A DNA stretch of 64,000 nucleotides, from positions 372,001 through 436,000 of the forward strand of contig NZ_LT821227.1 of assembly GCF_900169485.1 (NCBI RefSeq), in the 5' to 3' direction. This document shows positions 1-64,000 of the stretch, one piece after another. Under the pieces are notes generated by a model. That model did no database searches. It was not told where the DNA came from and saw nothing but the letters and a program-made list of their open reading frames with translations. Numbering within the stretch: position 1 is the first letter of the stretch; every line of letters begins with the position of its first letter. The position numbers and the translations under genes are program-made. Origin of the DNA: Phoenicibacter congonensis (lineage in GTDB: Bacteria; Actinomycetota; Coriobacteriia; Coriobacteriales; Eggerthellaceae).

Positions 1-33
1 CAAATTTTCGCGTAGATTTTTAGAATGCTGTTA

Positions 34-80
34 TACTATATATAAAGCATAGTAAACCTGCTATCTACTATATATAGACA
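34..80. promoter_or_regulatory. Two NrdR-type boxes upstream of nrdD
   Basis: Two AT-rich near-palindromes built on ACTATATATA lie at 34-49 and 65-80. The second reads CTACTATATATAGACA. Equivalent positions are 31 bp apart, about three helical turns. Paired boxes of this kind, in phase on the helix, are the known binding pattern of the ribonucleotide reductase repressor NrdR. The gene just downstream is nrdD, which fits. This is a motif call; nrdR itself is not in the window. Confidence 0.72.
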
Positions 81-141
81 TTTTTCAACAATTCTGCTGT
101 TGAAAAACTGTTGAAAAAATAACAACCCCCACAGTAGGGGG
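81..141 (+). other. nrdD leader hairpins
   Basis: A perfect 10-bp inverted repeat (TTTTTCAACA at 81-90, TGTTGAAAAA at 98-107) is followed at once by a second copy of its right arm at 109-118. The left arm could therefore pair with either copy. A further CCCCC/GGGGG hairpin lies at 126-141. No long T run follows, so these are not ordinary terminators of the + strand. They may structure the nrdD leader mRNA or end a transcript arriving from the left. Confidence 0.45.
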
Positions 142-185
142 CATTTGAACAAAATCGAATCTTGTGGAATTAGAAGGAGAGGATA

Positions 186-2585
186 ATGTCGCCACAAAAC
201 ACGGAATTGTACGAAAAACTTGTACAAAACACTACTCTAAACGTCCCAACAACAATTAAAAAGCGTGATGGCCGTGTGGTGGATTTTGATCTCGAGAAAA
301 TCGTTGACGCCGTTGAAAAGGCTTTTTTGGCTTCTGGAGCAATGCAAAATCGTCAAGTTTCTCGCGATGTTGCAAATTTAGTTCTTGCAAAGATTATCGG
401 TGGTGCCGTTGAGGGCATTCCTACGGTTGAGGGAATACAGGACCTTGTTGAAGAAGCGTTGATTGAGAGCGGTTTTTCTCAGACAGCAAAAGCCTACATT
501 CTTTATCGTGCGCAACGTAGTCGCGTTCGTGATGTCAATTCTCGTCTCATGCAGACCTTGAAAGATATCACTTTCACCAAGGCTACTGACAGTGATATGA
601 AGCGCGAAAATGCAAACATTGATGCAGACACTGCAATGGGCACAATGTTGAAATATGGTTCAGAAGCGTCAAAGCAATTCTATGAGATGTGTGTAATCGA
701 TCCTGAATTTGCTAAGGCTCATCGTGAGGGAGATATTCACATCCACGATATGGATTTTTATACACTCACAACAACTTGCGCGCAAATAGAACTCCGAAAG
801 CTCTTTCGCGGAGGTTTTTGCACAGGGCATGGTGTTCTTCGTGAACCAAATGACATTGCGAGCTATTGCGCCCTTGCTTGCATTGCAATCCAATCAAACC
901 AAAATGACCAGCATGGTGGGCAATCGATTTGTGACTTTGATTATGGTCTGGCCGAGGGTGTGAGAAAGACCTATCGTCGACTCTATAAAAAGCATTTAGC
1001 AGAAGCGCTTGATCTTCTGACCGACATGGATGACGAGCGTGGATTTGTTCAGTCATTGCTTGACAAATGCGAGGAAGATACAGGAAAAATTGCAAGCCTT
1101 GCAATGGATGAAGAATTTGTTTCTGCTGTTCACAAAGGGCTTGTTGATGGAGGAGTTTCAGAGGATGTTTCACAAAAAGCAATGGCCTATGCTGTGAAAA
1201 ATGCTACGCGCGACACCGATCGCACGACGTTCCAGGGCATGGAAGCACTTGTGCATAATTTGAACACAATGCATTCTCGTGCAGGCGCACAAACTCCGTT
1301 TTCTTCTGTTAACTACGGCATGGATACAAGCCCTGAGGGACGCATGGTAATTAAAAACATGCTGCTTGCAACTGAAGAAGGACTTGGACACGGTGAGACA
1401 CCAATCTTCCCTGTGCAAATTTTCCGCGTAAAAGAAGGTGTCAACTACAACGAGGGTGATCCTAACTATGATTTGTTCAAACTAGCTATGCGTTGCAGTG
1501 CAAAGCGTTTGTTCCCTAACTTTAGCTTCCTGGATGCCCCTTTCAATCTGCAATATTACAAAGGAACCCCAGAAACTGAGATTGCCTACATGGGTTGCAG
1601 AACACGTGTAATGGGAAACGTGTTTGACAGGTCACGAGAAATCACGCCAGGCAGAGGAAACCTAAGCTTTACTTCTATCAATCTTCCTCGTCTTGGCATT
1701 CGAGCAAAGGGTGACATTGATTTGTTTTTTGATTTGCTTGATCAAAAGCTTGATCTTGTGCGACGTCAGCTTGATGAGCGTTTCGAAATCCAATGCAGAA
1801 AGCACGTTTACAACATGCCTTTCTTAATGGGGCAGGGTGTCTGGATTGATTCTGAGAATTTGAAACCTGAAGACGAAGTCCGTGAAGTGTTAAAGCATGG
1901 CACTTTAAGCATTGGTTTCATTGGCTTGGCGGAATGCTTGAAGGCGCTTGTTGGCAAGCATCATGGTGAGAGTGAGGAGTCCCAAAAGCTCGGACTTGAA
2001 ATTGTCGGACACATGCGCTCCTATGTTGACAAAGTTTCGCAGGAGAAAGGTCTCAACTACACACTGCTTGCAACACCTGCAGAGGGGCTTTCCGGTCGCT
2101 TTGTGAGAATGGACCGAGCTCGTTTTGGTAGCATCGAGGGAATTACTGACCGTGATTTCTACACAAACAGTTTCCATGTGCCTGTCTACTATGACATCAA
2201 TGCGTTTAGAAAGATTGACATTGAAGCGCCTTATCACGCTCTCACCAATGCAGGTCACATTTCATACATTGAACTTGACGGCGACCCAACCGAGAATCTA
2301 GATGCTTTTGAAGCCGTGATCCGTCACATGAAAGACAGCGGAATTGGTTATGGTTCTGTGAACCATCCCGTCGACCGAGACCCTGTGTGTGGATATAACG
2401 GAATCATAAATGATGTTTGCCCTAAATGCGGACGTCACGAGGGCGATGGCAATGAGAATTTTGAAAGAATTCGTCGCATCACAGGCTATCTTGTTGGAAC
2501 GCTTGATCGCTTTAACGATGGCAAGCGCGCAGAAGAAGCTGCTCGAGTAAAACACAGCATTCCTGGATATCACACTGCTGACTAG
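186..2585 (+). CDS. nrdD: Anaerobic ribonucleoside-triphosphate reductase (class III)
   Basis: A 799-residue glycyl-radical enzyme that reduces ribonucleoside triphosphates to deoxyribonucleotides without oxygen. An ATP-cone allosteric domain occupies roughly residues 20-110, starting with the typical IKKRDGRVVDFD. The C terminus carries a zinc-type cysteine cluster (C735, C745, C748) and then RRITGYLVG, where Gly767 should carry the radical. Length is normal for the family. The start ATG has AAGGAGAGG a few bases upstream. It sits behind two NrdR-type boxes and ends at a strong terminator. The activase gene nrdG does not follow it, so the activating radical-SAM protein must be encoded elsewhere. 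Confidence 0.96.
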   Translation: MSPQNTELYEKLVQNTTLNVPTTIKKRDGRVVDFDLEKIVDAVEKAFLASGAMQNRQVSRDVANLVLAKIIGGAVEGIPTVEGIQDLVEEALIESGFSQTAKAYILYRAQRSRVRDVNSRLMQTLKDITFTKATDSDMKRENANIDADTAMGTMLKYGSEASKQFYEMCVIDPEFAKAHREGDIHIHDMDFYTLTTTCAQIELRKLFRGGFCTGHGVLREPNDIASYCALACIAIQSNQNDQHGGQSICDFDYGLAEGVRKTYRRLYKKHLAEALDLLTDMDDERGFVQSLLDKCEEDTGKIASLAMDEEFVSAVHKGLVDGGVSEDVSQKAMAYAVKNATRDTDRTTFQGMEALVHNLNTMHSRAGAQTPFSSVNYGMDTSPEGRMVIKNMLLATEEGLGHGETPIFPVQIFRVKEGVNYNEGDPNYDLFKLAMRCSAKRLFPNFSFLDAPFNLQYYKGTPETEIAYMGCRTRVMGNVFDRSREITPGRGNLSFTSINLPRLGIRAKGDIDLFFDLLDQKLDLVRRQLDERFEIQCRKHVYNMPFLMGQGVWIDSENLKPEDEVREVLKHGTLSIGFIGLAECLKALVGKHHGESEESQKLGLEIVGHMRSYVDKVSQEKGLNYTLLATPAEGLSGRFVRMDRARFGSIEGITDRDFYTNSFHVPVYYDINAFRKIDIEAPYHALTNAGHISYIELDGDPTENLDAFEAVIRHMKDSGIGYGSVNHPVDRDPVCGYNGIINDVCPKCGRHEGDGNENFERIRRITGYLVGTLDRFNDGKRAEEAARVKHSIPGYHTAD

Positions 2586-2623
2586 TTTAAATATATAAAC
2601 ATAATTTTGTTCTGGTTGACAAA

Positions 2624-2650
2624 GCGACCTCTTTTTGGGGTCGCTTTTCT
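2624..2650 (+). terminator. Rho-independent terminator after nrdD
   Basis: GCGACC and GGGTCGC pair across a short T-rich loop and are followed by TTTTCT. It lies about 40 bp after the nrdD stop and isolates nrdD as a single transcription unit. Confidence 0.8.
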
Positions 2651-2673
2651 CATTTGTTCGCAAGTTTATCTTT

Positions 2674-2884
2674 AAGTCTGACATGAATTGCAAATTTCAT
2701 TTCCATGCAAGACTTGAGTTGTTTTCTCTGAAGTCTGACATCATTTTTAAAAATGTTTTTGTTTTTGAAGTCTGGCATGAATTAGAAATGCAGAAATTTT
2801 CGTTTGAGCAATAAGTCTGACATTAAATTGAACTTAAAGATTAAGTCTGACATGATTTTAAAATTAAAAATTTATGTCAGACTT
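2674..2884. repeat. Array of six 11-bp AAGTCTGACAT repeats
   Basis: AAGTCTGACAT occurs at 2674-2684, 2731-2741, 2768-2778 (one mismatch, AAGTCTGGCAT), 2813-2823 and 2843-2853. An inverted copy, ATGTCAGACTT, lies at 2874-2884. Spacers are AT-rich, 19-46 bp long and not similar to one another. The last direct and the inverted copy could form a hairpin. Related sites occur at 32359 and 32405. The spacers are too uneven and the repeats too short for a CRISPR array. Function is unknown; a protein-binding array or a small dispersed repeat family are both possible. Confidence 0.7.
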
Positions 2885-2920
2885 AAATTGTTGGGTTGAT
2901 TTTTCTGTAGGTTGAGAGCT

Positions 2921-3805
2921 CTAGGGAAACAGAAGTGAGGCTACAAAGCCGCATGCAATTCCGATGACTAAAAGTGTAGCAACGATTGAAAGGTTGCGTT
3001 TTGGTTCTTGATTTGTGCGGAACAAAACAATCAAGCCGATGCCTGCGGAAACAAGAAGCCCCGAGAGCATCGCCCCTGTGCTAAGCAGTCCTTCCGTCCA
3101 AAGATCGGCAATTGCAACGCTCGCTGCACAGTTTGGAATGAGCCCAACAATTGCACTCAGCACTATTGAGAAAGAGTCATTGGCTTTCAGGAAATTCCCA
3201 ATCGAGTCTTCTCCAGCGAATTGAATTAGGAATCCAAGGATTAAGTTAATGATAAAAACAAAAATCGTGACTTGGATTGTGTGAATTAGGGCATAAAAGA
3301 GAATGGAACGAAACCCTGTGTCGGACCCGCAACAGCATTCATCACAGCTACATTCTTCCTGTTCACAGAGTTCATGAATCTTAAAGGCAGTTGAATTTGT
3401 GTGTCTAAAGTGGAGCACTGCATCAATAATAAATCCTGCTACCATTCCGATTGCGAACTTCGTTCCAAGCAAGGTCAGAATTTGTTCGACAGGAACTGCC
3501 TTTGCTATGAAAATTGGCAGCATTTCGTCGGAAGTTGCGAGGAAAACGGCAATCAGGGTCCCTCTTGTGATTACTCTGCCAGCATAAAGTGTCGCTGCCG
3601 CAGCAGAAAACCCGCACTGCGGCAACAATCCTAAAAATGCACCAATTGCAGGGCCAAGTTTTCCCGCATTCATAACTCTGTTTGTGGCTGAGTCGCTCGT
3701 TTTAATTTCAAGCCATTCCATTGCCACATACGTTATGTAGAGAAACGGGATTAGATAACCTGTGTCTTTAAGAGCATCGAATAAAACGTCTAGTATTAAA
3801 TCCAT
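2921..3805 (-). CDS. Putative heavy-metal/arsenic exporter, ArsP_2-like permease
   Basis: A 294-residue polytopic membrane protein resembling the putative 10-TM heavy-metal exporter family (ArsP_2). It is built from two similar halves. The first has LLPQCGFSAA near residue 60 and the second has GLIPNCAASVA, each with a conserved Cys in a membrane helix. Between the halves is a cytosolic-looking loop with seven cysteines (C147-C159, CEQEECSCDECCC), a likely metal-binding site. It lies 17 bp downstream of the lipoprotein gene on the same strand, so they are probably cotranscribed. The substrate cannot be read from sequence; the exporter direction is the family prediction. Confidence 0.75.
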   Translation of the reverse strand: MDLILDVLFDALKDTGYLIPFLYITYVAMEWLEIKTSDSATNRVMNAGKLGPAIGAFLGLLPQCGFSAAAATLYAGRVITRGTLIAVFLATSDEMLPIFIAKAVPVEQILTLLGTKFAIGMVAGFIIDAVLHFRHTNSTAFKIHELCEQEECSCDECCCGSDTGFRSILFYALIHTIQVTIFVFIINLILGFLIQFAGEDSIGNFLKANDSFSIVLSAIVGLIPNCAASVAIADLWTEGLLSTGAMLSGLLVSAGIGLIVLFRTNQEPKRNLSIVATLLVIGIACGFVASLLFP

Positions 3806-3822
3806 AGATTCCAGCTAGTTTG

Positions 3823-4398
3823 CTAGCTCATCAGGCAATTGTAGAGCTCGTTAGTTGCACTCTCTTCATCTAATGTCCACGTGTTGCCGCTCTTTGTGAA
3901 TGTGAACGTTGCATCTTGAGTTTTTGGTGCGGAGTTTTCAATTTTCTGAATGAGCTTTTGGCCTGCAGCTTTGTAGTCATCGTCGCTAATTGAAGCTTTG
4001 CTAGACAGTTCGTTGATTGTTTCTTTTTGCCATTCTCCTAATGCATCCATGATTGACTTGTTGGTGATTGAAACTTCAGCATCGGCAGTGTCTCCGTCAA
4101 TCTTGACGTCTTTAATTGAATAATCAAAATCTGAGAGCCAAGTTGTAATAATGGCGTTGCCATCGATGCCCAATTGATCAAGGCCATTGCCAACTGAAGA
4201 ATTAAAGCTGTCAACAAGCTCGTTCCACTCGTCTCCGTTTTTGTCTTTAATTTGGTCAAGCTCCTGCGAAATGCATTCTTTAATGACAGTTGAGTCATCT
4301 TTACCTCCGCAAGCTGTTAGCGATGCTGTCATCAAAGTTGCGATTGCGATGGCAAGCAGTGCAGTCAATGCTCTCTTGAAATGTGTTTTGTTCTCCAT
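3823..4398 (-). CDS. Secreted lipoprotein of unknown function
   Basis: A 191-residue protein with a clear lipoprotein signal: KR at 8-9, a hydrophobic stretch, then LTAC with the lipidated Cys at residue 30, followed by GGKDD. The mature part is polar and acidic. It looks like small extracellular lipoproteins with a repeated fold of the DUF5105/DUF4854 sort, but I do not recognise a specific family. It precedes the metal permease gene by 17 bp, so a role linked to that transporter is possible but is inference only. Confidence 0.8.
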   Translation of the reverse strand: MENKTHFKRALTALLAIAIATLMTASLTACGGKDDSTVIKECISQELDQIKDKNGDEWNELVDSFNSSVGNGLDQLGIDGNAIITTWLSDFDYSIKDVKIDGDTADAEVSITNKSIMDALGEWQKETINELSSKASISDDDYKAAGQKLIQKIENSAPKTQDATFTFTKSGNTWTLDEESATNELYNCLMS

Positions 4399-4963
4399 TT
4401 TTGCTACCCTTCAGTCGTAAAAATTGCCAAAAAACCACAGAATAAGAATACCATGCATCATGTTTAAAATAGAACTGCAATCATTTAGCAAAAGCTATTG
4501 TTCTGTTCTAATGTCTTTAAGTTCATTCAAGGAAATCCAATTACAATAGCGATCAACGTTTCTTAAAATATTAGGTGACAACACTTGAAATGTAAATGAA
4601 GCTAGTATGAACTGTATGAATGACTGTATTTGGAGAGGTCCTTTCTTGCTTTTCAAAATGTAGGTTTCACAATTTTTTAAAGGTGAAGATTTCATAGTAA
4701 GTTTTTTCGGAGAAAAATAGGCGAGGATGGGCTTTGTAGCAGTCATTCCTGCAAGTCTTGAGAGTTGATTTTGTTAGTTTTAGCGAGTGGGCTGAGCAGC
4801 ATCCCCTCGTAAACTTAAAAGACCTTTTGGCACACTAAATTGCATTTGAACACATGTCAAAAGTGCGAAATACAACAAGTCTTTCTGTCTTTGTGATTTT
4901 GAAGTTTTGCGCTTTCTAATAGAGAAGCCGAAGCGTGATGGCTAAAGCGATAGGAGATCTTTT
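4399..4963. other. Long intergenic stretch, at most one doubtful small ORF
   Basis: About 560 bp separate the lipoprotein start from the next + strand gene. An 83-codon minus-strand ORF at 4495-4746 is the only candidate gene. It has no recognisable domain and no convincing ribosome-binding site, and its composition is not clearly coding. I treat it as probably non-coding. The divergent promoters of the two flanking genes should lie here. No strong operator or structured RNA was seen. Confidence 0.5.
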
Positions 4964-5992
4964 TTGAAGAAATTGTATATCGTAACAGGTGCTTTGGGCC
5001 ATTTAGGCAGCACAATAATTCGTTATTTACGCGATGTTGATTGCGAAATTCGGGGGCTGATTTTTCCTTGTGATGATGCCACTAACAGTTATCAGACTAC
5101 CTACTACAAGGGGGATGTGACCAAACTTAAGACACTAGAGCCGCTTTTTGCTAACATTTCGGCTTATGAAGTCACGGTAATCCACACAGCGGCGATTATT
5201 AGCATTGGTGAAAAGATTACACCTCATCTTTATGATGTAAATGTTAATGGGACCAAAAACATAATCGATATGTGCGTTAAACATCGAGTTAGGCGTTTGG
5301 TTCATGTTAGCTCGGTCCATGCAATTCCTGAGCTAGAAGATGGGGCGTGCATATCTGAAGTAGATTCCTTTAGCGCCGAAGCAGTTCACGGAGCCTATTC
5401 TAAAACCAAGGCAGAGGCGAGTCAGGCTGTTATGGATGCGGTCAAAGCTGGCCTCGATGCTGTAATTGTTCATCCTTCCGGGATAATTGGTCCATTTGAT
5501 GGCGGCGACAATCATTTAGTTCAGCTCATCAGTATGTACATAACTGGAAAACTGCTAGCAGGAATTTCTGGTGGCTATGATTTTGTAGATGTTCGCGATG
5601 TTGCAAAAGGATGTCTTCTTGCAGCAGACGCAGGTAAAACAGGCCGATGTTATATACTTTCTAACTGCTATTGTTCTGTAAAAGAAATCCTTGAGATGGC
5701 GAGGAGAGTGACTGGTGGCAAAAAGATAGTTTGTTTCCCAATTTTTCTTGCGAAAGTTGCGCTCCCTTTCTTTGAGTTTTTTGCTAAAGTGAGGAAAACT
5801 CGCCCTCTATACACAAGATATGCATTGTACACGCTTTCAAGTAACGGGAATTTTTCTCATGAACGAGCGTCTCAAGAGTTGGGATATTCCCCTAGGGATT
5901 TAAAATCTACTGTTCGAGACACAGTTTTCTGGCTTGAAGGTGCGCAAGTGCGACTTGATAAAATGGATGAAACTAACGCTGGGAATAATTGA
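4964..5992 (+). CDS. NAD(P)-dependent epimerase/dehydratase (extended SDR)
   Basis: A 342-residue Rossmann-fold protein of the extended short-chain dehydrogenase family, closest in style to 3-beta-hydroxysteroid dehydrogenase/dihydroflavonol reductase members. The N terminus has the nucleotide-binding motif TGALGHLG at about residues 8-15. The catalytic pair is in GAYSKTKAE (YxxxK), with the preceding VHVSSVHA supplying the Ser. The start is TTG with AGGAG eight bases upstream; no in-frame ATG fits better. It stands alone between two long intergenic stretches, so context gives no substrate. Confidence 0.85.
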   Translation: MKKLYIVTGALGHLGSTIIRYLRDVDCEIRGLIFPCDDATNSYQTTYYKGDVTKLKTLEPLFANISAYEVTVIHTAAIISIGEKITPHLYDVNVNGTKNIIDMCVKHRVRRLVHVSSVHAIPELEDGACISEVDSFSAEAVHGAYSKTKAEASQAVMDAVKAGLDAVIVHPSGIIGPFDGGDNHLVQLISMYITGKLLAGISGGYDFVDVRDVAKGCLLAADAGKTGRCYILSNCYCSVKEILEMARRVTGGKKIVCFPIFLAKVALPFFEFFAKVRKTRPLYTRYALYTLSSNGNFSHERASQELGYSPRDLKSTVRDTVFWLEGAQVRLDKMDETNAGNN

Positions 5993-6142
5993 TAGGAATG
6001 TAATCCTTTTGTTTGAGTCATTTGGCCTGACTTATTGTTAAGAAACGAGAATATCGACGAATAATCGTGATTATGTCGTTAATCAGACCGAAAAAGTTGT
6101 TTTAGTGTTGGTTAGTTTGGTTCGAGAAAGGTTTTGGAGATT

Positions 6143-6979
6143 ATGAAGTGGAATATTGTTACTGACTCGAGTTGCGATCTTTTCCCTAAAAGCCACCCCG
6201 AATGCGACGCTGAGAGAACAAGTGTTCCTTTTGTTATCTCAGTTGGAAGTAAAGAATTTGTCGATGATGAAAGCATAGATATTCCTGAGCTTCTTGATGC
6301 GATGGAGAAAGAAGAAACGGCAAGCTTCACTTCATGCCCTGCACCAGGCACTTGGTTTGATCAGTTTGAAAAGGCAGAGAACTCTATTGCCATCACTATC
6401 TCATCGCAACTTTCTGGAAGCATGAACAGCGCGCTTGCGGCGAAAAAACATGCATTAGAGGAGCATCCTAACAAAAACATTGCTGTTCTGGATTCTTGTT
6501 CGACCGGTCCTGAACTGGTTTTATGCGTTAAAGAAATCGAGTATATGATTCGCAAAGGCCTTGATTTTGATGCTATTGTCACTAACGCTGTTGAATTCTT
6601 GAAAAAAAAGAAAGTTGTTTTTGCTCTTTCTTCTTTTGACAACCTCATTAAAAACGGGCGAATGGGTAAAGTTACAGGTCTCATTGCTAAAGCGCTTGGC
6701 ATGTGGGGCATTGGCATCGGAAGTGATGAAGGAAAAATAGTCTTTGAGGCAAAGGCAAGAGGTGCGAAAAAAGCTCTTCTTGTTATTCTCCATGACATGA
6801 AAAAGAGAGGTTTTTCAGGCGGAAAAGTTGCTATTAGCCATTGTGACAATCTAGCCCTTGCACAAACTCTCAAAGAAAAAATTCTAGAAACATGGAAAGA
6901 CGCTCAGATAGAAATTCTTCCCACAAGAGGTCTTTGTAGCTACTATGCAGAACGCGGCGGTTTAATCGTTAGCTATTAG
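6143..6979 (+). CDS. DegV family protein (fatty-acid binding)
   Basis: A 278-residue DegV/FakB-type protein. Family members bind a fatty acid and present it to the kinase FakA for phosphorylation before membrane lipid synthesis. The N terminus WNIVTDSSCDL, the central FTSCPAPGTW, and the later NLIKNGRMGKVTG motif are characteristic. ATG at 6143 is chosen over the upstream in-frame TTG at 6134 because AAAGG and GGAG fit it better. It is a single gene that converges on groL across a shared terminator. Confidence 0.9.
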   Translation: MKWNIVTDSSCDLFPKSHPECDAERTSVPFVISVGSKEFVDDESIDIPELLDAMEKEETASFTSCPAPGTWFDQFEKAENSIAITISSQLSGSMNSALAAKKHALEEHPNKNIAVLDSCSTGPELVLCVKEIEYMIRKGLDFDAIVTNAVEFLKKKKVVFALSSFDNLIKNGRMGKVTGLIAKALGMWGIGIGSDEGKIVFEAKARGAKKALLVILHDMKKRGFSGGKVAISHCDNLALAQTLKEKILETWKDAQIEILPTRGLCSYYAERGGLIVSY

Positions 6980-7072
6980 TTGCACACAAATGAAATAAAG
7001 AGACAATTAACGATTTACGCCATCATTTGACATATGTGTGTCGTGGGATTATACGCTTGTCTCAATTATTAG

Positions 7073-7104
7073 AAAAGAGGCGCCAATATTGGCGCCTCTT
7101 TTTG
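7073..7104. terminator. Bidirectional terminator between degV-like gene and groL
   Basis: GAGGCGCCAATATTGGCGCCTC is a perfect palindrome, with AAAA before and TTTTT after it. It can end transcription from both strands between these convergent genes. Confidence 0.88.
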
Positions 7105-7171
7105 TAACTCCTAAAAGCAAAGAACTTTTATCAGTCTAAATCAAGTTTAATTTAACCCTTGGAGCTCTCGT

Positions 7172-9108
<1,937 letters not shown>

Positions 9109-9166
9109 AACATCTCCTTTTTGTGCTCCGCACTAATGTATGCGGCTCTCTTATAAAACGTTAAAG

Positions 9167-9206
9167 ATTATATCTTTATTTAGCACTCTTTAGATGAGAG
9201 TGCTAA
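9167..9206 (-). promoter_or_regulatory. CIRCE operator (HrcA site) and -10 box of groS-groL
   Basis: TTAGCACTC, nine bases, GAGTGCTAA at 9180-9206 is a perfect CIRCE element, the binding site of the heat-shock repressor HrcA. On the minus strand a TATAAT -10 hexamer lies at 9167-9172, between CIRCE and the gene, so the operator overlaps the core promoter and early spacer. Confidence 0.95.
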
Positions 9207-9365
9207 ATATACACTCTTCAGCGTATTAGTGCAGGTTACGCACGTCTTTGTGTTCTATAATTTTTTTCACTTTTGTAATGCCAAAAGCATTCTTAAGGAA
9301 AAAGTATCAACTTGAACTAATGGGGTTGTGGTTCAATGAGTGTGTTTTGAAGGGAGGTGTCTTCA

Positions 9366-9572
9366 ATGGCTCAAGGCAAAGTGAAGTGGTTTAATGGCGA
9401 AAAAGGCTATGGATTCATTTCTATGGAAGATAGCGATGATTTATTTGTTCATTATTCTGAAATCCAGATGGATGGCTATAAAACTCTAAAAGAAGACCAG
9501 TTGGTAGAATTCGAAATCGTAGACGGCAACGATGGAAAACTACAAGCCGTTAATGTAAAAGTTGTTGAATAA
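9366..9572 (+). CDS. Cold-shock protein (CspA family)
   Basis: A 68-residue single cold-shock domain that binds single-stranded nucleic acid. The RNP1 motif KGYGFI and RNP2 motif DLFVHY are intact. ATG at 9366 is chosen because GGGAGG at 9352-9357 is eight bases upstream; the in-frame GTG at 9357 overlaps that site. A TATAAT at 9256-9261 would give a leader of about 100 nt, as is common for csp genes. It ends at a strong terminator. Confidence 0.95.
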
Positions 9573-9599
9573 AACAACGCAAAAATCTGCTTTATTCTG

Positions 9600-9624
9600 C
9601 GAGGGTTCTGCGCCCTCGTTTTTA
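9600..9624 (+). terminator. Terminator after cold-shock gene
   Basis: CGAGGG and CCCTCG pair around a seven-base loop and are followed by TTTTTA. Confidence 0.82.
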
Positions 9625-9637
9625 TTTGTTCTGGACA

Positions 9638-10438
9638 TTAGTTTGCGTGGGTTTTTAGCCAGCTAAACACACGTTCGTGATAGCTTAAATCTTCCTCATA
9701 TAGACCATGTCCAAGCTTTTCATACATTACAGTGTCACATTTCAGAGCTAGCGACATTTCAATGCTTGCTTCTCCAGACACAACTTTGTCATTCCATCCA
9801 CCATTTATTAGCACAGGGCATTTTATTTCACTTAATCTATTGAATGTGTTGTGAGATGTGCAAGCTTTCGCCATGATTTTATATTGGTCAGCAGGCCTTC
9901 TTGCATTTTGTGGCGGCAACTCTATCTCGTCATCTTTGTGAATATCAAGCCATTTGTTTGAATAGGAGTCATTTTGCATGCGCTGTAGGGCATCATAAGG
10001 TTTACCTTCTTCAATTTCGTTAGCCCACACAAGCGTTTGTTTAATCATGTCGTTAGGTTTAGACAATGTGACAGTCAATACGAGCGCTTTTACAATTTCT
10101 GGGTGATTGATGGCTAGCCATTGTCCAATCATTCCGCCTTGAGAAAAGCCTTGCACAAACACTTCTTTTAGCCCCAAGGCACATATGAAATCAAACACGT
10201 CTTCTGCCATTTGTTCTGTTGTGTAGCCATAGGGTAAGTCCGGCTTTCGCTCTGGGTAAAAGCAAGTGAATTCATCAGCATAAACTTCAGAAAATTTCTT
10301 TCTGCGCTCCACTTGAGCAGGAATCATGATGTATGAAAGGCCAGGAATCATGATGAGGTTTTTGTTGCCGTGCCCCCATTTAATAAAGTCGATGTCGTAG
10401 TCTTTGATGTGTATTTTATTTAGTCCGTTTTGAACCAT
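9638..10438 (-). CDS. Alpha/beta-hydrolase
   Basis: A 266-residue alpha/beta-hydrolase fold protein. The nucleophile elbow is GFSQGG at about residues 98-103, with the oxyanion-hole region at NLIMIPGLSY. A late Asp (GGWNDKVV) and His (LGHGLYEE) complete a plausible triad. There is no signal peptide, so it is cytoplasmic. The start ATG has AAGGAAG upstream on the minus strand. It could be an esterase, lipase or peptidase-like enzyme; the substrate is not indicated, and it stands alone. Confidence 0.85.
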   Translation of the reverse strand: MVQNGLNKIHIKDYDIDFIKWGHGNKNLIMIPGLSYIMIPAQVERRKKFSEVYADEFTCFYPERKPDLPYGYTTEQMAEDVFDFICALGLKEVFVQGFSQGGMIGQWLAINHPEIVKALVLTVTLSKPNDMIKQTLVWANEIEEGKPYDALQRMQNDSYSNKWLDIHKDDEIELPPQNARRPADQYKIMAKACTSHNTFNRLSEIKCPVLINGGWNDKVVSGEASIEMSLALKCDTVMYEKLGHGLYEEDLSYHERVFSWLKTHAN

Positions 10439-10630
10439 GGCACTTCCTTGTTAGTTTTAGTTAACACCAGTTTGGCATCCATTGATGAATTTGTTTTCTT
10501 AATTGAATCATAGTTTGAAAAAGATTTTGGTTATTCGGAACTAATTAAAAGATAGATTCCTAGATTGAAAATATATCTTAATCTAGCTCTGGCCTAACCT
10601 GTTTAACCTTCTTGTTATTCGGGTAACATT

Positions 10631-11881
10631 ATGTCAGTGAAATTCCAGTTTAAAAAGTCAACTATTGCTGCAATCTCAGCTGTTCTTTTGGCAGTTTGTG
10701 GATTTACGATTTATCTGCTTCATGAAATTTCGGAGCTTCCTTCATGGAACCTTGTTAGCATGAACACTGTTGGGCAAATTGAAACCGATGGCACCCTCAG
10801 GGTCGTCGATCAAAGAACAATTGACGCCCCGGCCAACACAGGCACTTTAAACTGGGAGATTTCTGAGGCTTGCAATCGTGCCAAAATCGCAATTGATGGT
10901 GTACGTGTAATTTACGCAGGAGCTGCGGAGGGCACAAGCGTTTTTCAAGCAGCGCAGGTCGATTTTTCTGAAGAGGTAAAAAAACGTCTTGATGATGGGC
11001 AACCGCCATCAGATGAAGAAGATTATTTTTGGTGTTACGACAAAGAGTCAAGTTGGTTTTATCTTTCTATGCCAAAAAACAACTCATCTCGCGAGATGAC
11101 AGTGGAAGTGAGCTATAAAATCGACAATGCTTTTTATGTTTATGATGATGTAGCTGAGCTCTATTGGAATTATTTGCCTCACATGAAGCTTTCTGATGTC
11201 CAACGTTTCGCTTCTCGAGATTCTTCTGCGCAGGTTACAGCAACTGTTTTAATTCCTGTTACTGACAAAAACACTCCGAAAGACCTTAACAACGTTTGGG
11301 CGTGGGGACATGGCCATGAAGGGACTGTCGAGTTTTTGCCCGTTGGTGGCTATCTTTTTTCTAGCACTGTAAACACGCACAACATTGATTCACAGGCTCA
11401 TGTTATTTTTCCTTCTTCGTGGCTTGAAAACTTAGACAAGACAGCACCCATAAACGTGGGAGGTGCGCGTCTTGGCAATTCTCTTTCTGAAGAAGCAAAA
11501 TGGATGGACTCATCGACTATTGCTCAAGGTAATGATTGTCTCTTGACCTTCGCATGGTGTCTAGTTGCAGCAATCATTCTTGTTATCGCAACTTGTGTTT
11601 ACTATGCTTTTTGCAAGAAATACAAAGCGCTATTAAGCAATTCTGAAGATTTCGACGAACACGCTCTGTTAAATTCGCAAATTACTTTTGACGCTCACGC
11701 TATCAAGTTTAAGAAAGTTTTGATAATAACATCGCTTTTTTGCTTGATAGCCTGCATTTTCGCAGTAGTCATTTTTCACTCACTAATCGTTGCGATTTGT
11801 TTTGCAGTTTTAGTCGCCTTACTCGTGATTTTTATGAATTGGACGCCCACTATTCACTCTTGTTTTCTTGATAGAATCTAG
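10631..11881 (+). CDS. DUF2207-like membrane protein
   Basis: A 416-residue protein with an N-terminal membrane helix (about residues 12-30), then a 270-residue extracellular beta-rich domain, and three hydrophobic helices near the C terminus (about 305-330, 364-385 and 390-405). The ectodomain, with a repeated two-lobe layout and segments such as YKIDNAFYVYDDVAELYWN, resembles DUF2207 membrane proteins. It is shorter than typical members and lacks their Gly-rich tail. The next gene starts 31 bp on, so they may be cotranscribed. Function is unknown. Confidence 0.65.
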   Translation: MSVKFQFKKSTIAAISAVLLAVCGFTIYLLHEISELPSWNLVSMNTVGQIETDGTLRVVDQRTIDAPANTGTLNWEISEACNRAKIAIDGVRVIYAGAAEGTSVFQAAQVDFSEEVKKRLDDGQPPSDEEDYFWCYDKESSWFYLSMPKNNSSREMTVEVSYKIDNAFYVYDDVAELYWNYLPHMKLSDVQRFASRDSSAQVTATVLIPVTDKNTPKDLNNVWAWGHGHEGTVEFLPVGGYLFSSTVNTHNIDSQAHVIFPSSWLENLDKTAPINVGGARLGNSLSEEAKWMDSSTIAQGNDCLLTFAWCLVAAIILVIATCVYYAFCKKYKALLSNSEDFDEHALLNSQITFDAHAIKFKKVLIITSLFCLIACIFAVVIFHSLIVAICFAVLVALLVIFMNWTPTIHSCFLDRI

Positions 11882-11912
11882 GCATAGTAGTTTTAGTAGG
11901 AAGGTTGTTTTA

Positions 11913-13241
11913 ATGAAAGATCAAAACGACAATAGTAGCGGATGGTCTCCTGCCGAAGAAAATGGTGAGAGCTGTTCATGTAGATGCCACAGCGAAGAAA
12001 CAGAATCCAGAAGTGGAGAAACTTGTTCCTGTGGATGCCATGATGCTAAAAATGATGGGAACCCCGATGACTCATGTTCTTGCGGATGTCACAGTTCAGA
12101 TAGCGACGGAAATGGCGAGAGAAAATGCTCTTGTGGCTGCCACGATTCGGAAGGCGGCAGTGCCGAAGCCTGCTCTTGTGGTTGCCATAATAATGAGAAG
12201 GCAGAAACAGAGCCTTGCTCCTTCTGTGGCGAAGAACATGCCGAGCAAGCAGAAATTTCCCAACATGATGATTGCCTTCAGCAACAACAGCATCCTCAAC
12301 TAGCAGAACAACCTCAAGAGGATCAACAACCTCTGCAATCACAAGCTACACAGCAAGTGACATCAACGTTTGTTCCTGTTGCTGCAACTGCATCTTCAGC
12401 ATCAACTGGTCAAATCGTTTATGAAAAGGGTTGCGTTTTAGCAGCGTGGGACGACGTTAAGGCGACAAAAGGCTGGTTTGGAAAAGTTTGTCTCATGGCT
12501 TTGATGTATTTTGTCCCTGTCTTAAATTGGGTGGTTGACGGCTATGCTCTTCGTTGGGCAAGACAGCTTTCGTTAGGTCAAGTTGAGGGTCTGCCTAAGA
12601 AAATCTTTTGCGACCGCGCTTTTGTTAATGGCGCCATGAAATTCCTGGTTTCATTGGTAGCTGCTATTGCTGTTTCTATTGTTTCTTCAATTTTAGGATT
12701 GGTCCCTTTTGTTGGAGCACTTGCAGCAATTGCATTTGGAATTTTTGTTGACATGTTCATGAACATTGCCTATGTTCGCATGTCTTTGTTTGATGAACTT
12801 GGTGAAGGCTTTAACATAAAGGAAGCCTTTAATTCCATGAAAAAAGAACCAGGCAAAGCTTTCATGATTGAATTCATGCCTTCGCTCATTATCTTTTTGA
12901 CAGTTTCTGCGGTTGTGTTCATTGTCACGATTCTTTGTATTCTGACTACTGGACTTGCGGTTTGGTCGGCTGTCTACCCAATGATAGAGGCAGCAGGATC
13001 ATATGAATATTTCACATATCTTCTTGAAAATGACCCCGAGTTTTTATCGCAGTTTATAACGATTCTTTTATCTGGGTTTATTGGACTCATTCCATGGATT
13101 CTCATAGGTGGATTCTTCGCAAACATCTTTGTTGTAACTTGCCTTTTGGTTCAAACACGCGCAGCCGGTCACTATGTTGCACGATATTGTGCAGAGTGGA
13201 GAGAAGAGCCAAAATTTCGCGCAGTTATCTATAATGAATAG
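11913..13241 (+). CDS. Cys/His-repeat protein with C-terminal membrane domain
   Basis: A 442-residue protein of two parts. Residues 21-109 hold five near-identical CSCGCH motifs (C21, C38, C55, C72, C87; the first is CSCRCH), spaced 17, 17, 17 and 15 residues apart by acidic Ser/Asp/Glu linkers. A variant, CSFC with a later His, follows at 102-109. After a Gln-rich linker (about 120-160) comes a membrane domain of about 270 residues with six or so helices, resembling DUF4013 proteins. The repeats look like metal-binding sites. They are not haem c sites, since no CxxCH fits. ATG at 11913 is preferred because AGGAAGG lies seven bases upstream. Function is unknown. Confidence 0.8.
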   Translation: MKDQNDNSSGWSPAEENGESCSCRCHSEETESRSGETCSCGCHDAKNDGNPDDSCSCGCHSSDSDGNGERKCSCGCHDSEGGSAEACSCGCHNNEKAETEPCSFCGEEHAEQAEISQHDDCLQQQQHPQLAEQPQEDQQPLQSQATQQVTSTFVPVAATASSASTGQIVYEKGCVLAAWDDVKATKGWFGKVCLMALMYFVPVLNWVVDGYALRWARQLSLGQVEGLPKKIFCDRAFVNGAMKFLVSLVAAIAVSIVSSILGLVPFVGALAAIAFGIFVDMFMNIAYVRMSLFDELGEGFNIKEAFNSMKKEPGKAFMIEFMPSLIIFLTVSAVVFIVTILCILTTGLAVWSAVYPMIEAAGSYEYFTYLLENDPEFLSQFITILLSGFIGLIPWILIGGFFANIFVVTCLLVQTRAAGHYVARYCAEWREEPKFRAVIYNE

Positions 13242-13270
13242 CTTCAAGATGCAATGTTTATTGGAGATTT

Positions 13271-14680
13271 TTGAGGGAAATCGCAAAAAATAGCACCGAT
13301 AGATTAGGAACCGCCCCGATAGGGCGGTTGCTTTTTGAGTTCGCTATGCCATGTATTGTTGCAGAACTTGTCTATTCTCTTTATTCAATTATTGACTCCG
13401 CTATATTGGGCTGGTTCGTTGGCGACTATGGTTTAGCTGTTGTCACACTTGCGCTTCCAGTACAAAACATTCTAATGGCATTTGGTCTTCTCATTGGGAT
13501 GGGCGGAAACGCCCTTGCCGCGATACAGCTCGGAAAAGGGCAAATTGACAAGGTAGAACTCACGCTTGGAAATTCTACGGCCTTAATGATTATTTTTTCT
13601 CTTGTCATTTCAGTTGTCGGAACAATTTTTATTGATCCTCTTTTGACCATGATTGGCACGACTGCCGAACTTTGGGAGCCAACAAAACAGTTTGTTTTAA
13701 TTCTCATTATCTTTGATGTGTTCGTCACAGTTGGATTTGGTCTTTATAACTTTTTGCGCACCGCTGGCAGACCAAATCTTGCACTTGCCTCTTCAGCTTT
13801 TAGTGTCGTTATGTGCGTTCTGTTTAACTTACTCTTTGTTCCAGTCATGGGTTTTGGAGTTGCAGGAAGCGCGCTTGCTACTGTTTGCGGGGAAGCAGCA
13901 ACGGCAGTCCCTGTCATTCTATATTTCACAAAAGTGAAAGGTGCTGCGTTTCATTTGCGCTTGAAATGCATGAAGCTTGATCGAAATGACTCGCTTTTAA
14001 TTCTCAAGCTTGGCCTGGCTTCTTTTGCAATGCAAATTGGATCAACTATCGTTAACGTCGTTTTCAATCACGTTATTGCTATTTATGGAAGCACGGCTGC
14101 TGTTGGGGTTTCGGGATGCTTGGCAGGCATTGGCGTGTCAAACAGAATGGTTTACATCATAGTTAGCATTTTTATTGGTGTTACTATGGGAATGCAACCT
14201 CTCATTGGCTACAACATTGGCGCTGAAAAATGGTCGCGCGTGTTGAAAACCCTCAAAGTTAGCTGCATTGCAGGCGTTTGTATTGGTTTTATTGCTCTTG
14301 CGATAATTCACTTGTTTCCTGATCAAATTCTTTCTTTATTTGGAATTAAAGGAGAACTTGAAGAATTCTCGAAGTGGGCTTTGTTTGTAAACATGTTTTT
14401 TTGCCCATTGGTTGGCTTTCAAATCATTGGAGGAAGCTATTTTCAATCAAGTGGACAACCGCTCAAGGCAGCAATCATCGAACTTTTACGTCAAGTCATT
14501 TTGCTAACGCCATTTTACCTAGTGTTTCCTTTAGTGGCGGGTCTTTTTAACACAAATGCAGTTAACATGATTCTATTCAGTGTGCCTGCGTCAGACTTCA
14601 TTAGCGTTTGTGTGACGTCCGTTCTTGTTTATGTGGAAGTTAAAAAACTTAAAAATTGGATAACGTCATCAAAGAAGTAG
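13271..14680 (+). CDS. MATE family efflux transporter
   Basis: A 469-residue multidrug and toxin extrusion-type transporter with about 12 membrane helices, expected to export organic compounds in exchange for Na+ or H+. The N-terminal RLGTAPIGRLLFEFAMP and the two-fold repeated helical layout are typical. The start is a TTG four bases after GGAG; the family's N terminus begins close to it. Only two bases separate its stop from the next start, so it is translationally coupled to the MurJ-like gene. Confidence 0.92.
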   Translation: MREIAKNSTDRLGTAPIGRLLFEFAMPCIVAELVYSLYSIIDSAILGWFVGDYGLAVVTLALPVQNILMAFGLLIGMGGNALAAIQLGKGQIDKVELTLGNSTALMIIFSLVISVVGTIFIDPLLTMIGTTAELWEPTKQFVLILIIFDVFVTVGFGLYNFLRTAGRPNLALASSAFSVVMCVLFNLLFVPVMGFGVAGSALATVCGEAATAVPVILYFTKVKGAAFHLRLKCMKLDRNDSLLILKLGLASFAMQIGSTIVNVVFNHVIAIYGSTAAVGVSGCLAGIGVSNRMVYIIVSIFIGVTMGMQPLIGYNIGAEKWSRVLKTLKVSCIAGVCIGFIALAIIHLFPDQILSLFGIKGELEEFSKWALFVNMFFCPLVGFQIIGGSYFQSSGQPLKAAIIELLRQVILLTPFYLVFPLVAGLFNTNAVNMILFSVPASDFISVCVTSVLVYVEVKKLKNWITSSKK

Positions 14681-14682
14681 CC

Positions 14683-16293
14683 ATGGATGAAACAGAAGAA
14701 AAAACGAGCAACAACATTGCACGTGACTCTCTAATGATGACAGGTCTTGTCTTCATTTCCAGGTTAACGGGCTTTGTTCGCACGTGGGCACAAGCTTTCG
14801 CTCTTGGTGCAACAATGCTCGCGAGTTGTTACACTGTTGCAAACAATATTCCAAATTTGCTTTTTGAAATCACAATTGGCGGAATGCTCTACACCGCATT
14901 TTTGCCTGTTTACATGACGGTTAAAAATAAAGCAGGGAAAAAGGGTGCCTCTGATTATGTTTCCAACATGTCCAGCATAATATTACTTCTCATGACAATA
15001 ATGACAATAGTCGCCTTTATCTTTGCTGCACCTCTTGTTTTTACGCAGTCGGCAGGCGCCGACGAGTCTTTTTTGTTTGACACCGCAACGCTTTTTTTCA
15101 GATTCTTTTGCGTTGAAGTGTTGCTCTATCCATTGAGTGCACTTTTGGGGGCAGTGCTTAATGCTGAGCGAAAATACTTCTGGGGTCAGGCATCACCAAT
15201 TTTTAACAACATAGTCGTAATTGCATCATTTTTAATTGGCTTTCAAGTTGCTCAAACTAATGAATTCATGGGTTTTTTGATTTATGCAATAGGAAATCCT
15301 CTTGGTGTTTTTGTCCAGGTAATTTTGCAGATTGCGCCGATGCGTCGCGCGGGAATAAAGATTAAGTTGAAGATTAACTGGCATGATCCTGAATTGAAGG
15401 AAACCTTAAAGATCGGCCTTCCTTCCTTTCTTAACACAATTTGTGCTGCTGTTTTAGCGTCAGTGCAATCTAGTTGGTCGCTTGTTTCTAATGATTCTGG
15501 CGCGGCTATTCTTTACTATGTTCGAGTCTGGTTTGTTTTGCCCGCTTCTTTATTTGCTGTCCCTATTTCGACAGCCACTTTCACTGAGCTTTCCGATTTG
15601 TTTAGTTTGCATAAAATGGATGCTTTCAAAGAAAGAACCATTAAAGGTGCTAGACAAATTTTATTCATGATGATTCCGTTTTGTCTTTATTTAATTGTGT
15701 TTGCCCCGTTTTTGATGGCCTTTTTTGCTTCAGGGAACTTTTCTTCTGAGACCTACACCACGTCTTGGGTTACTCTAATTTTTATATCCACGGCACTTCC
15801 TTTTTATGCTCTTGTTTCCTATTTGCAGAATGTTTGCGCAGCGCTTCACAATTTGCGCTTCTTTTCTTACTGCTATGTTGTGTTTACGATTGTGTCTTGT
15901 GCTTTTTGTATAGTAGTTGGCGAAATGACGGGTCTCGTCGGTGTTGTTTTGTCAATTACGCTATTCAATCTTTTGATGACTGTGGCAGTTTTTGTTCGAA
16001 TCAGAGTAGTTCTTGGTCACATTGGCATTGGCCAAATGCTAAGAAATTCGCTTGTTATGTTTTTGTTATCTTGTGTGGGTGCTCTTGTTGGGGGTACGAT
16101 TGCCTATTCAATAGGAAACATGCTTCTCGGGGATGCTGCTTTCTACACCGTTGCGCAATCTTTCATTTCCCTTTTGTTTGGCGGGTTAGTTGCGGTGGTT
16201 GCCACCTATGGCCTTGCTATGCTTTTCCATGTACCTGAGGCAGAACTCATTCGGTCTTCTTTGGGAAAAATAAAATCTAAAATTCATGGATGA
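14683..16293 (+). CDS. MurJ/MviN-like lipid II flippase
   Basis: A 536-residue integral membrane protein of the MOP superfamily, with about 14 helices. The N-terminal segment (SRLTGFVRTWAQAFALGA, then ANNIPNLLFEITIGG) is the MurJ signature; MurJ moves lipid-linked peptidoglycan precursors across the membrane. ATG at 14683 is chosen (AAAGAAG upstream); the longer frame would overlap the MATE gene. It is the second gene of the MATE pair. A paralogous flippase role is possible because no cell-wall genes adjoin it. Confidence 0.85.
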   Translation: MDETEEKTSNNIARDSLMMTGLVFISRLTGFVRTWAQAFALGATMLASCYTVANNIPNLLFEITIGGMLYTAFLPVYMTVKNKAGKKGASDYVSNMSSIILLLMTIMTIVAFIFAAPLVFTQSAGADESFLFDTATLFFRFFCVEVLLYPLSALLGAVLNAERKYFWGQASPIFNNIVVIASFLIGFQVAQTNEFMGFLIYAIGNPLGVFVQVILQIAPMRRAGIKIKLKINWHDPELKETLKIGLPSFLNTICAAVLASVQSSWSLVSNDSGAAILYYVRVWFVLPASLFAVPISTATFTELSDLFSLHKMDAFKERTIKGARQILFMMIPFCLYLIVFAPFLMAFFASGNFSSETYTTSWVTLIFISTALPFYALVSYLQNVCAALHNLRFFSYCYVVFTIVSCAFCIVVGEMTGLVGVVLSITLFNLLMTVAVFVRIRVVLGHIGIGQMLRNSLVMFLLSCVGALVGGTIAYSIGNMLLGDAAFYTVAQSFISLLFGGLVAVVATYGLAMLFHVPEAELIRSSLGKIKSKIHG

Positions 16294-16315
16294 TTAGGGG
16301 TATACTACTCTGTTC

Positions 16316-19054
16316 ATGAAAAACGTTTTCATAATAATCAAGCGAGATTTGATGCGTCTATTAAAAGCACCGCTGGCGCTTGTAGTGGTCGCGGCATTGA
16401 TAGTCCTTCCTTCTCTTTACACTTGGGTTAATGTTTATGGGTTTTGGAATCCATATGACAACACCAGAAATTTGCGAGTTTGTTTTGTAAACGAAGATGA
16501 AGGTGGCATAAGTGATCTCACTGGAGAGATTAACGTTGGAAAAATGATTGATGAGTCTCTCCATGATGACAATCAGCTGGGATGGGCTTTTGTTAGCCGA
16601 GAAGAGGCTATGGAAGAAATTAGGAGTGGCAAGGCCTATGCCGCTTTTGTTGTCCCGAATCATTTCACAAAAAATCTTCTGTCGCTCTTCTCTTCTGATT
16701 TTACGAAGCCGAATGTTCAGTATTATGTAAATGAAAAGTTGGGACCAATTTCTCCCAAAGTAACCGACACAGGTTCTACAAAGCTTGATGAAACAATCAA
16801 TTCGATGTTCGTGAAGACAGTCAGTGAGACTGTTGTTGAGAAATTAAATGGTGCATTTGCTGATGCTAATGAGGCATTAGAGAACAAAGATTCTGAAATT
16901 GTAAAAAAAATAGAGGCTGCAAGAAATGCAGTTTCTAATGCAGAGAGTTCTCTTGTTGAGCTAGAAACTTCAATTGACAATGCTCAAATGAAAGTATCAA
17001 GCACTAAGAATGATTTGAATGAGGTTAAGCGGGGAATTGATGAGGTTGAGTCGGGTCTTTCGAAAGTTCAACAGAGCTCTAAAGATGTCTCTGATTCGCT
17101 CGACTCATTCACAGAAGAAGCGTTTCCTGCCATTAACACTGGCCTCACTGATTTGTCTAATGCCTCGAGCAAAACAAACGAAGCAATCACTAATCTTTCT
17201 TCCGACATTCAAAGCTCACAAGTGAGTGTAAAAACCTCGTTAGAGCAACAAAAAGTTCAAATATCTCAAATCCAGACACTAATTACTCAGTTGCAAAATA
17301 CGGCAAAACTCTTGCCAGAAGGAGATGAAAAAGATGCTGTTTTGTCGTGCATAGAAGCGCTCAAATCTAAAGCTGATGATTCACAAGCTACTGTTGACGA
17401 GCTTTCGCAATTGTCTGATGACATTTCAGCAGATGCGAAAAACATATCCGATGCCTCTATCCAAGTAAATCAGATGACGCAAGACACCGTTAAATCCACC
17501 CTCTCATTTAATTCGACTCTGTTGACGACAACGTTACCCGCGCTAACCAAAACCCTGACTGACATCTCGACATTGTCAGGCAAATTGTCTTCTTCTGTTG
17601 GAAATCAGCGTTCGCTAGTGTCTCAGATTGAGGCTGTCCTTGATCAAGTCAAAAACAGTTTTGATTCGGCCAAGAAGGCAGTGGGGGCGACGAGGAGCAG
17701 TTTTGACATTTTTGATAATCAGCTTTCAACAGTACAAACTGATGTGAGTTCGTTCTCTATGGGAGCTATGTTGAAAAAGTTGACAGGCGTTGATGGCCTT
17801 GATGGTTCTGCGATAGGTGAATTTATCAGCTCACCGACAGTTATTGAACAGAAAAGCATTTATGAATTGAATGCATATGGGTCTGCCATGGCTCCATTGT
17901 TTATGAATTTGACATTTTGGATTGGCGGCTTCATGCTCCTAGTAATCTTAAGGCAGGAAGTTGACGATGAAGGTGTTGAAAATTTAACGATTAAACAGCG
18001 CTATATTTCGAGATGGCTCCTTCTGTGCTTCTTTGCGATTTTACAAGCAGTCGTTTGCGTTTCTGGCGTTCTTCTGTTGGGAGTTCAAACTACAAGCGCA
18101 TTCCTTTTTTATCTCATGGGTTGTTTTGCTTCAGTAGCCTATCTAAGCCTCATGTTTATGCTTTCAACGACTTTGCAACACATTGGCAAAGGGCTTTGCG
18201 TTTTGCTTGCATTCTTGCAAATTCCAGGAGCAACGGGTCTTTATCCAATAGAAATGACAACTCCTTTTTTTCAAGGGATTTATCCTTTCTTCCCATTCAC
18301 ATATGGAATTAATGGGTTGCGAGAGACAATCTGCGGGCTTTATGGGAACACATATGCAATCTGTGCTGTTGTCCTTTTAGCAATTATGGCGATTAGTGTT
18401 TTAATTGGTCTTTATTTGCGTCCCTATTTAACGAATTTCAACAAATTGTTCGCCAAGGAAGTTCAAGAAGGAGGGCTCTTTGTTGGTGAAGAAATTGAAA
18501 TTCCAACGCAACGTTTCAGGCTTTCGCAGCTAATTGGCTATCTCTCTAATCGAGAAGAATATAGAACGGGGCTCATGAACCGTGCTAGAAAATTTGTGAA
18601 TCGTTATTCTTCGTTTAAAAAATATGTTCTTGCAATTGGGGTTATTGCTTCAATCGCCATTGCTGTTCTTTTTTCAAGACTTCCGATGGAATCGAAGCCA
18701 ACAGTTTTAACTATTTGGCTGGTTTGTCTTGTAGTGCTAATGATAGTTGCAGTGGGCGTTGAGCATGCTCATGACTCAATAGAGCGCCAGTTGAATCTCG
18801 ATGGAATGAGTGATGAGGAGCTTCGTGGTTTGATTGGCGAACGCAATAAGGTTGGTAAGACCACATCCGAAATTTTTTCTGGTCAAAAATCTGGCGAGGG
18901 TCACAAGTTATTTAAAGATTTAAATGACAAGCATCAGAGAGATTTAGAAGCACAAAAGACCATTGGGAATGTGAGTACAGTAAAAAATGGCAGGCATTGG
19001 TCTCCTGGATCCAAACCCAATGATGACAATGAAAAGAAGAGTAATCAAAACTAA
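16316..19054 (+). CDS. YhgE/Pip family membrane protein (long form)
   Basis: A 912-residue protein. An N-terminal helix (residues 19-36) is followed by the YhgE/Pip signature FWNPYDNTRNLRVCFVNEDEGG. A long coiled-coil-rich extracellular region (about 190-500), rich in Ser, Asp and Gln heptads, comes next. Five or six C-terminal helices (about 535-700) resemble ABC-2 type permeases. An extra helix pair and a charged tail follow, longer than usual. Members include the phage infection protein Pip and proteins linked to type VII secretion. It pairs with the shorter paralogue directly downstream. No good RBS is visible. Confidence 0.85.
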   Translation: MKNVFIIIKRDLMRLLKAPLALVVVAALIVLPSLYTWVNVYGFWNPYDNTRNLRVCFVNEDEGGISDLTGEINVGKMIDESLHDDNQLGWAFVSREEAMEEIRSGKAYAAFVVPNHFTKNLLSLFSSDFTKPNVQYYVNEKLGPISPKVTDTGSTKLDETINSMFVKTVSETVVEKLNGAFADANEALENKDSEIVKKIEAARNAVSNAESSLVELETSIDNAQMKVSSTKNDLNEVKRGIDEVESGLSKVQQSSKDVSDSLDSFTEEAFPAINTGLTDLSNASSKTNEAITNLSSDIQSSQVSVKTSLEQQKVQISQIQTLITQLQNTAKLLPEGDEKDAVLSCIEALKSKADDSQATVDELSQLSDDISADAKNISDASIQVNQMTQDTVKSTLSFNSTLLTTTLPALTKTLTDISTLSGKLSSSVGNQRSLVSQIEAVLDQVKNSFDSAKKAVGATRSSFDIFDNQLSTVQTDVSSFSMGAMLKKLTGVDGLDGSAIGEFISSPTVIEQKSIYELNAYGSAMAPLFMNLTFWIGGFMLLVILRQEVDDEGVENLTIKQRYISRWLLLCFFAILQAVVCVSGVLLLGVQTTSAFLFYLMGCFASVAYLSLMFMLSTTLQHIGKGLCVLLAFLQIPGATGLYPIEMTTPFFQGIYPFFPFTYGINGLRETICGLYGNTYAICAVVLLAIMAISVLIGLYLRPYLTNFNKLFAKEVQEGGLFVGEEIEIPTQRFRLSQLIGYLSNREEYRTGLMNRARKFVNRYSSFKKYVLAIGVIASIAIAVLFSRLPMESKPTVLTIWLVCLVVLMIVAVGVEHAHDSIERQLNLDGMSDEELRGLIGERNKVGKTTSEIFSGQKSGEGHKLFKDLNDKHQRDLEAQKTIGNVSTVKNGRHWSPGSKPNDDNEKKSNQN

Positions 19055-19066
19055 ACCTAGACTTTA

Positions 19067-21253
19067 ATGCGCAACATTTGGAAAATATTCAAATCTGATT
19101 TAAAGGCGTTAAACCAAAACGTCATCAGTGTCATTTTGACTGTGGGTCTTGTGATTATGCCTTCTATGTTCGTTTGGTATAACGTTTTGGCTTGCTGGGA
19201 TGTTTTTGGTCACACTGGTAATCTAAAGGTTGCAGTTGCGAACACCGATGAAGGATACAAAAGTGATTTGTTGCCAATTGAAGTGAACGTTGGAAATGAA
19301 GTCGTTAATGCTCTGCGCGGAAACGATCAAATGAAGTGGGTTTTTACAAGTGAAGAGAATGCAATCGATGGCGCTGCGGGTGGACGTTACTATGCTGCTC
19401 TAGTTATTCCAAAATCATTTAGTCAAGAAATGTTAACTTTTTACTCAAGCGATGCTGAGCGTGCTCCGATTCTTTACTATTCAAACGAGAAAAAAAGTGC
19501 TGTAGCACCCAAAGTTACCTCTCAAGGTGCTGACGAAATTTCATATCAAGTAAATAAAGTCTTCGCTAGCACTTTAAGTGAAGTGACAATTAATCTTCTC
19601 AACTCTGCGATAGATCTCACCGATGATGAGACGACAGCCGATAATATGTCAAAGCTTCTAACGAGAATTTCTGACGCGTCAGACAGCATGAAACAGCAAG
19701 CTACGTTACTTTCAAGTTTTATCGATTTGGTTAGTGCTTCGCAAGATTTAGTTCGTAGTTCTAAAACGCTTTTAGACGAAACTAAAGATTCTGTAAAAGA
19801 ACTTAACTCCGATTTTGATGGGAGTGATGAAACAATTTACACGCTTGCCTCAGCTTTAGAAACCACTACAGATTCGCTCACCCAATCAATCAATTCGATC
19901 ATTTCTAACTACCAAAACACTGCCGATTCAATCGATTCAGCTTTTGATAGCGGAAACTCTACAGCAGAGGACGTTGCAAAAAGCTTGACATCAAAAGCCG
20001 ACAGAATGGATAGTCTTGCAGATTCCTATGAGAAAGTCATTGATTCACTCCAAGCTATTAAAGACAAACTCCCCGCTGAGCAACAACCTGCTTTTGATCA
20101 GTTTGTTCAAGTTTTGCAAAGTAGCATCGATTTTCAAAGAACTGCTGCTGACACCATGCGATCTTCTGCCGAAGATGTTCGAAGTTCTAACTCAGCCGTG
20201 CAAGCGAAGCATGATGAAATTAAGTCGGTCGTAGACACAGCTGTTTCTTCACTAAGGGATGTTGAGACAACCTATAACTCAGACTTCAAGCCAAAACTAG
20301 AAGAGGTTACTTCCAGCGTAGCCGCGGTTTCTTCAAAGTTGCAAACGAATTATGAGAAGTTAAACAACATGGAAGATGCGCTTTCGAGTTCAATGACAGA
20401 TGCTGGTTCAAAACTTGTGAGTGCTAAAACAGCAGTCGAAAGTGCTGCGAGCGGGTTAAATGAAGCATCTGACAAGTTGACTTCAATGCACGATAAATTA
20501 GTGAGTGCAATGGAATCTGGCGGGATTCAGGAAGTAAAAGAGATTATTGGCAACAATCCAAGTCTTTTAGCGGAAAACATCTCGGCACCAGTTGGGATTG
20601 AGCGCGTTGCTGAATTCCCAGTTTCAAGCTTCGGGGCAGCAATGTCTCCACTTTATGCAACACTTGGCCTTTGGGTTGGATGTCTTCTTTCTGTCGTGCT
20701 AATCAAGGTTAATCCTTCTGCACAAACGATTAGTTCATGCAAGTGCAAGCCACGTTTATGTGAAATGTTCCTTGGACGCTTTGGAGTGTTTGCTGTGGTT
20801 GCACTTCTTCAGTCGACAGTGATTTCTCTTGGCAATTTGTTTTTTCTTGGCATTCAAGTTTCCAATCCATTTCTCTATGTCTTGTGTTTTTGGGTCGCGG
20901 GGCTAGTGTTTCAGTTCATTATGTACACGCTCGTTGCTACGTTTGGAAACGTTGGCAAAGCAATTGCAGTTTTGTTGTTGATTTTCCAAGTCACAGGAGC
21001 GGGCGGGTCATTCCCATTACAGCTGTTGCCTGAATATGCAACTGCCATTAATCCGTTCTTGCCAGCTTCATATGTCGTTAATGCTATGCGCGCCTCGATG
21101 ACTGGTCTATATCAATTTGATTATTGGATTTATCTTGGCAAGTTGCTTTTGTTCTTATTGCCAATGGCGTTAATCGGGCTTGTCTTTCGACGTCCATTCG
21201 TCAAAGCTAACGATAAATTCGTTGAATTGGTTGAAAAGTCAAAGCTAATTTAA
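19067..21253 (+). CDS. YhgE/Pip family membrane protein (short form)
   Basis: A 728-residue paralogue of the preceding gene, 12 bp downstream. It has the same architecture: an N-terminal helix, CWDVFGHTGNLKVAVANTDEGY, a coiled-coil region (about 180-500) and six C-terminal helices. It lacks the C-terminal extension of its neighbour. The pair may form a heteromeric envelope complex. No clear RBS precedes the ATG, so translational coupling is likely. The substrate or partner is not indicated. Confidence 0.85.
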   Translation: MRNIWKIFKSDLKALNQNVISVILTVGLVIMPSMFVWYNVLACWDVFGHTGNLKVAVANTDEGYKSDLLPIEVNVGNEVVNALRGNDQMKWVFTSEENAIDGAAGGRYYAALVIPKSFSQEMLTFYSSDAERAPILYYSNEKKSAVAPKVTSQGADEISYQVNKVFASTLSEVTINLLNSAIDLTDDETTADNMSKLLTRISDASDSMKQQATLLSSFIDLVSASQDLVRSSKTLLDETKDSVKELNSDFDGSDETIYTLASALETTTDSLTQSINSIISNYQNTADSIDSAFDSGNSTAEDVAKSLTSKADRMDSLADSYEKVIDSLQAIKDKLPAEQQPAFDQFVQVLQSSIDFQRTAADTMRSSAEDVRSSNSAVQAKHDEIKSVVDTAVSSLRDVETTYNSDFKPKLEEVTSSVAAVSSKLQTNYEKLNNMEDALSSSMTDAGSKLVSAKTAVESAASGLNEASDKLTSMHDKLVSAMESGGIQEVKEIIGNNPSLLAENISAPVGIERVAEFPVSSFGAAMSPLYATLGLWVGCLLSVVLIKVNPSAQTISSCKCKPRLCEMFLGRFGVFAVVALLQSTVISLGNLFFLGIQVSNPFLYVLCFWVAGLVFQFIMYTLVATFGNVGKAIAVLLLIFQVTGAGGSFPLQLLPEYATAINPFLPASYVVNAMRASMTGLYQFDYWIYLGKLLLFLLPMALIGLVFRRPFVKANDKFVELVEKSKLI

Positions 21254-21717
21254 ATACCTAAGGATTTAGCAATCTTGCGATTTGACTCGCCAGAAAAAGA
21301 TAATTCATTTGGAATTGTTTAGTTTTAAATTCCTTGGACTAACATCGTCGCAGGGTTTTTGTTTTTAAGATTTTCATTAGTCAATCAAATTTTGTCTGTC
21401 TCTTTTTAAATGAATCGGCGCTTTAGAGCGCATTTTTACTTTCCGTTAAAGCGTAAATTGAGGTTGTTTGTTGGAATTGTTGTGGGTGGATTGAGAGCAG
21501 AAAACTCTGAGTGGGATGTCAAGGATTGTTTGAGTGTGAATGTGCACGAGATTTGATGTCTGCAGGCTCTCTAAAGAACAACTGAAAAATCAACCTTTTT
21601 GAGAACGCTCGCGCACGAGTTGTCGAATTGTGCCAATTTTTAAAGTGCGAAAGATTTAAGAGAACCTGTCAAACGAATACAAACCAGAATTTTATGACTT
21701 AAGAGAATTAGAAATGG
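21254..21717. other. Intergenic stretch without a recognisable gene
   Basis: About 460 bp between the YhgE operon and tRNA-Ser. No credible coding frame, RNA gene or strong hairpin with a T run was seen. The sequence is AT-rich at first, with a slightly more GC-rich patch near 21600-21640. Confidence 0.5.
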
Positions 21718-21805
21718 CGGAGGAGTAGGGATTCGAACCCTAGATGGGCTTGTGGCCCATACTCACTTAGCAGGCGAGCACCTTCGGCCTCTCGGTCACT
21801 CCTCC
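21718..21805 (-). tRNA. tRNA-Ser (anticodon GCT)
   Basis: An 88-nt class II tRNA with acceptor arms GGAGGAG and CTCCTCC, a long variable arm and the T-loop GGTTCGAATCC. The anticodon loop CTGCTAA gives GCT, reading AGC/AGT serine codons. CCA is not encoded. Confidence 0.96.
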
Positions 21806-21847
21806 ACAACAGGAATATATTGTATCTTATGATTTGCTTTTTATGCG

Positions 21848-22210
21848 CTAAGAGTTTTTGTGTCCGAATAAGTTTGAAAAATCTACACGTTTCCAGCGGT
21901 AGCCTGGCCTGTTCTTTAAAAACCTCATTTTACAAATTTGCGCGATGCCTGCGGTCAGCGCACAAATCGCAGCCATACACCCGGCAAGTTCTATGACTGC
22001 CATGTTGTGGTCAACAACCGCATAAAGAGTTATTAACAACAGGAAAGCACCTGCCACGACGTTTGTGAAGAGAAAATATTTAATGAGAACTTCTTTAGCA
22101 ATTGTGTTGGATTTTCTGTTTTCAAGCATTTTGTAGCCAATAAAGCCGAGCAACACTAGTGCTATCTCTAGAGGCATGAGCCTGAATATCATTACAATTA
22201 TTCTTCCCAT
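21848..22210 (-). CDS. Small membrane protein of unknown function
   Basis: A 120-residue protein with three predicted membrane helices (about residues 10-27, 45-66 and 73-93) and a basic tail with NRPGYRWKRVDFSNLFGHK. I do not recognise the family. The hydrophobic/polar layout and the positive inner loops look genuinely protein-like. It sits just upstream of tRNA-Ser on the same strand and diverges from the methyltransferase gene. Confidence 0.65.
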   Translation of the reverse strand: MGRIIVMIFRLMPLEIALVLLGFIGYKMLENRKSNTIAKEVLIKYFLFTNVVAGAFLLLITLYAVVDHNMAVIELAGCMAAICALTAGIAQICKMRFLKNRPGYRWKRVDFSNLFGHKNS

Positions 22211-22324
22211 ATAAACATTTTAGTAAAATTTAATGACTGAACAAAGAATGGCTTGCTTTTGCCTAAATAAGTTTTAACAAGCACGCAGTTTGCCTTTTAG
22301 GTTGCTCAACTAAACGAATGGTAA

Positions 22325-23071
22325 ATGAATAAACAATCACAAAAAAAATGCATAGAACTAACCTCATCGTTTTATTCTGAAACTGCTTCCTCATTTTCGG
22401 AGACTAGGGATCATCCTTGGTGCGGCTGGCAGAGAGTTCTTTCTTCTATTCAGCTCCCCGTGCACACGCGTGTGCTAGATGTTGCCTGTGGAAACATGAG
22501 ATTTGAAAAGTTCTTGCACAATGAGGGCATCTCAGTTGAGGAGATTTTGTGCCTCGACAACTGTTCTGACCTGAAGCCTTGTGACCTTCCAAACAAAACA
22601 AGGTTTTTAAACATAGACTTGTCGTGTGATGAAGCATTCGATTCTTTACCCAAAAAATTCTTCGATCTTGTGGTTTCGTTTGGTTTTTTTCATCACATTC
22701 CCGCTCATCCACAACGAAAAGACTTTTTGTCTAAGTTGATAGATGCTACAAAACCAGGTGGCTACATCGCTGTTTCTTTCTGGCAGTTTATGAAAGATCA
22801 AAGAATTGCGAATAAGGCACAAACCATCACTCCGCTAGTTGCCCAAATGCACTCAATTTCGCTTGACCATGACGATTATTTCCTATCTTGGAAAAATCGA
22901 GACGATGTTTTTAGATATTGCCACAATTTCTCAGACGAAGAGATTCAGTCATTTTCAGAGCAGTTTTCAGATAAAGTGACTCTAGTTTCTGATTTTTCGG
23001 AAGATGGAAAATGTCACAATTTGAATCGCTATTTGACATTTCAGAGAAAGGCTAGCGCATGTTTGAACTAA
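22325..23071 (+). CDS. Class I SAM-dependent methyltransferase
   Basis: A 248-residue methyltransferase with motif I VLDVACGNMRF at about residue 50. A motif IV-like DLVVSFGFFHHIP (about 118-130) and PGGYIAVSFW follow. The arrangement resembles Trm9/ABH8-type tRNA wobble-uridine methyltransferases, but this is a loose match. Its 3' end overlaps queD by 13 bases, so the two are translationally coupled. Given that, a tRNA-modification role is a reasonable guess. Confidence 0.78.
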   Translation: MNKQSQKKCIELTSSFYSETASSFSETRDHPWCGWQRVLSSIQLPVHTRVLDVACGNMRFEKFLHNEGISVEEILCLDNCSDLKPCDLPNKTRFLNIDLSCDEAFDSLPKKFFDLVVSFGFFHHIPAHPQRKDFLSKLIDATKPGGYIAVSFWQFMKDQRIANKAQTITPLVAQMHSISLDHDDYFLSWKNRDDVFRYCHNFSDEEIQSFSEQFSDKVTLVSDFSEDGKCHNLNRYLTFQRKASACLN

Positions 23072-23475
23072 CGACCGATGCCTATTTTGACTCCGCGCAT
23101 TTTCTTGCTGATTATCATGGAAAGTGTGAAAACCTGCATGGTCATCGTTGGAAGGTGACAGTGGGAATTTTGGGTGATTTGGGGACGAGAGGAACAGAGC
23201 GTGACATGGTTTGCGATTTTGGGTCTTTTAAAAAAACTGTTCGTCGCATCGTGGAGCAGTTTGATCACACATTTCTCATAGAGGAAGGCACGCTAAAGCC
23301 TGTAACTATTTCTGCTTTGGAAAGCGAAGGCTTTTCTTTAAAGATATTGCCCTTTCGCACCACCGCAGAAAACCTTGCTCGCTACTTTTTTGATGCATTG
23401 GAAGAAGAGGGGCTCAGTGTTTCGTTTGTTGAAGTTGCCGAAACTCCCAACAATAGAGCACGATATTCAGCATAG
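23059..23475 (+). CDS. queD: 6-carboxytetrahydropterin synthase (QueD/PTPS family)
   Basis: A 138-residue enzyme that converts dihydroneopterin triphosphate to 6-carboxytetrahydropterin in queuosine/7-deazapurine synthesis. Zinc ligands are visible as His in FDSAHFL and the HGH of CENLHGHRW; the catalytic Cys is in the same motif. The later DHTFL and EVAETPNNRARY motifs match the family. It overlaps the upstream methyltransferase gene. queC, queE and queF are not in the window. A general PTPS-like role cannot be fully excluded. Confidence 0.88.
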   Translation: MFELTTDAYFDSAHFLADYHGKCENLHGHRWKVTVGILGDLGTRGTERDMVCDFGSFKKTVRRIVEQFDHTFLIEEGTLKPVTISALESEGFSLKILPFRTTAENLARYFFDALEEEGLSVSFVEVAETPNNRARYSA

Positions 23476-23599
23476 GTTTATGCATTTAAAGTCGTCCGTT
23501 TTTCGCGCATGCAAAATAGATTCGTTGCCTTAAAGATATTTTTTAAGATACGACGCAAAATAGAATGTCACATTTAGAAATTGTGAATGAAGTCACAAG

Positions 23600-24061
23600 A
23601 TGGAATTATTAAGAAACAAACAATCAAAGAAGAAATTAACTGGACTCGAGATTGCAAATAATGCACTGGTTTTAGTTGGCATTATCGCGTTTGTGGTGCT
23701 TGTTTTTTATTGCATTGTCACAGATGTTTGGCTAGCTGTAAAAATAGTTGTCGTCTGCACAGTTTCTTTTGTTGCGGTGACAATCTTCCGAAAGATATTG
23801 AATGTCCAAAGACCGCAAGTCGAGGGTGCAATTTATGACAAAAAAACTGGTGAGTCGTTTCCAAGCCGACACACTTTTTCGATGATGATGATTGGTCTTT
23901 CTTGGTTAAATGTAAATTTTTTGGCAGGAATGATTATCTGTGGTTTGACTTTCGTTCTGGGGGGAATTCGCATAGCGATGGGAGCACATAAAATGGGAGA
24001 TATTTATGGCGCTATTCTTATCGCGATAACATGTGCTGTGGCTGGTTACTTTTTTCTTTGA
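23600..24061 (+). CDS. PAP2 family membrane phosphatase
   Basis: A 153-residue phosphatase with four or five helices. Acid-phosphatase signature elements are visible: RPQVEG (first motif, shortened), FPSRHTFS (PSRH) and GIRIAMGAHKMGDIYGA, which supplies the final Arg and His. It probably dephosphorylates a lipid such as phosphatidic acid or undecaprenyl diphosphate. It stands alone upstream of the glycine riboswitch. Confidence 0.82.
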   Translation: MELLRNKQSKKKLTGLEIANNALVLVGIIAFVVLVFYCIVTDVWLAVKIVVVCTVSFVAVTIFRKILNVQRPQVEGAIYDKKTGESFPSRHTFSMMMIGLSWLNVNFLAGMIICGLTFVLGGIRIAMGAHKMGDIYGAILIAITCAVAGYFFL

Positions 24062-24164
24062 GCGCGTTTAATTACCAGCTAGAAGGCCATTTTTCTTAAA
24101 TTTTCCAATGATTTTTCGAGCCATTTGTGCTATAAAAGAGACAGGCAATAACAGGTGGGTTAAG

Positions 24165-24252
24165 ACTTCAACAGAGAGAGTTCGACTCTGCAGTGAACCG
24201 CCGAAGAGGCAAGGCCGTTAGGCTCAAACTTTCAGGCAAAAGGATGTTGAAA
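24165..24252 (+). promoter_or_regulatory. Glycine riboswitch (single aptamer)
   Basis: The outer stem pairs TTCAACA (24167-24173) with TGTTGAA (24245-24251). Inside are the conserved GAGAG, CCGAAGAGGCAAGGC and TCAGGCAAAAGGA elements of a glycine aptamer. Only one full aptamer is present. A -10-like TATAAA lies near 24131. It is followed by a terminator and then grdX-grdE-grdB. In this setting glycine binding would be expected to permit read-through into the glycine reductase genes. Confidence 0.9.
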
Positions 24253-24291
24253 ATCGCCACACTCTGAAGATTCGGGACTCGAATCAACTGA

Positions 24292-24339
24292 GACGACTTT
24301 AGGACAAGCGGAGGGGCTTGCGTTTGGGGTCGTCTTTTT
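24292..24339 (+). terminator. Riboswitch-controlled terminator before grdX
   Basis: GACGAC (24292) pairs with GTCGTC (24329), with an inner CAAGC/GCTTG stem, followed by TTTTT. The sequence between aptamer and terminator could compete with its 5' arm, forming the expression platform. Confidence 0.85.
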
Positions 24340-24411
24340 GTTTTCTTAGACCTCATTTCCTAAAGGCCTGTTGCAGATTGCAAGGTTTGCTAATTCTAAG
24401 GGGATTTGAGG

Positions 24412-24786
24412 ATGAAGTTCAAAATCGTTACAAACAATCCGATGGTTCGCGACCATTATCAGGATGATTTTGAAGTTATGTTTCTTGATTGTTCCATTAA
24501 AGAAGTTATGCAGACCGTGCGCGATTTGTGCGCTGAGGGTTATCAATTGCTAACTCATCCTCTAAGTGGAAGCGTTAAACCTGGTGAGACACCTTATAAA
24601 TCGGTGTTGATATCACAGCAAAAAGGCCAGACTGACGCTGACGGATTTAGGCTAGCCGAGAGTGCGATGAGTGCATGTGATAAATTCTCGCAGATGCACA
24701 AAGAGTGGAGTCCGAGTGTACTCGATGATTTTCAACTCGTCGATTACACGCTAATTAGCAGCGGCATCGAAAGTGCAGTTGCTTAG
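24412..24786 (+). CDS. grdX: GrdX protein
   Basis: A 124-residue small protein found at the head of many glycine and betaine reductase loci; its biochemical role is not established. The N terminus KFKIVTNNPMV and the motif THPLSGSVKPGETPYKSVLIS are typical. ATG at 24412 is preferred, eight bases after AAGGGG. It is the first gene behind the glycine riboswitch and ends 17 bp before grdE. Confidence 0.88.
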   Translation: MKFKIVTNNPMVRDHYQDDFEVMFLDCSIKEVMQTVRDLCAEGYQLLTHPLSGSVKPGETPYKSVLISQQKGQTDADGFRLAESAMSACDKFSQMHKEWSPSVLDDFQLVDYTLISSGIESAVA

Positions 24787-24803
24787 TAAGAGGAGGTAGA
24801 ACC

Positions 24804-26084
24804 TTGAAGTTAGAGATGGGGTACATTCACATTAATGACGTCGTTTTGGGGAACGAGTCAAAAATTGAGAATGGCGTTCTCACAGTTGACGTTCAGGCCA
24901 TCAAAGATCTCATCCTGGAAGATGAGCATCTGAAAGATGTCAGCCTTGATGTTGCACATCCTGGAGAGTCAACCAGAATCACGCCAGTTAAGGATGTAAT
25001 TGAGCCTCGCGTAAAGGTTGATGGACCAGGCGGAATCTTCCCTGGTGTTATCTCAAAAGTTGATACAGTTGGTAGTGGAAAAACATATGCTCTTAAAGGC
25101 ATGAGCGTAATGACAGCTGGCAAAATTGTTGGTTTCCAAGAGGGAATCATCGACATGAGCGGCCCAGGTGCAGATTACACACCTTTCTCAAAGCTCATCA
25201 ATCTTGTTCTTGTAATTGAGCCAGTTGAGGGAATTAAACAGCATCAATATGAGCAGGCAGTGCGTTTCGCTGGATTTAAGACAGCAACATATATTGGTGA
25301 ACTTGCACGTGAACTCACTCCTGATGAGACACGCGTTTATGAGACACCAACACTCATGGAAGGCGCAAAGATGTATCCAGATCTTCCACGTGTTGCTTAT
25401 GTACAAATGCTCCAGTCACAGGGTCTTCTACATGACACCTATGTTTATGGCGTAGACGCAAAGCAAATCGTCCCAACAATCCTCTATCCAACCGAGATTA
25501 TGGATGGCGCAATCGTATCTGGCAACTGTGTGTCAGCTTGCGATAAGAACCCAACATATGTTCACATGAACAACCCAGTTGTGCATGACCTCTATGATCA
25601 GCATGGCAAAACAATTAACTTCGTTGGCCACATCATCACAAACGAGAATGTTTATTTGGCTGACAAAATGCGTTCTAGCGACTGGACAGCTAAACTTTGC
25701 CGTTATCTCGATCTTGATGGCATTGTTCTTTCACAGGAAGGCTTCGGCAATCCAGACACTGACCTCATCATGAACGCAAAGAAGATTGAAACTGTTGGCG
25801 TAAAGACAGTAATCATCACTGACGAATATGCTGGACGTGATGGAAAATCGCAATCTCTTGCTGACGCTGACCCTCTGGCAAACGCTGTTGTTACTGGCGG
25901 CAACGCTAATCAGCTCATTACTCTTCCAAAGATGGACAAAGTTATTGGAACACTCGAATATGTAACAAAGATTGCTGGTGGTTCTGACCAAACTGTCCAG
26001 GCTGACGGTTCTTTGGAAGTTGAGATTCAAGCAATTACAGGCGCAACCAATGAGACAGGCTTCAACCTGTTGAGCGCAAGATAA
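24804..26084 (+). CDS. grdE: Glycine reductase component B proprotein GrdE
   Basis: A 426-residue proprotein of the substrate-binding component B. Self-cleavage before Cys242, in SGNCVSACDK, should produce a 25-kDa and a 22-kDa subunit, the latter with an N-terminal carbonyl (pyruvoyl) group that binds glycine as a Schiff base. Cleavage at Cys242 is the position known for this family. The start is a TTG seven bases after AGGAGG, giving MKLEMGYIHINDV, which matches the family N terminus. It has no internal TGA. Confidence 0.95.
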   Translation: MKLEMGYIHINDVVLGNESKIENGVLTVDVQAIKDLILEDEHLKDVSLDVAHPGESTRITPVKDVIEPRVKVDGPGGIFPGVISKVDTVGSGKTYALKGMSVMTAGKIVGFQEGIIDMSGPGADYTPFSKLINLVLVIEPVEGIKQHQYEQAVRFAGFKTATYIGELARELTPDETRVYETPTLMEGAKMYPDLPRVAYVQMLQSQGLLHDTYVYGVDAKQIVPTILYPTEIMDGAIVSGNCVSACDKNPTYVHMNNPVVHDLYDQHGKTINFVGHIITNENVYLADKMRSSDWTAKLCRYLDLDGIVLSQEGFGNPDTDLIMNAKKIETVGVKTVIITDEYAGRDGKSQSLADADPLANAVVTGGNANQLITLPKMDKVIGTLEYVTKIAGGSDQTVQADGSLEVEIQAITGATNETGFNLLSAR

Positions 26085-26099
26085 GGAGGGGGAAGAAAG

Positions 26100-27410
26100 A
26101 TGGCTGAATTAAAGGCAGTACATTACATCAACCAGTTCTTCGCTAACATTGGTGGCGAGGAGAAAGCTGATATTCCAGTAGAATTCCATGATGGCGAGGT
26201 TATGGGACCTGGCATGGCATTCAAGGCAGCTTTTGGCGACGACATGGAAATCGTTTCAACAATTGTTTGTGGCGACTCCTACTTCGCTGAGAACATCGAT
26301 GCAGTAAAAGAGCAGATTCTTGCTAAAGTTAAGGAACTTAACCCAGACGTATTCATCGCAGGCCCTGCATTTAACGCAGGTCGTTATGGCGTAGCTTGCG
26401 GCACTATTGCAGATGCTGTTAAGCAAGAGCTTGGCATTCCAGTCGTTTCAGGCATGTATGAGGAGAATCCTGGCGCTGATATGTTCAAGACAAAAATCTA
26501 CATTGTTCCAACAAAGAACAGTGCTGCTGGCATGCGTGATGCTGTTAAATACATGGCACCTCTTGCTCTCAAACTTGCTCGCAAAGAGGAAATTGGCGTT
26601 TCGAGCAAAGAACACTACATGCCAAATGGCATTCGCGTAAACTTCTTCGAGGAAGAGCGTGGATCAAAGCGTGCAGTTGACATGCTGTTGAAAAAACTTG
26701 CTGACAAGCCATTTACTACTGAATATCCAATGCCTACATTTGACCGCGTTGCGCCAAATCCTGCAGTTAAGGATATGAAGCATGCAAAGATTGCTCTCTG
26801 CACTTCAGGTGGCATCGTACCAAAAGGTAATCCAGATCACATTGAAGCATCAAATGCTACTCGTTATGGTGAGTATGACATCGCTGGTGTAGAAGATCTC
26901 ACTTCTGATGCATGGGAGACAGCACACGGTGGCTATGACCCTGTTTATGCAAATGAGGATCCTGATCGTGTTCTCCCTGTTGACGTTTTGCGCGACATGG
27001 AAAAAGCTGGAGAAATTGGTGAACTTCATCACCTTTTCTACACTACAGTTGGCAACGGAACCGCTGTCAAATCAGCTGCTGCATTTGCCAAAGAATACAG
27101 CAAAAAACTGCTCGCTGATGGTGTCGATGCTGTTATAATGACTTCAACTTGAGGTACTTGCACTCGTTGCGGTGCAACGATGGTTAAAGAAATTGAACGT
27201 GCTGGAATCCCAGTTGTTCACATGTGCACAGTTACCCCAATTTCGATGACTGTTGGTGCGAACAGAATCGTGCCTACAATCGCGATTCCTCATCCATTGG
27301 GTGATCCTTCACTCGATCCTGATGAGGAGAAGGCACTGCGTCGTGGACTGGTAGAAAAAGCTATCAAAGCTCTTGAAACCGAGGTTGACGACCAAACAAT
27401 TTTTGAGTAA
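26100..27410 (+). CDS. grdB: Glycine reductase component B selenoprotein GrdB
   Basis: A 436-residue selenoprotein subunit that forms the substrate-specific component with processed GrdE. The in-frame TGA at 27150-27152 encodes selenocysteine 351 in the motif U-GT-C-TR-C (UxxCxxC). The reading frame continues unbroken for 86 more residues to TAA, with the family C terminus CTVTPISMTVGANRIVPTI. Ordinary gene calling would split it in two at 27152. Directly downstream of the TGA should lie a SECIS hairpin. It follows grdE by 15 bp with GGAGGGGG as RBS. Confidence 0.96.
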
Positions 27411-27449
27411 GAGGAAAAGCCTCTTACATGAGTGAAAAGGAGTTGTAAG

Positions 27450-28391
27450 TTGAGCAAGGTTTATGACGTTATCATTTTGGGTGGTGGTCCTGCTGGACTG
27501 GCTGCAGGTCTTTATTGCGGTCGTAGCTGCCTAGACACTCTCTTGATTGAGCGTGGGCAAGATGGTGGCCAAATTGCAATCACAGACGACATTGAGAACT
27601 ACCCTGGCCAAGAGGTTGAGGGCGAGAGTGGTCCAAGCCTTATCAAACGCTTCACAGAGCAAGTAGCTAAGTTTGGAGCCGAAAGACTTTCTGCAAACGT
27701 TACTAAAGTTGACTTCAGCGGAGAGACAAAGAAGTTCTATTGTGGTGATGACTGTTATGAGGCAAAAGCAGCAATCGTTGCTCCAGGTGCTTTCCCTAAA
27801 CCAATTGGTTGCAAAGGCGAAGGCGACTATGTAGGAAAAGGCGTTTCCTATTGCGCAACTTGCGACGCAAACTTCTTCGAAGATTTCGAGGTCTTTGTTG
27901 TCGGTGGTGGAGACAGTGCTGTTGAAGAGGCAATGTATCTCACTAAATTTGCTCGTAAGGTACATTTGATTCATCGTCGTGATGAGCTTCGCGCTGCAAA
28001 ATCTATTCAAGAAAAGGCATTCGCTAATGAAAAACTTGATATAATGTGGAACACTGTTGTCAAGGAAATCGGCGGCGAACCATTCCTCAACTGGATGATT
28101 GTAGAAGATACAGTCACTGGTGAGCAAAGAAAGATTGAAGCGGACGAAGAAGACGGCCTGTTTGGTCTCTTTGGATTTGTCGGCTTCTGCCCAAGAAGTG
28201 ACCTCTTCGAGGGAATTCTCGACATCGAGAATGGCTACATCCTCACCGATGACAACATGAAGACGAACATTCCTGGTGTTTTTGCAGCAGGTGACGTTCG
28301 CAAGAAGCCACTCCGTCAGGTAGTTACAGCTGCTTCGGATGGCGCAATTGCAGCAACTCAGGCAGAGAAATACCTGAACGAGATTGCTTAA
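27450..28391 (+). CDS. trxB: Thioredoxin reductase (glycine reductase-linked)
   Basis: A 313-residue NADPH/FAD-dependent thioredoxin reductase. It has the FAD site GGGPAGLAAGLYCGR, the redox-active CATC at C135/C138 and the NADPH motif GGGDSAVEEA. The C-terminal FAAGDVRKKPLRQVVTAASDGAIAA is canonical. TTG at 27450, seven bases after AAGGAG, is chosen over the GTG at 27432, which precedes that site. It is embedded among grd genes, so its role is electron delivery to glycine reductase through the next gene. Confidence 0.94.
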   Translation: MSKVYDVIILGGGPAGLAAGLYCGRSCLDTLLIERGQDGGQIAITDDIENYPGQEVEGESGPSLIKRFTEQVAKFGAERLSANVTKVDFSGETKKFYCGDDCYEAKAAIVAPGAFPKPIGCKGEGDYVGKGVSYCATCDANFFEDFEVFVVGGGDSAVEEAMYLTKFARKVHLIHRRDELRAAKSIQEKAFANEKLDIMWNTVVKEIGGEPFLNWMIVEDTVTGEQRKIEADEEDGLFGLFGFVGFCPRSDLFEGILDIENGYILTDDNMKTNIPGVFAAGDVRKKPLRQVVTAASDGAIAATQAEKYLNEIA

Positions 28392-28428
28392 ATAAACTGA
28401 CCTTGATTATTTCGAAAGGAGGGAAATA

Positions 28429-28746
28429 ATGTTAGATGTAGATAAGAACACATTTGAGGACGAAGTGTTGAAGGCAGACGGATACGTGCTCGTTGACTTC
28501 TATGGCGACGGTTGCGTTCCTTGCGCAGCATTGATGCCTCACATTCATGCTTTCGCAGATGTTTACGGCGATAAGATCAAGTTCACAAGCCTTAACACAA
28601 CAAAGGCTCGTCGTCTTGCAATCGCTCAAGGCATCCTTGGACTTCCAGTTATTGCGATCTACAAAGATGGCGAGAAGATTGACGAGGTTGTGAAAGAAGG
28701 CGCTACAAAAGAGAGCGTCGAAGAGATGATCAAGAAATACTACTAA
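28429..28746 (+). CDS. trxA: Atypical thioredoxin of the glycine reductase system
   Basis: A 105-residue thioredoxin. The active site is GCVPC (C29, C32) instead of the usual WCGPC. That variant is characteristic of thioredoxins dedicated to glycine reductase in amino-acid fermenters. The cis-proline is present in GLPVIAIY. A strong AAAGGAGGG precedes the ATG. It should pass electrons from TrxB to the selenoprotein GrdA. Confidence 0.94.
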   Translation: MLDVDKNTFEDEVLKADGYVLVDFYGDGCVPCAALMPHIHAFADVYGDKIKFTSLNTTKARRLAIAQGILGLPVIAIYKDGEKIDEVVKEGATKESVEEMIKKYY

Positions 28747-28839
28747 TTAGCATTTTTTGATTCAAAGTTGTTCAACATCGGGAAACGCCCGTGTTGATAG
28801 TACCTTAATAGATTTTTGATTTGAAAGGAGATGAGCAGC

Positions 28840-29316
28840 ATGGCAATCATTGAAGGCAAAAAGCTTATCATTGTTGGCGACCGTGACGGTGTCCCTGGTC
28901 CAGCCATCGAAGAGTGTGCCAAGAGCGCCGGCGCTGACGAAATTCTGTTCTCCTCTACGGAGTGCTTTGTTTGAACCAGCGCAGGTGCAATGGACCTCGA
29001 AAACCAGAAACGTGTACTCGAGTTAACAGAGGCTAACGGCGCGGAGAACATTCTTGTTCTTCTTGGCGCAGCAGAAGGTGAAGCTTCTGGCTTAGCTGCA
29101 GAGACAGTTACAGCTGGTGACCCTACTTATGCAGGTCCATTGACTGGAGTCCAGTTGGGACTCACGGTTTATCACATTTGCGAACCTGAGATTAAAGCTG
29201 AAATCGATCCTGATGTTTGGGATGAGCAGGTTAGCATGATGGAGATGGTGCTTGATGTGGACGACATCCACAATGAGATGGAGAATATCCGCAAAGAGTA
29301 CTGCAAATATCTCTAA
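28840..29316 (+). CDS. grdA: Glycine reductase selenoprotein A
   Basis: A 158-residue selenoprotein carrier. The TGA at 28972-28974 is codon 45 and lies in [15 protein letters not shown], the conserved redox motif, so it encodes selenocysteine. The protein forms a carboxymethyl-selenoether from glycine and passes it to component C. ATG at 28840 sits nine bases after AAAGGAG; the in-frame ATG at 28831 directly abuts that site and is unlikely. Without recoding only the C-terminal 108 residues would be annotated. Confidence 0.96.
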
Positions 29317-29337
29317 AGCACTTTTAAAAAATCTTAG

Positions 29338-29378
29338 GCGAGGCGTAAAGATTCTCTCTATCTTGCCTCGCCTTTTTT
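29338..29378 (+). terminator. Terminator between grdA and grdC
   Basis: GGCGAGGC (29338) and GCCTCGCC (29365) pair exactly and are followed by six T. It separates the riboswitch-led unit from grdCD, which therefore need their own promoter or read-through. Confidence 0.88.
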
Positions 29379-29512
29379 ATTAGAGAGCGCGATTTAAAAG
29401 GCAGCTGAGCTATTTTTACTAATAGCTTTTCTAAAATCGGCGGAATCTGGGCTGCTTGTATGTTGTAAAAGATATTTGTAAGAATAGATTTTTAAAGAAC
29501 GGAGTTAAATAG

Positions 29513-31048
29513 ATGAAACCCGTAATTAAAGGCGCTGGCTATGTGCTGGTACACACACCAGACATGGTCATGCAAAATGGTACAACACAGACTACTGAGA
29601 AAATCGTTAACCCTGACTCAGAGTATCTGAAAGAGTGCCCTAAGCACATTCGTTCATACGAGGAATGTGTTTCATATTGGCCAAACCAAGTCTACATTGG
29701 AAACGCTCATCCAGATGACCTTCGTGGCGTAGAGTTCCCATACTATGACAAGAAATTCGAAGGTGCTGAGCGCTATGGCAAATATGGCGAGATTATGCCT
29801 CAAGACGAATTCCTTCTTCTCGTTCAGGTTTGCGACCAATTTGAGGTTGTAAAGCTCGAGAAAGGTTTTGTTGCTGCAACAAAAGATAAATTTGCTGCCA
29901 ACGAAATCATCGACGAGTCAATCGTTAATGGTGTTGAAGATGGCGTTGAGCTTTCTGAGATTGAAGATCTCGTTGCTAATGACCATGCAGAGCCTCTTTT
30001 CAATGACGGCAAACTTGTTGGTTGCGTAAAACCAGCTCATGACATTGACACAAACCTTTCAAGCCATGTTATGCATGAGAACCTCATGAGCAAAGCTTCT
30101 TCAGTTCTTGCTCTTCTTTATGCAGTTCGCAATGCTGGCATTTCAAAGGACGAAGTTGAGTATGTAATCGACTGTGCTGAGGAAGCTTGCGGCGACATGA
30201 ACCAACGTGGTGGTGGCAACTTTGCTAAAGCTGCTGCTGAGGTTGCTGGCCTTTCAAACGCTTCTGGTTCAGACACTCGTGGCTTCTGCGCTGCACCTTG
30301 CCACTCAATCATCAATGCTGCTTCTCTCGTTGCTGCTGGCACCTATAAGACTGTTGTTGTTACATCAGGTGGATGCACTGCTAAACTTGGTATGAACGGC
30401 AAAAACCATGTAGAGAAGGGCATGCCAGTTCTCGAGGATTGCCTCGGTGGCTTCGCTGTTGTCCTCACCCAAAATGACGGCGTTAACCCAATCATCAACC
30501 TTGATGTTTGCGGACGTCACACAGTAGGAACTGGATCAGCTCCTCAGGCTGTTATTACATCACTCGTTAAGGCTCCTCTTGAGAAGGTTGGCCTCAAGAT
30601 TACTGATGTTGACAAATATTCTCCAGAAATGCAGAACCCAGACATTACAAAACCTGCTGGCGCTGGTGACGTTCCAGAGGCTAACTACAAGATGATTGGT
30701 GCTCTCGCTGCTAAGGGTGGAGAGATGACACCAAAAGATCTTCCAAACTTCATTGTTGAGCATGGTCTTACTGGTTGGGCACCAACTCAAGGACATATTC
30801 CTTCAGGTGTTCCATACATCGGATTTGCTCGCGAAGACCTCATGAGCGGCAAAATTAAGAACGCTATGATCATCGGCAAAGGCTCTTTGTTCTTGGGTCG
30901 TATGACTAACCTCTTCGACGGCGTTTCATTCTTGATCGAGCCAAATACAGGCGAGGAAGAGACTTCAGGCGCAGTCACACAAGAAGAAGTCAATGTTCTT
31001 GTTGGCAAAGCAATGAAGGAATTTGCAGACTCACTTTCAGCAGAATAA
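29513..31048 (+). CDS. grdC: Glycine reductase component C, subunit beta
   Basis: A 511-residue subunit of component C, which turns the carboxymethyl group on selenoprotein A into acetyl phosphate, conserving energy. It has a thiolase/FabH-like fold. The N-terminal VIKGAGYVLVHTPDMVMQNGTTQ and a central active-site-like GFCAAPCHS match the family. It starts the second grd unit after a terminator and lies 31 bp before grdD. Confidence 0.95.
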   Translation: MKPVIKGAGYVLVHTPDMVMQNGTTQTTEKIVNPDSEYLKECPKHIRSYEECVSYWPNQVYIGNAHPDDLRGVEFPYYDKKFEGAERYGKYGEIMPQDEFLLLVQVCDQFEVVKLEKGFVAATKDKFAANEIIDESIVNGVEDGVELSEIEDLVANDHAEPLFNDGKLVGCVKPAHDIDTNLSSHVMHENLMSKASSVLALLYAVRNAGISKDEVEYVIDCAEEACGDMNQRGGGNFAKAAAEVAGLSNASGSDTRGFCAAPCHSIINAASLVAAGTYKTVVVTSGGCTAKLGMNGKNHVEKGMPVLEDCLGGFAVVLTQNDGVNPIINLDVCGRHTVGTGSAPQAVITSLVKAPLEKVGLKITDVDKYSPEMQNPDITKPAGAGDVPEANYKMIGALAAKGGEMTPKDLPNFIVEHGLTGWAPTQGHIPSGVPYIGFAREDLMSGKIKNAMIIGKGSLFLGRMTNLFDGVSFLIEPNTGEEETSGAVTQEEVNVLVGKAMKEFADSLSAE

Positions 31049-31079
31049 GTTAAGCGAAAAGATAAAGGAGTCAAACGAT

Positions 31080-32243
31080 ATGGCAAATTCAGTCGAATCT
31101 ATGATTAAAAAGACCTTCACTGCTGTAGCAGAAGGTTTGCAGGATGGCTCTATCGGCGTCAAGCCAAAAATTGGTATCACAGGCATGGGCAGCGAGCATG
31201 GCGAAGAAAATGCTATGAAGGCAGCTGTAGAGGCAGCTCGCGCAGGTGTTGATGTTTATTACATCGGCAGCCTCGAGCATCCTGAGGTAACAACTGTACA
31301 CGTTGCTGACGACGAAGAGGGTCACAAGAAGATGGAAGAAATGGTAGACGCTGGCGAACTCGATGGCGCAGTTACCATGCACTTCCCTTTTCCTATTGGT
31401 GTTTCAACAGTTGGACGTGCAATCACTCCAGCTAAGGCACACGAGATGTTCCTTGCTACAACAACAGGAACGTCTTCAACAGAGCGTGTTGAGGGAATGG
31501 TTCTTAACGCGATTTATGGCATCATCACTGCAAAGACTTGCGGTGTAGAAAATCCAACAGTTGGCATTGCTAACGTTGATGGTGCTCGTCAAACTGAGAA
31601 GATTTTGAAAGAGCTTCAAGACAACGGTTATGGCATTAAATTTGCCGAAAGCTCACGTGCTGACGGTGGATGCGTAATGCGTGGCAACGACCTTCTTCAG
31701 GCATCTGCTGATGTTATGGTTATGGACTCACTCACTGGCAACCTCATGTGCAAGATTTTCTCTTCTTACACAACCGGCGGAAGCTTTGAGGCTATGGGCT
31801 ATGGCTATGGACCTGGAATTGGCGAGGGTTACAAGAAACTCATTATGATTGTTTCTCGTGCTTCTGGCGCTCCAGTTATTGCTAACGCAATCAAATATGC
31901 TGCACAACTCGTGCGCGGAGGAGTTTTCAAGGTTGCTGAGAAGGAATTCCAAGCAGCTAACAATGCAGGTCTCAAGCGCATCCTCGACGAGCGCAAAGAG
32001 TCTCTCGCAGCTGCTGCAGGAGCCGCTTCTGCAGAGGCTGTTACTGCACCTCCAGCAGAGCCAACAACTTCTCAAATCCCTGGCATCGAAGTCATGGACT
32101 TGGAAGATGCACAGCACTCACTCTGGAAAGAGGGAATTTACGCAGAATCTGGCATGGGTTGCACTGGTCCTATCATCAAGGTCAACGATGCAAAGCTCGA
32201 AGCTGCAAAAGAAATCCTCAAGAAGGGCGGCTACATTCAGTAG
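31080..32243 (+). CDS. grdD: Glycine reductase component C, subunit alpha
   Basis: A 387-residue partner of GrdC, related to PlsX/phosphate acyltransferase-like proteins and responsible for the acyl-transfer to phosphate. The start ATG lies nine bases after AAAGGAG. Typical motifs are KIGITGMGSEHGEEN, the Gly-rich MGYGYGPGIGEGYKKL and the C-terminal ESGMGCTGPIIKVN. It ends at a strong terminator, closing the glycine reductase locus. Confidence 0.95.
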   Translation: MANSVESMIKKTFTAVAEGLQDGSIGVKPKIGITGMGSEHGEENAMKAAVEAARAGVDVYYIGSLEHPEVTTVHVADDEEGHKKMEEMVDAGELDGAVTMHFPFPIGVSTVGRAITPAKAHEMFLATTTGTSSTERVEGMVLNAIYGIITAKTCGVENPTVGIANVDGARQTEKILKELQDNGYGIKFAESSRADGGCVMRGNDLLQASADVMVMDSLTGNLMCKIFSSYTTGGSFEAMGYGYGPGIGEGYKKLIMIVSRASGAPVIANAIKYAAQLVRGGVFKVAEKEFQAANNAGLKRILDERKESLAAAAGAASAEAVTAPPAEPTTSQIPGIEVMDLEDAQHSLWKEGIYAESGMGCTGPIIKVNDAKLEAAKEILKKGGYIQ

Positions 32244-32269
32244 TTTTGTTCACCAAATTGGTGATTATG

Positions 32270-32298
32270 AAAGGCTGGGATTCGTCCCAGCCTTTTTA
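32270..32298 (+). terminator. Terminator after grdD
   Basis: AAAGGCTGGG pairs with CCCAGCCTTT around ATTCGT and is followed by a T run. Confidence 0.9.
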
Positions 32299-32358
32299 TT
32301 ATGCATACAATTTCTTCTTGAAAGGCCTGATATCTATTGGATGTTTTTGTTTTAAAAC

Positions 32359-32415
32359 ATGTCAGACGTCATTTTCTTTCAGGCGATTTCATTTTTTTTA
32401 AACTATGTCAGACTT
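32359..32415. repeat. Two more copies of the AAGTCTGACAT-type repeat
   Basis: ATGTCAGAC at 32359-32367 and ATGTCAGACTT at 32405-32415 are inverted copies of the 11-bp unit found in six copies at 2674-2884. They again lie just past the 3' end of an operon, in AT-rich sequence. Confidence 0.6.
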
Positions 32416-32569
32416 CATTTTTTGCCAACTCTTTATCTTTAGAACTTAGTTGCGCTTAAATTCTGAAGCAGTTTTTAAATTTCCAAAACATGATAGACAC
32501 GTTGATTTTGCTTGAATTGAGTAATTGGGGTGTAAACTTGGAATTAAAAGACGACAAGAGGAGTTGATC

Positions 32570-33316
32570 ATGGAGTCAGAAGAACAGATTCAGCTTTTAA
32601 GAGATTGGGTTTCAGATTGCACGCCTGGTGGCATGGTTTTTTTTGGAGGTGCGGGCGTATCAACAGAAAGCGGAATTCCGGACTTTCGCAGCCAGGATGG
32701 CATCTACAATCAGAAATATCCTTATCCTCCCGAAGTAATTGTTTCGCACACTTTCTTTTGGAATCACACGAGGGACTTTTACGATTTCTATTTTGACAAA
32801 ATGATTTTTGGCGATGCAAAGCCAAACGCAGCCCACGAAAAGCTTGCAGAACTAGAGAGCGACGGAAAATTACGAGCAATAGTTACTCAAAACATAGATG
32901 GACTTCATCAGGCAGCAGGTTCGAAAAATGTTCTAGAGCTTCACGGTTCTGTCCATAATAATTACTGCACGCAGTGCAATGCCTATTATTCACTAGCTGA
33001 AATTTCTGATGCAAGAGGCTGCTCTCCAGATGGAATTCCTCATTGCCCCAAGTGCGGCGGAATCATAAAACCCGATGTTGTTCTTTATGAAGAACCTCTC
33101 AATACGAGCATCACCACTCAAGCTATTGATGCTATTTCAAAAGCCGATCTTCTTGTGATCGCCGGCACATCTCTAGTAGTTTACCCTGCGGCCGGAATGA
33201 TTGACTATTTCCACGGTAAGCATCTCGTCATTATTAACCTTTCCCCAACAAAAGCCGACCATAATGCCGATTTGTGCATTTGTGAAAAAGTTGGAAAAGT
33301 GTTTAAGGGTCTCTAA
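32570..33316 (+). CDS. NAD-dependent protein deacylase (sirtuin)
   Basis: A 248-residue SIR2 family enzyme that removes acyl groups from lysines using NAD. Visible motifs are GAGVSTESGIPDFRS (NAD site), TQNIDGLH, the catalytic His in LHGSV, a zinc ribbon CTQC...CPKC, and GTSLVVYPA. ATG at 32570 follows GAGGAG by seven bases. The gene stands alone. Confidence 0.93.
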   Translation: MESEEQIQLLRDWVSDCTPGGMVFFGGAGVSTESGIPDFRSQDGIYNQKYPYPPEVIVSHTFFWNHTRDFYDFYFDKMIFGDAKPNAAHEKLAELESDGKLRAIVTQNIDGLHQAAGSKNVLELHGSVHNNYCTQCNAYYSLAEISDARGCSPDGIPHCPKCGGIIKPDVVLYEEPLNTSITTQAIDAISKADLLVIAGTSLVVYPAAGMIDYFHGKHLVIINLSPTKADHNADLCICEKVGKVFKGL

Positions 33317-33584
33317 AGTGCGTATTGATGCTCTTTTAAGTAAGAATCTCAGTTAATCTCTTACGCAAAGCTCATTCGAGAGATTGCTGTAGCCGATAGG
33401 AAATTAACTTTGCCTGGCAATTCGTTGCACCTCGAACGTTTCAAATTTCTAAGACATTTCGAAAACGCATTTTGAAAGCACGTTATAGTTCTGCTTTTTT
33501 TAAAGGACAGATTAGTTTTTCTAAATCTGCGCGTCTGTGCCAGTTTATTTTTGATAATAATTCACTTGCAGTTATTAGACTGTG

Positions 33585-33760
33585 CAATTCGTGCGAAAAT
33601 CGAGCGAACGATGGTGAGCGTACTTCGCTATGTGACCCTGAGTGAGTGGAGACTTGCAACTAAATTGTGTAAAACTAGCAGGCTTCCCAATCGTTAGCGA
33701 AAGCATGACTGAGTGAGGAGATTCTTTTGAAACGCCGAGGAGCTGTACTTCGCACTGCCC
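33585..33760. repeat. 176-bp direct repeat, copy A
   Basis: A non-coding unit with a second copy (33819-33994) of exactly the same length, with about 10 mismatches and no indels, offset by 234 bp. It contains internal related pieces such as GAGTGAGTGGAG and GAGTGAGGAG, and TACTTCGC twice. There is no open frame conserved between copies. It may be a small structured RNA or a dispersed intergenic element. Confidence 0.8.
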
Positions 33761-33818
33761 AAAAGTTTAAGGGCAAAGGAGGGGAATGTACAGCGTTTCT
33801 GGAGAGTTAATTTTGAGT

Positions 33819-33994
33819 CAATTCGTGCGAAAATCGACCGAACGATGGTGAGCGTACTTCGCTACGTGACACTGAGTGAGTGGAGATTTGCAAGTAAATT
33901 GTGTAATACTAGCAGGTTTCCCAATCGTTAGCGAAAGCATGACTGAGTAAGGAGATTCTTTCGAAACGCCGAGGAGCTGTGCTTCGCACTGCCC
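33819..33994. repeat. 176-bp direct repeat, copy B
   Basis: The second copy of the unit at 33585-33760, about 94 percent identical by eye. It ends 87 bp before the 3' side of tRNA-Gln. The stretch between the copies (33761-33818) is not duplicated. Confidence 0.8.
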
Positions 33995-34080
33995 GAGGTG
34001 TTGCAGAAAGAAGATGCCACTCAGGCTTGCTTGCAGCGTCAAGTGGTGTGTTTTTCGGTAGAAAAACGCAACTTAGATGG

Positions 34081-34151
34081 CTGGGGTGGAAGGAGTCGAA
34101 CCCTCACATACGGTACCAGAAACCGCTGTCCTGCCATTAGACGACACCCCA
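34081..34151 (-). tRNA. tRNA-Gln (anticodon CTG)
   Basis: Acceptor arms TGGGGTG and CACCCCA are complementary. The anticodon loop TTCTGGT gives CTG, and the T arm has GGGTTCGACTCC. CCA is not encoded. Confidence 0.94.
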
Positions 34152-34204
34152 ATGCGAGGTATTATTATAAACGAAAATTATCATTTGAATCAAAGGTTGC
34201 GTCA

Positions 34205-35368
34205 TTGCCATTTCCCCTGAGAAAAATTGTTGTCACAGGTGGTTGCGGATTCCTGGGCTCGAATTTTGTTAATTATTTAGCGCATAATCAGCCTGATGTA
34301 GAGGTTACTGTTTTAGATTCTCTTACCTATGCAGGAAATCTAGCAAACATAAAAGGGCTGGGGAGGACTGGAATCGAGTTTGTTCAAGGAAACGTTTGCG
34401 ATTTTAATCTTTTGGACGAGGTTGTCAAAGGCAAAGATGCGGTCGTGCATTTTGCTGCAGAGACACACATTGACAATTCGATTTTAAATCCATCTCCTTT
34501 TATCCAGTCGAACATTATGGGCACATTTTGTGTGCTAGAGGCTTGCCGGAAGCACGATGTTTATCTTCACCACATATCTACTGATGAAGTTTTTGGTGAT
34601 TTGGGGATTAGTTCGCGCACAGAAGTTGATGGGAATTGCGTGCATCAGGATGAGGCTTGCGCGAACCCTAGCTTAAGTTCCAGCGCTGATGACAGTCTTT
34701 CATGTGATGCTGCAGTTAGTGCTAACAATGAAGGTGCATTTGTAGGGTCAACCTTGTCCTCTGGATTGGTGGGCTGCAGGTCATTAAACAGGAATGACAA
34801 AGATTACGGTGATTCAAATTTTAAATTCACAGAACTTTCGCCCTATCGGCCTTCGAGTCCCTATTCTGTATCAAAGGCATCGTCGGATATGCTTGTACGA
34901 GCTTGGATTAGAACATATGGACTTAAGGTCACTATTTCAAATTCATCGAATTGCTATGGTCCACGCCAGCATGTGGAAAAGTTTATACCAAAGCAAATCA
35001 CACGGCTTCTGTCTGGAGTAAAGCCGGTTCTTTATGGCGATGGACTGAATGTGCGCGATTGGATGTTTGCCGATGATCACTCTTCTGCTGTTTGGTCAAT
35101 TTTGACGAAAGGCAGGCCTGGCGAATCCTATTTGATTAGCTCAAATTGTGAAAAAGCGAACTTGAATGTCGTTCAAACTATTCTGCAACAGATGGGTTAC
35201 CCATTAGATTTCTTTGAGAGAGTTGATGACAGGCCGGGTCACGACAGAAGATATGCAAGCGACTCTTCAAAACTTCGTCATGATACAGGATGGAAGCCAG
35301 TTTATGACAATTTTGAAGAAGGAATAAAAGAAACTATCGAGTGGTATAAAAACAACTTCTCTCAATAG
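34205..35368 (+). CDS. dTDP-glucose 4,6-dehydratase-like protein
   Basis: A 387-residue extended SDR that matches RmlB. The NAD motif is TGGCGFLGS, then DSLTYAGNL, STDEVFGDL and the catalytic YSVSKASSD, followed by NCYGPRQHVEKFIPK. RmlB makes dTDP-4-keto-6-deoxyglucose for surface sugars. It differs from the family by an insertion of about 75 Ser/Asp/Cys-rich residues (around 135-212) between STDEVFGDL and the FTELSPY segment. The start is set at TTG 34205, eight bases after AAAGG; upstream in-frame sequence is the tRNA gene. rmlA, rmlC and rmlD are not adjacent, so the exact sugar is uncertain. Confidence 0.82.
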   Translation: MPFPLRKIVVTGGCGFLGSNFVNYLAHNQPDVEVTVLDSLTYAGNLANIKGLGRTGIEFVQGNVCDFNLLDEVVKGKDAVVHFAAETHIDNSILNPSPFIQSNIMGTFCVLEACRKHDVYLHHISTDEVFGDLGISSRTEVDGNCVHQDEACANPSLSSSADDSLSCDAAVSANNEGAFVGSTLSSGLVGCRSLNRNDKDYGDSNFKFTELSPYRPSSPYSVSKASSDMLVRAWIRTYGLKVTISNSSNCYGPRQHVEKFIPKQITRLLSGVKPVLYGDGLNVRDWMFADDHSSAVWSILTKGRPGESYLISSNCEKANLNVVQTILQQMGYPLDFFERVDDRPGHDRRYASDSSKLRHDTGWKPVYDNFEEGIKETIEWYKNNFSQ

Positions 35369-35473
35369 CTTGTTCTGCCGTTTAATTGGTTTTTTGGAGC
35401 TTCTTTTTGTCCTGCAAGCGCGCTGCCTTTTAAAATTTCTATTTGCAGAGCTTGTTTTCGTGAAGCAGTGAGA

Positions 35474-36205
35474 TTATTGCACCGGCCAGCCTTTTGTGAG
35501 CGCACAAATTGCAGCAGTCTTTGATGGATTGGCGTTGTTTACAAGAAGAAATTGCGCACCCGTTTCTGCTTTTTGGATTGCTGTGTCTAAAAGTTCGTCA
35601 ATGTGAGCCATTTTTTCATAATCAAATATAGCAATGTTGCTTGAAGCGGGTTGATAGTCGGCAGCAATAATTTCGCTTTCCCCAAAATTCGACTTATCGA
35701 ATATCAAAGTCTTAGCCGACACCTTTCTCAGTCCAATCAATGCGCATTTTAGCTCTGTTTCGTTTGTAAACCCATGTAGCAAGTATCCATCTACAGGTTT
35801 CCCTGCGAACAGTTTAGCAATGAATTTATATTCGTCACAATGCTCATTAAGAGAATTTTTGTTGTTGTGATCCAGTGGTAACTTGCTAGGAAAAACTCGC
35901 ACGAGTGGGTGCTGAACTCTCATGTTCTGTGTCATTTCAATGCTAATGTTTGAGAGATGCTCTGCTTCTTTTAGCGCATTCATTTTTCGTAATGCGCTAG
36001 GGCAAAAGTCAATCACATTTGTAACTACGCATTGAGCACCAGTGTTTATGTCAGCGATAATTGCATCTTGTACTACTTCTGGCTCAATATTTAGAGTCAG
36101 CGCACCGTCAGCATCAAGGTCTAATCCTGCAGAAAGCAGGTCACACCTTGCATTTTCTGCAATTGTGAGTACATCTCGATTGAGTCTAAAATCTAAATCC
36201 GCCAT
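35474..36205 (-). CDS. Protein of unknown function, possible TIM-barrel methyltransferase relative
   Basis: A 243-residue soluble protein. Segments such as INTGAQCVVTNVIDFCPSALRK, GYLLHGFTNETELKCALIGL and FLLVNNANPSKTAAI loosely recall homocysteine S-methyltransferase barrels. The zinc-binding Cys-Cys motif of that family is absent, so that activity is not supported. It is a complete, well-formed frame on the minus strand, diverging from tRNA-Arg. I cannot assign a function. Confidence 0.6.
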   Translation of the reverse strand: MADLDFRLNRDVLTIAENARCDLLSAGLDLDADGALTLNIEPEVVQDAIIADINTGAQCVVTNVIDFCPSALRKMNALKEAEHLSNISIEMTQNMRVQHPLVRVFPSKLPLDHNNKNSLNEHCDEYKFIAKLFAGKPVDGYLLHGFTNETELKCALIGLRKVSAKTLIFDKSNFGESEIIAADYQPASSNIAIFDYEKMAHIDELLDTAIQKAETGAQFLLVNNANPSKTAAICALTKGWPVQ

Positions 36206-36254
36206 GACCTCATTATCTCACACACGAAGCGCTTCATTTATAATAATCACTTGC

Positions 36255-36331
36255 GCCCCTGTAGCTCAATGGATAGAGCACCGCTCTCCTAAAGCGGGTT
36301 TGTGTAGGTTCGATTCCTATCAGGGGCACCA
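36255..36331 (+). tRNA. tRNA-Arg (anticodon CCT)
   Basis: A 77-nt tRNA with acceptor arms GCCCCTG and CAGGGGC, D arm AGCTCAATGGATAGAGC and T loop GGTTCGATTCC. The anticodon loop CTCCTAA gives CCT (AGG codons). The 3' CCA is encoded, unlike in the other two tRNAs here. Confidence 0.95.
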
Positions 36332-36372
36332 GTGGCGAACTGGATGGCGCTACTGCGAATGTAAATTATCGT

Positions 36373-36414
36373 CTTGAAAAATTCATGGCACGAATGCCAC
36401 TAGAATTTTTCAAG
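36373..36414. other. Long hairpin downstream of tRNA-Arg
   Basis: CTTGAAAAATTC (36373) pairs exactly with GAATTTTTCAAG (36403), and inside it TGGCA pairs with TGCCA around CGAA. No T run follows, so it is not a classical terminator. It may be a processed RNA element or a remnant of an insertion next to the tRNA. Confidence 0.6.
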
Positions 36415-36560
36415 CTCAATTTTCATCCGCATTAGAACCATCGATTTCGCCACGAGGGAGCTGTCTCACCACGATAGCTTCGCCTAAACACTCTACGATT
36501 TGTTCGAGACACATTGAGTTTTGAACCAATGCATGTTTTGTTTATTAAAGTCAGGAAAAA

Positions 36561-37448
36561 ATGGAAATAGTTGAATTATTTAAGGCTCTGTTCCTGGGAA
36601 TAGTTGAGGGCGTCACTGAATGGCTGCCAATCTCTAGCACAGGGCACATGATTCTCGTTGATGAATTCATGAAGCTGAATGTAACGCCTGAATTTCTCGA
36701 GCTTTTTTTGGTTGTTATCCAAATCGGGGCAATTATGGCGGTTATTGTAATTTATTTCTCTAAACTCAATCCGTTTTCTTTAAAGAAAACACCACTAGAG
36801 AAAAAATCAACATGGCGTCTTTGGGGGCATGTCGCTGTTTCATGCATTCCAGCCGCTGTAATTGGCATTCTCCTCGACGACTTTTTTAATACCTATTTTT
36901 ACAATGCGTGGACTGTTTCGCTCGCATTGATCATCTATGGCATCATTTTTATTGTCATCGAACGCAAAAACAAGAAGGAAGAGAGTTTCTTTATCAAGCA
37001 TCACACTGGTACAACTAAACTTCGCTTGCATAAAGTAGAGACAGTCGACGAAATGGACTTAAAGACTGCGTTTAAAATTGGCTGCTTTCAGTGCCTTGCC
37101 ATCATTCCAGGAACATCACGTAGTGGTTCGACAATCATTGGCGGCATGCTCACAGGATGTTCTCGCGTTGCGGCAACCGAGTTCACATTTTTTTTGGCAA
37201 TTCCTGTTATGTTCGGCTGGGGTGCATTAAAGACCCTAAAACTGTTTTTAAAAGGTGTAGTTTTAAGTTCCACTGAAATTGGCGTCTTGATTGTCGGGAT
37301 TTTGAGTGCTTTTATTGTTTCTATTATCTCAATTAAGTTCTTGCTGAAATATATTAAGAGCCACGATTTCACCGCTTTTGGCGTCTATCGCATAATCGTT
37401 GGCTTTGTTGTGATTGCCTATTTTGGCGTGAAAATGTTTCTTAGTTAA
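36561..37448 (+). CDS. uppP: Undecaprenyl-diphosphatase
   Basis: A 295-residue membrane enzyme that dephosphorylates undecaprenyl diphosphate to recycle the lipid carrier of cell-wall synthesis. Active-site motifs are visible: LGIVEGVTEWLPISSTGH near the N terminus and PGTSRSGSTI at about residues 190-200. Seven or eight helices are expected. The stop is only 14 bp before pcrA. Loss or excess typically alters bacitracin sensitivity in the family. Confidence 0.95.
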   Translation: MEIVELFKALFLGIVEGVTEWLPISSTGHMILVDEFMKLNVTPEFLELFLVVIQIGAIMAVIVIYFSKLNPFSLKKTPLEKKSTWRLWGHVAVSCIPAAVIGILLDDFFNTYFYNAWTVSLALIIYGIIFIVIERKNKKEESFFIKHHTGTTKLRLHKVETVDEMDLKTAFKIGCFQCLAIIPGTSRSGSTIIGGMLTGCSRVAATEFTFFLAIPVMFGWGALKTLKLFLKGVVLSSTEIGVLIVGILSAFIVSIISIKFLLKYIKSHDFTAFGVYRIIVGFVVIAYFGVKMFLS

Positions 37449-37462
37449 TTTACGGAGTAATT

Positions 37463-39811
37463 GTGTCGTTAGATTTGTCTACTTTAAATCCCGCCCAACG
37501 TGAGGCGGTTGAAACTATCGATGGTCCTTTGCTTGTGCTCGCGGGTGCAGGAAGCGGAAAAACGCGTGTTCTCACATATAGAATTGCACACATGATTGAG
37601 GATTTAAACATTCCTCCTTGGGAAATTCTTGCCATTACTTTTACTAATAAAGCTGCCAAGGAAATGCACGAGCGCCTCATTGATTTAGTTGGATCTGTCG
37701 CGCGTGGCATGTGGGTCTCCACTTTTCACAAGGGTTGCGGAAGGATTATCCGTGCCAATGCCGATCTCATAGGTTTCACTGAGAATTATTCTATTTATGA
37801 TCCAGACGACCAGAAACGCCTTGTTAAGGCGATTATGCAGGACTACAAATTTGATGAAAAGAGGTTTCCTCCAAAAACAATTCTTGAGGTCATTTCATCT
37901 GCTAAAAATAATCTTCAATTTCCTGAAGAGTTTTCAGTTTATGCATCCACACCTCTTGAGAAAACTGCATCCGAAGTTTATGCGGAATATCAAAAGCGCC
38001 TAAAGCTTGCGAATGCTCTTGATTTTGATGACATGCTTCTTTATGCATATGTTTTGTTGAGAGACGTCGAAAGTGTTCGCCGAGCCTACCAAAATCGTTT
38101 TAAATACATTCTTGTCGACGAATATCAAGACACTAACCATGTGCAATATGAAATCTGCAAATTATTAGCTGATGCGCACAAGAATTTGATGGTTGTTGGC
38201 GATGACGACCAGTCAATTTATTCGTGGCGCGGAGCTGACATTTCAAACATTCTTGATTTCGAGCACGATTACAAGAATGCAAAAGTTGTTAAGCTGGAAG
38301 AAAACTATCGTTCAACTGGAAACATTTTAAATGCTGCAAATGCAGTAATTGCAAAGAATAAAAATCGTAAAGACAAAAGACTGTTTACAAGTGGCGAAGA
38401 TGGCGATTTGATTGGCGTTTATTATGCGTCTGATGAACGTGATGAAGGTCGTTGGGTAGCTGGAGAGATTGATAAGTCTCTTCGTAAAAAGGAAATTAAA
38501 AGTTACAACGATGTGGCCATTCTTTACAGAACTAACGTCCAATCACGTGTTTTGGAAGACATGTTTTTGCGTTGCGGTGTGCCCTACAGAATTATTGGTG
38601 GGACTAAGTTTTTTGAGCGCAAAGAAATACGCGATGTGATGGCCTATTTGACGCTTGTTACAAACACCGGTGATGACATGGCTTTTGAGCGCATTGTTAA
38701 TGTGCCACGACGTGGGATTGGGCAATCAACAATCGAAAAAATTCGTCAAGAGGCATTGAGCCTTGGGTGCTCTGAGCTCATTGCAGCAGAGTCTTTGGCA
38801 TCGTCGGGAAACCTTCGCCCTGCTGTTTCAAAAGCAATTGTGAATTTTTTAAACTTAATTCACGAAGCTTCGAACTATGAAGGAGAACTAAAAAACGTCG
38901 TTGGAAACATCATTGCCAAAACTGGCCTCATTGAAGAACTTGAGGCTCAGCAGACCGACGAAGCTCGCGACAGAATAGAAAACATAAAAGAGTTGCTTTC
39001 TGTTGTTGAAGAATTTGCTGAAAGTCGAGATGCTCAAGAAGAACAATTTGAAGCTCCAACCCCAGAAAACGATGGAGATGCTGAGGTTGCTACTGAAAAG
39101 CTTGGGTGCAATTTACCCGATTTCATCGAATGGGTGCGCTTGAGAACCGACCTTGATGCAGTTGCTGGTGAAGACGACTCGGTTACAATGATGACGATTC
39201 ATTCTGCGAAGGGCCTAGAATTTTCTCATGTTTATGTTGTCGGCTTAGAGGAAGGCATTTTCCCCAACATGAATATGGGCAAAACTGAAGAAGACTTGGA
39301 AGAGGAGAGAAGGCTTGCATATGTAGCATACACGCGTGCAAGGAAAAAACTTGTGCTCACACATTCACAGTCCAGACGTCTTTTTGGCATGTGTGACCAA
39401 AATCCTGCTTCGAGGTTTTTAAAAGATGTTCCTGCCGATTTGAGAGAGAATCTTGGCATTGGCAGCAGTGGTTTTGAGGGATCCGGTTGGGAAAAGAGAG
39501 GTTCTAGGCGTGGCATTTCAGGAAGTGGAACTAACTACTACAACAGCGGTAAAGTCTCAAACGTTTCAAGTTCTAGTCAGACACGCGGCAAAAATGGTCC
39601 AATAAAATTTGGTTTTCAGCCGAACACAAGCTCTTCGTTCGGAAACGTTGGTGGTTCAAAGCTGTTTTCAAAAGGTGACCAGGTTGAACATAAAACTTTT
39701 GGACGAGGGTGCGTGTTGTCTGTTGATGGCGATAAAATCACAATTAAATTTTCTCGACTGAAAGAAACAAAGACTCTTTTGAAGGACTATGCACCCATCG
39801 TTAAAGTCTAA
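37463..39811 (+). CDS. pcrA: ATP-dependent DNA helicase PcrA/UvrD
   Basis: A 782-residue superfamily 1A helicase for DNA repair and replication restart. Motif I is LAGAGSGKTRVL near residue 25, motif II VDEYQDTN, motif III GDDDQSIYSWRGAD, and motif V-VI TIHSAKGLEFSHV and YVAYTRARKKL. The C-terminal Ser/Gly-rich linker leads to a small Tudor-like domain (GDQVEHKTFGRGCV), as in PcrA. The start is GTG at 37463 after ACGGAG. Confidence 0.96.
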   Translation: MSLDLSTLNPAQREAVETIDGPLLVLAGAGSGKTRVLTYRIAHMIEDLNIPPWEILAITFTNKAAKEMHERLIDLVGSVARGMWVSTFHKGCGRIIRANADLIGFTENYSIYDPDDQKRLVKAIMQDYKFDEKRFPPKTILEVISSAKNNLQFPEEFSVYASTPLEKTASEVYAEYQKRLKLANALDFDDMLLYAYVLLRDVESVRRAYQNRFKYILVDEYQDTNHVQYEICKLLADAHKNLMVVGDDDQSIYSWRGADISNILDFEHDYKNAKVVKLEENYRSTGNILNAANAVIAKNKNRKDKRLFTSGEDGDLIGVYYASDERDEGRWVAGEIDKSLRKKEIKSYNDVAILYRTNVQSRVLEDMFLRCGVPYRIIGGTKFFERKEIRDVMAYLTLVTNTGDDMAFERIVNVPRRGIGQSTIEKIRQEALSLGCSELIAAESLASSGNLRPAVSKAIVNFLNLIHEASNYEGELKNVVGNIIAKTGLIEELEAQQTDEARDRIENIKELLSVVEEFAESRDAQEEQFEAPTPENDGDAEVATEKLGCNLPDFIEWVRLRTDLDAVAGEDDSVTMMTIHSAKGLEFSHVYVVGLEEGIFPNMNMGKTEEDLEEERRLAYVAYTRARKKLVLTHSQSRRLFGMCDQNPASRFLKDVPADLRENLGIGSSGFEGSGWEKRGSRRGISGSGTNYYNSGKVSNVSSSSQTRGKNGPIKFGFQPNTSSSFGNVGGSKLFSKGDQVEHKTFGRGCVLSVDGDKITIKFSRLKETKTLLKDYAPIVKV

Positions 39812-39863
39812 AAGATGAGAAACCCGTATAATAGTTTCAAAATGCTAGTTGAGGAGACCTAAC

Positions 39864-41243
39864 ATGACTGAGAAAGTCTTAGTGTTCGGACATCGCAATC
39901 CTGACAACGATTCTATTTCTTCAGCAGTCGCATACTGCTACCTTAAAAATAAACTTTCAGCTAGAAAAGAACGCTACCATTTCGACGAAGCTGGTTATGA
40001 ATACATTCCAGCCAGGCTTGGTGACATGCCGGTTGAAAGTGAGTGGGTTTTAAGAAAGAATGGATTTGAGACACCAGTTTTGATAACGCACGTTTATCCT
40101 CGAGTTTGTGATGTGATGACAGAGAACCCAATTTCTGTTCACCGCAAAACTACAATGCTTGAGGCGGGGCGTCTTCTTCGCAAACACAACATTCGCTCAC
40201 TTGTTGTTGAGGATGATGACAGAAAGTTCTGTGGGTTAATTTCTACACGGAATATTGCTGAGAGATATGTAGAGGCAACAGACGTTGTCGATTATGAGAA
40301 CTACAGCAAAGGTGATGTTGCAAAGTCTCTCGAAGATTCTTTAGGTCAGTATGTTGAAGAGCTAATGAGCACCGACGTTTATACAATGGATAAAGACGTC
40401 GTTTTGAGAGATGCGATCCAAGAATTGATGGCCAGCGCTCTTCGTGAAGGTGTTGCACTTGATGAAGGGGGACATGCTGTTGGCATTGTCACGCGTTCTG
40501 ACATTGCAACATATGGCAGACGCAAGGTTATTCTTGTTGACCACAACGAAACTCTGCAGTCAGCTCCTGGCATTGAAACTGCGCAAATTATGGAAATTGT
40601 TGACCATCATCGAATTGCAGATGTTACGACAACAGAACCAATAAAATTCTTGGGCCTTCCAATTGGTTCAACTGCAACTATTGTTTCTCTAGAGTTCGAA
40701 AAGCACAGAGTAACAATTCCGCCTCGCATTGCAGAGGTGCTTTTGTCGGCAATCATGACTGACACTTTGCTTCTGAAATCGCCAACGACTACTCATTCTG
40801 ACAAAGAACAAGCCGAATATCTAGCTGACATTGTTGGTGTTGATGCTCTCGACTTTGGTCGTCAAGTGTTTGAAACACGCGGAAACGATGAAGAAATGGC
40901 GATTGACAAGCTGGTTGCTTCAGACGCTAAAGAATTTATGCTTGAGACCGACGTGATATTAGTTTGTGCGCATGAGACAACCAATCTTGATGCTGTCAAA
41001 GCTAGAGAAGACGAAATTCGTCAATACATGGATTTATTGCTTAAAACTAAGAAATATAAGTTTGTTCTGTTTATGGTTACCGATGTTATTGAAGAGGGTT
41101 CTCAATTCTATTGCGAGGGCGACCGAAAGGCTATGAACAGAGTGTTTGACATTGAGTGCAAGGGCAAAGGCGGAACCTGGATGCCCGGCATTGTTTCACG
41201 TAAAAAGCAAGTCGCGCCACGACTTTTAAGTTACATCAAATAA
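39864..41243 (+). CDS. CBS-domain manganese-dependent inorganic pyrophosphatase
   Basis: A 459-residue family II pyrophosphatase that splits pyrophosphate to phosphate. The N-terminal metal motif is GHRNPDNDS and the DHH motif is D247-H248-H249. A pair of CBS domains (about 80-200, beginning CDVMTENPISVHRKTTM) is inserted between them, the arrangement of nucleotide-regulated CBS-PPases. The C-terminal DHHA2 domain has the SRKKQ signature. ATG at 39864 follows GAGGAG by seven bases. It is followed 9 bp later by enolase. Confidence 0.93.
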   Translation: MTEKVLVFGHRNPDNDSISSAVAYCYLKNKLSARKERYHFDEAGYEYIPARLGDMPVESEWVLRKNGFETPVLITHVYPRVCDVMTENPISVHRKTTMLEAGRLLRKHNIRSLVVEDDDRKFCGLISTRNIAERYVEATDVVDYENYSKGDVAKSLEDSLGQYVEELMSTDVYTMDKDVVLRDAIQELMASALREGVALDEGGHAVGIVTRSDIATYGRRKVILVDHNETLQSAPGIETAQIMEIVDHHRIADVTTTEPIKFLGLPIGSTATIVSLEFEKHRVTIPPRIAEVLLSAIMTDTLLLKSPTTTHSDKEQAEYLADIVGVDALDFGRQVFETRGNDEEMAIDKLVASDAKEFMLETDVILVCAHETTNLDAVKAREDEIRQYMDLLLKTKKYKFVLFMVTDVIEEGSQFYCEGDRKAMNRVFDIECKGKGGTWMPGIVSRKKQVAPRLLSYIK

Positions 41244-42539
<1,296 letters not shown>

Positions 42540-42568
42540 GCATCTCGCTTTTTAACAAATGTGCTAAA

Positions 42569-42596
42569 GGCGTCTCGTTTTCGAGGCGCCTTTTTT
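42569..42596 (+). terminator. Terminator after eno
   Basis: GGCGTCTCG and CGAGGCGCC pair (one G-T) around TTTT, followed by six T. Confidence 0.92.
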
Positions 42597-42840
42597 GTCC
42601 TTCATTTTTTCTTTATCTAAATAGGTGAATATACTAATTTTGTCGATAAAGATAATCGCAGTTTTTATTCAAAAAAATCAATTTTGTTCATTTTTTAACC
42701 CTGTTTAGAAAAAAAGTAGCCTCTGAACTGGGAACTATTTTTTAAAAATGTACACTATTTGGTGTATGTAAAGTTGGAGGAGAACTATAATATAGATGTT
42801 CTGTTTTGTTCTGTCGGTAGTATCTGCAAAGGAGGGGAAA

Positions 42841-44280
42841 ATGGATTTTATCGGATTTCTTAACGGCCCTGTCCTCGATGGGGTCAACACAATCAATGGA
42901 GTTCTAACCGACTATGTTTTGGTTGTTTTGTTGATTGCAACTGGACTTTACATCTCCATCAAAACAAAGTTTGTTCAAGTGCGTTGTTTTGGTGAAGGAT
43001 GGAAAAGACTCTTTGGAAACTTCTCTCTTAAAGGTGAGAAAAAAGAAGGTCAGATGAGCTCGTTCCAATCATTGTGCACCGCTGTTGGTGGACAGGTTGG
43101 CACTGGCAACATCGTTGGTGTTTGCGGCGCTGTTCTCGTTGGCGGTCCTGGTTCAATTTTCTGGATTTGGATTATTGCTTTCTTCGGAATGGCAACAAAC
43201 TACGCTGAAGCAACTCTTGCTCAGAAGACAAAGACCAAAGATGAAACAGGAGCTACTATTGGTGGTCCTGTTTACTACATCAAGGCAGCATTTAAAGGCG
43301 GCTTTGGCAAGTTCATGGCTGGATTCTTTGCTGTAGCTATCACTCTTGCTCTTGGCATCATGGGCTGCATGGTTCAATCAAACGCAATGGCTGGAGTTAT
43401 TTCTTCAGCTTCTGGTGGGGTTATCCCTACATGGGTAGTCGGTGCAGTTGTTGTAGCTCTTTGCCTCTGGGTATTCCTCGGCGGCACAAACCGTCTCGCT
43501 GGCATCACTGAGAAAATTGTTCCTTTGATGGCTATTGGTTACATCGTTGGTGCACTTGCTGTTCTTCTCACGCACCTTCCACAATTGGTTGAGGCATTTG
43601 GTTTGATTTTCAAATATGCTTTCACTCCATGGAGTGCTGCTGGTGGCGTTGTTTTTGCTGTGTTTGCTGCAATTTCAAAAGGTGCAAACCGTGGTCTTTT
43701 TGCAAATGAGGCTGGCATGGGTTCAACACCACATGCTCATGCGTTGGCAGAAGTTGAAAAGCCACATGATCAGGGCACAGTTGCTATGATGGGCGTGTTT
43801 ATTTGCACCTATTTCGTAGTTACTTTGACTGGTCTTGTTGTTGTCACAACACTCTTCACAGGCGACGGTGCTGTTGCCCAAGCAATCGCTACACAAGGTG
43901 CTGACGGTCTTGCACAATTTAGCAAGAACACACTTGCACAGCAAGTATTTGCTACTTTGTTCACTGCAGGCCCTGCTAACTGGTTTGTTGCAATTGCATT
44001 GTTCTTCTTTGCATTCTCAACAATCATTGCTTGGAACCTCTTTGGAAAAATCAACATTACATATCTGTTTGGCAAGAAGGCAGTTGCTCCATTCTGCATC
44101 ATTGCATGCATCTGCATGTTCATTGGTTCAATGGTAGAGTCTGATCTTGTTTGGGCGCTCGCCGACTTGTTTAATATGATTATGGTTATTCCAAACGTTG
44201 CAGCTATCATCGCTCTTGGTGGTGTGGTTGGAAAGATTGCTCTTGGAAAAGACAATTCTTTTGGCATGGAAGAAAAATAG
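42841..44280 (+). CDS. Alanine/glycine:cation symporter (AGCS family)
   Basis: A 479-residue sodium- or proton-coupled importer of alanine or glycine. About 11 helices are expected. Family features include QMSSFQSLCTAVGGQVGTGNIVGV near residue 75 and KGANRGLFANEAGMGSTPHAHA. ATG at 42841 with AAGGAGG five bases upstream is preferred to the in-frame codon at 42796. A small inverted repeat TACAC/GTGTA lies near 42750. Given the glycine reductase locus in this genome, glycine uptake is a plausible role, but no glycine aptamer precedes it. Confidence 0.93.
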   Translation: MDFIGFLNGPVLDGVNTINGVLTDYVLVVLLIATGLYISIKTKFVQVRCFGEGWKRLFGNFSLKGEKKEGQMSSFQSLCTAVGGQVGTGNIVGVCGAVLVGGPGSIFWIWIIAFFGMATNYAEATLAQKTKTKDETGATIGGPVYYIKAAFKGGFGKFMAGFFAVAITLALGIMGCMVQSNAMAGVISSASGGVIPTWVVGAVVVALCLWVFLGGTNRLAGITEKIVPLMAIGYIVGALAVLLTHLPQLVEAFGLIFKYAFTPWSAAGGVVFAVFAAISKGANRGLFANEAGMGSTPHAHALAEVEKPHDQGTVAMMGVFICTYFVVTLTGLVVVTTLFTGDGAVAQAIATQGADGLAQFSKNTLAQQVFATLFTAGPANWFVAIALFFFAFSTIIAWNLFGKINITYLFGKKAVAPFCIIACICMFIGSMVESDLVWALADLFNMIMVIPNVAAIIALGGVVGKIALGKDNSFGMEEK

Positions 44281-44343
44281 GCCTGTAATTACGATTTTGC
44301 AATTATTCTAATTTCTCGCAGAGAATATCTCACAGAACAGTTC

Positions 44344-44376
44344 ATGACCCGGGTTCCAACTCGGGTCATTTTTTTA
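44344..44376 (+). terminator. Terminator after AGCS symporter gene
   Basis: ATGACCCG pairs with CGGGTCAT and a long T run follows. Confidence 0.9.
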
Positions 44377-44380
44377 TCAG

Positions 44381-44752
44381 CAAAGCGGAGTGTCAGCTTT
44401 GATTACCCAACAAGATTTTCCAACAAGATTTTTATTCACGGTTAAGCGTTTTTCTGTGTCATGATTCACGGGGGAAAGCAATGTTGTGCGTTTAAAATAA
44501 TTTTTTAGAACACTATTTAGCTGCATGCGTTACAGAATAACTGTTCACTTGGGCCTTTTTTTGTTTCTAGCGTTTGACTTAAACACGCCAGCGTGAGTTT
44601 TGTTGACCCTAATGCACACTTTGAGCGTTCACGCTGTTGGGAAGGTGTTTTGTTTGGTGCTTCAATGAACCACACTTATTGAGATTAAGTGCTTTTCTTT
44701 TCTTAGTAGTGAGTAGGAAGGCAAGTGTTGCAGGTTATGGCACAATTTTCTT
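44381..44752. other. Intergenic stretch without a recognisable gene
   Basis: About 370 bp before the rumA-type gene. I saw no coding frame, tRNA or convincing structured RNA. It presumably holds the promoter of the downstream gene. Confidence 0.45.
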
Positions 44753-46189
44753 ATGAAAGAAACGGTTGAAATTTTAAGAATGGCCTATGGTAGGGGTGCT
44801 GTCGCAAAGTTAAGCAATGGTAAGACTGTCTTTGTGAAAGGCGGAATTCCTGGCGAGATGTGTGAAATTGAAATACTTGAAGATCACGAGCGCTTTGCAG
44901 TTGCAAGAATTGTTAGTAGGGGAGTTCGAGCTGAAGAAATTCCTGGTGCTGACTGGGCAGACCTCTCCTATAAATTGCAGTTAGTTTACAAAAAGAGCGT
45001 CGTGCGAGATGCACTTGTTAGGAATGGAAGATTCGACGAAGGATTCGTTGATTCAGTTCTTCAAGATGTTGTCGCTTCAGAGAACGAGTGGAACTATCGT
45101 AACAAGATTGAACTTGCCTGGATTTCTGGGCGTTTGGGCATGATGGATGAGGGGACGAACAATTTCGTTACAGTTAAGTCATTTCCGCTTGCTTCAAAAG
45201 CAATTGAGAAATCGCCAGGAGCACTTGCAGGTTCTTTAAAATTTGCGCTTCATGGCGATGAGTGTGGGCTTTTTAGAGTCGGAATTCGCCACAGTGAGCG
45301 AACAGGTGATGTTCAGGTTGCTCTTTGGACAACTCCTGGATGGTTTCCGCGCCACGAAGTTTCAAGAGTTGTTCAGGATGCAGTTGGTGCAACTTCAGTT
45401 GTCAGGATTATTGCAGAAGGTGGCAAGGCGAGAAGAATTAAGCAAGTCGAAGTTCTTTCTGGCGATCCTCTTTGGCGTGAAAATTTGTCTGCTATCAAAT
45501 ATGGAGTTTCGGCCCCTTCGTTCTTCCAAGTCAACACTAATCAGGCTGAGGTGCTTCAACGGCTTGTGATTAAAGCTATTGAGCAAGACATTGATTTAAA
45601 AAAAAGCAATGGCACCCAGGCGTCTTACACTGAAAGAGGATCTTCTTTAGGGGAGCACTCGACTTCTTGTTTTGAGAGTTCGAGCAACGAAGTGAAGGCA
45701 TCGCGCGTTGGAGAAGCCCACATTTTTTGTGATGATGGCAAAGATGCTAAATCACCTCATTTGATTAGACGAATTGCCGATTTTTACTGCGGATGTGGTA
45801 CGTTTACCCTCCCACTTGTAAAAGCTGGATTTGATGTTGTGGGGGTTGAATTAGCTGGATCATCTACTAGGGATTTAAAGAAAAATCTCGACAGCAATCG
45901 TTTGTCAGCAAAAGTGATTTGTGACGATGTTAGGTTTGCTTTAAAAAAGATGCCAGACTTTGATGCATGTGTCGTTGATCCTCCAAAATCCGGTCTCGAT
46001 AAAGAAGTCGTCAACATGTTGATTAAGAGGGAACCAAAAAAGATTGTATATGTGAGCTGCGACCCAATGACACTTGCGCGCGACCTAAAACGATTTTGTG
46101 AAGCTGGCTATTCTGTTAACGAGGTAACGCCTGTTGACATGTTTCCGCAAACACATCATGTGGAGACGGTAGCTCTTCTATCTCGGTAA
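44753..46189 (+). CDS. RumA/TrmA-type RNA (uracil-5-)-methyltransferase
   Basis: A 478-residue class I methyltransferase that adds a methyl group to uracil C5 in 23S rRNA or tRNA. An N-terminal TRAM-like segment is followed by the SAM motif DFYCGCGTFTLPL, then VDPPKSGL and the catalytic Cys in YVSCDPMTLARDL. An unusual insertion of about 45 polar residues (around 283-338) precedes the SAM motif. The C-terminal DMFPQTHHVETVALL is the conserved end, and the candidate left attachment site lies inside it. Position 1939 of 23S rRNA is the usual RumA target, but the exact base cannot be read here. Confidence 0.9.
   Translation: MKETVEILRMAYGRGAVAKLSNGKTVFVKGGIPGEMCEIEILEDHERFAVARIVSRGVRAEEIPGADWADLSYKLQLVYKKSVVRDALVRNGRFDEGFVDSVLQDVVASENEWNYRNKIELAWISGRLGMMDEGTNNFVTVKSFPLASKAIEKSPGALAGSLKFALHGDECGLFRVGIRHSERTGDVQVALWTTPGWFPRHEVSRVVQDAVGATSVVRIIAEGGKARRIKQVEVLSGDPLWRENLSAIKYGVSAPSFFQVNTNQAEVLQRLVIKAIEQDIDLKKSNGTQASYTERGSSLGEHSTSCFESSSNEVKASRVGEAHIFCDDGKDAKSPHLIRRIADFYCGCGTFTLPLVKAGFDVVGVELAGSSTRDLKKNLDSNRLSAKVICDDVRFALKKMPDFDACVVDPPKSGLDKEVVNMLIKREPKKIVYVSCDPMTLARDLKRFCEAGYSVNEVTPVDMFPQTHHVETVALLSR
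46136..46152. repeat. Candidate left attachment site (17-bp direct repeat)
   Basis: GACATGTTTCCGCAAAC lies in the 3' end of the rumA-like gene and matches GACATATTTCCGCAAAC at 50109-50125 with one mismatch. The two copies bracket the GC-richer segment and its recombinase remnant. Confidence 0.5.
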
Positions 46190-46207
46190 TTTGCGTCGAA
46201 GTCTTTA

Positions 46208-46482
46208 ATACCGGTTTTTATCAGCCCGAAGGACGTGGGACTGCCGAAGCATAAACCGCAGTCGACGTATGAGAACATCCGCGATTACGTCCAGAAAACG
46301 TATGTACTGAAGGTCAGCTCCTTGTACGCCGCGCAGACGAAGGACGAGTGCTGACTTGAAACGCAGACCGACAGGTCAGACGAAAAGGAGCAACCGAAAT
46401 TGCTGCCTGAGAAGCGCGAGGCGATTCTGGATGCGTTCCGTCATTTCGGACTCATGGGAGAAGACGAGGGTTGCTACTCCGA
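46208..46482 (+). pseudogene. Fragment resembling a rumA-associated C-terminal extension
   Basis: One frame reads KDVGLPKHKPQSTYENIRDY, then KVSSLYAAQTKDEC, a TGA, and on to LLPEKREAILDAFRHFGLM. From memory this matches C-terminal extensions and small ORFs found after rumA genes in elements of anaerobic gut bacteria. The TGA sits where a Gly codon (GGA) is expected, so it looks like a point-mutation stop and not selenocysteine. There is no start codon or RBS. Confidence 0.5.
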
Positions 46483-46520
46483 CTGGAACCACGTCGAGGG
46501 ACGTCGATCCGCTGATGTGC

Positions 46521-46781
46521 ATGAGCAAGACGGTGTTCAAGAACGGTCGGGTGAGTATTGTTTACGTGATGAACGGGTGGAATCGTTTCAAGGCGGCCTG
46601 CGATTTCATGGAGTGGTTCGAGGGTCTGGCGAGCTACCGGACGGTGGCCATGCTGCCCCAGTCTGGGGCGTTCGTTCTGGCTGGAGCCGCTTGCAAGTCC
46701 GTGCTCGAGTTTGACCGACGCGACAAGCCTGCGAAGGCGACTCTTGTTCTGGTGGAAGCGGCGGGAGAAGCTGCGGTGTTC
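46521..46781 (+). pseudogene. Possible remnant ORF in the foreign segment
   Basis: An 87-residue stretch starting MSKTVFKNGRVSIVYVMNGW has coding-like composition. It includes AACDFMEWFEGLASYRTV but has no recognised domain and no clear RBS. The frame runs on without a stop into the next gene, whose own RBS and start lie inside it. I cannot tell whether it is a short real gene that lost its stop or a decayed one. Confidence 0.35.
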
Positions 46782-46874
46782 CGAAGGAATAACCGCAGGT
46801 CAGAGGCGTGTTGCGTATGGATAAAAGATTATCTACGATGTATAAATGTGCAAATGATTAAAGGAGGTCTAGCC

Positions 46875-47105
46875 GTGGCGAACATGTTCAAGAAAAATGC
46901 TGCCGACCGCGAGGCCGAGCAGAAGAAGATAGAGAAGGCCATCGTCGTCGACGAGACTGCGGACGAGAAGCGCACCACCCTCTCGCTGTCGCTCACCGCG
47001 AGCGACAAGAAGGCGCTCAAGATGATGGCTGCTGAGAAGGAAACGACGATTGCTGCAATCATCCACGAGTGGGTGCAGGAGCATCTTGAGGAGGAGAGCG
47101 AGTAA
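46875..47105 (+). CDS. Small ribbon-helix-helix-like protein
   Basis: A 76-residue charged protein starting at GTG, six bases after a perfect AAAGGAGGT. The C-terminal half, RTTLSLSLTASDKKALKMMA then KETTIAAIIHEWVQEHL, has the strand-helix-helix pattern of CopG/Arc-type DNA-binding proteins. Its stop directly precedes the methyltransferase ATG with no gap. A controller role for the cassette, like C proteins of restriction systems, is an inference. An antitoxin-like role is an alternative. Confidence 0.72.
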   Translation: MANMFKKNAADREAEQKKIEKAIVVDETADEKRTTLSLSLTASDKKALKMMAAEKETTIAAIIHEWVQEHLEEESE

Positions 47106-48269
47106 ATGGCTGGAAACACAAGCCTTAGTGCAGCAAAAGATGCCAAGAACGACGAGTTCTATACACAATACAGCGATATTGAAGCAGAGATGAATGCTTA
47201 TGTTGAGTTCAATCCTGACGTGTTTCGCGGTAAGAAGATTTTGCTTCCGTGCGATGACCCTGAGTGGTCGAACTTCACGAAGTATTTTGCAGCTAATTTT
47301 GAACGATTCGGTCTAAAAAAGCTGATTAGCACGTCCTATGCGAAGGGCGCTGGAAATAAGCAGCTGACACTGTTTGAAATGGATTCTCCGCTTTATGATG
47401 CTGACAAGCATGACGACCACGGAAAGGTTTTTACGCTTACGTGCGACAAGGACGGCTCTGGCCGCGTGGATACAGACGACATCGAGTTTTCGGGATACCT
47501 CGAAGGGGACGGTGATTTCCGTTCTGCAGAGGTCAAGGCACTGCGTGATGAAGCGGACATCATCATCACGAATCCACCTTTTTCGCTGTTCCGCGAGTTT
47601 TTGGGATGGATTATGGAGGCAGGGAAACGATTTGTAATCCTTGGCAATATGAATGCTATTCCTTATAAAGAGGTTTTTCCATATTTGAAAAACAATGAAA
47701 TCTGGCTTGGTTACAAGTCGCTGAATCAGGACATGTATTTCGACGTGCCCGAAGAGCGCCGTCAGTGGCTTCTTGAAAACAAGAAGGAAGGCTCGGCATA
47801 CAAGATTATCGACGGCGTGGTTATGGGCCGCTTGGCTTCTGCGTGCTGGTTTACGAACTTAGACCACGGTAAGCGTCATCAGCCGTTGTTGCTCGATACG
47901 ATTGAGCACAATTTGAAATTCAACAAGCGATTGCGCAAGAAATTTGAAAAGGAATATGGCGCGGTTGAATACCGTAAATATGATAATTATGACGCCATAG
48001 AGATTCCTTTTACTGAATGCATTCCATCGAATTATGACGGCGTGATGGGTGTTCCGATTACGTTCATGGATAAGTATTGTCCTGAGCAATTTGAAATTAT
48101 CTGGCAAGCAAGTGGTAATGCTTATGCCAATGCACCGGCCGATATTTTGCAGGAACTGAAATTTGACCCCACCGTGAAATATGGAGGCGGATTGGGAACA
48201 GCTGTACTTAATGGAAAAGCAAGGTATTCACGCATTCTCATTCGTTCGAAGAAAGGAGGTAATGCCTAA
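47106..48269 (+). CDS. EcoRI-family adenine-specific DNA methyltransferase
   Basis: A 387-residue DNA N6-adenine methyltransferase. The N-terminal [20 protein letters not shown] and the catalytic NPPFSLF (Asn156) match the EcoRI methylase-like family. The [13 protein letters not shown] segment probably contributes to SAM binding. Codon use is a little less GC-rich than in the neighbouring nuclease gene. It overlaps the next start by one base (TAATG). The usual EcoRI-type endonuclease is absent; the DUF262-HNH protein takes that position. Confidence 0.9.
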
Positions 48270-49435
48270 TGAAGACAACTTTGCACACGGATTGGACGGT
48301 CGGTGACGTCTGCAAGGGTTTCGTGTTTGACCGCAACGAGGGCAAGGGGCTGTTCGGCCTCGACGGGCAGCTCATCATTCAGCCCGAGTATCAGCGCAAC
48401 TATATCTATGGCGACGGCAAGCGCGACGTGGCCGTTGTCGAGTCCTTGTTGAAGAGCTATCCGCTCGGCCTGATTTACTTCGTGAAGAATGCTGACGGGA
48501 TGTACGAGGTTCTGGACGGACAGCAGCGCATCACGTCTTTTGCCCGCTACGTGAACAAGTCATGGCCGTTCGCCGTTGAGCTGGACGGCAAGCCCCGCTA
48601 TTTCGACAGTCTGGATGCTAACCAGCAGAAGCTCATTGTTGACGCGCCTTTGACCATCTATGTTTGCGAGGGCGAACCGTCGGAGATACAGGCATGGTTC
48701 GAGACTATCAACATCGCCGGAGTGCCGCTCGTGAAGCAGGAGATGCGCAACGCAGCCTATCATGGGCCGTTCGTGACGAAGGCGCGCGAGGTGTTCTCCA
48801 ACATGGGTAACGCCAACATGAACCGTTGGCAGACATACGTTTCGGGAGACCCGAAGCGTCAGGCGATTCTCGAAACCGCGCTTGAGTGGGTCAGCGATGG
48901 CAATATCGACGACTATATGGCGCAGCACCGCTACGACGTCGATATTGACGAGCTGAAGAACCATTTCGATACGGTCATCGACTGGGTGGATTCCGTATTC
49001 GAGTACACGGGAAGCGAGATTTGCGGGCGCGAATGGGGTCGGCTGTACCGCGAGTACCACAAGAACGCCTACTCGAAGGACACGGTAGCCAAACGTGTGA
49101 ATGCCCTGCTCGATGACTCACAAGTCGGCGATAAAAAGGGCATCTTCGAGTACGTGCTGGGCGGCGAGAAGGATTCCCGCCTGCTCAACGTCCGCGTGTT
49201 CGACAAGAAAACCATTAAGGCGGTCTATCGCAAGCAGACAGCTGCGGCGGACGCTCAGGGCGTGTCGAACTGTCCACTGTGTGCCATCGGGCACGATGCA
49301 AACGCGAAGCGCATCTACAAGGAGTCCGAGATGGACGCCGACCATGTGACCGCATGGAGCAAGGACGGCGCTACGGACGAGGCGAACTGCCAGATGCTCT
49401 GCAAGACGCATAACCGTGCGAAGGGCAACCGATAG
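48269..49435 (+). CDS. DUF262 domain protein with C-terminal HNH nuclease
   Basis: A 388-residue two-domain protein. The N-terminal DUF262 (ParB/sulfiredoxin-like) domain has [12 protein letters not shown] and the DGQQRITSF signature near residues 80-90. The C terminus (about 343-388) is an HNH nuclease: CPLC, then [26 protein letters not shown]262 also occurs in GmrS of the type IV system GmrSD, where it is paired with DUF1524 nucleases. Here it is fused to a plain HNH and translationally coupled to a methyltransferase. It likely cuts DNA lacking, or bearing, the cognate modification. Confidence 0.9.
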
Positions 49436-49444
49436 CGAGCATGC

Positions 49445-49476
49445 AAAGCCCGTCGCCCTTTTGGGCAGCGGGCTTT
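49445..49476 (+). terminator. Terminator after DUF262-HNH gene
   Basis: AAAGCCCG and CGGGCTTT pair, with an inner GCCC/GGGC stem around TTTT. The T run is short. Confidence 0.75.
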
Positions 49477-49563
49477 ATGATTAAATACGTATTTACGCAA
49501 TTCATCATATAGAAGAAACTTACGTGAAAACCTATAAGCAGAAATTACGGGAGGAGTGAACCT

Positions 49564-50092
49564 ATGGCACGAAAAAATCTCAAGACATCTGATGCCACCC
49601 ATCCACTCTCCTGCATCCTGTACATCCGCGTCTCAACCCCACCGATAGGAGCTACGGGTGCAAGTTCAACGACCTGCAAAGGCGTCTGAGCGACTTGTGT
49701 GGCCGCGACGCCGGACTTGGCGGGGCGCGTTGGATGAGGCGCAGGCTAAGATGACCACTGCCGAGAAGCGCATGGGCGGAGAGCGCAGGCTTCTGGAAGA
49801 GCTTGACCGCCTCCCCGAGCTGCTGGAAGGTGCGGACGAGCAGACTCGCTTCGACCTTATCCATGAGGCCGTGAGCGAGGTGCATATCCTGCCAGACAAG
49901 AACTCGCGCAAGGAGCGTGTGGTTGCCAACCTGACCTTCAAGTGCCCCGTGCGCTTCTTCTGGGAAGAGATTCCCGGCATAGCCGATGCATATACGCCGA
50001 TGATGCCCGATTCTCTGGGTGAGAATAGCTTCCGAGATGACGAGGCACACGTCAAGACGATGGCCTCCCTCCAGCCCGCCGTATTATTATAG
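49564..50092 (+). pseudogene. Large serine recombinase, internally deleted and frameshifted
   Basis: The N terminus, from ATG 49564 after GGGAGGAG, reads LSCILYIRVST, the catalytic-serine motif of serine recombinases. After about 30 residues it jumps into DRSYGCKFNDLQRRLSDL. A further frame change near 49720 then leads into AEKRMGGERRLLEELDRLPE and a C terminus ending DDEAHVKTMASLQPAVLL. The latter are the coiled-coil and C-terminal parts of large serine recombinases of conjugative elements. Most of the catalytic and zinc domains are gone, so it is inactive. It lies directly beside the candidate right attachment site. Confidence 0.8.
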
Positions 50093-50108
50093 GTAGAAAT
50101 AGCACTTG

Positions 50109-50125
50109 GACATATTTCCGCAAAC
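50109..50125. repeat. Candidate right attachment site (17-bp direct repeat)
   Basis: GACATATTTCCGCAAAC, 16 bp after the recombinase stop, matches 46136-46152 with one mismatch. The sequence to its right does not continue as an obvious rumA 3' end. Confidence 0.5.
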
Positions 50126-50338
50126 GGAGAACAGATGTAAAAGCGCCGTTTTTCGGCTTTGAGCAGTTCCCGCGAATGGACGGAATTGTGTACGGAATCC
50201 AGACATTCAGGTGCTTTTCTCGTGCCACTTCGAGACGGCTGTTTCGATGGCGCGTTGAATTAGTTAACTGGGTTAAGATGTGAAATCGATATAATTCCTC
50301 ATAAAAGTTACTTCGGCAATATGGAAGGAATCATGATT

Positions 50339-51100
50339 ATGAACTACATCCACGTTACCAAAGACAACATCGACAAGGAACACATCTGCTGTGCCATGTC
50401 AGGCAAACAAAGTCTTGCAAAGAAAGAATGGCTTAGACAACACTTCGAAGAGGGTCTTGTTTTCTATCGAGCCGATGCGAGAGGCAAATGCTTTGTTGAA
50501 TACATTCCTGCTGAGAGTGCATGGATTCCAATCGACGCCGACGGTTATTTTTACATCAATTGTCTTTGGGTTTCTGGTTCTATGAAGGGGCATGGTTATT
50601 CTGGAGAACTAATGAATGAATGCATCCGGCACGCCAAAGATGAGCGCAAGCATGGGATTTGCATTCTTTGTGCTGAAGGGCGCAAACGTGAATATCTTGC
50701 TGATCCAAAGTTCCTAAAACACTGGGGTTTTGAAGTTGCAGATGTCTCAGATTGTGGAATTAATCTAATGTATTTACCTTTTAACCCAAAGGCAAAAACG
50801 CCAAAGTTTAAGGAATGTGCAAAACATCCAAAGGTAAATGAGCAAGGATTCGTTCTTTTCTACACTGATCAATGCCCTTTTACTTGTTATTGGGTCCCTC
50901 GTGTTGAAGAAGTTGCGAAAGAACGTGGGATTCCATTCAGAGCAGTTCACATTACCGACAGAGAATCTGCGCAAAGTGTTCCTGCTCCGGTGACTACATA
51001 TGCCCTTTTCTTTAATGGGAAATTTGTGACGCAGAGCATTCAGTCTGACAAGAAGTTTTTAAAACTTGCTGCCAAGCTTGACGATTCCACAACTGGGTAG
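50339..51100 (+). CDS. YoaP-like GNAT N-acetyltransferase
   Basis: A 253-residue protein. The first 150 residues form a GNAT acetyltransferase domain with the acetyl-CoA region INCLWVSGSMKGHGYSGELM. The C-terminal part (about 170-245), with FYTDQCPFTCYWVPR, resembles the YoaP extension. ATG at 50339, nine bases after GGAAGGA, is preferred to the two ATGs upstream. The substrate is unknown. It lies just outside the foreign segment and has normal low-GC composition. Confidence 0.82.
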   Translation: MNYIHVTKDNIDKEHICCAMSGKQSLAKKEWLRQHFEEGLVFYRADARGKCFVEYIPAESAWIPIDADGYFYINCLWVSGSMKGHGYSGELMNECIRHAKDERKHGICILCAEGRKREYLADPKFLKHWGFEVADVSDCGINLMYLPFNPKAKTPKFKECAKHPKVNEQGFVLFYTDQCPFTCYWVPRVEEVAKERGIPFRAVHITDRESAQSVPAPVTTYALFFNGKFVTQSIQSDKKFLKLAAKLDDSTTG

Positions 51101-51381
51101 GTGAGCATCGAGCTTTTCGGTCTAGTTTTGAGACTTGTTCTTGCCTGCATTCTAATCGCTTTTGAACAATAGGAATTCCTCCAATAAGCTTTGTTTTTTG
51201 GAAAGCTAACTAGTTAGAGTTTTTACTGCCTCATTGTTTATAGAGGATGTTTTCTAAATGAATGCTAGTTGCTATTTTAAATTTGTGTTTGAGGTTAGGC
51301 TTTGCCTTTGACCTTGGCAGAAATTAATATTTTGCTAGTAAAATAACTCTTCTAAATCAATCATTAACTTGAGGTGAAGCT

Positions 51382-51882
51382 TTGAGAAACATAACGTTTA
51401 TAGGGATGCCTTCTTCGGGCAAATCAACGATTGGTGTTTTGCTTGCAAAACGTTTGGGGATGAGTTTTGTCGATCTTGACATTGTTATTCAGGAAAACAC
51501 TCAGAAAAAATTAAAAGACTTAATTGACGAGTTTGGGCAAGAGGTTTTTTTGGACATTGAAGAAGAGACTGCTTGCGAGCTTGATGTCTCTAATTCGGTC
51601 ATTGCGCCAGGTGGCTCAATTTGTCATGAACAAAAAGCAATGGAGCATCTTAGCGACATCTCAACTGTTGTCTATCTCTATATTTCTTATGATGAAATGG
51701 AGAGGCGAGTTGGCGATTATGTTGCGCGCGGCGTAGCTATCCCAGAAGGCTACACCTTGCGCGACCTTTATGACGAACGCTCTTCTCTTTATGAAAAATA
51801 TGCAGACATTAAAGTCGATGAAACTGGCAAGCATTTTGACAAAATCGTTGACGAGCTGCTAGTAATTCTGGGTGGCAAATAG
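51382..51882 (+). CDS. Shikimate kinase family protein
   Basis: A 166-residue P-loop kinase. Walker A is GMPSSGKST, and DLDIVIQEN carries the shikimate-kinase DxD-type motif. A later APGGSI matches the GGG substrate motif only partly. The family phosphorylates shikimate on the way to chorismate, but with the divergent motif another small substrate is possible. The start is TTG at 51382 after GAGGTGA. No other aro genes adjoin it. Confidence 0.78.
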   Translation: MRNITFIGMPSSGKSTIGVLLAKRLGMSFVDLDIVIQENTQKKLKDLIDEFGQEVFLDIEEETACELDVSNSVIAPGGSICHEQKAMEHLSDISTVVYLYISYDEMERRVGDYVARGVAIPEGYTLRDLYDERSSLYEKYADIKVDETGKHFDKIVDELLVILGGK

Positions 51883-52047
51883 TTTTTGAGAATTTGGCTT
51901 GTTTTGGCCAATCAATGATTTTATTTCCAGCTTGCAAATTTAACCTTTGTTTTCATGAACTGCTAACTCGCATGTGAATTACTATTGAACTAGCATTCAC
52001 TTTGAAATTTTTTAGCGACAGCGGATCTTTGCGAAAGTGAGACTTGC

Positions 52048-53634
52048 ATGAGCGTCACTGTTTCCGACTTAATGAAATTGCCTTCTTTGCGACGGGCTAA
52101 AGTTGTTGGTGGCAAGGGCGGTTTACAAAACATAGTCTCTGCAATTTCGGTGCTTGAATCAACTGATCCAGATATTCTTGTTAAGGAAGTGTTCCCTGGC
52201 GACACCTATGCTGGTGGAGAAATTATAATCACTGGTTTTGTTAATTGTCTTGACGAAGTTGATTTGCAATGCGCTAACATGTTGCGGTTAATTGAGGGCG
52301 GCGAAGTTGCCCTGGTTCTCTATTATGTCGGCCTTTATCTTCCAAAGGTAGACAAGCGATTGATAGACATTGCCAACGAACATGATTTCGTGCTGATTTG
52401 CATGCCGGAGGGTCAAAGGAATCTTCGCTATAGTGATCTAATTTCGGAAGTTTCTGAAATGATCTATAAAGACAGGGCGGAAAAAGTAACTCTAGTCTCT
52501 GACATTCTTGCAAGGATGTCTTCGTTGCCGCATCACTATCAAACGGTTGCGACTGCTCTTCAGATGTTGTGTGCCGAAATGAATTGCTCTATTGTTTTGA
52601 GCACGAGCACTGGTACAATTCTAAATTTGGCTGCATGGCCAACAGGAACGCAAGACGAGCTTCGTGAAGAAGTTGAAAGAATTCTTTCCGAATTTGGTAA
52701 AGAGCCGGAGATAAGCACTCTTTTGCCAGGTGCTACGATTTATCCCGTTGCAATTCGTTGTGATTCATCCGAATCTTTGTTGCTCACTCTAATCAAAAGA
52801 GGGCGACCTCTTTCTTCTGAACTAATTAAACAAGCGGGCGACACAGTGAGAATTTGTGTGAACATTTGGGGAAAGCAGCATGGCACGGTTGCAATTCATG
52901 AGTTGATTCGTGCGATTTTGCAAGATGAGCCTCTTCGAATGCGCCGACTTGCTGAAATTTTCAATGTCAGCGTAGCTGATATTAGTGAACTTTGGATGCT
53001 TTGTGGTTGCAACGCCGAAGCTGTTGAAGCAAGAATGGATGACGATGTAGTGCTTGCAAGACAGTGTTCAGAAATTGTGATTGGGTCAATTTTTGAACAG
53101 CATCCTGTCATGTGTCTCAGCGCACCGCGTTCGTTAAAGGATGCAGAAATTGTGCTTGAAAGGTTGCTTGCGTGCGCCCAAGATGAATCACCAGATGCCG
53201 TCATAGTTCGATGTGGGTCTCTTGAGAACACCACTGAGTGCAGGAATGCATATCTTCTAGTGGATGATTATCTGGAGGATGCAAAGTTGATTTTCCCAAC
53301 TAAGAAGACATTCCTTCTTGGAGACATTCAATTTGCAGCCTCTTGCAGAGAGCAAGTTGAAAAAGGCGAGGCGCAGGCTTTGAGAAACACAACACCTTTG
53401 ACCATTTTGGAACTTGATTGTGATTATAAAGATTTAATAATCACAGCTTGCACCTATTTGCTTGATTGCGACAACAGTGTCACAAAAACCGCTGAGACGC
53501 TGTTTATCCATAAAAACACTGTGAAATATCGACTTCAGAAAATTAGTGAAATTCTTGGGTTTCGTTTGGGAAAAATGCCAGAAACTATTGATGTTTACAA
53601 AAGTGCTGCGATTTATAGACTGCTTAATAGCTAA
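52048..53634 (+). CDS. PucR family transcriptional regulator
   Basis: A 528-residue regulator with an N-terminal PucR domain (VTVSDLMKLPSLRRAKVVGG, typical start). A central GAF-like/CdaR region follows, and then a C-terminal helix-turn-helix: CDNSVTKTAETLFIHKNTVKYRL. PucR proteins usually activate purine or hydantoin catabolic genes. It lies upstream, on the same strand, of the permease-DUF917-hydantoinase operon, with a palindrome in between, and is its likely regulator. Confidence 0.9.
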   Translation: MSVTVSDLMKLPSLRRAKVVGGKGGLQNIVSAISVLESTDPDILVKEVFPGDTYAGGEIIITGFVNCLDEVDLQCANMLRLIEGGEVALVLYYVGLYLPKVDKRLIDIANEHDFVLICMPEGQRNLRYSDLISEVSEMIYKDRAEKVTLVSDILARMSSLPHHYQTVATALQMLCAEMNCSIVLSTSTGTILNLAAWPTGTQDELREEVERILSEFGKEPEISTLLPGATIYPVAIRCDSSESLLLTLIKRGRPLSSELIKQAGDTVRICVNIWGKQHGTVAIHELIRAILQDEPLRMRRLAEIFNVSVADISELWMLCGCNAEAVEARMDDDVVLARQCSEIVIGSIFEQHPVMCLSAPRSLKDAEIVLERLLACAQDESPDAVIVRCGSLENTTECRNAYLLVDDYLEDAKLIFPTKKTFLLGDIQFAASCREQVEKGEAQALRNTTPLTILELDCDYKDLIITACTYLLDCDNSVTKTAETLFIHKNTVKYRLQKISEILGFRLGKMPETIDVYKSAAIYRLLNS

Positions 53635-53867
53635 ACTTGCTGCTGGCAGAAGCATTTCCTTTTAGATTTTTTTGGCATAGATGACAAAAGGGTGGAATTA
53701 TCCTTTTGTGCCGACTGATTTTTTTAAGGTAAATTACTGTCGTTTTGTTTCGCTTGGTGCTATAGACGTTCTTCCTTTAATGAAAATTAATCATGTTGCT
53801 AAATAGTTAAATGTGAATTCCTGCGCTTAAATGTTGGTTTGTCTGAGTGCACAAACAGTTATTTTTA

Positions 53868-53939
53868 AACGGGCCTTCTTGGCTATATCACAGCAGAGTT
53901 TGGTCGGCAAGAAACACTAAAACACCAGTTAGCCCCGTT
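53868..53939 (+). other. Possible structured RNA between PucR gene and permease operon
   Basis: The outer stem AACGGG (53868) / CCCGTT (53934) encloses an inner stem TTCTTG (53876) / CAAGAA (53908). A 26-base loop and a 20-base single-stranded part with ACACTAAAACACCA complete it. It lies about 240 bp before the permease start. It matches no riboswitch class I know. The two stems could arise by chance. Confidence 0.35.
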
Positions 53940-53976
53940 GAGGGATGGAGTTGTTCTGATTGGTGCTAAATTCTAG

Positions 53977-54054
53977 ATTGTCCTTTTGGACAATTGATTA
54001 TTCATTATTTTTGCCCTTTTGACAATTTTCAAGCTGTTTTCTCGATGATATACT
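53977..54054 (+). promoter_or_regulatory. Palindromic operator and promoter of the permease operon
   Basis: ATTGTCC-TTTT-GGACAAT (53977-53994) is a perfect 7-bp inverted repeat, and a related half-site CTTTTGACAATT lies at about 54017. A promoter of the form TTTTCA-17 bp-TATACT (54026-54054) follows. An activator site just upstream of a weak -35 fits a PucR target; this is inference. Confidence 0.5.
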
Positions 54055-54174
54055 CGCGATTAATCTAGCTAATGATTGAGAAATTCTCTTGTTCTTCGTG
54101 ATTCTTTTAAAAAAACTAAAAGGTTTTTGCTAGTTGCCTTTTCAAATTGCTGAATTTAAAGGGAGGTGTCTATT

Positions 54175-55515
54175 GTGAGTAAGGTTGATAGCGGTTTTAC
54201 AATTGATGAGTCTAAACGACAAAGCTGGCTGTCTATTGCGGCAGTTTGGGCCGGAGGAATGATTTGCGTTCCTTGTCTTCTGGTCGGTGGCGTTCTTGTT
54301 CAAAGTGGACTCAGTTTAGCAGAAATATCTTTATCTATTTTGATTGGCTATGGTTTTATTTGTCTCTACATGATCTTTATCGGAATGCAGGCTTGCGACA
54401 CTGGTCTTCCTGTTGCTGTTCTTGCTTCTGCTTCTCTTGGTAAAAAAGGTGCCCGCTACATCATTAGTTTTCTTCTTGCATTTGCTTGCATAGGATGGTT
54501 TGGCATACAATCAGCAACTTGTGGAGCGGCTTTTGCCAACATGATAGCGGCATTAATTGGTTTTGAGGCAACTCCTCAGATTATAGCTGGATGTTCGATT
54601 TTTTGGGGCATCGTGATGCTTTTAACAGCTTGTGTTGGATTTAAAGGTCTCAAGTGGCTAAACTACCTCGCTGTGCCTTTGCTTGTTGTTGTTTGCTTGT
54701 GGGGTCTATATGCTGGATTTTCAACGTACAATGGCGCGGCTATTCTTGCTGATTATGCACCTCAAGCTTCTGCAGGTTTAGTGTTTGGAATATCTATGGT
54801 TGTGGCTTCTTTTGCATTGGGCGGAGTAATCTCTGCAGATTATTGTCGATTTGCAAAAAGCCGAGCTGATGTCGTAAAGTCTTCTCTGGTTGGTGTGCTT
54901 CCTGCTGGTTTCTTGATGTTGTTGGTTGGATCTTCGATGAGCATTGTGACTGGGGAGTATGACATCAGCATTATATTGACTTCTTTGGGAGTTCCTCTTG
55001 CGGGTCTTTTAGTGTTAATTTTGGCTACATGGACCACTAATGTTACTAATGCCTATTCTGGTGGTCTTGCTCTAAGCAATTTTCTTGGATTTGATGAAAG
55101 CAAGTTTAAAATCACCACCGGTGTTGCTGGTGCTTTGGGAACGTTGCTTGCGGCATTGGGTTTGCTTAGTGCGTTCACTGGCTTTCTGTCTTTGATGTCT
55201 GCGTTAATTCCGCCATTAGCTGGTGTGCTAATCGCTTCCTATTGGGTGATTGGAAAGGGCAGAGTTGATAACTATTCTTTCCGCGAAGGCTTCTCTATTG
55301 TTGGAGTTTTCTCCTATTTGTTTGGCGCTTTTATTGCTTGTGTAACTGGCGGAACTTTTGCTAATTTCCCTACTCTGATTGAACTGATGCCTTTTTTGAA
55401 CACACCGTTCTTTGTTGGGCCAATCAATGGCATCGTTGTTTCCTTTGCTGTATATGCAATTTTTAGAAATGCTCTTCCTGAAAGAAAAGCGAAGAAGGTT
55501 AATGTGGAGGCTTAA
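54175..55515 (+). CDS. NCS1 family nucleobase/hydantoin permease (CodB-like)
   Basis: A 446-residue transporter with 12 helices, related to cytosine, allantoin and hydantoin permeases. The N-terminal RQSWLSIAAVWAGGMICVPCLLVGG and GIQSATCGAAFANM are family features. GTG at 54175 is chosen, eight bases after GGGAGG; the earlier GTG at 54166 overlaps that site. It is the first gene of a three-gene operon. The catabolic partners suggest a cyclic amide or nucleobase as substrate. Confidence 0.87.
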   Translation: MSKVDSGFTIDESKRQSWLSIAAVWAGGMICVPCLLVGGVLVQSGLSLAEISLSILIGYGFICLYMIFIGMQACDTGLPVAVLASASLGKKGARYIISFLLAFACIGWFGIQSATCGAAFANMIAALIGFEATPQIIAGCSIFWGIVMLLTACVGFKGLKWLNYLAVPLLVVVCLWGLYAGFSTYNGAAILADYAPQASAGLVFGISMVVASFALGGVISADYCRFAKSRADVVKSSLVGVLPAGFLMLLVGSSMSIVTGEYDISIILTSLGVPLAGLLVLILATWTTNVTNAYSGGLALSNFLGFDESKFKITTGVAGALGTLLAALGLLSAFTGFLSLMSALIPPLAGVLIASYWVIGKGRVDNYSFREGFSIVGVFSYLFGAFIACVTGGTFANFPTLIELMPFLNTPFFVGPINGIVVSFAVYAIFRNALPERKAKKVNVEA

Positions 55516-55588
55516 AACGTCGTATTACAGACTCTGTTTTGTCTGTTTTAAATTTATCAGGTAGTTTAGAGAAAGAAGGAAAAGTACA

Positions 55589-56680
55589 ATGCGGAAGATT
55601 GAAATTCCGGAAATTGAAGACATTGCAACTGGCGCAGCACTGCTTGGCGCTGGCGGTGGGGGTGACCCCTATGTCGGGAAACTTGTTGCGATGGGCGCTG
55701 TGCAGGAAATGGGTCCTGTCACATTGCTTGACCCAGATGAAGTTCCTGACGAAGCATTGATAATTCCTATTGCAATGATGGGTGCACCAACCGTGTTGGC
55801 TGAAAAGGCGATTGGCGGAACCGAATACAAAAAGCTTTTTGACATGGTTTCGAAATTTTTTGGCGAAGAAATTTTTGCATTCATGCCAATGGAAGCAGGT
55901 GGAGTGAATTCAATGCTTCCGATTGCGGCCTCAGCGAGGCTAAACCTTCCAATGGTTGACGTTGATGGAATGGGTCGCGCTTTTCCCGAATTGCAAATGG
56001 TCACGTTTACAATTGGCGGAATTAAGGCAACACCAATGGCACTTGTTGACGAAAAAGGCAACAGTTGCATTTTTGAAACAATCACTAATAAATGGACAGA
56101 GGAGCTTGCGCGTGCTGTAACAATGAGCTGTGGTGGTTCGGTTTCAGTGTCTTTATATCCGATGACTGGCAAGCAAATGAAGGACTTTGGTGTTCGCGGA
56201 ATTGTCACTCGAAGTGAGAAACTTGGGCGTGCGATTCGAACAATCAAGGATAGCAAAGACAAAACACCTGAGGAACATTTTCTGGATTTGTCGCAAGGAC
56301 ACAAGCTTTTTAAAGGAAAAATTGCAGACGTTTTGAGAGAAACTCGATCTGGATTTAACTTTGGGAAAGTTGTTCTTGAAGGCATTGGGGAATTCAAAGG
56401 ACATGAGGCATTTGTAGAATTCCAAAATGAGAATTTAACAGCGACTGCTGACGGGAAAATTCTTGCTACAACGCCAGATTTGATTTCACTTGTTGACGTT
56501 GAGACTTTTATTCCAATCACAACCGATGCGTTGAAATATGGCAAGCGAGTTATGGTCGTTGGACTTGAGTGCTTCCATCTCTGGCGAACAAAAGAGGGCC
56601 TTGAGCTAGTCGGTCCTCGCTATTTTGGTGTTGACACCGACTACATTCCGATTGAAGAGCGCTGCAAGGGGGGCGAATAG
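55589..56680 (+). CDS. DUF917 family protein
   Basis: A 363-residue soluble protein of the DUF917 family, commonly found beside hydantoinase/oxoprolinase genes and thought to act with them. The N-terminal DIATGAALLGAGGGGDPYVGK and MPMEAGGVNSMLP are typical. Its stop is followed two bases later by the hydantoinase start, so the two are translationally coupled and may form a complex. Confidence 0.9.
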   Translation: MRKIEIPEIEDIATGAALLGAGGGGDPYVGKLVAMGAVQEMGPVTLLDPDEVPDEALIIPIAMMGAPTVLAEKAIGGTEYKKLFDMVSKFFGEEIFAFMPMEAGGVNSMLPIAASARLNLPMVDVDGMGRAFPELQMVTFTIGGIKATPMALVDEKGNSCIFETITNKWTEELARAVTMSCGGSVSVSLYPMTGKQMKDFGVRGIVTRSEKLGRAIRTIKDSKDKTPEEHFLDLSQGHKLFKGKIADVLRETRSGFNFGKVVLEGIGEFKGHEAFVEFQNENLTATADGKILATTPDLISLVDVETFIPITTDALKYGKRVMVVGLECFHLWRTKEGLELVGPRYFGVDTDYIPIEERCKGGE

Positions 56681-56682
56681 AC

Positions 56683-58236
56683 ATGTATAAACTTGGAATC
56701 GATGTTGGCGGCACAAACACCGACGCAGTTTTAGTAGACGAAAATAGAAACGTAGTGTCTGACATTAAATATCCAACTTCGTCTGATGTTTATGAGGGAA
56801 TCGTCGGCGCAATGCGTGAGGTGTTGAGCGTTTCTGGAGTTAATCCTTCTGAAATCAGACAAGCAATGCTTGGAACAACACAATGCACAAATGCAATCGT
56901 CGAGAGAAAAAATTTAGCGCCAATTGGAATCTTGAGAATCGGTGCTCCTGCTACAACTGGAATCAGGCCAATGGTTGATTGGGCTGAAGACATCCAGTCA
57001 ATTGCTGTTGGCAACAAAATAATTGGCGGAGGTTCTGAATATGACGGAAAAGAACTTGCGCCTTTTGATGCAGAAGGAGCAAGACAATTCTTTATTGACA
57101 TGAAGAACAAAGGAGTCAAGTCAATAGCGATATCAAGCGTTTTTTCGACAGTCAGAAACGATTATGAACTTGAAGCCGCAAAACTTTGCAGAGAGGTGAT
57201 GGGCGAAGATGTCCATGTTTCTGTTTCTAGTGAAATTGGTTCTATGGGGCTCATTGAGCGTGAGAATGCAACAATTCTAAACGCTGCTCTTTGGCAGGTT
57301 GCCGAGCGCTTCACCGACGGCTTTGCTAAAAGTTTGCAGGATGAAGGCATTGTTAATGCAGATGTCTATTTAAGCCAAAACGATGGCACGCTAATGACAA
57401 TGGATCATGCTCGAAAATATCCTATTCTCACAGTTGCTTGCGGGCCAACAAATTCAATCCGAGGTGCAAGCTATCTTTCAAACTTGAGCGATGCTGTTGT
57501 TGTCGATGTCGGTGGAACCACAACCGACCTTGGCGTTATTCAAAATGGCTTCCCAAGAGAATCAAGTGTTGCTGTAACAATTGGTGGTGTGCGAACTAAT
57601 TTTAGAATGCCTGACGTAATTTCGATTGGCCTAGGCGGTGGCTCAATTGTGAGAGTTACGCCCGACGGTGAAGTGACAGTTGGCCCCGACAGTGTTGGAT
57701 ATGACATCACAAATAAGGCACTCGTCTTTGGTGGTGATGTGATCACTGCAACCGACGTTGCTGTTCGTCTCGGCATGGTAGAACTTGGTGACGCAAGCCT
57801 CGCTAATTCGATTCCTCTTGAAGTTGCCAAAAAAGCTATGTCTGAGATTAGAAACCTGATTGAAGATAGTGTCGATGCTATGAAAGTCTCGAACGTCGAT
57901 GTTGAACTTGTTCTTGTTGGCGGCGGATCTATTATTCTTCCTGACAAGATCGCTGGCGCTTCGAAAGTTGTAAAGCCTGCGCATTTTGGTTGCGCTAACG
58001 CCATTGGATCTGCTATTTCTAAGGTGAGCGGAACATTTGAAAAACTCATGAATTATGAGGAGTTGCCGCGCGAAGAGTCGCTCGAAAAAGCGAAAAGCGA
58101 AGCAATTGAATTCGCCGTTGAGGCCGGTGCAGTGCGTGACACCGTAGAAATTATCGAGGTTGAAGACGTGCCGCTTTCATATTATCCAGGGAATACTAAC
58201 CGGGTTAAGGTTAAAGCTTCCGGTAATCTCGCCTAA
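56683..58236 (+). CDS. Hydantoinase/oxoprolinase family protein
   Basis: A 517-residue actin-fold ATPase of the hydantoinase A/5-oxoprolinase type, expected to open a cyclic amide ring with ATP. Phosphate motifs are visible as GIDVGGTNTDAVLVD at the N terminus and VVDVGGTTTDLGV near residue 270. GGGSIVRVTPDGEVTVGPDS follows. It lacks a separate HyuB-type subunit; DUF917 probably takes its place. It ends the operon. Confidence 0.9.
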   Translation: MYKLGIDVGGTNTDAVLVDENRNVVSDIKYPTSSDVYEGIVGAMREVLSVSGVNPSEIRQAMLGTTQCTNAIVERKNLAPIGILRIGAPATTGIRPMVDWAEDIQSIAVGNKIIGGGSEYDGKELAPFDAEGARQFFIDMKNKGVKSIAISSVFSTVRNDYELEAAKLCREVMGEDVHVSVSSEIGSMGLIERENATILNAALWQVAERFTDGFAKSLQDEGIVNADVYLSQNDGTLMTMDHARKYPILTVACGPTNSIRGASYLSNLSDAVVVDVGGTTTDLGVIQNGFPRESSVAVTIGGVRTNFRMPDVISIGLGGGSIVRVTPDGEVTVGPDSVGYDITNKALVFGGDVITATDVAVRLGMVELGDASLANSIPLEVAKKAMSEIRNLIEDSVDAMKVSNVDVELVLVGGGSIILPDKIAGASKVVKPAHFGCANAIGSAISKVSGTFEKLMNYEELPREESLEKAKSEAIEFAVEAGAVRDTVEIIEVEDVPLSYYPGNTNRVKVKASGNLA

Positions 58237-58244
58237 GCTGCGGC

Positions 58245-58338
58245 TAATCCTGGGCGGCATCTTTGCGCTGCAACACATTGGGAAGTGCCCGAAGTATGGC
58301 TCCTCAGTGTTTCGCGTAAATCTGCTCGCTCAGGATTA
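58245..58338. other. Inverted repeat after the hydantoinase gene
   Basis: TAATCCTG (58245) and CAGGATTA (58331) are exact inverted repeats 78 bp apart. The region to 58420 is GC-richer than its flanks, with no coding frame. It may be a small repeat element or structured RNA. Confidence 0.3.
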
Positions 58339-58476
58339 CCCTTAAATCTATCAACATTTAGCACCTCGTCTTTGCGCAAGAATCTGCTCCTCCAACTTTG
58401 CACTCGCATCTCTATTGTGGATTGGCATTTATGTTAATCTTGAGATGTTTCTAATTCTTTAAATTCTAAAAATGTA

Positions 58477-58505
58477 TTGACAAAAAGACAGAAGTTGTGT
58501 TTTAT
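58477..58505 (+). promoter_or_regulatory. Promoter of the trp operon
   Basis: TTGACA (58477-58482), 17 bp, then TTTTAT (58500-58505), directly before the T-box leader. Confidence 0.6.
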
Positions 58506-58514
58506 TAGTAGCAC

Positions 58515-58810
58515 GACAATAGTCGAAACCGTTGAAGTGGAGATAACGGCGAGATACGACGCTACAGAGAGCCTGCGATGCTGAGAATCAGGCGCGAAAC
58601 GGTTCGTCAAATGGACCACGGAGGGCACAGTCAAATGTGGGGCGCCCCGCAGAGTATTCTGTGACGTGAGACACGCGTTAGATGTCAGGGTTGTGATGGC
58701 AACTCGTGAGTGTGCAGGAATTAAATTTTCCTGCAAAGCAAGGTGGCACCGCGGATAAATTTATTCGTCCTTGGCTTGGGTTATATAGACCCATGTTGAG
58801 GGCGTTTTTT
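58515..58810 (+). promoter_or_regulatory. T-box leader (tRNA-Trp responsive) of the trp operon
   Basis: The conserved T-box AAGGTGGCACCGCGG is at 58740-58754. Upstream, stem I elements include AGAGAGCCTG with a GATG-containing loop and, on the 3' side, CAAATGGACC, where TGG is the likely tryptophan specifier. It is followed by the terminator at 58766-58810. Uncharged tRNA-Trp should bind and favour the antiterminator. Confidence 0.9.
58766..58810 (+). terminator. T-box-controlled terminator before trpE
   Basis: CGTCCTTGGCTTGGGT (58766-58781) pairs with ACCCATGTTGAGGGCG (58789-58804), with one mismatch and a few G-T pairs, followed by six T. Confidence 0.9.
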
Positions 58811-58827
58811 ATTTGTGGGAGGTTTTG

Positions 58828-60291
58828 ATGAAATTTTCACCGTCACTTGCTGAAGTTAAGAGCATTGCAGACACAGACAACTTTTCTATTGCTCCCATTA
58901 GCTGTGAGATTCTGTCTGATATTTGCACGCCAATAGAAGCGATGCAAATTTTAAAAGGAGTTTCCACTCACTGCTACATGCTTGAGTCGGCTCTTGCAAA
59001 TGAAACATGGGGTCGTTACACATTTTTAGGGTTTGACCCTAAGATGGAAATCACTTGCGTTAATGGCGAAATGAGAGCAGGTGATATTAGCATTAAAACA
59101 GATAACCCATCAACTGTACTTCGCGAGATACTCTCTCGCTACAAAAGTCCAAAAATTGAAGGGCTACCCACTTTTACCGGCGGATTGGTGGGCTATTTTT
59201 CCTATGATTATCTGGGTTACAGTGAGCCTAAAGCTAAGACTTCTGCTGATGACACCGAGAATTTCAAAGACGTTGATTTAATGCTCTTTGATCGCGTTAT
59301 AGCTTTTGACAACGTTCGTCAAAAAATAATTCTCATTGCAAACGTGCATCTTGACAACGTCGAAGTTGAATATAACAAAGCGGTTCTTGAACTCAAACGC
59401 ATGGCTGATCTGTTGAGGTCTGGCAAAAAAACAGATGATGTGCCAGGTTGTCTCACAGGTGATGTCACACCGCTTTTCAATAAGCAACAATATTGCGACA
59501 TGGTTGAAACGGCGCGCCATCACATTTTCGAGGGTGACATCTTCCAAATAGTCTTGTCAAATCGTTTGTCGGCACCATTTGAGGGAAGCCTCCTTGGCAC
59601 CTATCGCATGCTTCGCACAATCAACCCTTCGCCCTACATGTTTTATTTTTCAGGGACTGATGTTGAAATTGCAGGTGCCTCCCCTGAAACACTAGTCAAA
59701 CTTGAGGACGGAGTTTTGCACACATTCCCATTAGCAGGCACTCGTCCACGCGGGAAAACTCGCATTGAAGACGATCTTCTTGAGATGGAACTCCTTCTTG
59801 ATAAAAAAGAACTTGCTGAACACAACATGCTCGTCGACCTTGGAAGAAACGACCTTGGAAAAGTGAGCAAGTTTGGAACTGTGGAGGTTGAAATCTTCCA
59901 CACTGTTGAGAAATATTCTCACGTAATGCACATTGGCTCAACTGTTAGAGGAGAGATTTGCGATGACTGTGACGCACTCGATGCAATTGAGGCAGTATTA
60001 CCAGCTGGAACACTTTCGGGCGCCCCAAAAACTCGTGCATGCCAACTAATCAACGAGCTCGAGAACAACAAGCGTGGTGTTTACGGGGGCGCGATTGGTT
60101 ACATCGATTTCACAGGGAACATGGACACTTGCATAGCGATTCGCATCGCCTACAAGAAAAATGGGCAGGTTTTCGTGAGAAGTGGCGCAGGCATTGTCGC
60201 CGATTCAGTGCCAGAAAAAGAATATCAGGAATGCATAAACAAAGCTCAAGCCGTAGTTAACGCTTTAAAAGCTGCAGAGGAGGAACTTTAG
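58828..60291 (+). CDS. trpE: Anthranilate synthase component I
   Basis: A 487-residue subunit that converts chorismate to anthranilate with ammonia from TrpG. The N-terminal feedback-site motif is MLESA. The chorismate-binding C-terminal half includes GDIFQIVLSNRLSAPFEG, SPETLVKLEDG, PLAGTRPRGKT and LPAGTLSGAPKTRACQ. ATG at 58828 follows GGGAGG. It is the first gene after the T-box, and its stop abuts the trpG start. Confidence 0.96.
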   Translation: MKFSPSLAEVKSIADTDNFSIAPISCEILSDICTPIEAMQILKGVSTHCYMLESALANETWGRYTFLGFDPKMEITCVNGEMRAGDISIKTDNPSTVLREILSRYKSPKIEGLPTFTGGLVGYFSYDYLGYSEPKAKTSADDTENFKDVDLMLFDRVIAFDNVRQKIILIANVHLDNVEVEYNKAVLELKRMADLLRSGKKTDDVPGCLTGDVTPLFNKQQYCDMVETARHHIFEGDIFQIVLSNRLSAPFEGSLLGTYRMLRTINPSPYMFYFSGTDVEIAGASPETLVKLEDGVLHTFPLAGTRPRGKTRIEDDLLEMELLLDKKELAEHNMLVDLGRNDLGKVSKFGTVEVEIFHTVEKYSHVMHIGSTVRGEICDDCDALDAIEAVLPAGTLSGAPKTRACQLINELENNKRGVYGGAIGYIDFTGNMDTCIAIRIAYKKNGQVFVRSGAGIVADSVPEKEYQECINKAQAVVNALKAAEEEL

Positions 60292-60858
60292 ATGACGCTG
60301 CTAATCGATAATTACGACAGCTTTTCCTACAACCTTTATCAGATGGTTGGCATGATTGACCCTGACATTCGAGTTGTTAAAAACGATGAATTGACCGTCG
60401 AAGAGATAAAGTCATTGAACCCAAAACGGATAATACTTTCGCCTGGTCCAGGTCGTCCTGAAGATGCAGGCATCACTATTGATGTTGTTCCCCTTGGCAG
60501 GGAAATCCCACTTTTGGGTGTATGTTTGGGGCATCAAGCAATTTGTTCTGCCTATGGTGCAAACGTAATCCACGCAAAAGAGTTGATGCATGGTAAACAG
60601 TCAACTGTTAAATTTGATCTTTCGTGCCCTTTGTTCAAAGGAATTTCAGATGAAGAAAAAGTTGGAAGATATCACTCCCTTGCTGTGGATGCAAAAACTC
60701 TTCCTTGCGATTTAATGCCAGTTGCTTTTGCAGAGGATGGAGAAATCATGGCAGTGCAACACAAAGAATTCCCAATCTTTGGAGTCCAGTTTCACCCAGA
60801 ATCAATTCTCACACCTTGTGGTTTTGAAATTTTAAAGAATTTTATTAGGGAGATTTAG
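60292..60858 (+). CDS. trpG: Anthranilate synthase component II (glutamine amidotransferase)
   Basis: A 188-residue class I glutamine amidotransferase that supplies ammonia to Trp[22 protein letters not shown], the catalytic Cys in GVCLGHQAI, and the His/Glu of VQFHPESI are all present. It starts at the base after the trpE stop. It could also serve folate synthesis (PabA), but the operon favours Trp. Confidence 0.95.
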
Positions 60859-60860
60859 GA

Positions 60861-61877
60861 ATGATAAAAGAAGCAATTATCAAGATAGTTAACAAGAAAG
60901 ACTTGAGCTATGACGAGGCCTATGCGGTCATGAATGAAATCATGAGTGGCGACACGAGCCAGGTGCAAAATGCAGCATTTCTTTCAGCCCTTTCCACAAA
61001 AAGTGCGCGCGCCGAAACAACAGATGAGATTGCAGGTTGTGCGGCTGCTATGCGTGATCACGCAACTCAAGTTGACACTGGCATGGACATTTTTGAAATT
61101 GTTGGAACTGGTGGAGACAACGCTCAAAGCTTCAACATTTCAACTACTTCGGCGTTAGTCTGCGCGGCTGGAGGCATGAAAGTTGCTAAGCATGGAAATC
61201 GCGCAGCATCATCAAAATGCGGAACTTCTGATTGTCTTGAAGCTCTTGGCGTTAACATCGACCAATCTCCTGAAAAATGCATTGAACTTTTAAATGAAGT
61301 TGGCATGTGTTTCTTTTTTGCTCAAAAATATCACGCATCGATGAAGTATGTCGGTCCAATTCGCAAAGAACTGGGGTTTAGAACTGTTTTTAACATTTTG
61401 GGGCCACTCACGAACCCTGCCAGCCCAACGATGCAATTGCTTGGTGTTTACGACGAATATCTTGTTGAACCTCTAGCGCAGGTCTTGATTAGCCTTGGTG
61501 TAAAACGAGGCATGGTTGTGTTTGGAAAAGACAAGCTTGATGAAATATCGCTTAGTTCTCCAACTAAAATTTGCGAATTTAAAGATGGATGGTTTAAGTC
61601 ATACACCATCACGCCAGAGGAGTTTGGCTTCAGCACGTGTGAAAAAAGTGAACTTGTGGGCGGAGAACCTGAAGAGAACGCTTCAATTACAAGGGCGATT
61701 TTGGCCGGAGATAAAGGGCCAAAAAGAGACGCAGTTTTGATGAACGCAGGCGCGTCTCTCTACATTGCAGGCAAAGCCAATTCAATGAAAGAAGGAATTG
61801 CTCTTGCTGCCGATTTGATTGACAGCGGGAAAGCGGCGGTGACTTTAGGCAAGCTAATTCAAGTGAGCAACAGGTAA
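60861..61877 (+). CDS. trpD: Anthranilate phosphoribosyltransferase
   Basis: A 338-residue enzyme that joins anthranilate to phosphoribosyl pyrophosphate. The PRPP-binding [14 protein letters not shown], the [21 protein letters not shown] motif and GPLTNPASP are canonical. It is a stand-alone TrpD, not fused to TrpG. It begins two bases after the trpG stop. Confidence 0.96.
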
Positions 61878-61892
61878 TTTTAGGTAATAAAG

Positions 61893-62780
61893 ATGACCAT
61901 TCTTGATGAAATAGCAACATTTGCAAAACAGCGTGTATCTTTTGCTCAAATGACAATTTCAGCTGAAGATATCAAGGCGCGAGCGTTGGAGTTGCCAAGA
62001 GGAAATTTTGATTTTGAGACAGCACTCAAATCAGGAGACATTGCTTTTATTTGTGAGTGCAAAAAGGCGTCCCCCTCAAAGGGTTTAATTGCATCTGATT
62101 TTCCCTATTTGCAAATTGCAAAGGAATATGAGCGAGCTGGCGCTAACGCAATTTCAGTTTTGACTGAGCCGAAATGGTTTTTAGGAAGCGATGATTATCT
62201 TGCAGAAGTCGCTTCTGCTGTGAACATTCCGTGCCTTCGTAAAGACTTCACAGTTGATGACTACATGATTTATGAGGCAAAGCTTTTGGGGGCTTCTGCT
62301 GTTCTTTTGATATGTTCAATTTTGAGCAAACAGCAAATTGCCGACTACATTGAACTGTGCGATGCGCTTGGCATGTCTGCTTTGGTGGAAGCACATGACG
62401 ACGAAGAAGTTCGCGTCGCGTTGGAAGCGGGTGCAAGAATTATTGGGGTCAACAACCGCAATTTAAAAGACTTCACTGTTGACACAGAGAACAGCAAGCG
62501 TCTTCGAGAACTTGTTCCGACTGATGTGTTGTTTGTCGCAGAAAGTGGCATAAAAACCGCAGAAGATGTTGCTGCGATGAGAAATGTGGGAGCCGATGCA
62601 GTCCTTGTTGGCGAAACACTAATGACTGCCGAGGATAAATCCGCTAAGCTTTTAGAACTTCGTGGAAAAGAAATTCCGTGTTTTAGTAATTCAAATTTGA
62701 ATGCAGTGTCTCCAAGTTACTACGATGACTCTTCCACTCAAAACTTGACTTCTATGGATGAAAGTGAGGTGGGGTTCTAG
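61893..62780 (+). CDS. trpC: Indole-3-glycerol-phosphate synthase
   Basis: A 295-residue TIM-barrel enzyme that closes the indole ring. CECKKASPSKGLI, LRKDFTVDDYMIYEA, GVNNRNLKDFTVD and VAESGIKTAEDV match the family. The C terminus is extended by about 35 polar Ser/Asn-rich residues (from PCFSNSNLNAVS) that typical TrpC lacks. Its stop overlaps the trpF start by one base. Confidence 0.95.
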   Translation: MTILDEIATFAKQRVSFAQMTISAEDIKARALELPRGNFDFETALKSGDIAFICECKKASPSKGLIASDFPYLQIAKEYERAGANAISVLTEPKWFLGSDDYLAEVASAVNIPCLRKDFTVDDYMIYEAKLLGASAVLLICSILSKQQIADYIELCDALGMSALVEAHDDEEVRVALEAGARIIGVNNRNLKDFTVDTENSKRLRELVPTDVLFVAESGIKTAEDVAAMRNVGADAVLVGETLMTAEDKSAKLLELRGKEIPCFSNSNLNAVSPSYYDDSSTQNLTSMDESEVGF

Positions 62781-63538
62781 TGACGAAGATTAAATTCTGC
62801 GGGATGATGTGTGAAGCAGACATTAAAGCCGCAAATGAAATCAAACCAGACTTTGTCGGTTTTGTTTTTGCGCCAAAGAGTAAACGGTGCGTTTCCCAGT
62901 CTTCAGCGGAAAAATTAAAGTGTTTGCTTAACCCATCGATTAAGGCGGTTGGAGTTTTTGTTGATGCTCCTGTGGCTGATGTTGCGCAACTTGTGAGAAA
63001 TAACGTGATTGATGTAATTCAGCTACATGGTTCAGAAAATGAATGTTTTGTAGAAGAGTTAAAAAATGAACTCGATGGTTTGAGCTCGGGCAGTCTATTA
63101 AATCAAAGCAGGAATAATCATTTAGGTCAGGTTCCCATAATTAAGGCATGCCGGGCTAACTCTGCGCAAGATATAAAAGAAACAATTGAATTTCCTTGTG
63201 ACTATCTTTTATTTGATAACGGGCCAGGTGGCACTGGAAAAAAGTTTGATTGGGTGCGTCTAAAAGAAACTATGCGACCCTCTAATTTCGAAGACCCCCT
63301 TGAAAGCAAAACATCTAGATGCAAATTGCAAAAACTTGCGAATAATGGGTGTGACTTTAGGAATCCATTTAGACCCTATTTCCTTGCAGGCGGGCTTGAT
63401 GCACAAAATGTTGCGAAGGCAATTTCTGAGCTTCATCCCTATGCGGTAGATGTGAGCTCAGGCATTGAAACTGAAGGGACTAAAGATATTCAAAAAATGA
63501 AGGCTTTTGCAGCCGCGGTGAGAAAGGACGAGAAATAA
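62780..63538 (+). CDS. trpF: Phosphoribosylanthranilate isomerase
   Basis: A 252-residue TIM-barrel isomerase, longer than the usual 200-210. [11 protein letters not shown] carries the catalytic Cys; [21 protein letters not shown] and [11 protein letters not shown] are canonical. Two polar insertions, near residues 98-115 and 172-205, explain the extra length and lie at loop positions. The start is GTG in the TAGTG overlap with trpC. Confidence 0.92.
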
Positions 63539-64000
63539 TGACTAACGAAAACGGGCGTTTTGGTATTCATGGCGGACAATACATACCCGAAACTTTGATG
63601 AATGCTGTCATTGAACTTGAGGAAGCCTACAACTTCTACAAGAATGACCCAGATTTTAATCGAGAGCTTCAGGAGCTTTTGGAGGAATATGGAGGGCGTC
63701 CATCGAGGCTTTATTACGCGAAGAAAATGACTGAGGACTTGGGTGGCGCAAAAATCTATTTGAAGCGAGAGGATCTCAATCACACGGGTGCACACAAGAT
63801 TAACAATGTTTTGGGGCAGGCACTTTTAGCGAAAAAAATGGGTAAAACTCGCCTGATTGCCGAGACCGGTGCAGGACAACATGGCGTTGCTACTGCAACT
63901 GCTGCTGCCCTAATGGGCATGGAATGCGTCGTGTTTATGGGTGAAGAGGACATCGTCCGTCAAAAATTGAATGTCTACAAGATGCGCTTGCTTGGGGCCG
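63538..64000 (+). CDS. trpB: Tryptophan synthase beta chain (partial, runs off window)
   Basis: The first 154 residues of the PLP enzyme that condenses indole with serine. [33 protein letters not shown] (with the PLP lysine) and [17 protein letters not shown] identify the TrpB1 type. ATG overlaps the trpF stop by one base. The 3' end, and trpA if present, are beyond the window. Confidence 0.96.

Follow-up and report, generated by a model that had tools for sequence, protein, structure and literature searches.

The N-terminal part of a 442-aa membrane protein of Phoenicibacter congonensis carries five CxCxCH units, which are old and are kept by purifying selection on their Cys and His residues. 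This array is undescribed in the libraries we searched and is lineage-specific as far as the searches extended. We lean towards the view that it forms a tail that is acidic and disordered, binds soft metals and probably lies in the cytosol. In place of the zinc ribbon of related proteins, this tail, tethered to the membrane, would buffer or sense metal and alter the DUF4013 domain to which it is joined.

The array, its statistics and its age

The gene lies in a 64-kb stretch of the genome, the whole of which is referred to here as the window. The features discussed below are the following, all on the forward (+) strand.

10631..11881, +, DUF2207-type membrane protein gene, ending 31 nt upstream of the array gene (PF09972, E 4.4e-11)
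11898..11904, +, AGGAAGG, likely ribosome-binding site (good Shine-Dalgarno sequence), 8 nt 5' of the ATG (sequence)
11913..13241, +, ORF of 442 aa: CxCxCH array, Gln-rich linker, DUF4013 membrane domain (ORF, Pfam match, homologues)
11973..11990, +, unit 1, CSCRCH, aa 21-26 (sequence pattern)
12024..12041, +, unit 2, CSCGCH, aa 38-43 (sequence pattern)
12075..12092, +, unit 3, CSCGCH, aa 55-60 (sequence pattern)
12126..12143, +, unit 4, CSCGCH, aa 72-77 (sequence pattern)
12171..12188, +, unit 5, CSCGCH, aa 87-92 (sequence pattern)
12216..12239, +, degenerate sixth unit, CSFCGEEH, aa 102-109 (sequence)
12279..12356, +, Gln-rich linker, aa 123-148 (sequence)
12408..13238, +, conserved membrane domain, aa 166-442 (Pfam match and homologue alignment)

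The earlier note on this DNA described five CSCGCH repeats with a regular period of 17 residues. The five units are indeed present, at C21, C38, C55, C72 and C87, but the first reads CSCRCH, and the spacing is 17, 17, 17 and then 15 residues. Residues 1-106 include 17 cysteines, mostly CxC-spaced, and the net charge of residues 1-120 is -21. At the nucleotide level, the CxCxCH pattern has 5 matches in the window, all within this ORF, compared to 0.22 expected and to no more than 2 in any of 100 shuffles. When residues 1-120 were shuffled 20,000 times, not a single shuffle contained at least three CxCxCH motifs, so that a Cys-rich composition by itself does not account for the array. Among the remaining pattern matches of the genome, the four that were inspected in frame fall within open frames of just 18-78 codons.

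The remainder of the layout given in the note, a Gln-rich linker leading to a DUF4013-like membrane domain, holds as well. In the Pfam scan, DUF4013 (PF13197) matched residues 195-343 with 39.2 bits (E 8.2e-10; gathering cut-off, 26.9 bits) and was the sole model above the cut-off for the entire protein, and each of the 19 sequences in the homologue alignment (19/19) matches the same model. A PDB profile search with the membrane domain yielded no match, one DUF4013 homologue matched Yip1 weakly (E 4.5e-4), a single-sequence structure model was of too low quality (pLDDT 59) to serve in a fold search, and the literature searched contained no paper explaining DUF4013 proteins. The suggestion that no described family has the layout of the array also stands: searches of Pfam, NCBIfam and PDB sequences with the Cys-rich N-terminal region gave no match up to an E value of 10, nor did any model of the curated metallothionein or metallochaperone families match over this region in these searches, and we found no mention of CSCGCH or CXCXCH in the literature searched.

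The codon comparison, made between the units within one gene of one strain, is the strongest evidence that the array has a function. Over all pairs of the five units, codon positions 1 and 2 differ at 4 of the 120 compared sites, and third positions at 34 of the 60 (0.567), compared to 0.584 (sd 0.061) expected for random synonymous codons of CSCGCH. The spacers resemble each other little, with the observed alignment score reached by 3.2% of shuffles. Given that the silent sites are saturated, the Cys and His residues are constant and the spacers have diverged, the units are not recent copies, and the recent internal duplication suggested in the note is not supported.

The same comparison bears on two alternative explanations. 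The array could be a neutral elaboration of a disordered linker, without a specific role, and its absence from all other homologues read, the sister species included, counts in favor of this; however, the motif residues have been kept against saturated synonymous change while the spacers diverged, so that we regard neutrality as highly improbable. Alternatively, the N-terminus might be a thiol redox tail whose reversible disulfides inform the membrane domain of redox or oxygen stress, in which case metal binding would be secondary. CxC dithiols can be redox active, and the abundance of CxC-spaced cysteines fits such a role, but a His follows the third Cys in all five units despite the saturation of synonymous sites, and a purely redox function would need none. 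A redox tail thus appears decidedly unlikely.

Homologues of the membrane domain

DUF4013 homologues were found by protein search in 117 of the 138 genomes of the family. Among the 68 distinct homologue N-termini that were read, 24 carry a four-cysteine (C-x2-C...C-x2-C) zinc ribbon, defined here as an N-terminal CxxC-x(8-16)-CxxC; a metal-binding N-terminus is therefore common in the DUF4013 family. In these proteins, the ribbon is followed by a low-complexity linker and then by the same DUF4013 membrane domain, that is, the order of the parts is the same as in the array protein, to which the closest of them are 36-40% identical. They have one CxxC...CxxC ribbon, however, whereas the array protein, which lacks a ribbon under this definition, has five CxCxCH units that are so far seen in this species only. 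Another 42 of the 68 N-termini have few cysteines and no ribbon, many of them with almost no N-terminal extension. The 2 N-termini that contain at least three cysteines but no ribbon are the array protein itself and L021, for which the start codon looks misassigned by the automated choice. Across the 68 N-termini, no CxC motif was found besides those of the array protein.

The note had named absence of the repeats from homologues as a ground for refuting its reading, and the repeats are indeed absent from all the others among the 68 N-termini. In view of the purifying selection on the motif, their absence does not disprove metal binding; rather, it makes the array an apparent lineage-specific addition and not a feature that defines DUF4013 proteins. 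As the array is missing from every other homologue read, its gain in Phoenicibacter congonensis would be simpler than its loss in the relatives. The protein of the sister species (L002) is alignable from about residue 3 (EENNEKTGWTPAEDSQE vs DQNDNSSGWSPAEENGE) and has an acidic, Cys-free linker in place of the array, although its contig ends at the start of the alignment, and a further upstream extension is possible there.

These relatives also bear on passive detoxification or storage, under which the array would sequester excess soft metal in a metallothionein-like manner, with the membrane domain as a mere anchor. The region is Cys-dense and acidic, and repeated units raise capacity. Nevertheless, the conserved membrane domain to which the array is attached has relatives that usually bear one zinc ribbon or none, and this suggests regulation more than bulk storage, which we consider unlikely.

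Similar motifs in other proteins

Pairs of CxCxCH units separated by a 12-42 nt gap were sought in 138 genomes of the family and 396 of the class, and a stricter CxCGCH pair was sought in 396 genomes of the phylum, the three samples being overlapping. No other credible array was detected in these genomes; the few matches looked, on reading their DNA by eye, like chance or simple-repeat cases, and in the class search, a reversed control pattern matched about equally often. No match to the array was found in the plasmid and phage records searched, where low-complexity filtering may conceal one. A scan of GTDB contigs for pairs with the first Cys-Ser coded by TGC TCN returned 23 stretches, of which all but one (22/23) were judged by eye, in frame, to be simple-repeat, short-frame or off-frame cases and were rejected.

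The exception (L059, 3840-7109, reverse strand), from a Spirochaetales bacterium, is a YgfK-type gene (TIGR03315, 1385 bits) next to SsnA and YgeY, which encodes an acidic insert containing DECSCQCHDHEHDEDCSCGCHDHEEDEE. It has two CSC[GQ]CH units, 13 residues apart, with acidic spacers like those of the array, but they form an internal insert in an unrelated protein of the oxidoreductase type. Acidic inserts rich in CxC and HxH occur both in L059 and in related YgfK proteins (L137, L139, L141 and L143), CGCGHDHD/CTCEDGC variants are present at this place in YgfK proteins other than that of L059, and some YgfK proteins from the same search have no Cys/His insert. Judging from these sequences, the YgfK insert and the array are presumably a case of convergence on a motif and not of homology. 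That CSC[GQ]CH recurs in a spirochaete YgfK with no relation to the array protein hints at a predicted metal-binding motif that is small and reusable, and that escapes curated libraries owing to its location in low-complexity sequence.

By analogy with characterized systems, metal binding by the CxCxCH units is plausible. In HypB of E. coli, Ni is bound with a sub-picomolar Kd by an N-terminal CXXCGC, which resembles the array in its position, its three closely spaced cysteines and its CGC core (PMC7055735); in contrast to the array, which is part of a membrane protein, HypB is a soluble GTPase with just one such site, to which the amine of the N-terminus also contributes. The tail of SlyD is unstructured and, like the array tail, has many Cys, His and acidic residues; it can bind as many as 7 Ni ions (PMC7055735). 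SlyD, however, is a soluble prolyl isomerase with a C-terminal tail and no regular array; it has no demonstrated sequence homology to the array protein, in which the Pfam scan identified no SlyD prolyl-isomerase domain, and any likeness would lie at most in how the tail works.

Proposed role and genomic context

Under the metal-binding reading that we prefer, the tail, an acidic chain with five CxCxCH sites and a partial sixth, is probably disordered and would lie in the cytosol, a location suggested by the zinc ribbons of the relatives. With its three thiolates and one imidazole, each CxCxCH unit would chelate a single metal ion, soft or borderline in character. This metal would most likely be Zn(II), again because the relatives carry zinc ribbons, whereas Ni(II) or Cu(I) are possible. 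Tethered to the membrane, the tail could then buffer or sense metal and alter the DUF4013 domain, standing in functionally for the ribbon. More specifically, metal loading of the tail might gate the DUF4013 domain, with the ribbon and CxCxCH as sensors that can substitute for one another and are tuned to different metals or to different ranges of concentration, a version to which we assign little likelihood. Together, the array and the zinc ribbons of the relatives point to metal as a signal or ligand of the DUF4013 N-terminus.

Weighing against the preferred reading, no metal-transport or metal-enzyme genes adjoin the array gene. Downstream of it are MATE, MurJ and two genes that, from reading their sequences, we take to be of the YhgE type, and these are syntenic in the sister species. 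Given that the sister species keeps these neighbors without the array, the DUF4013 domain can do without it, a further point against this reading. The DUF2207-type gene upstream possibly has a functional link to the DUF4013 gene, the two being linked in two genera: this linkage recurs in three genomes of another genus (L064-L066), and in the two of these that were read, EamA-type and shikimate-kinase-type genes, named from their sequences, apparently lie in between.

HypB (G000:C1:443841-444470) and HypA (G000:C1:679459-679797) are encoded in the genome. A nickel link through these proteins was considered and rejected: HypB is also present in the sister species, which has no array, and nickel-enzyme maturation therefore does not track the array. 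The two genes are about 235 kb apart and do not form a single hyp cluster. Positions 16316-21253 of the window encode two tandem large membrane proteins, of 912 and 728 aa, which are related to each other via their sister-species orthologues; the first of them, of 912 aa, has matches to ABC-2 type membrane models and seems to be YhgE/Pip-like.
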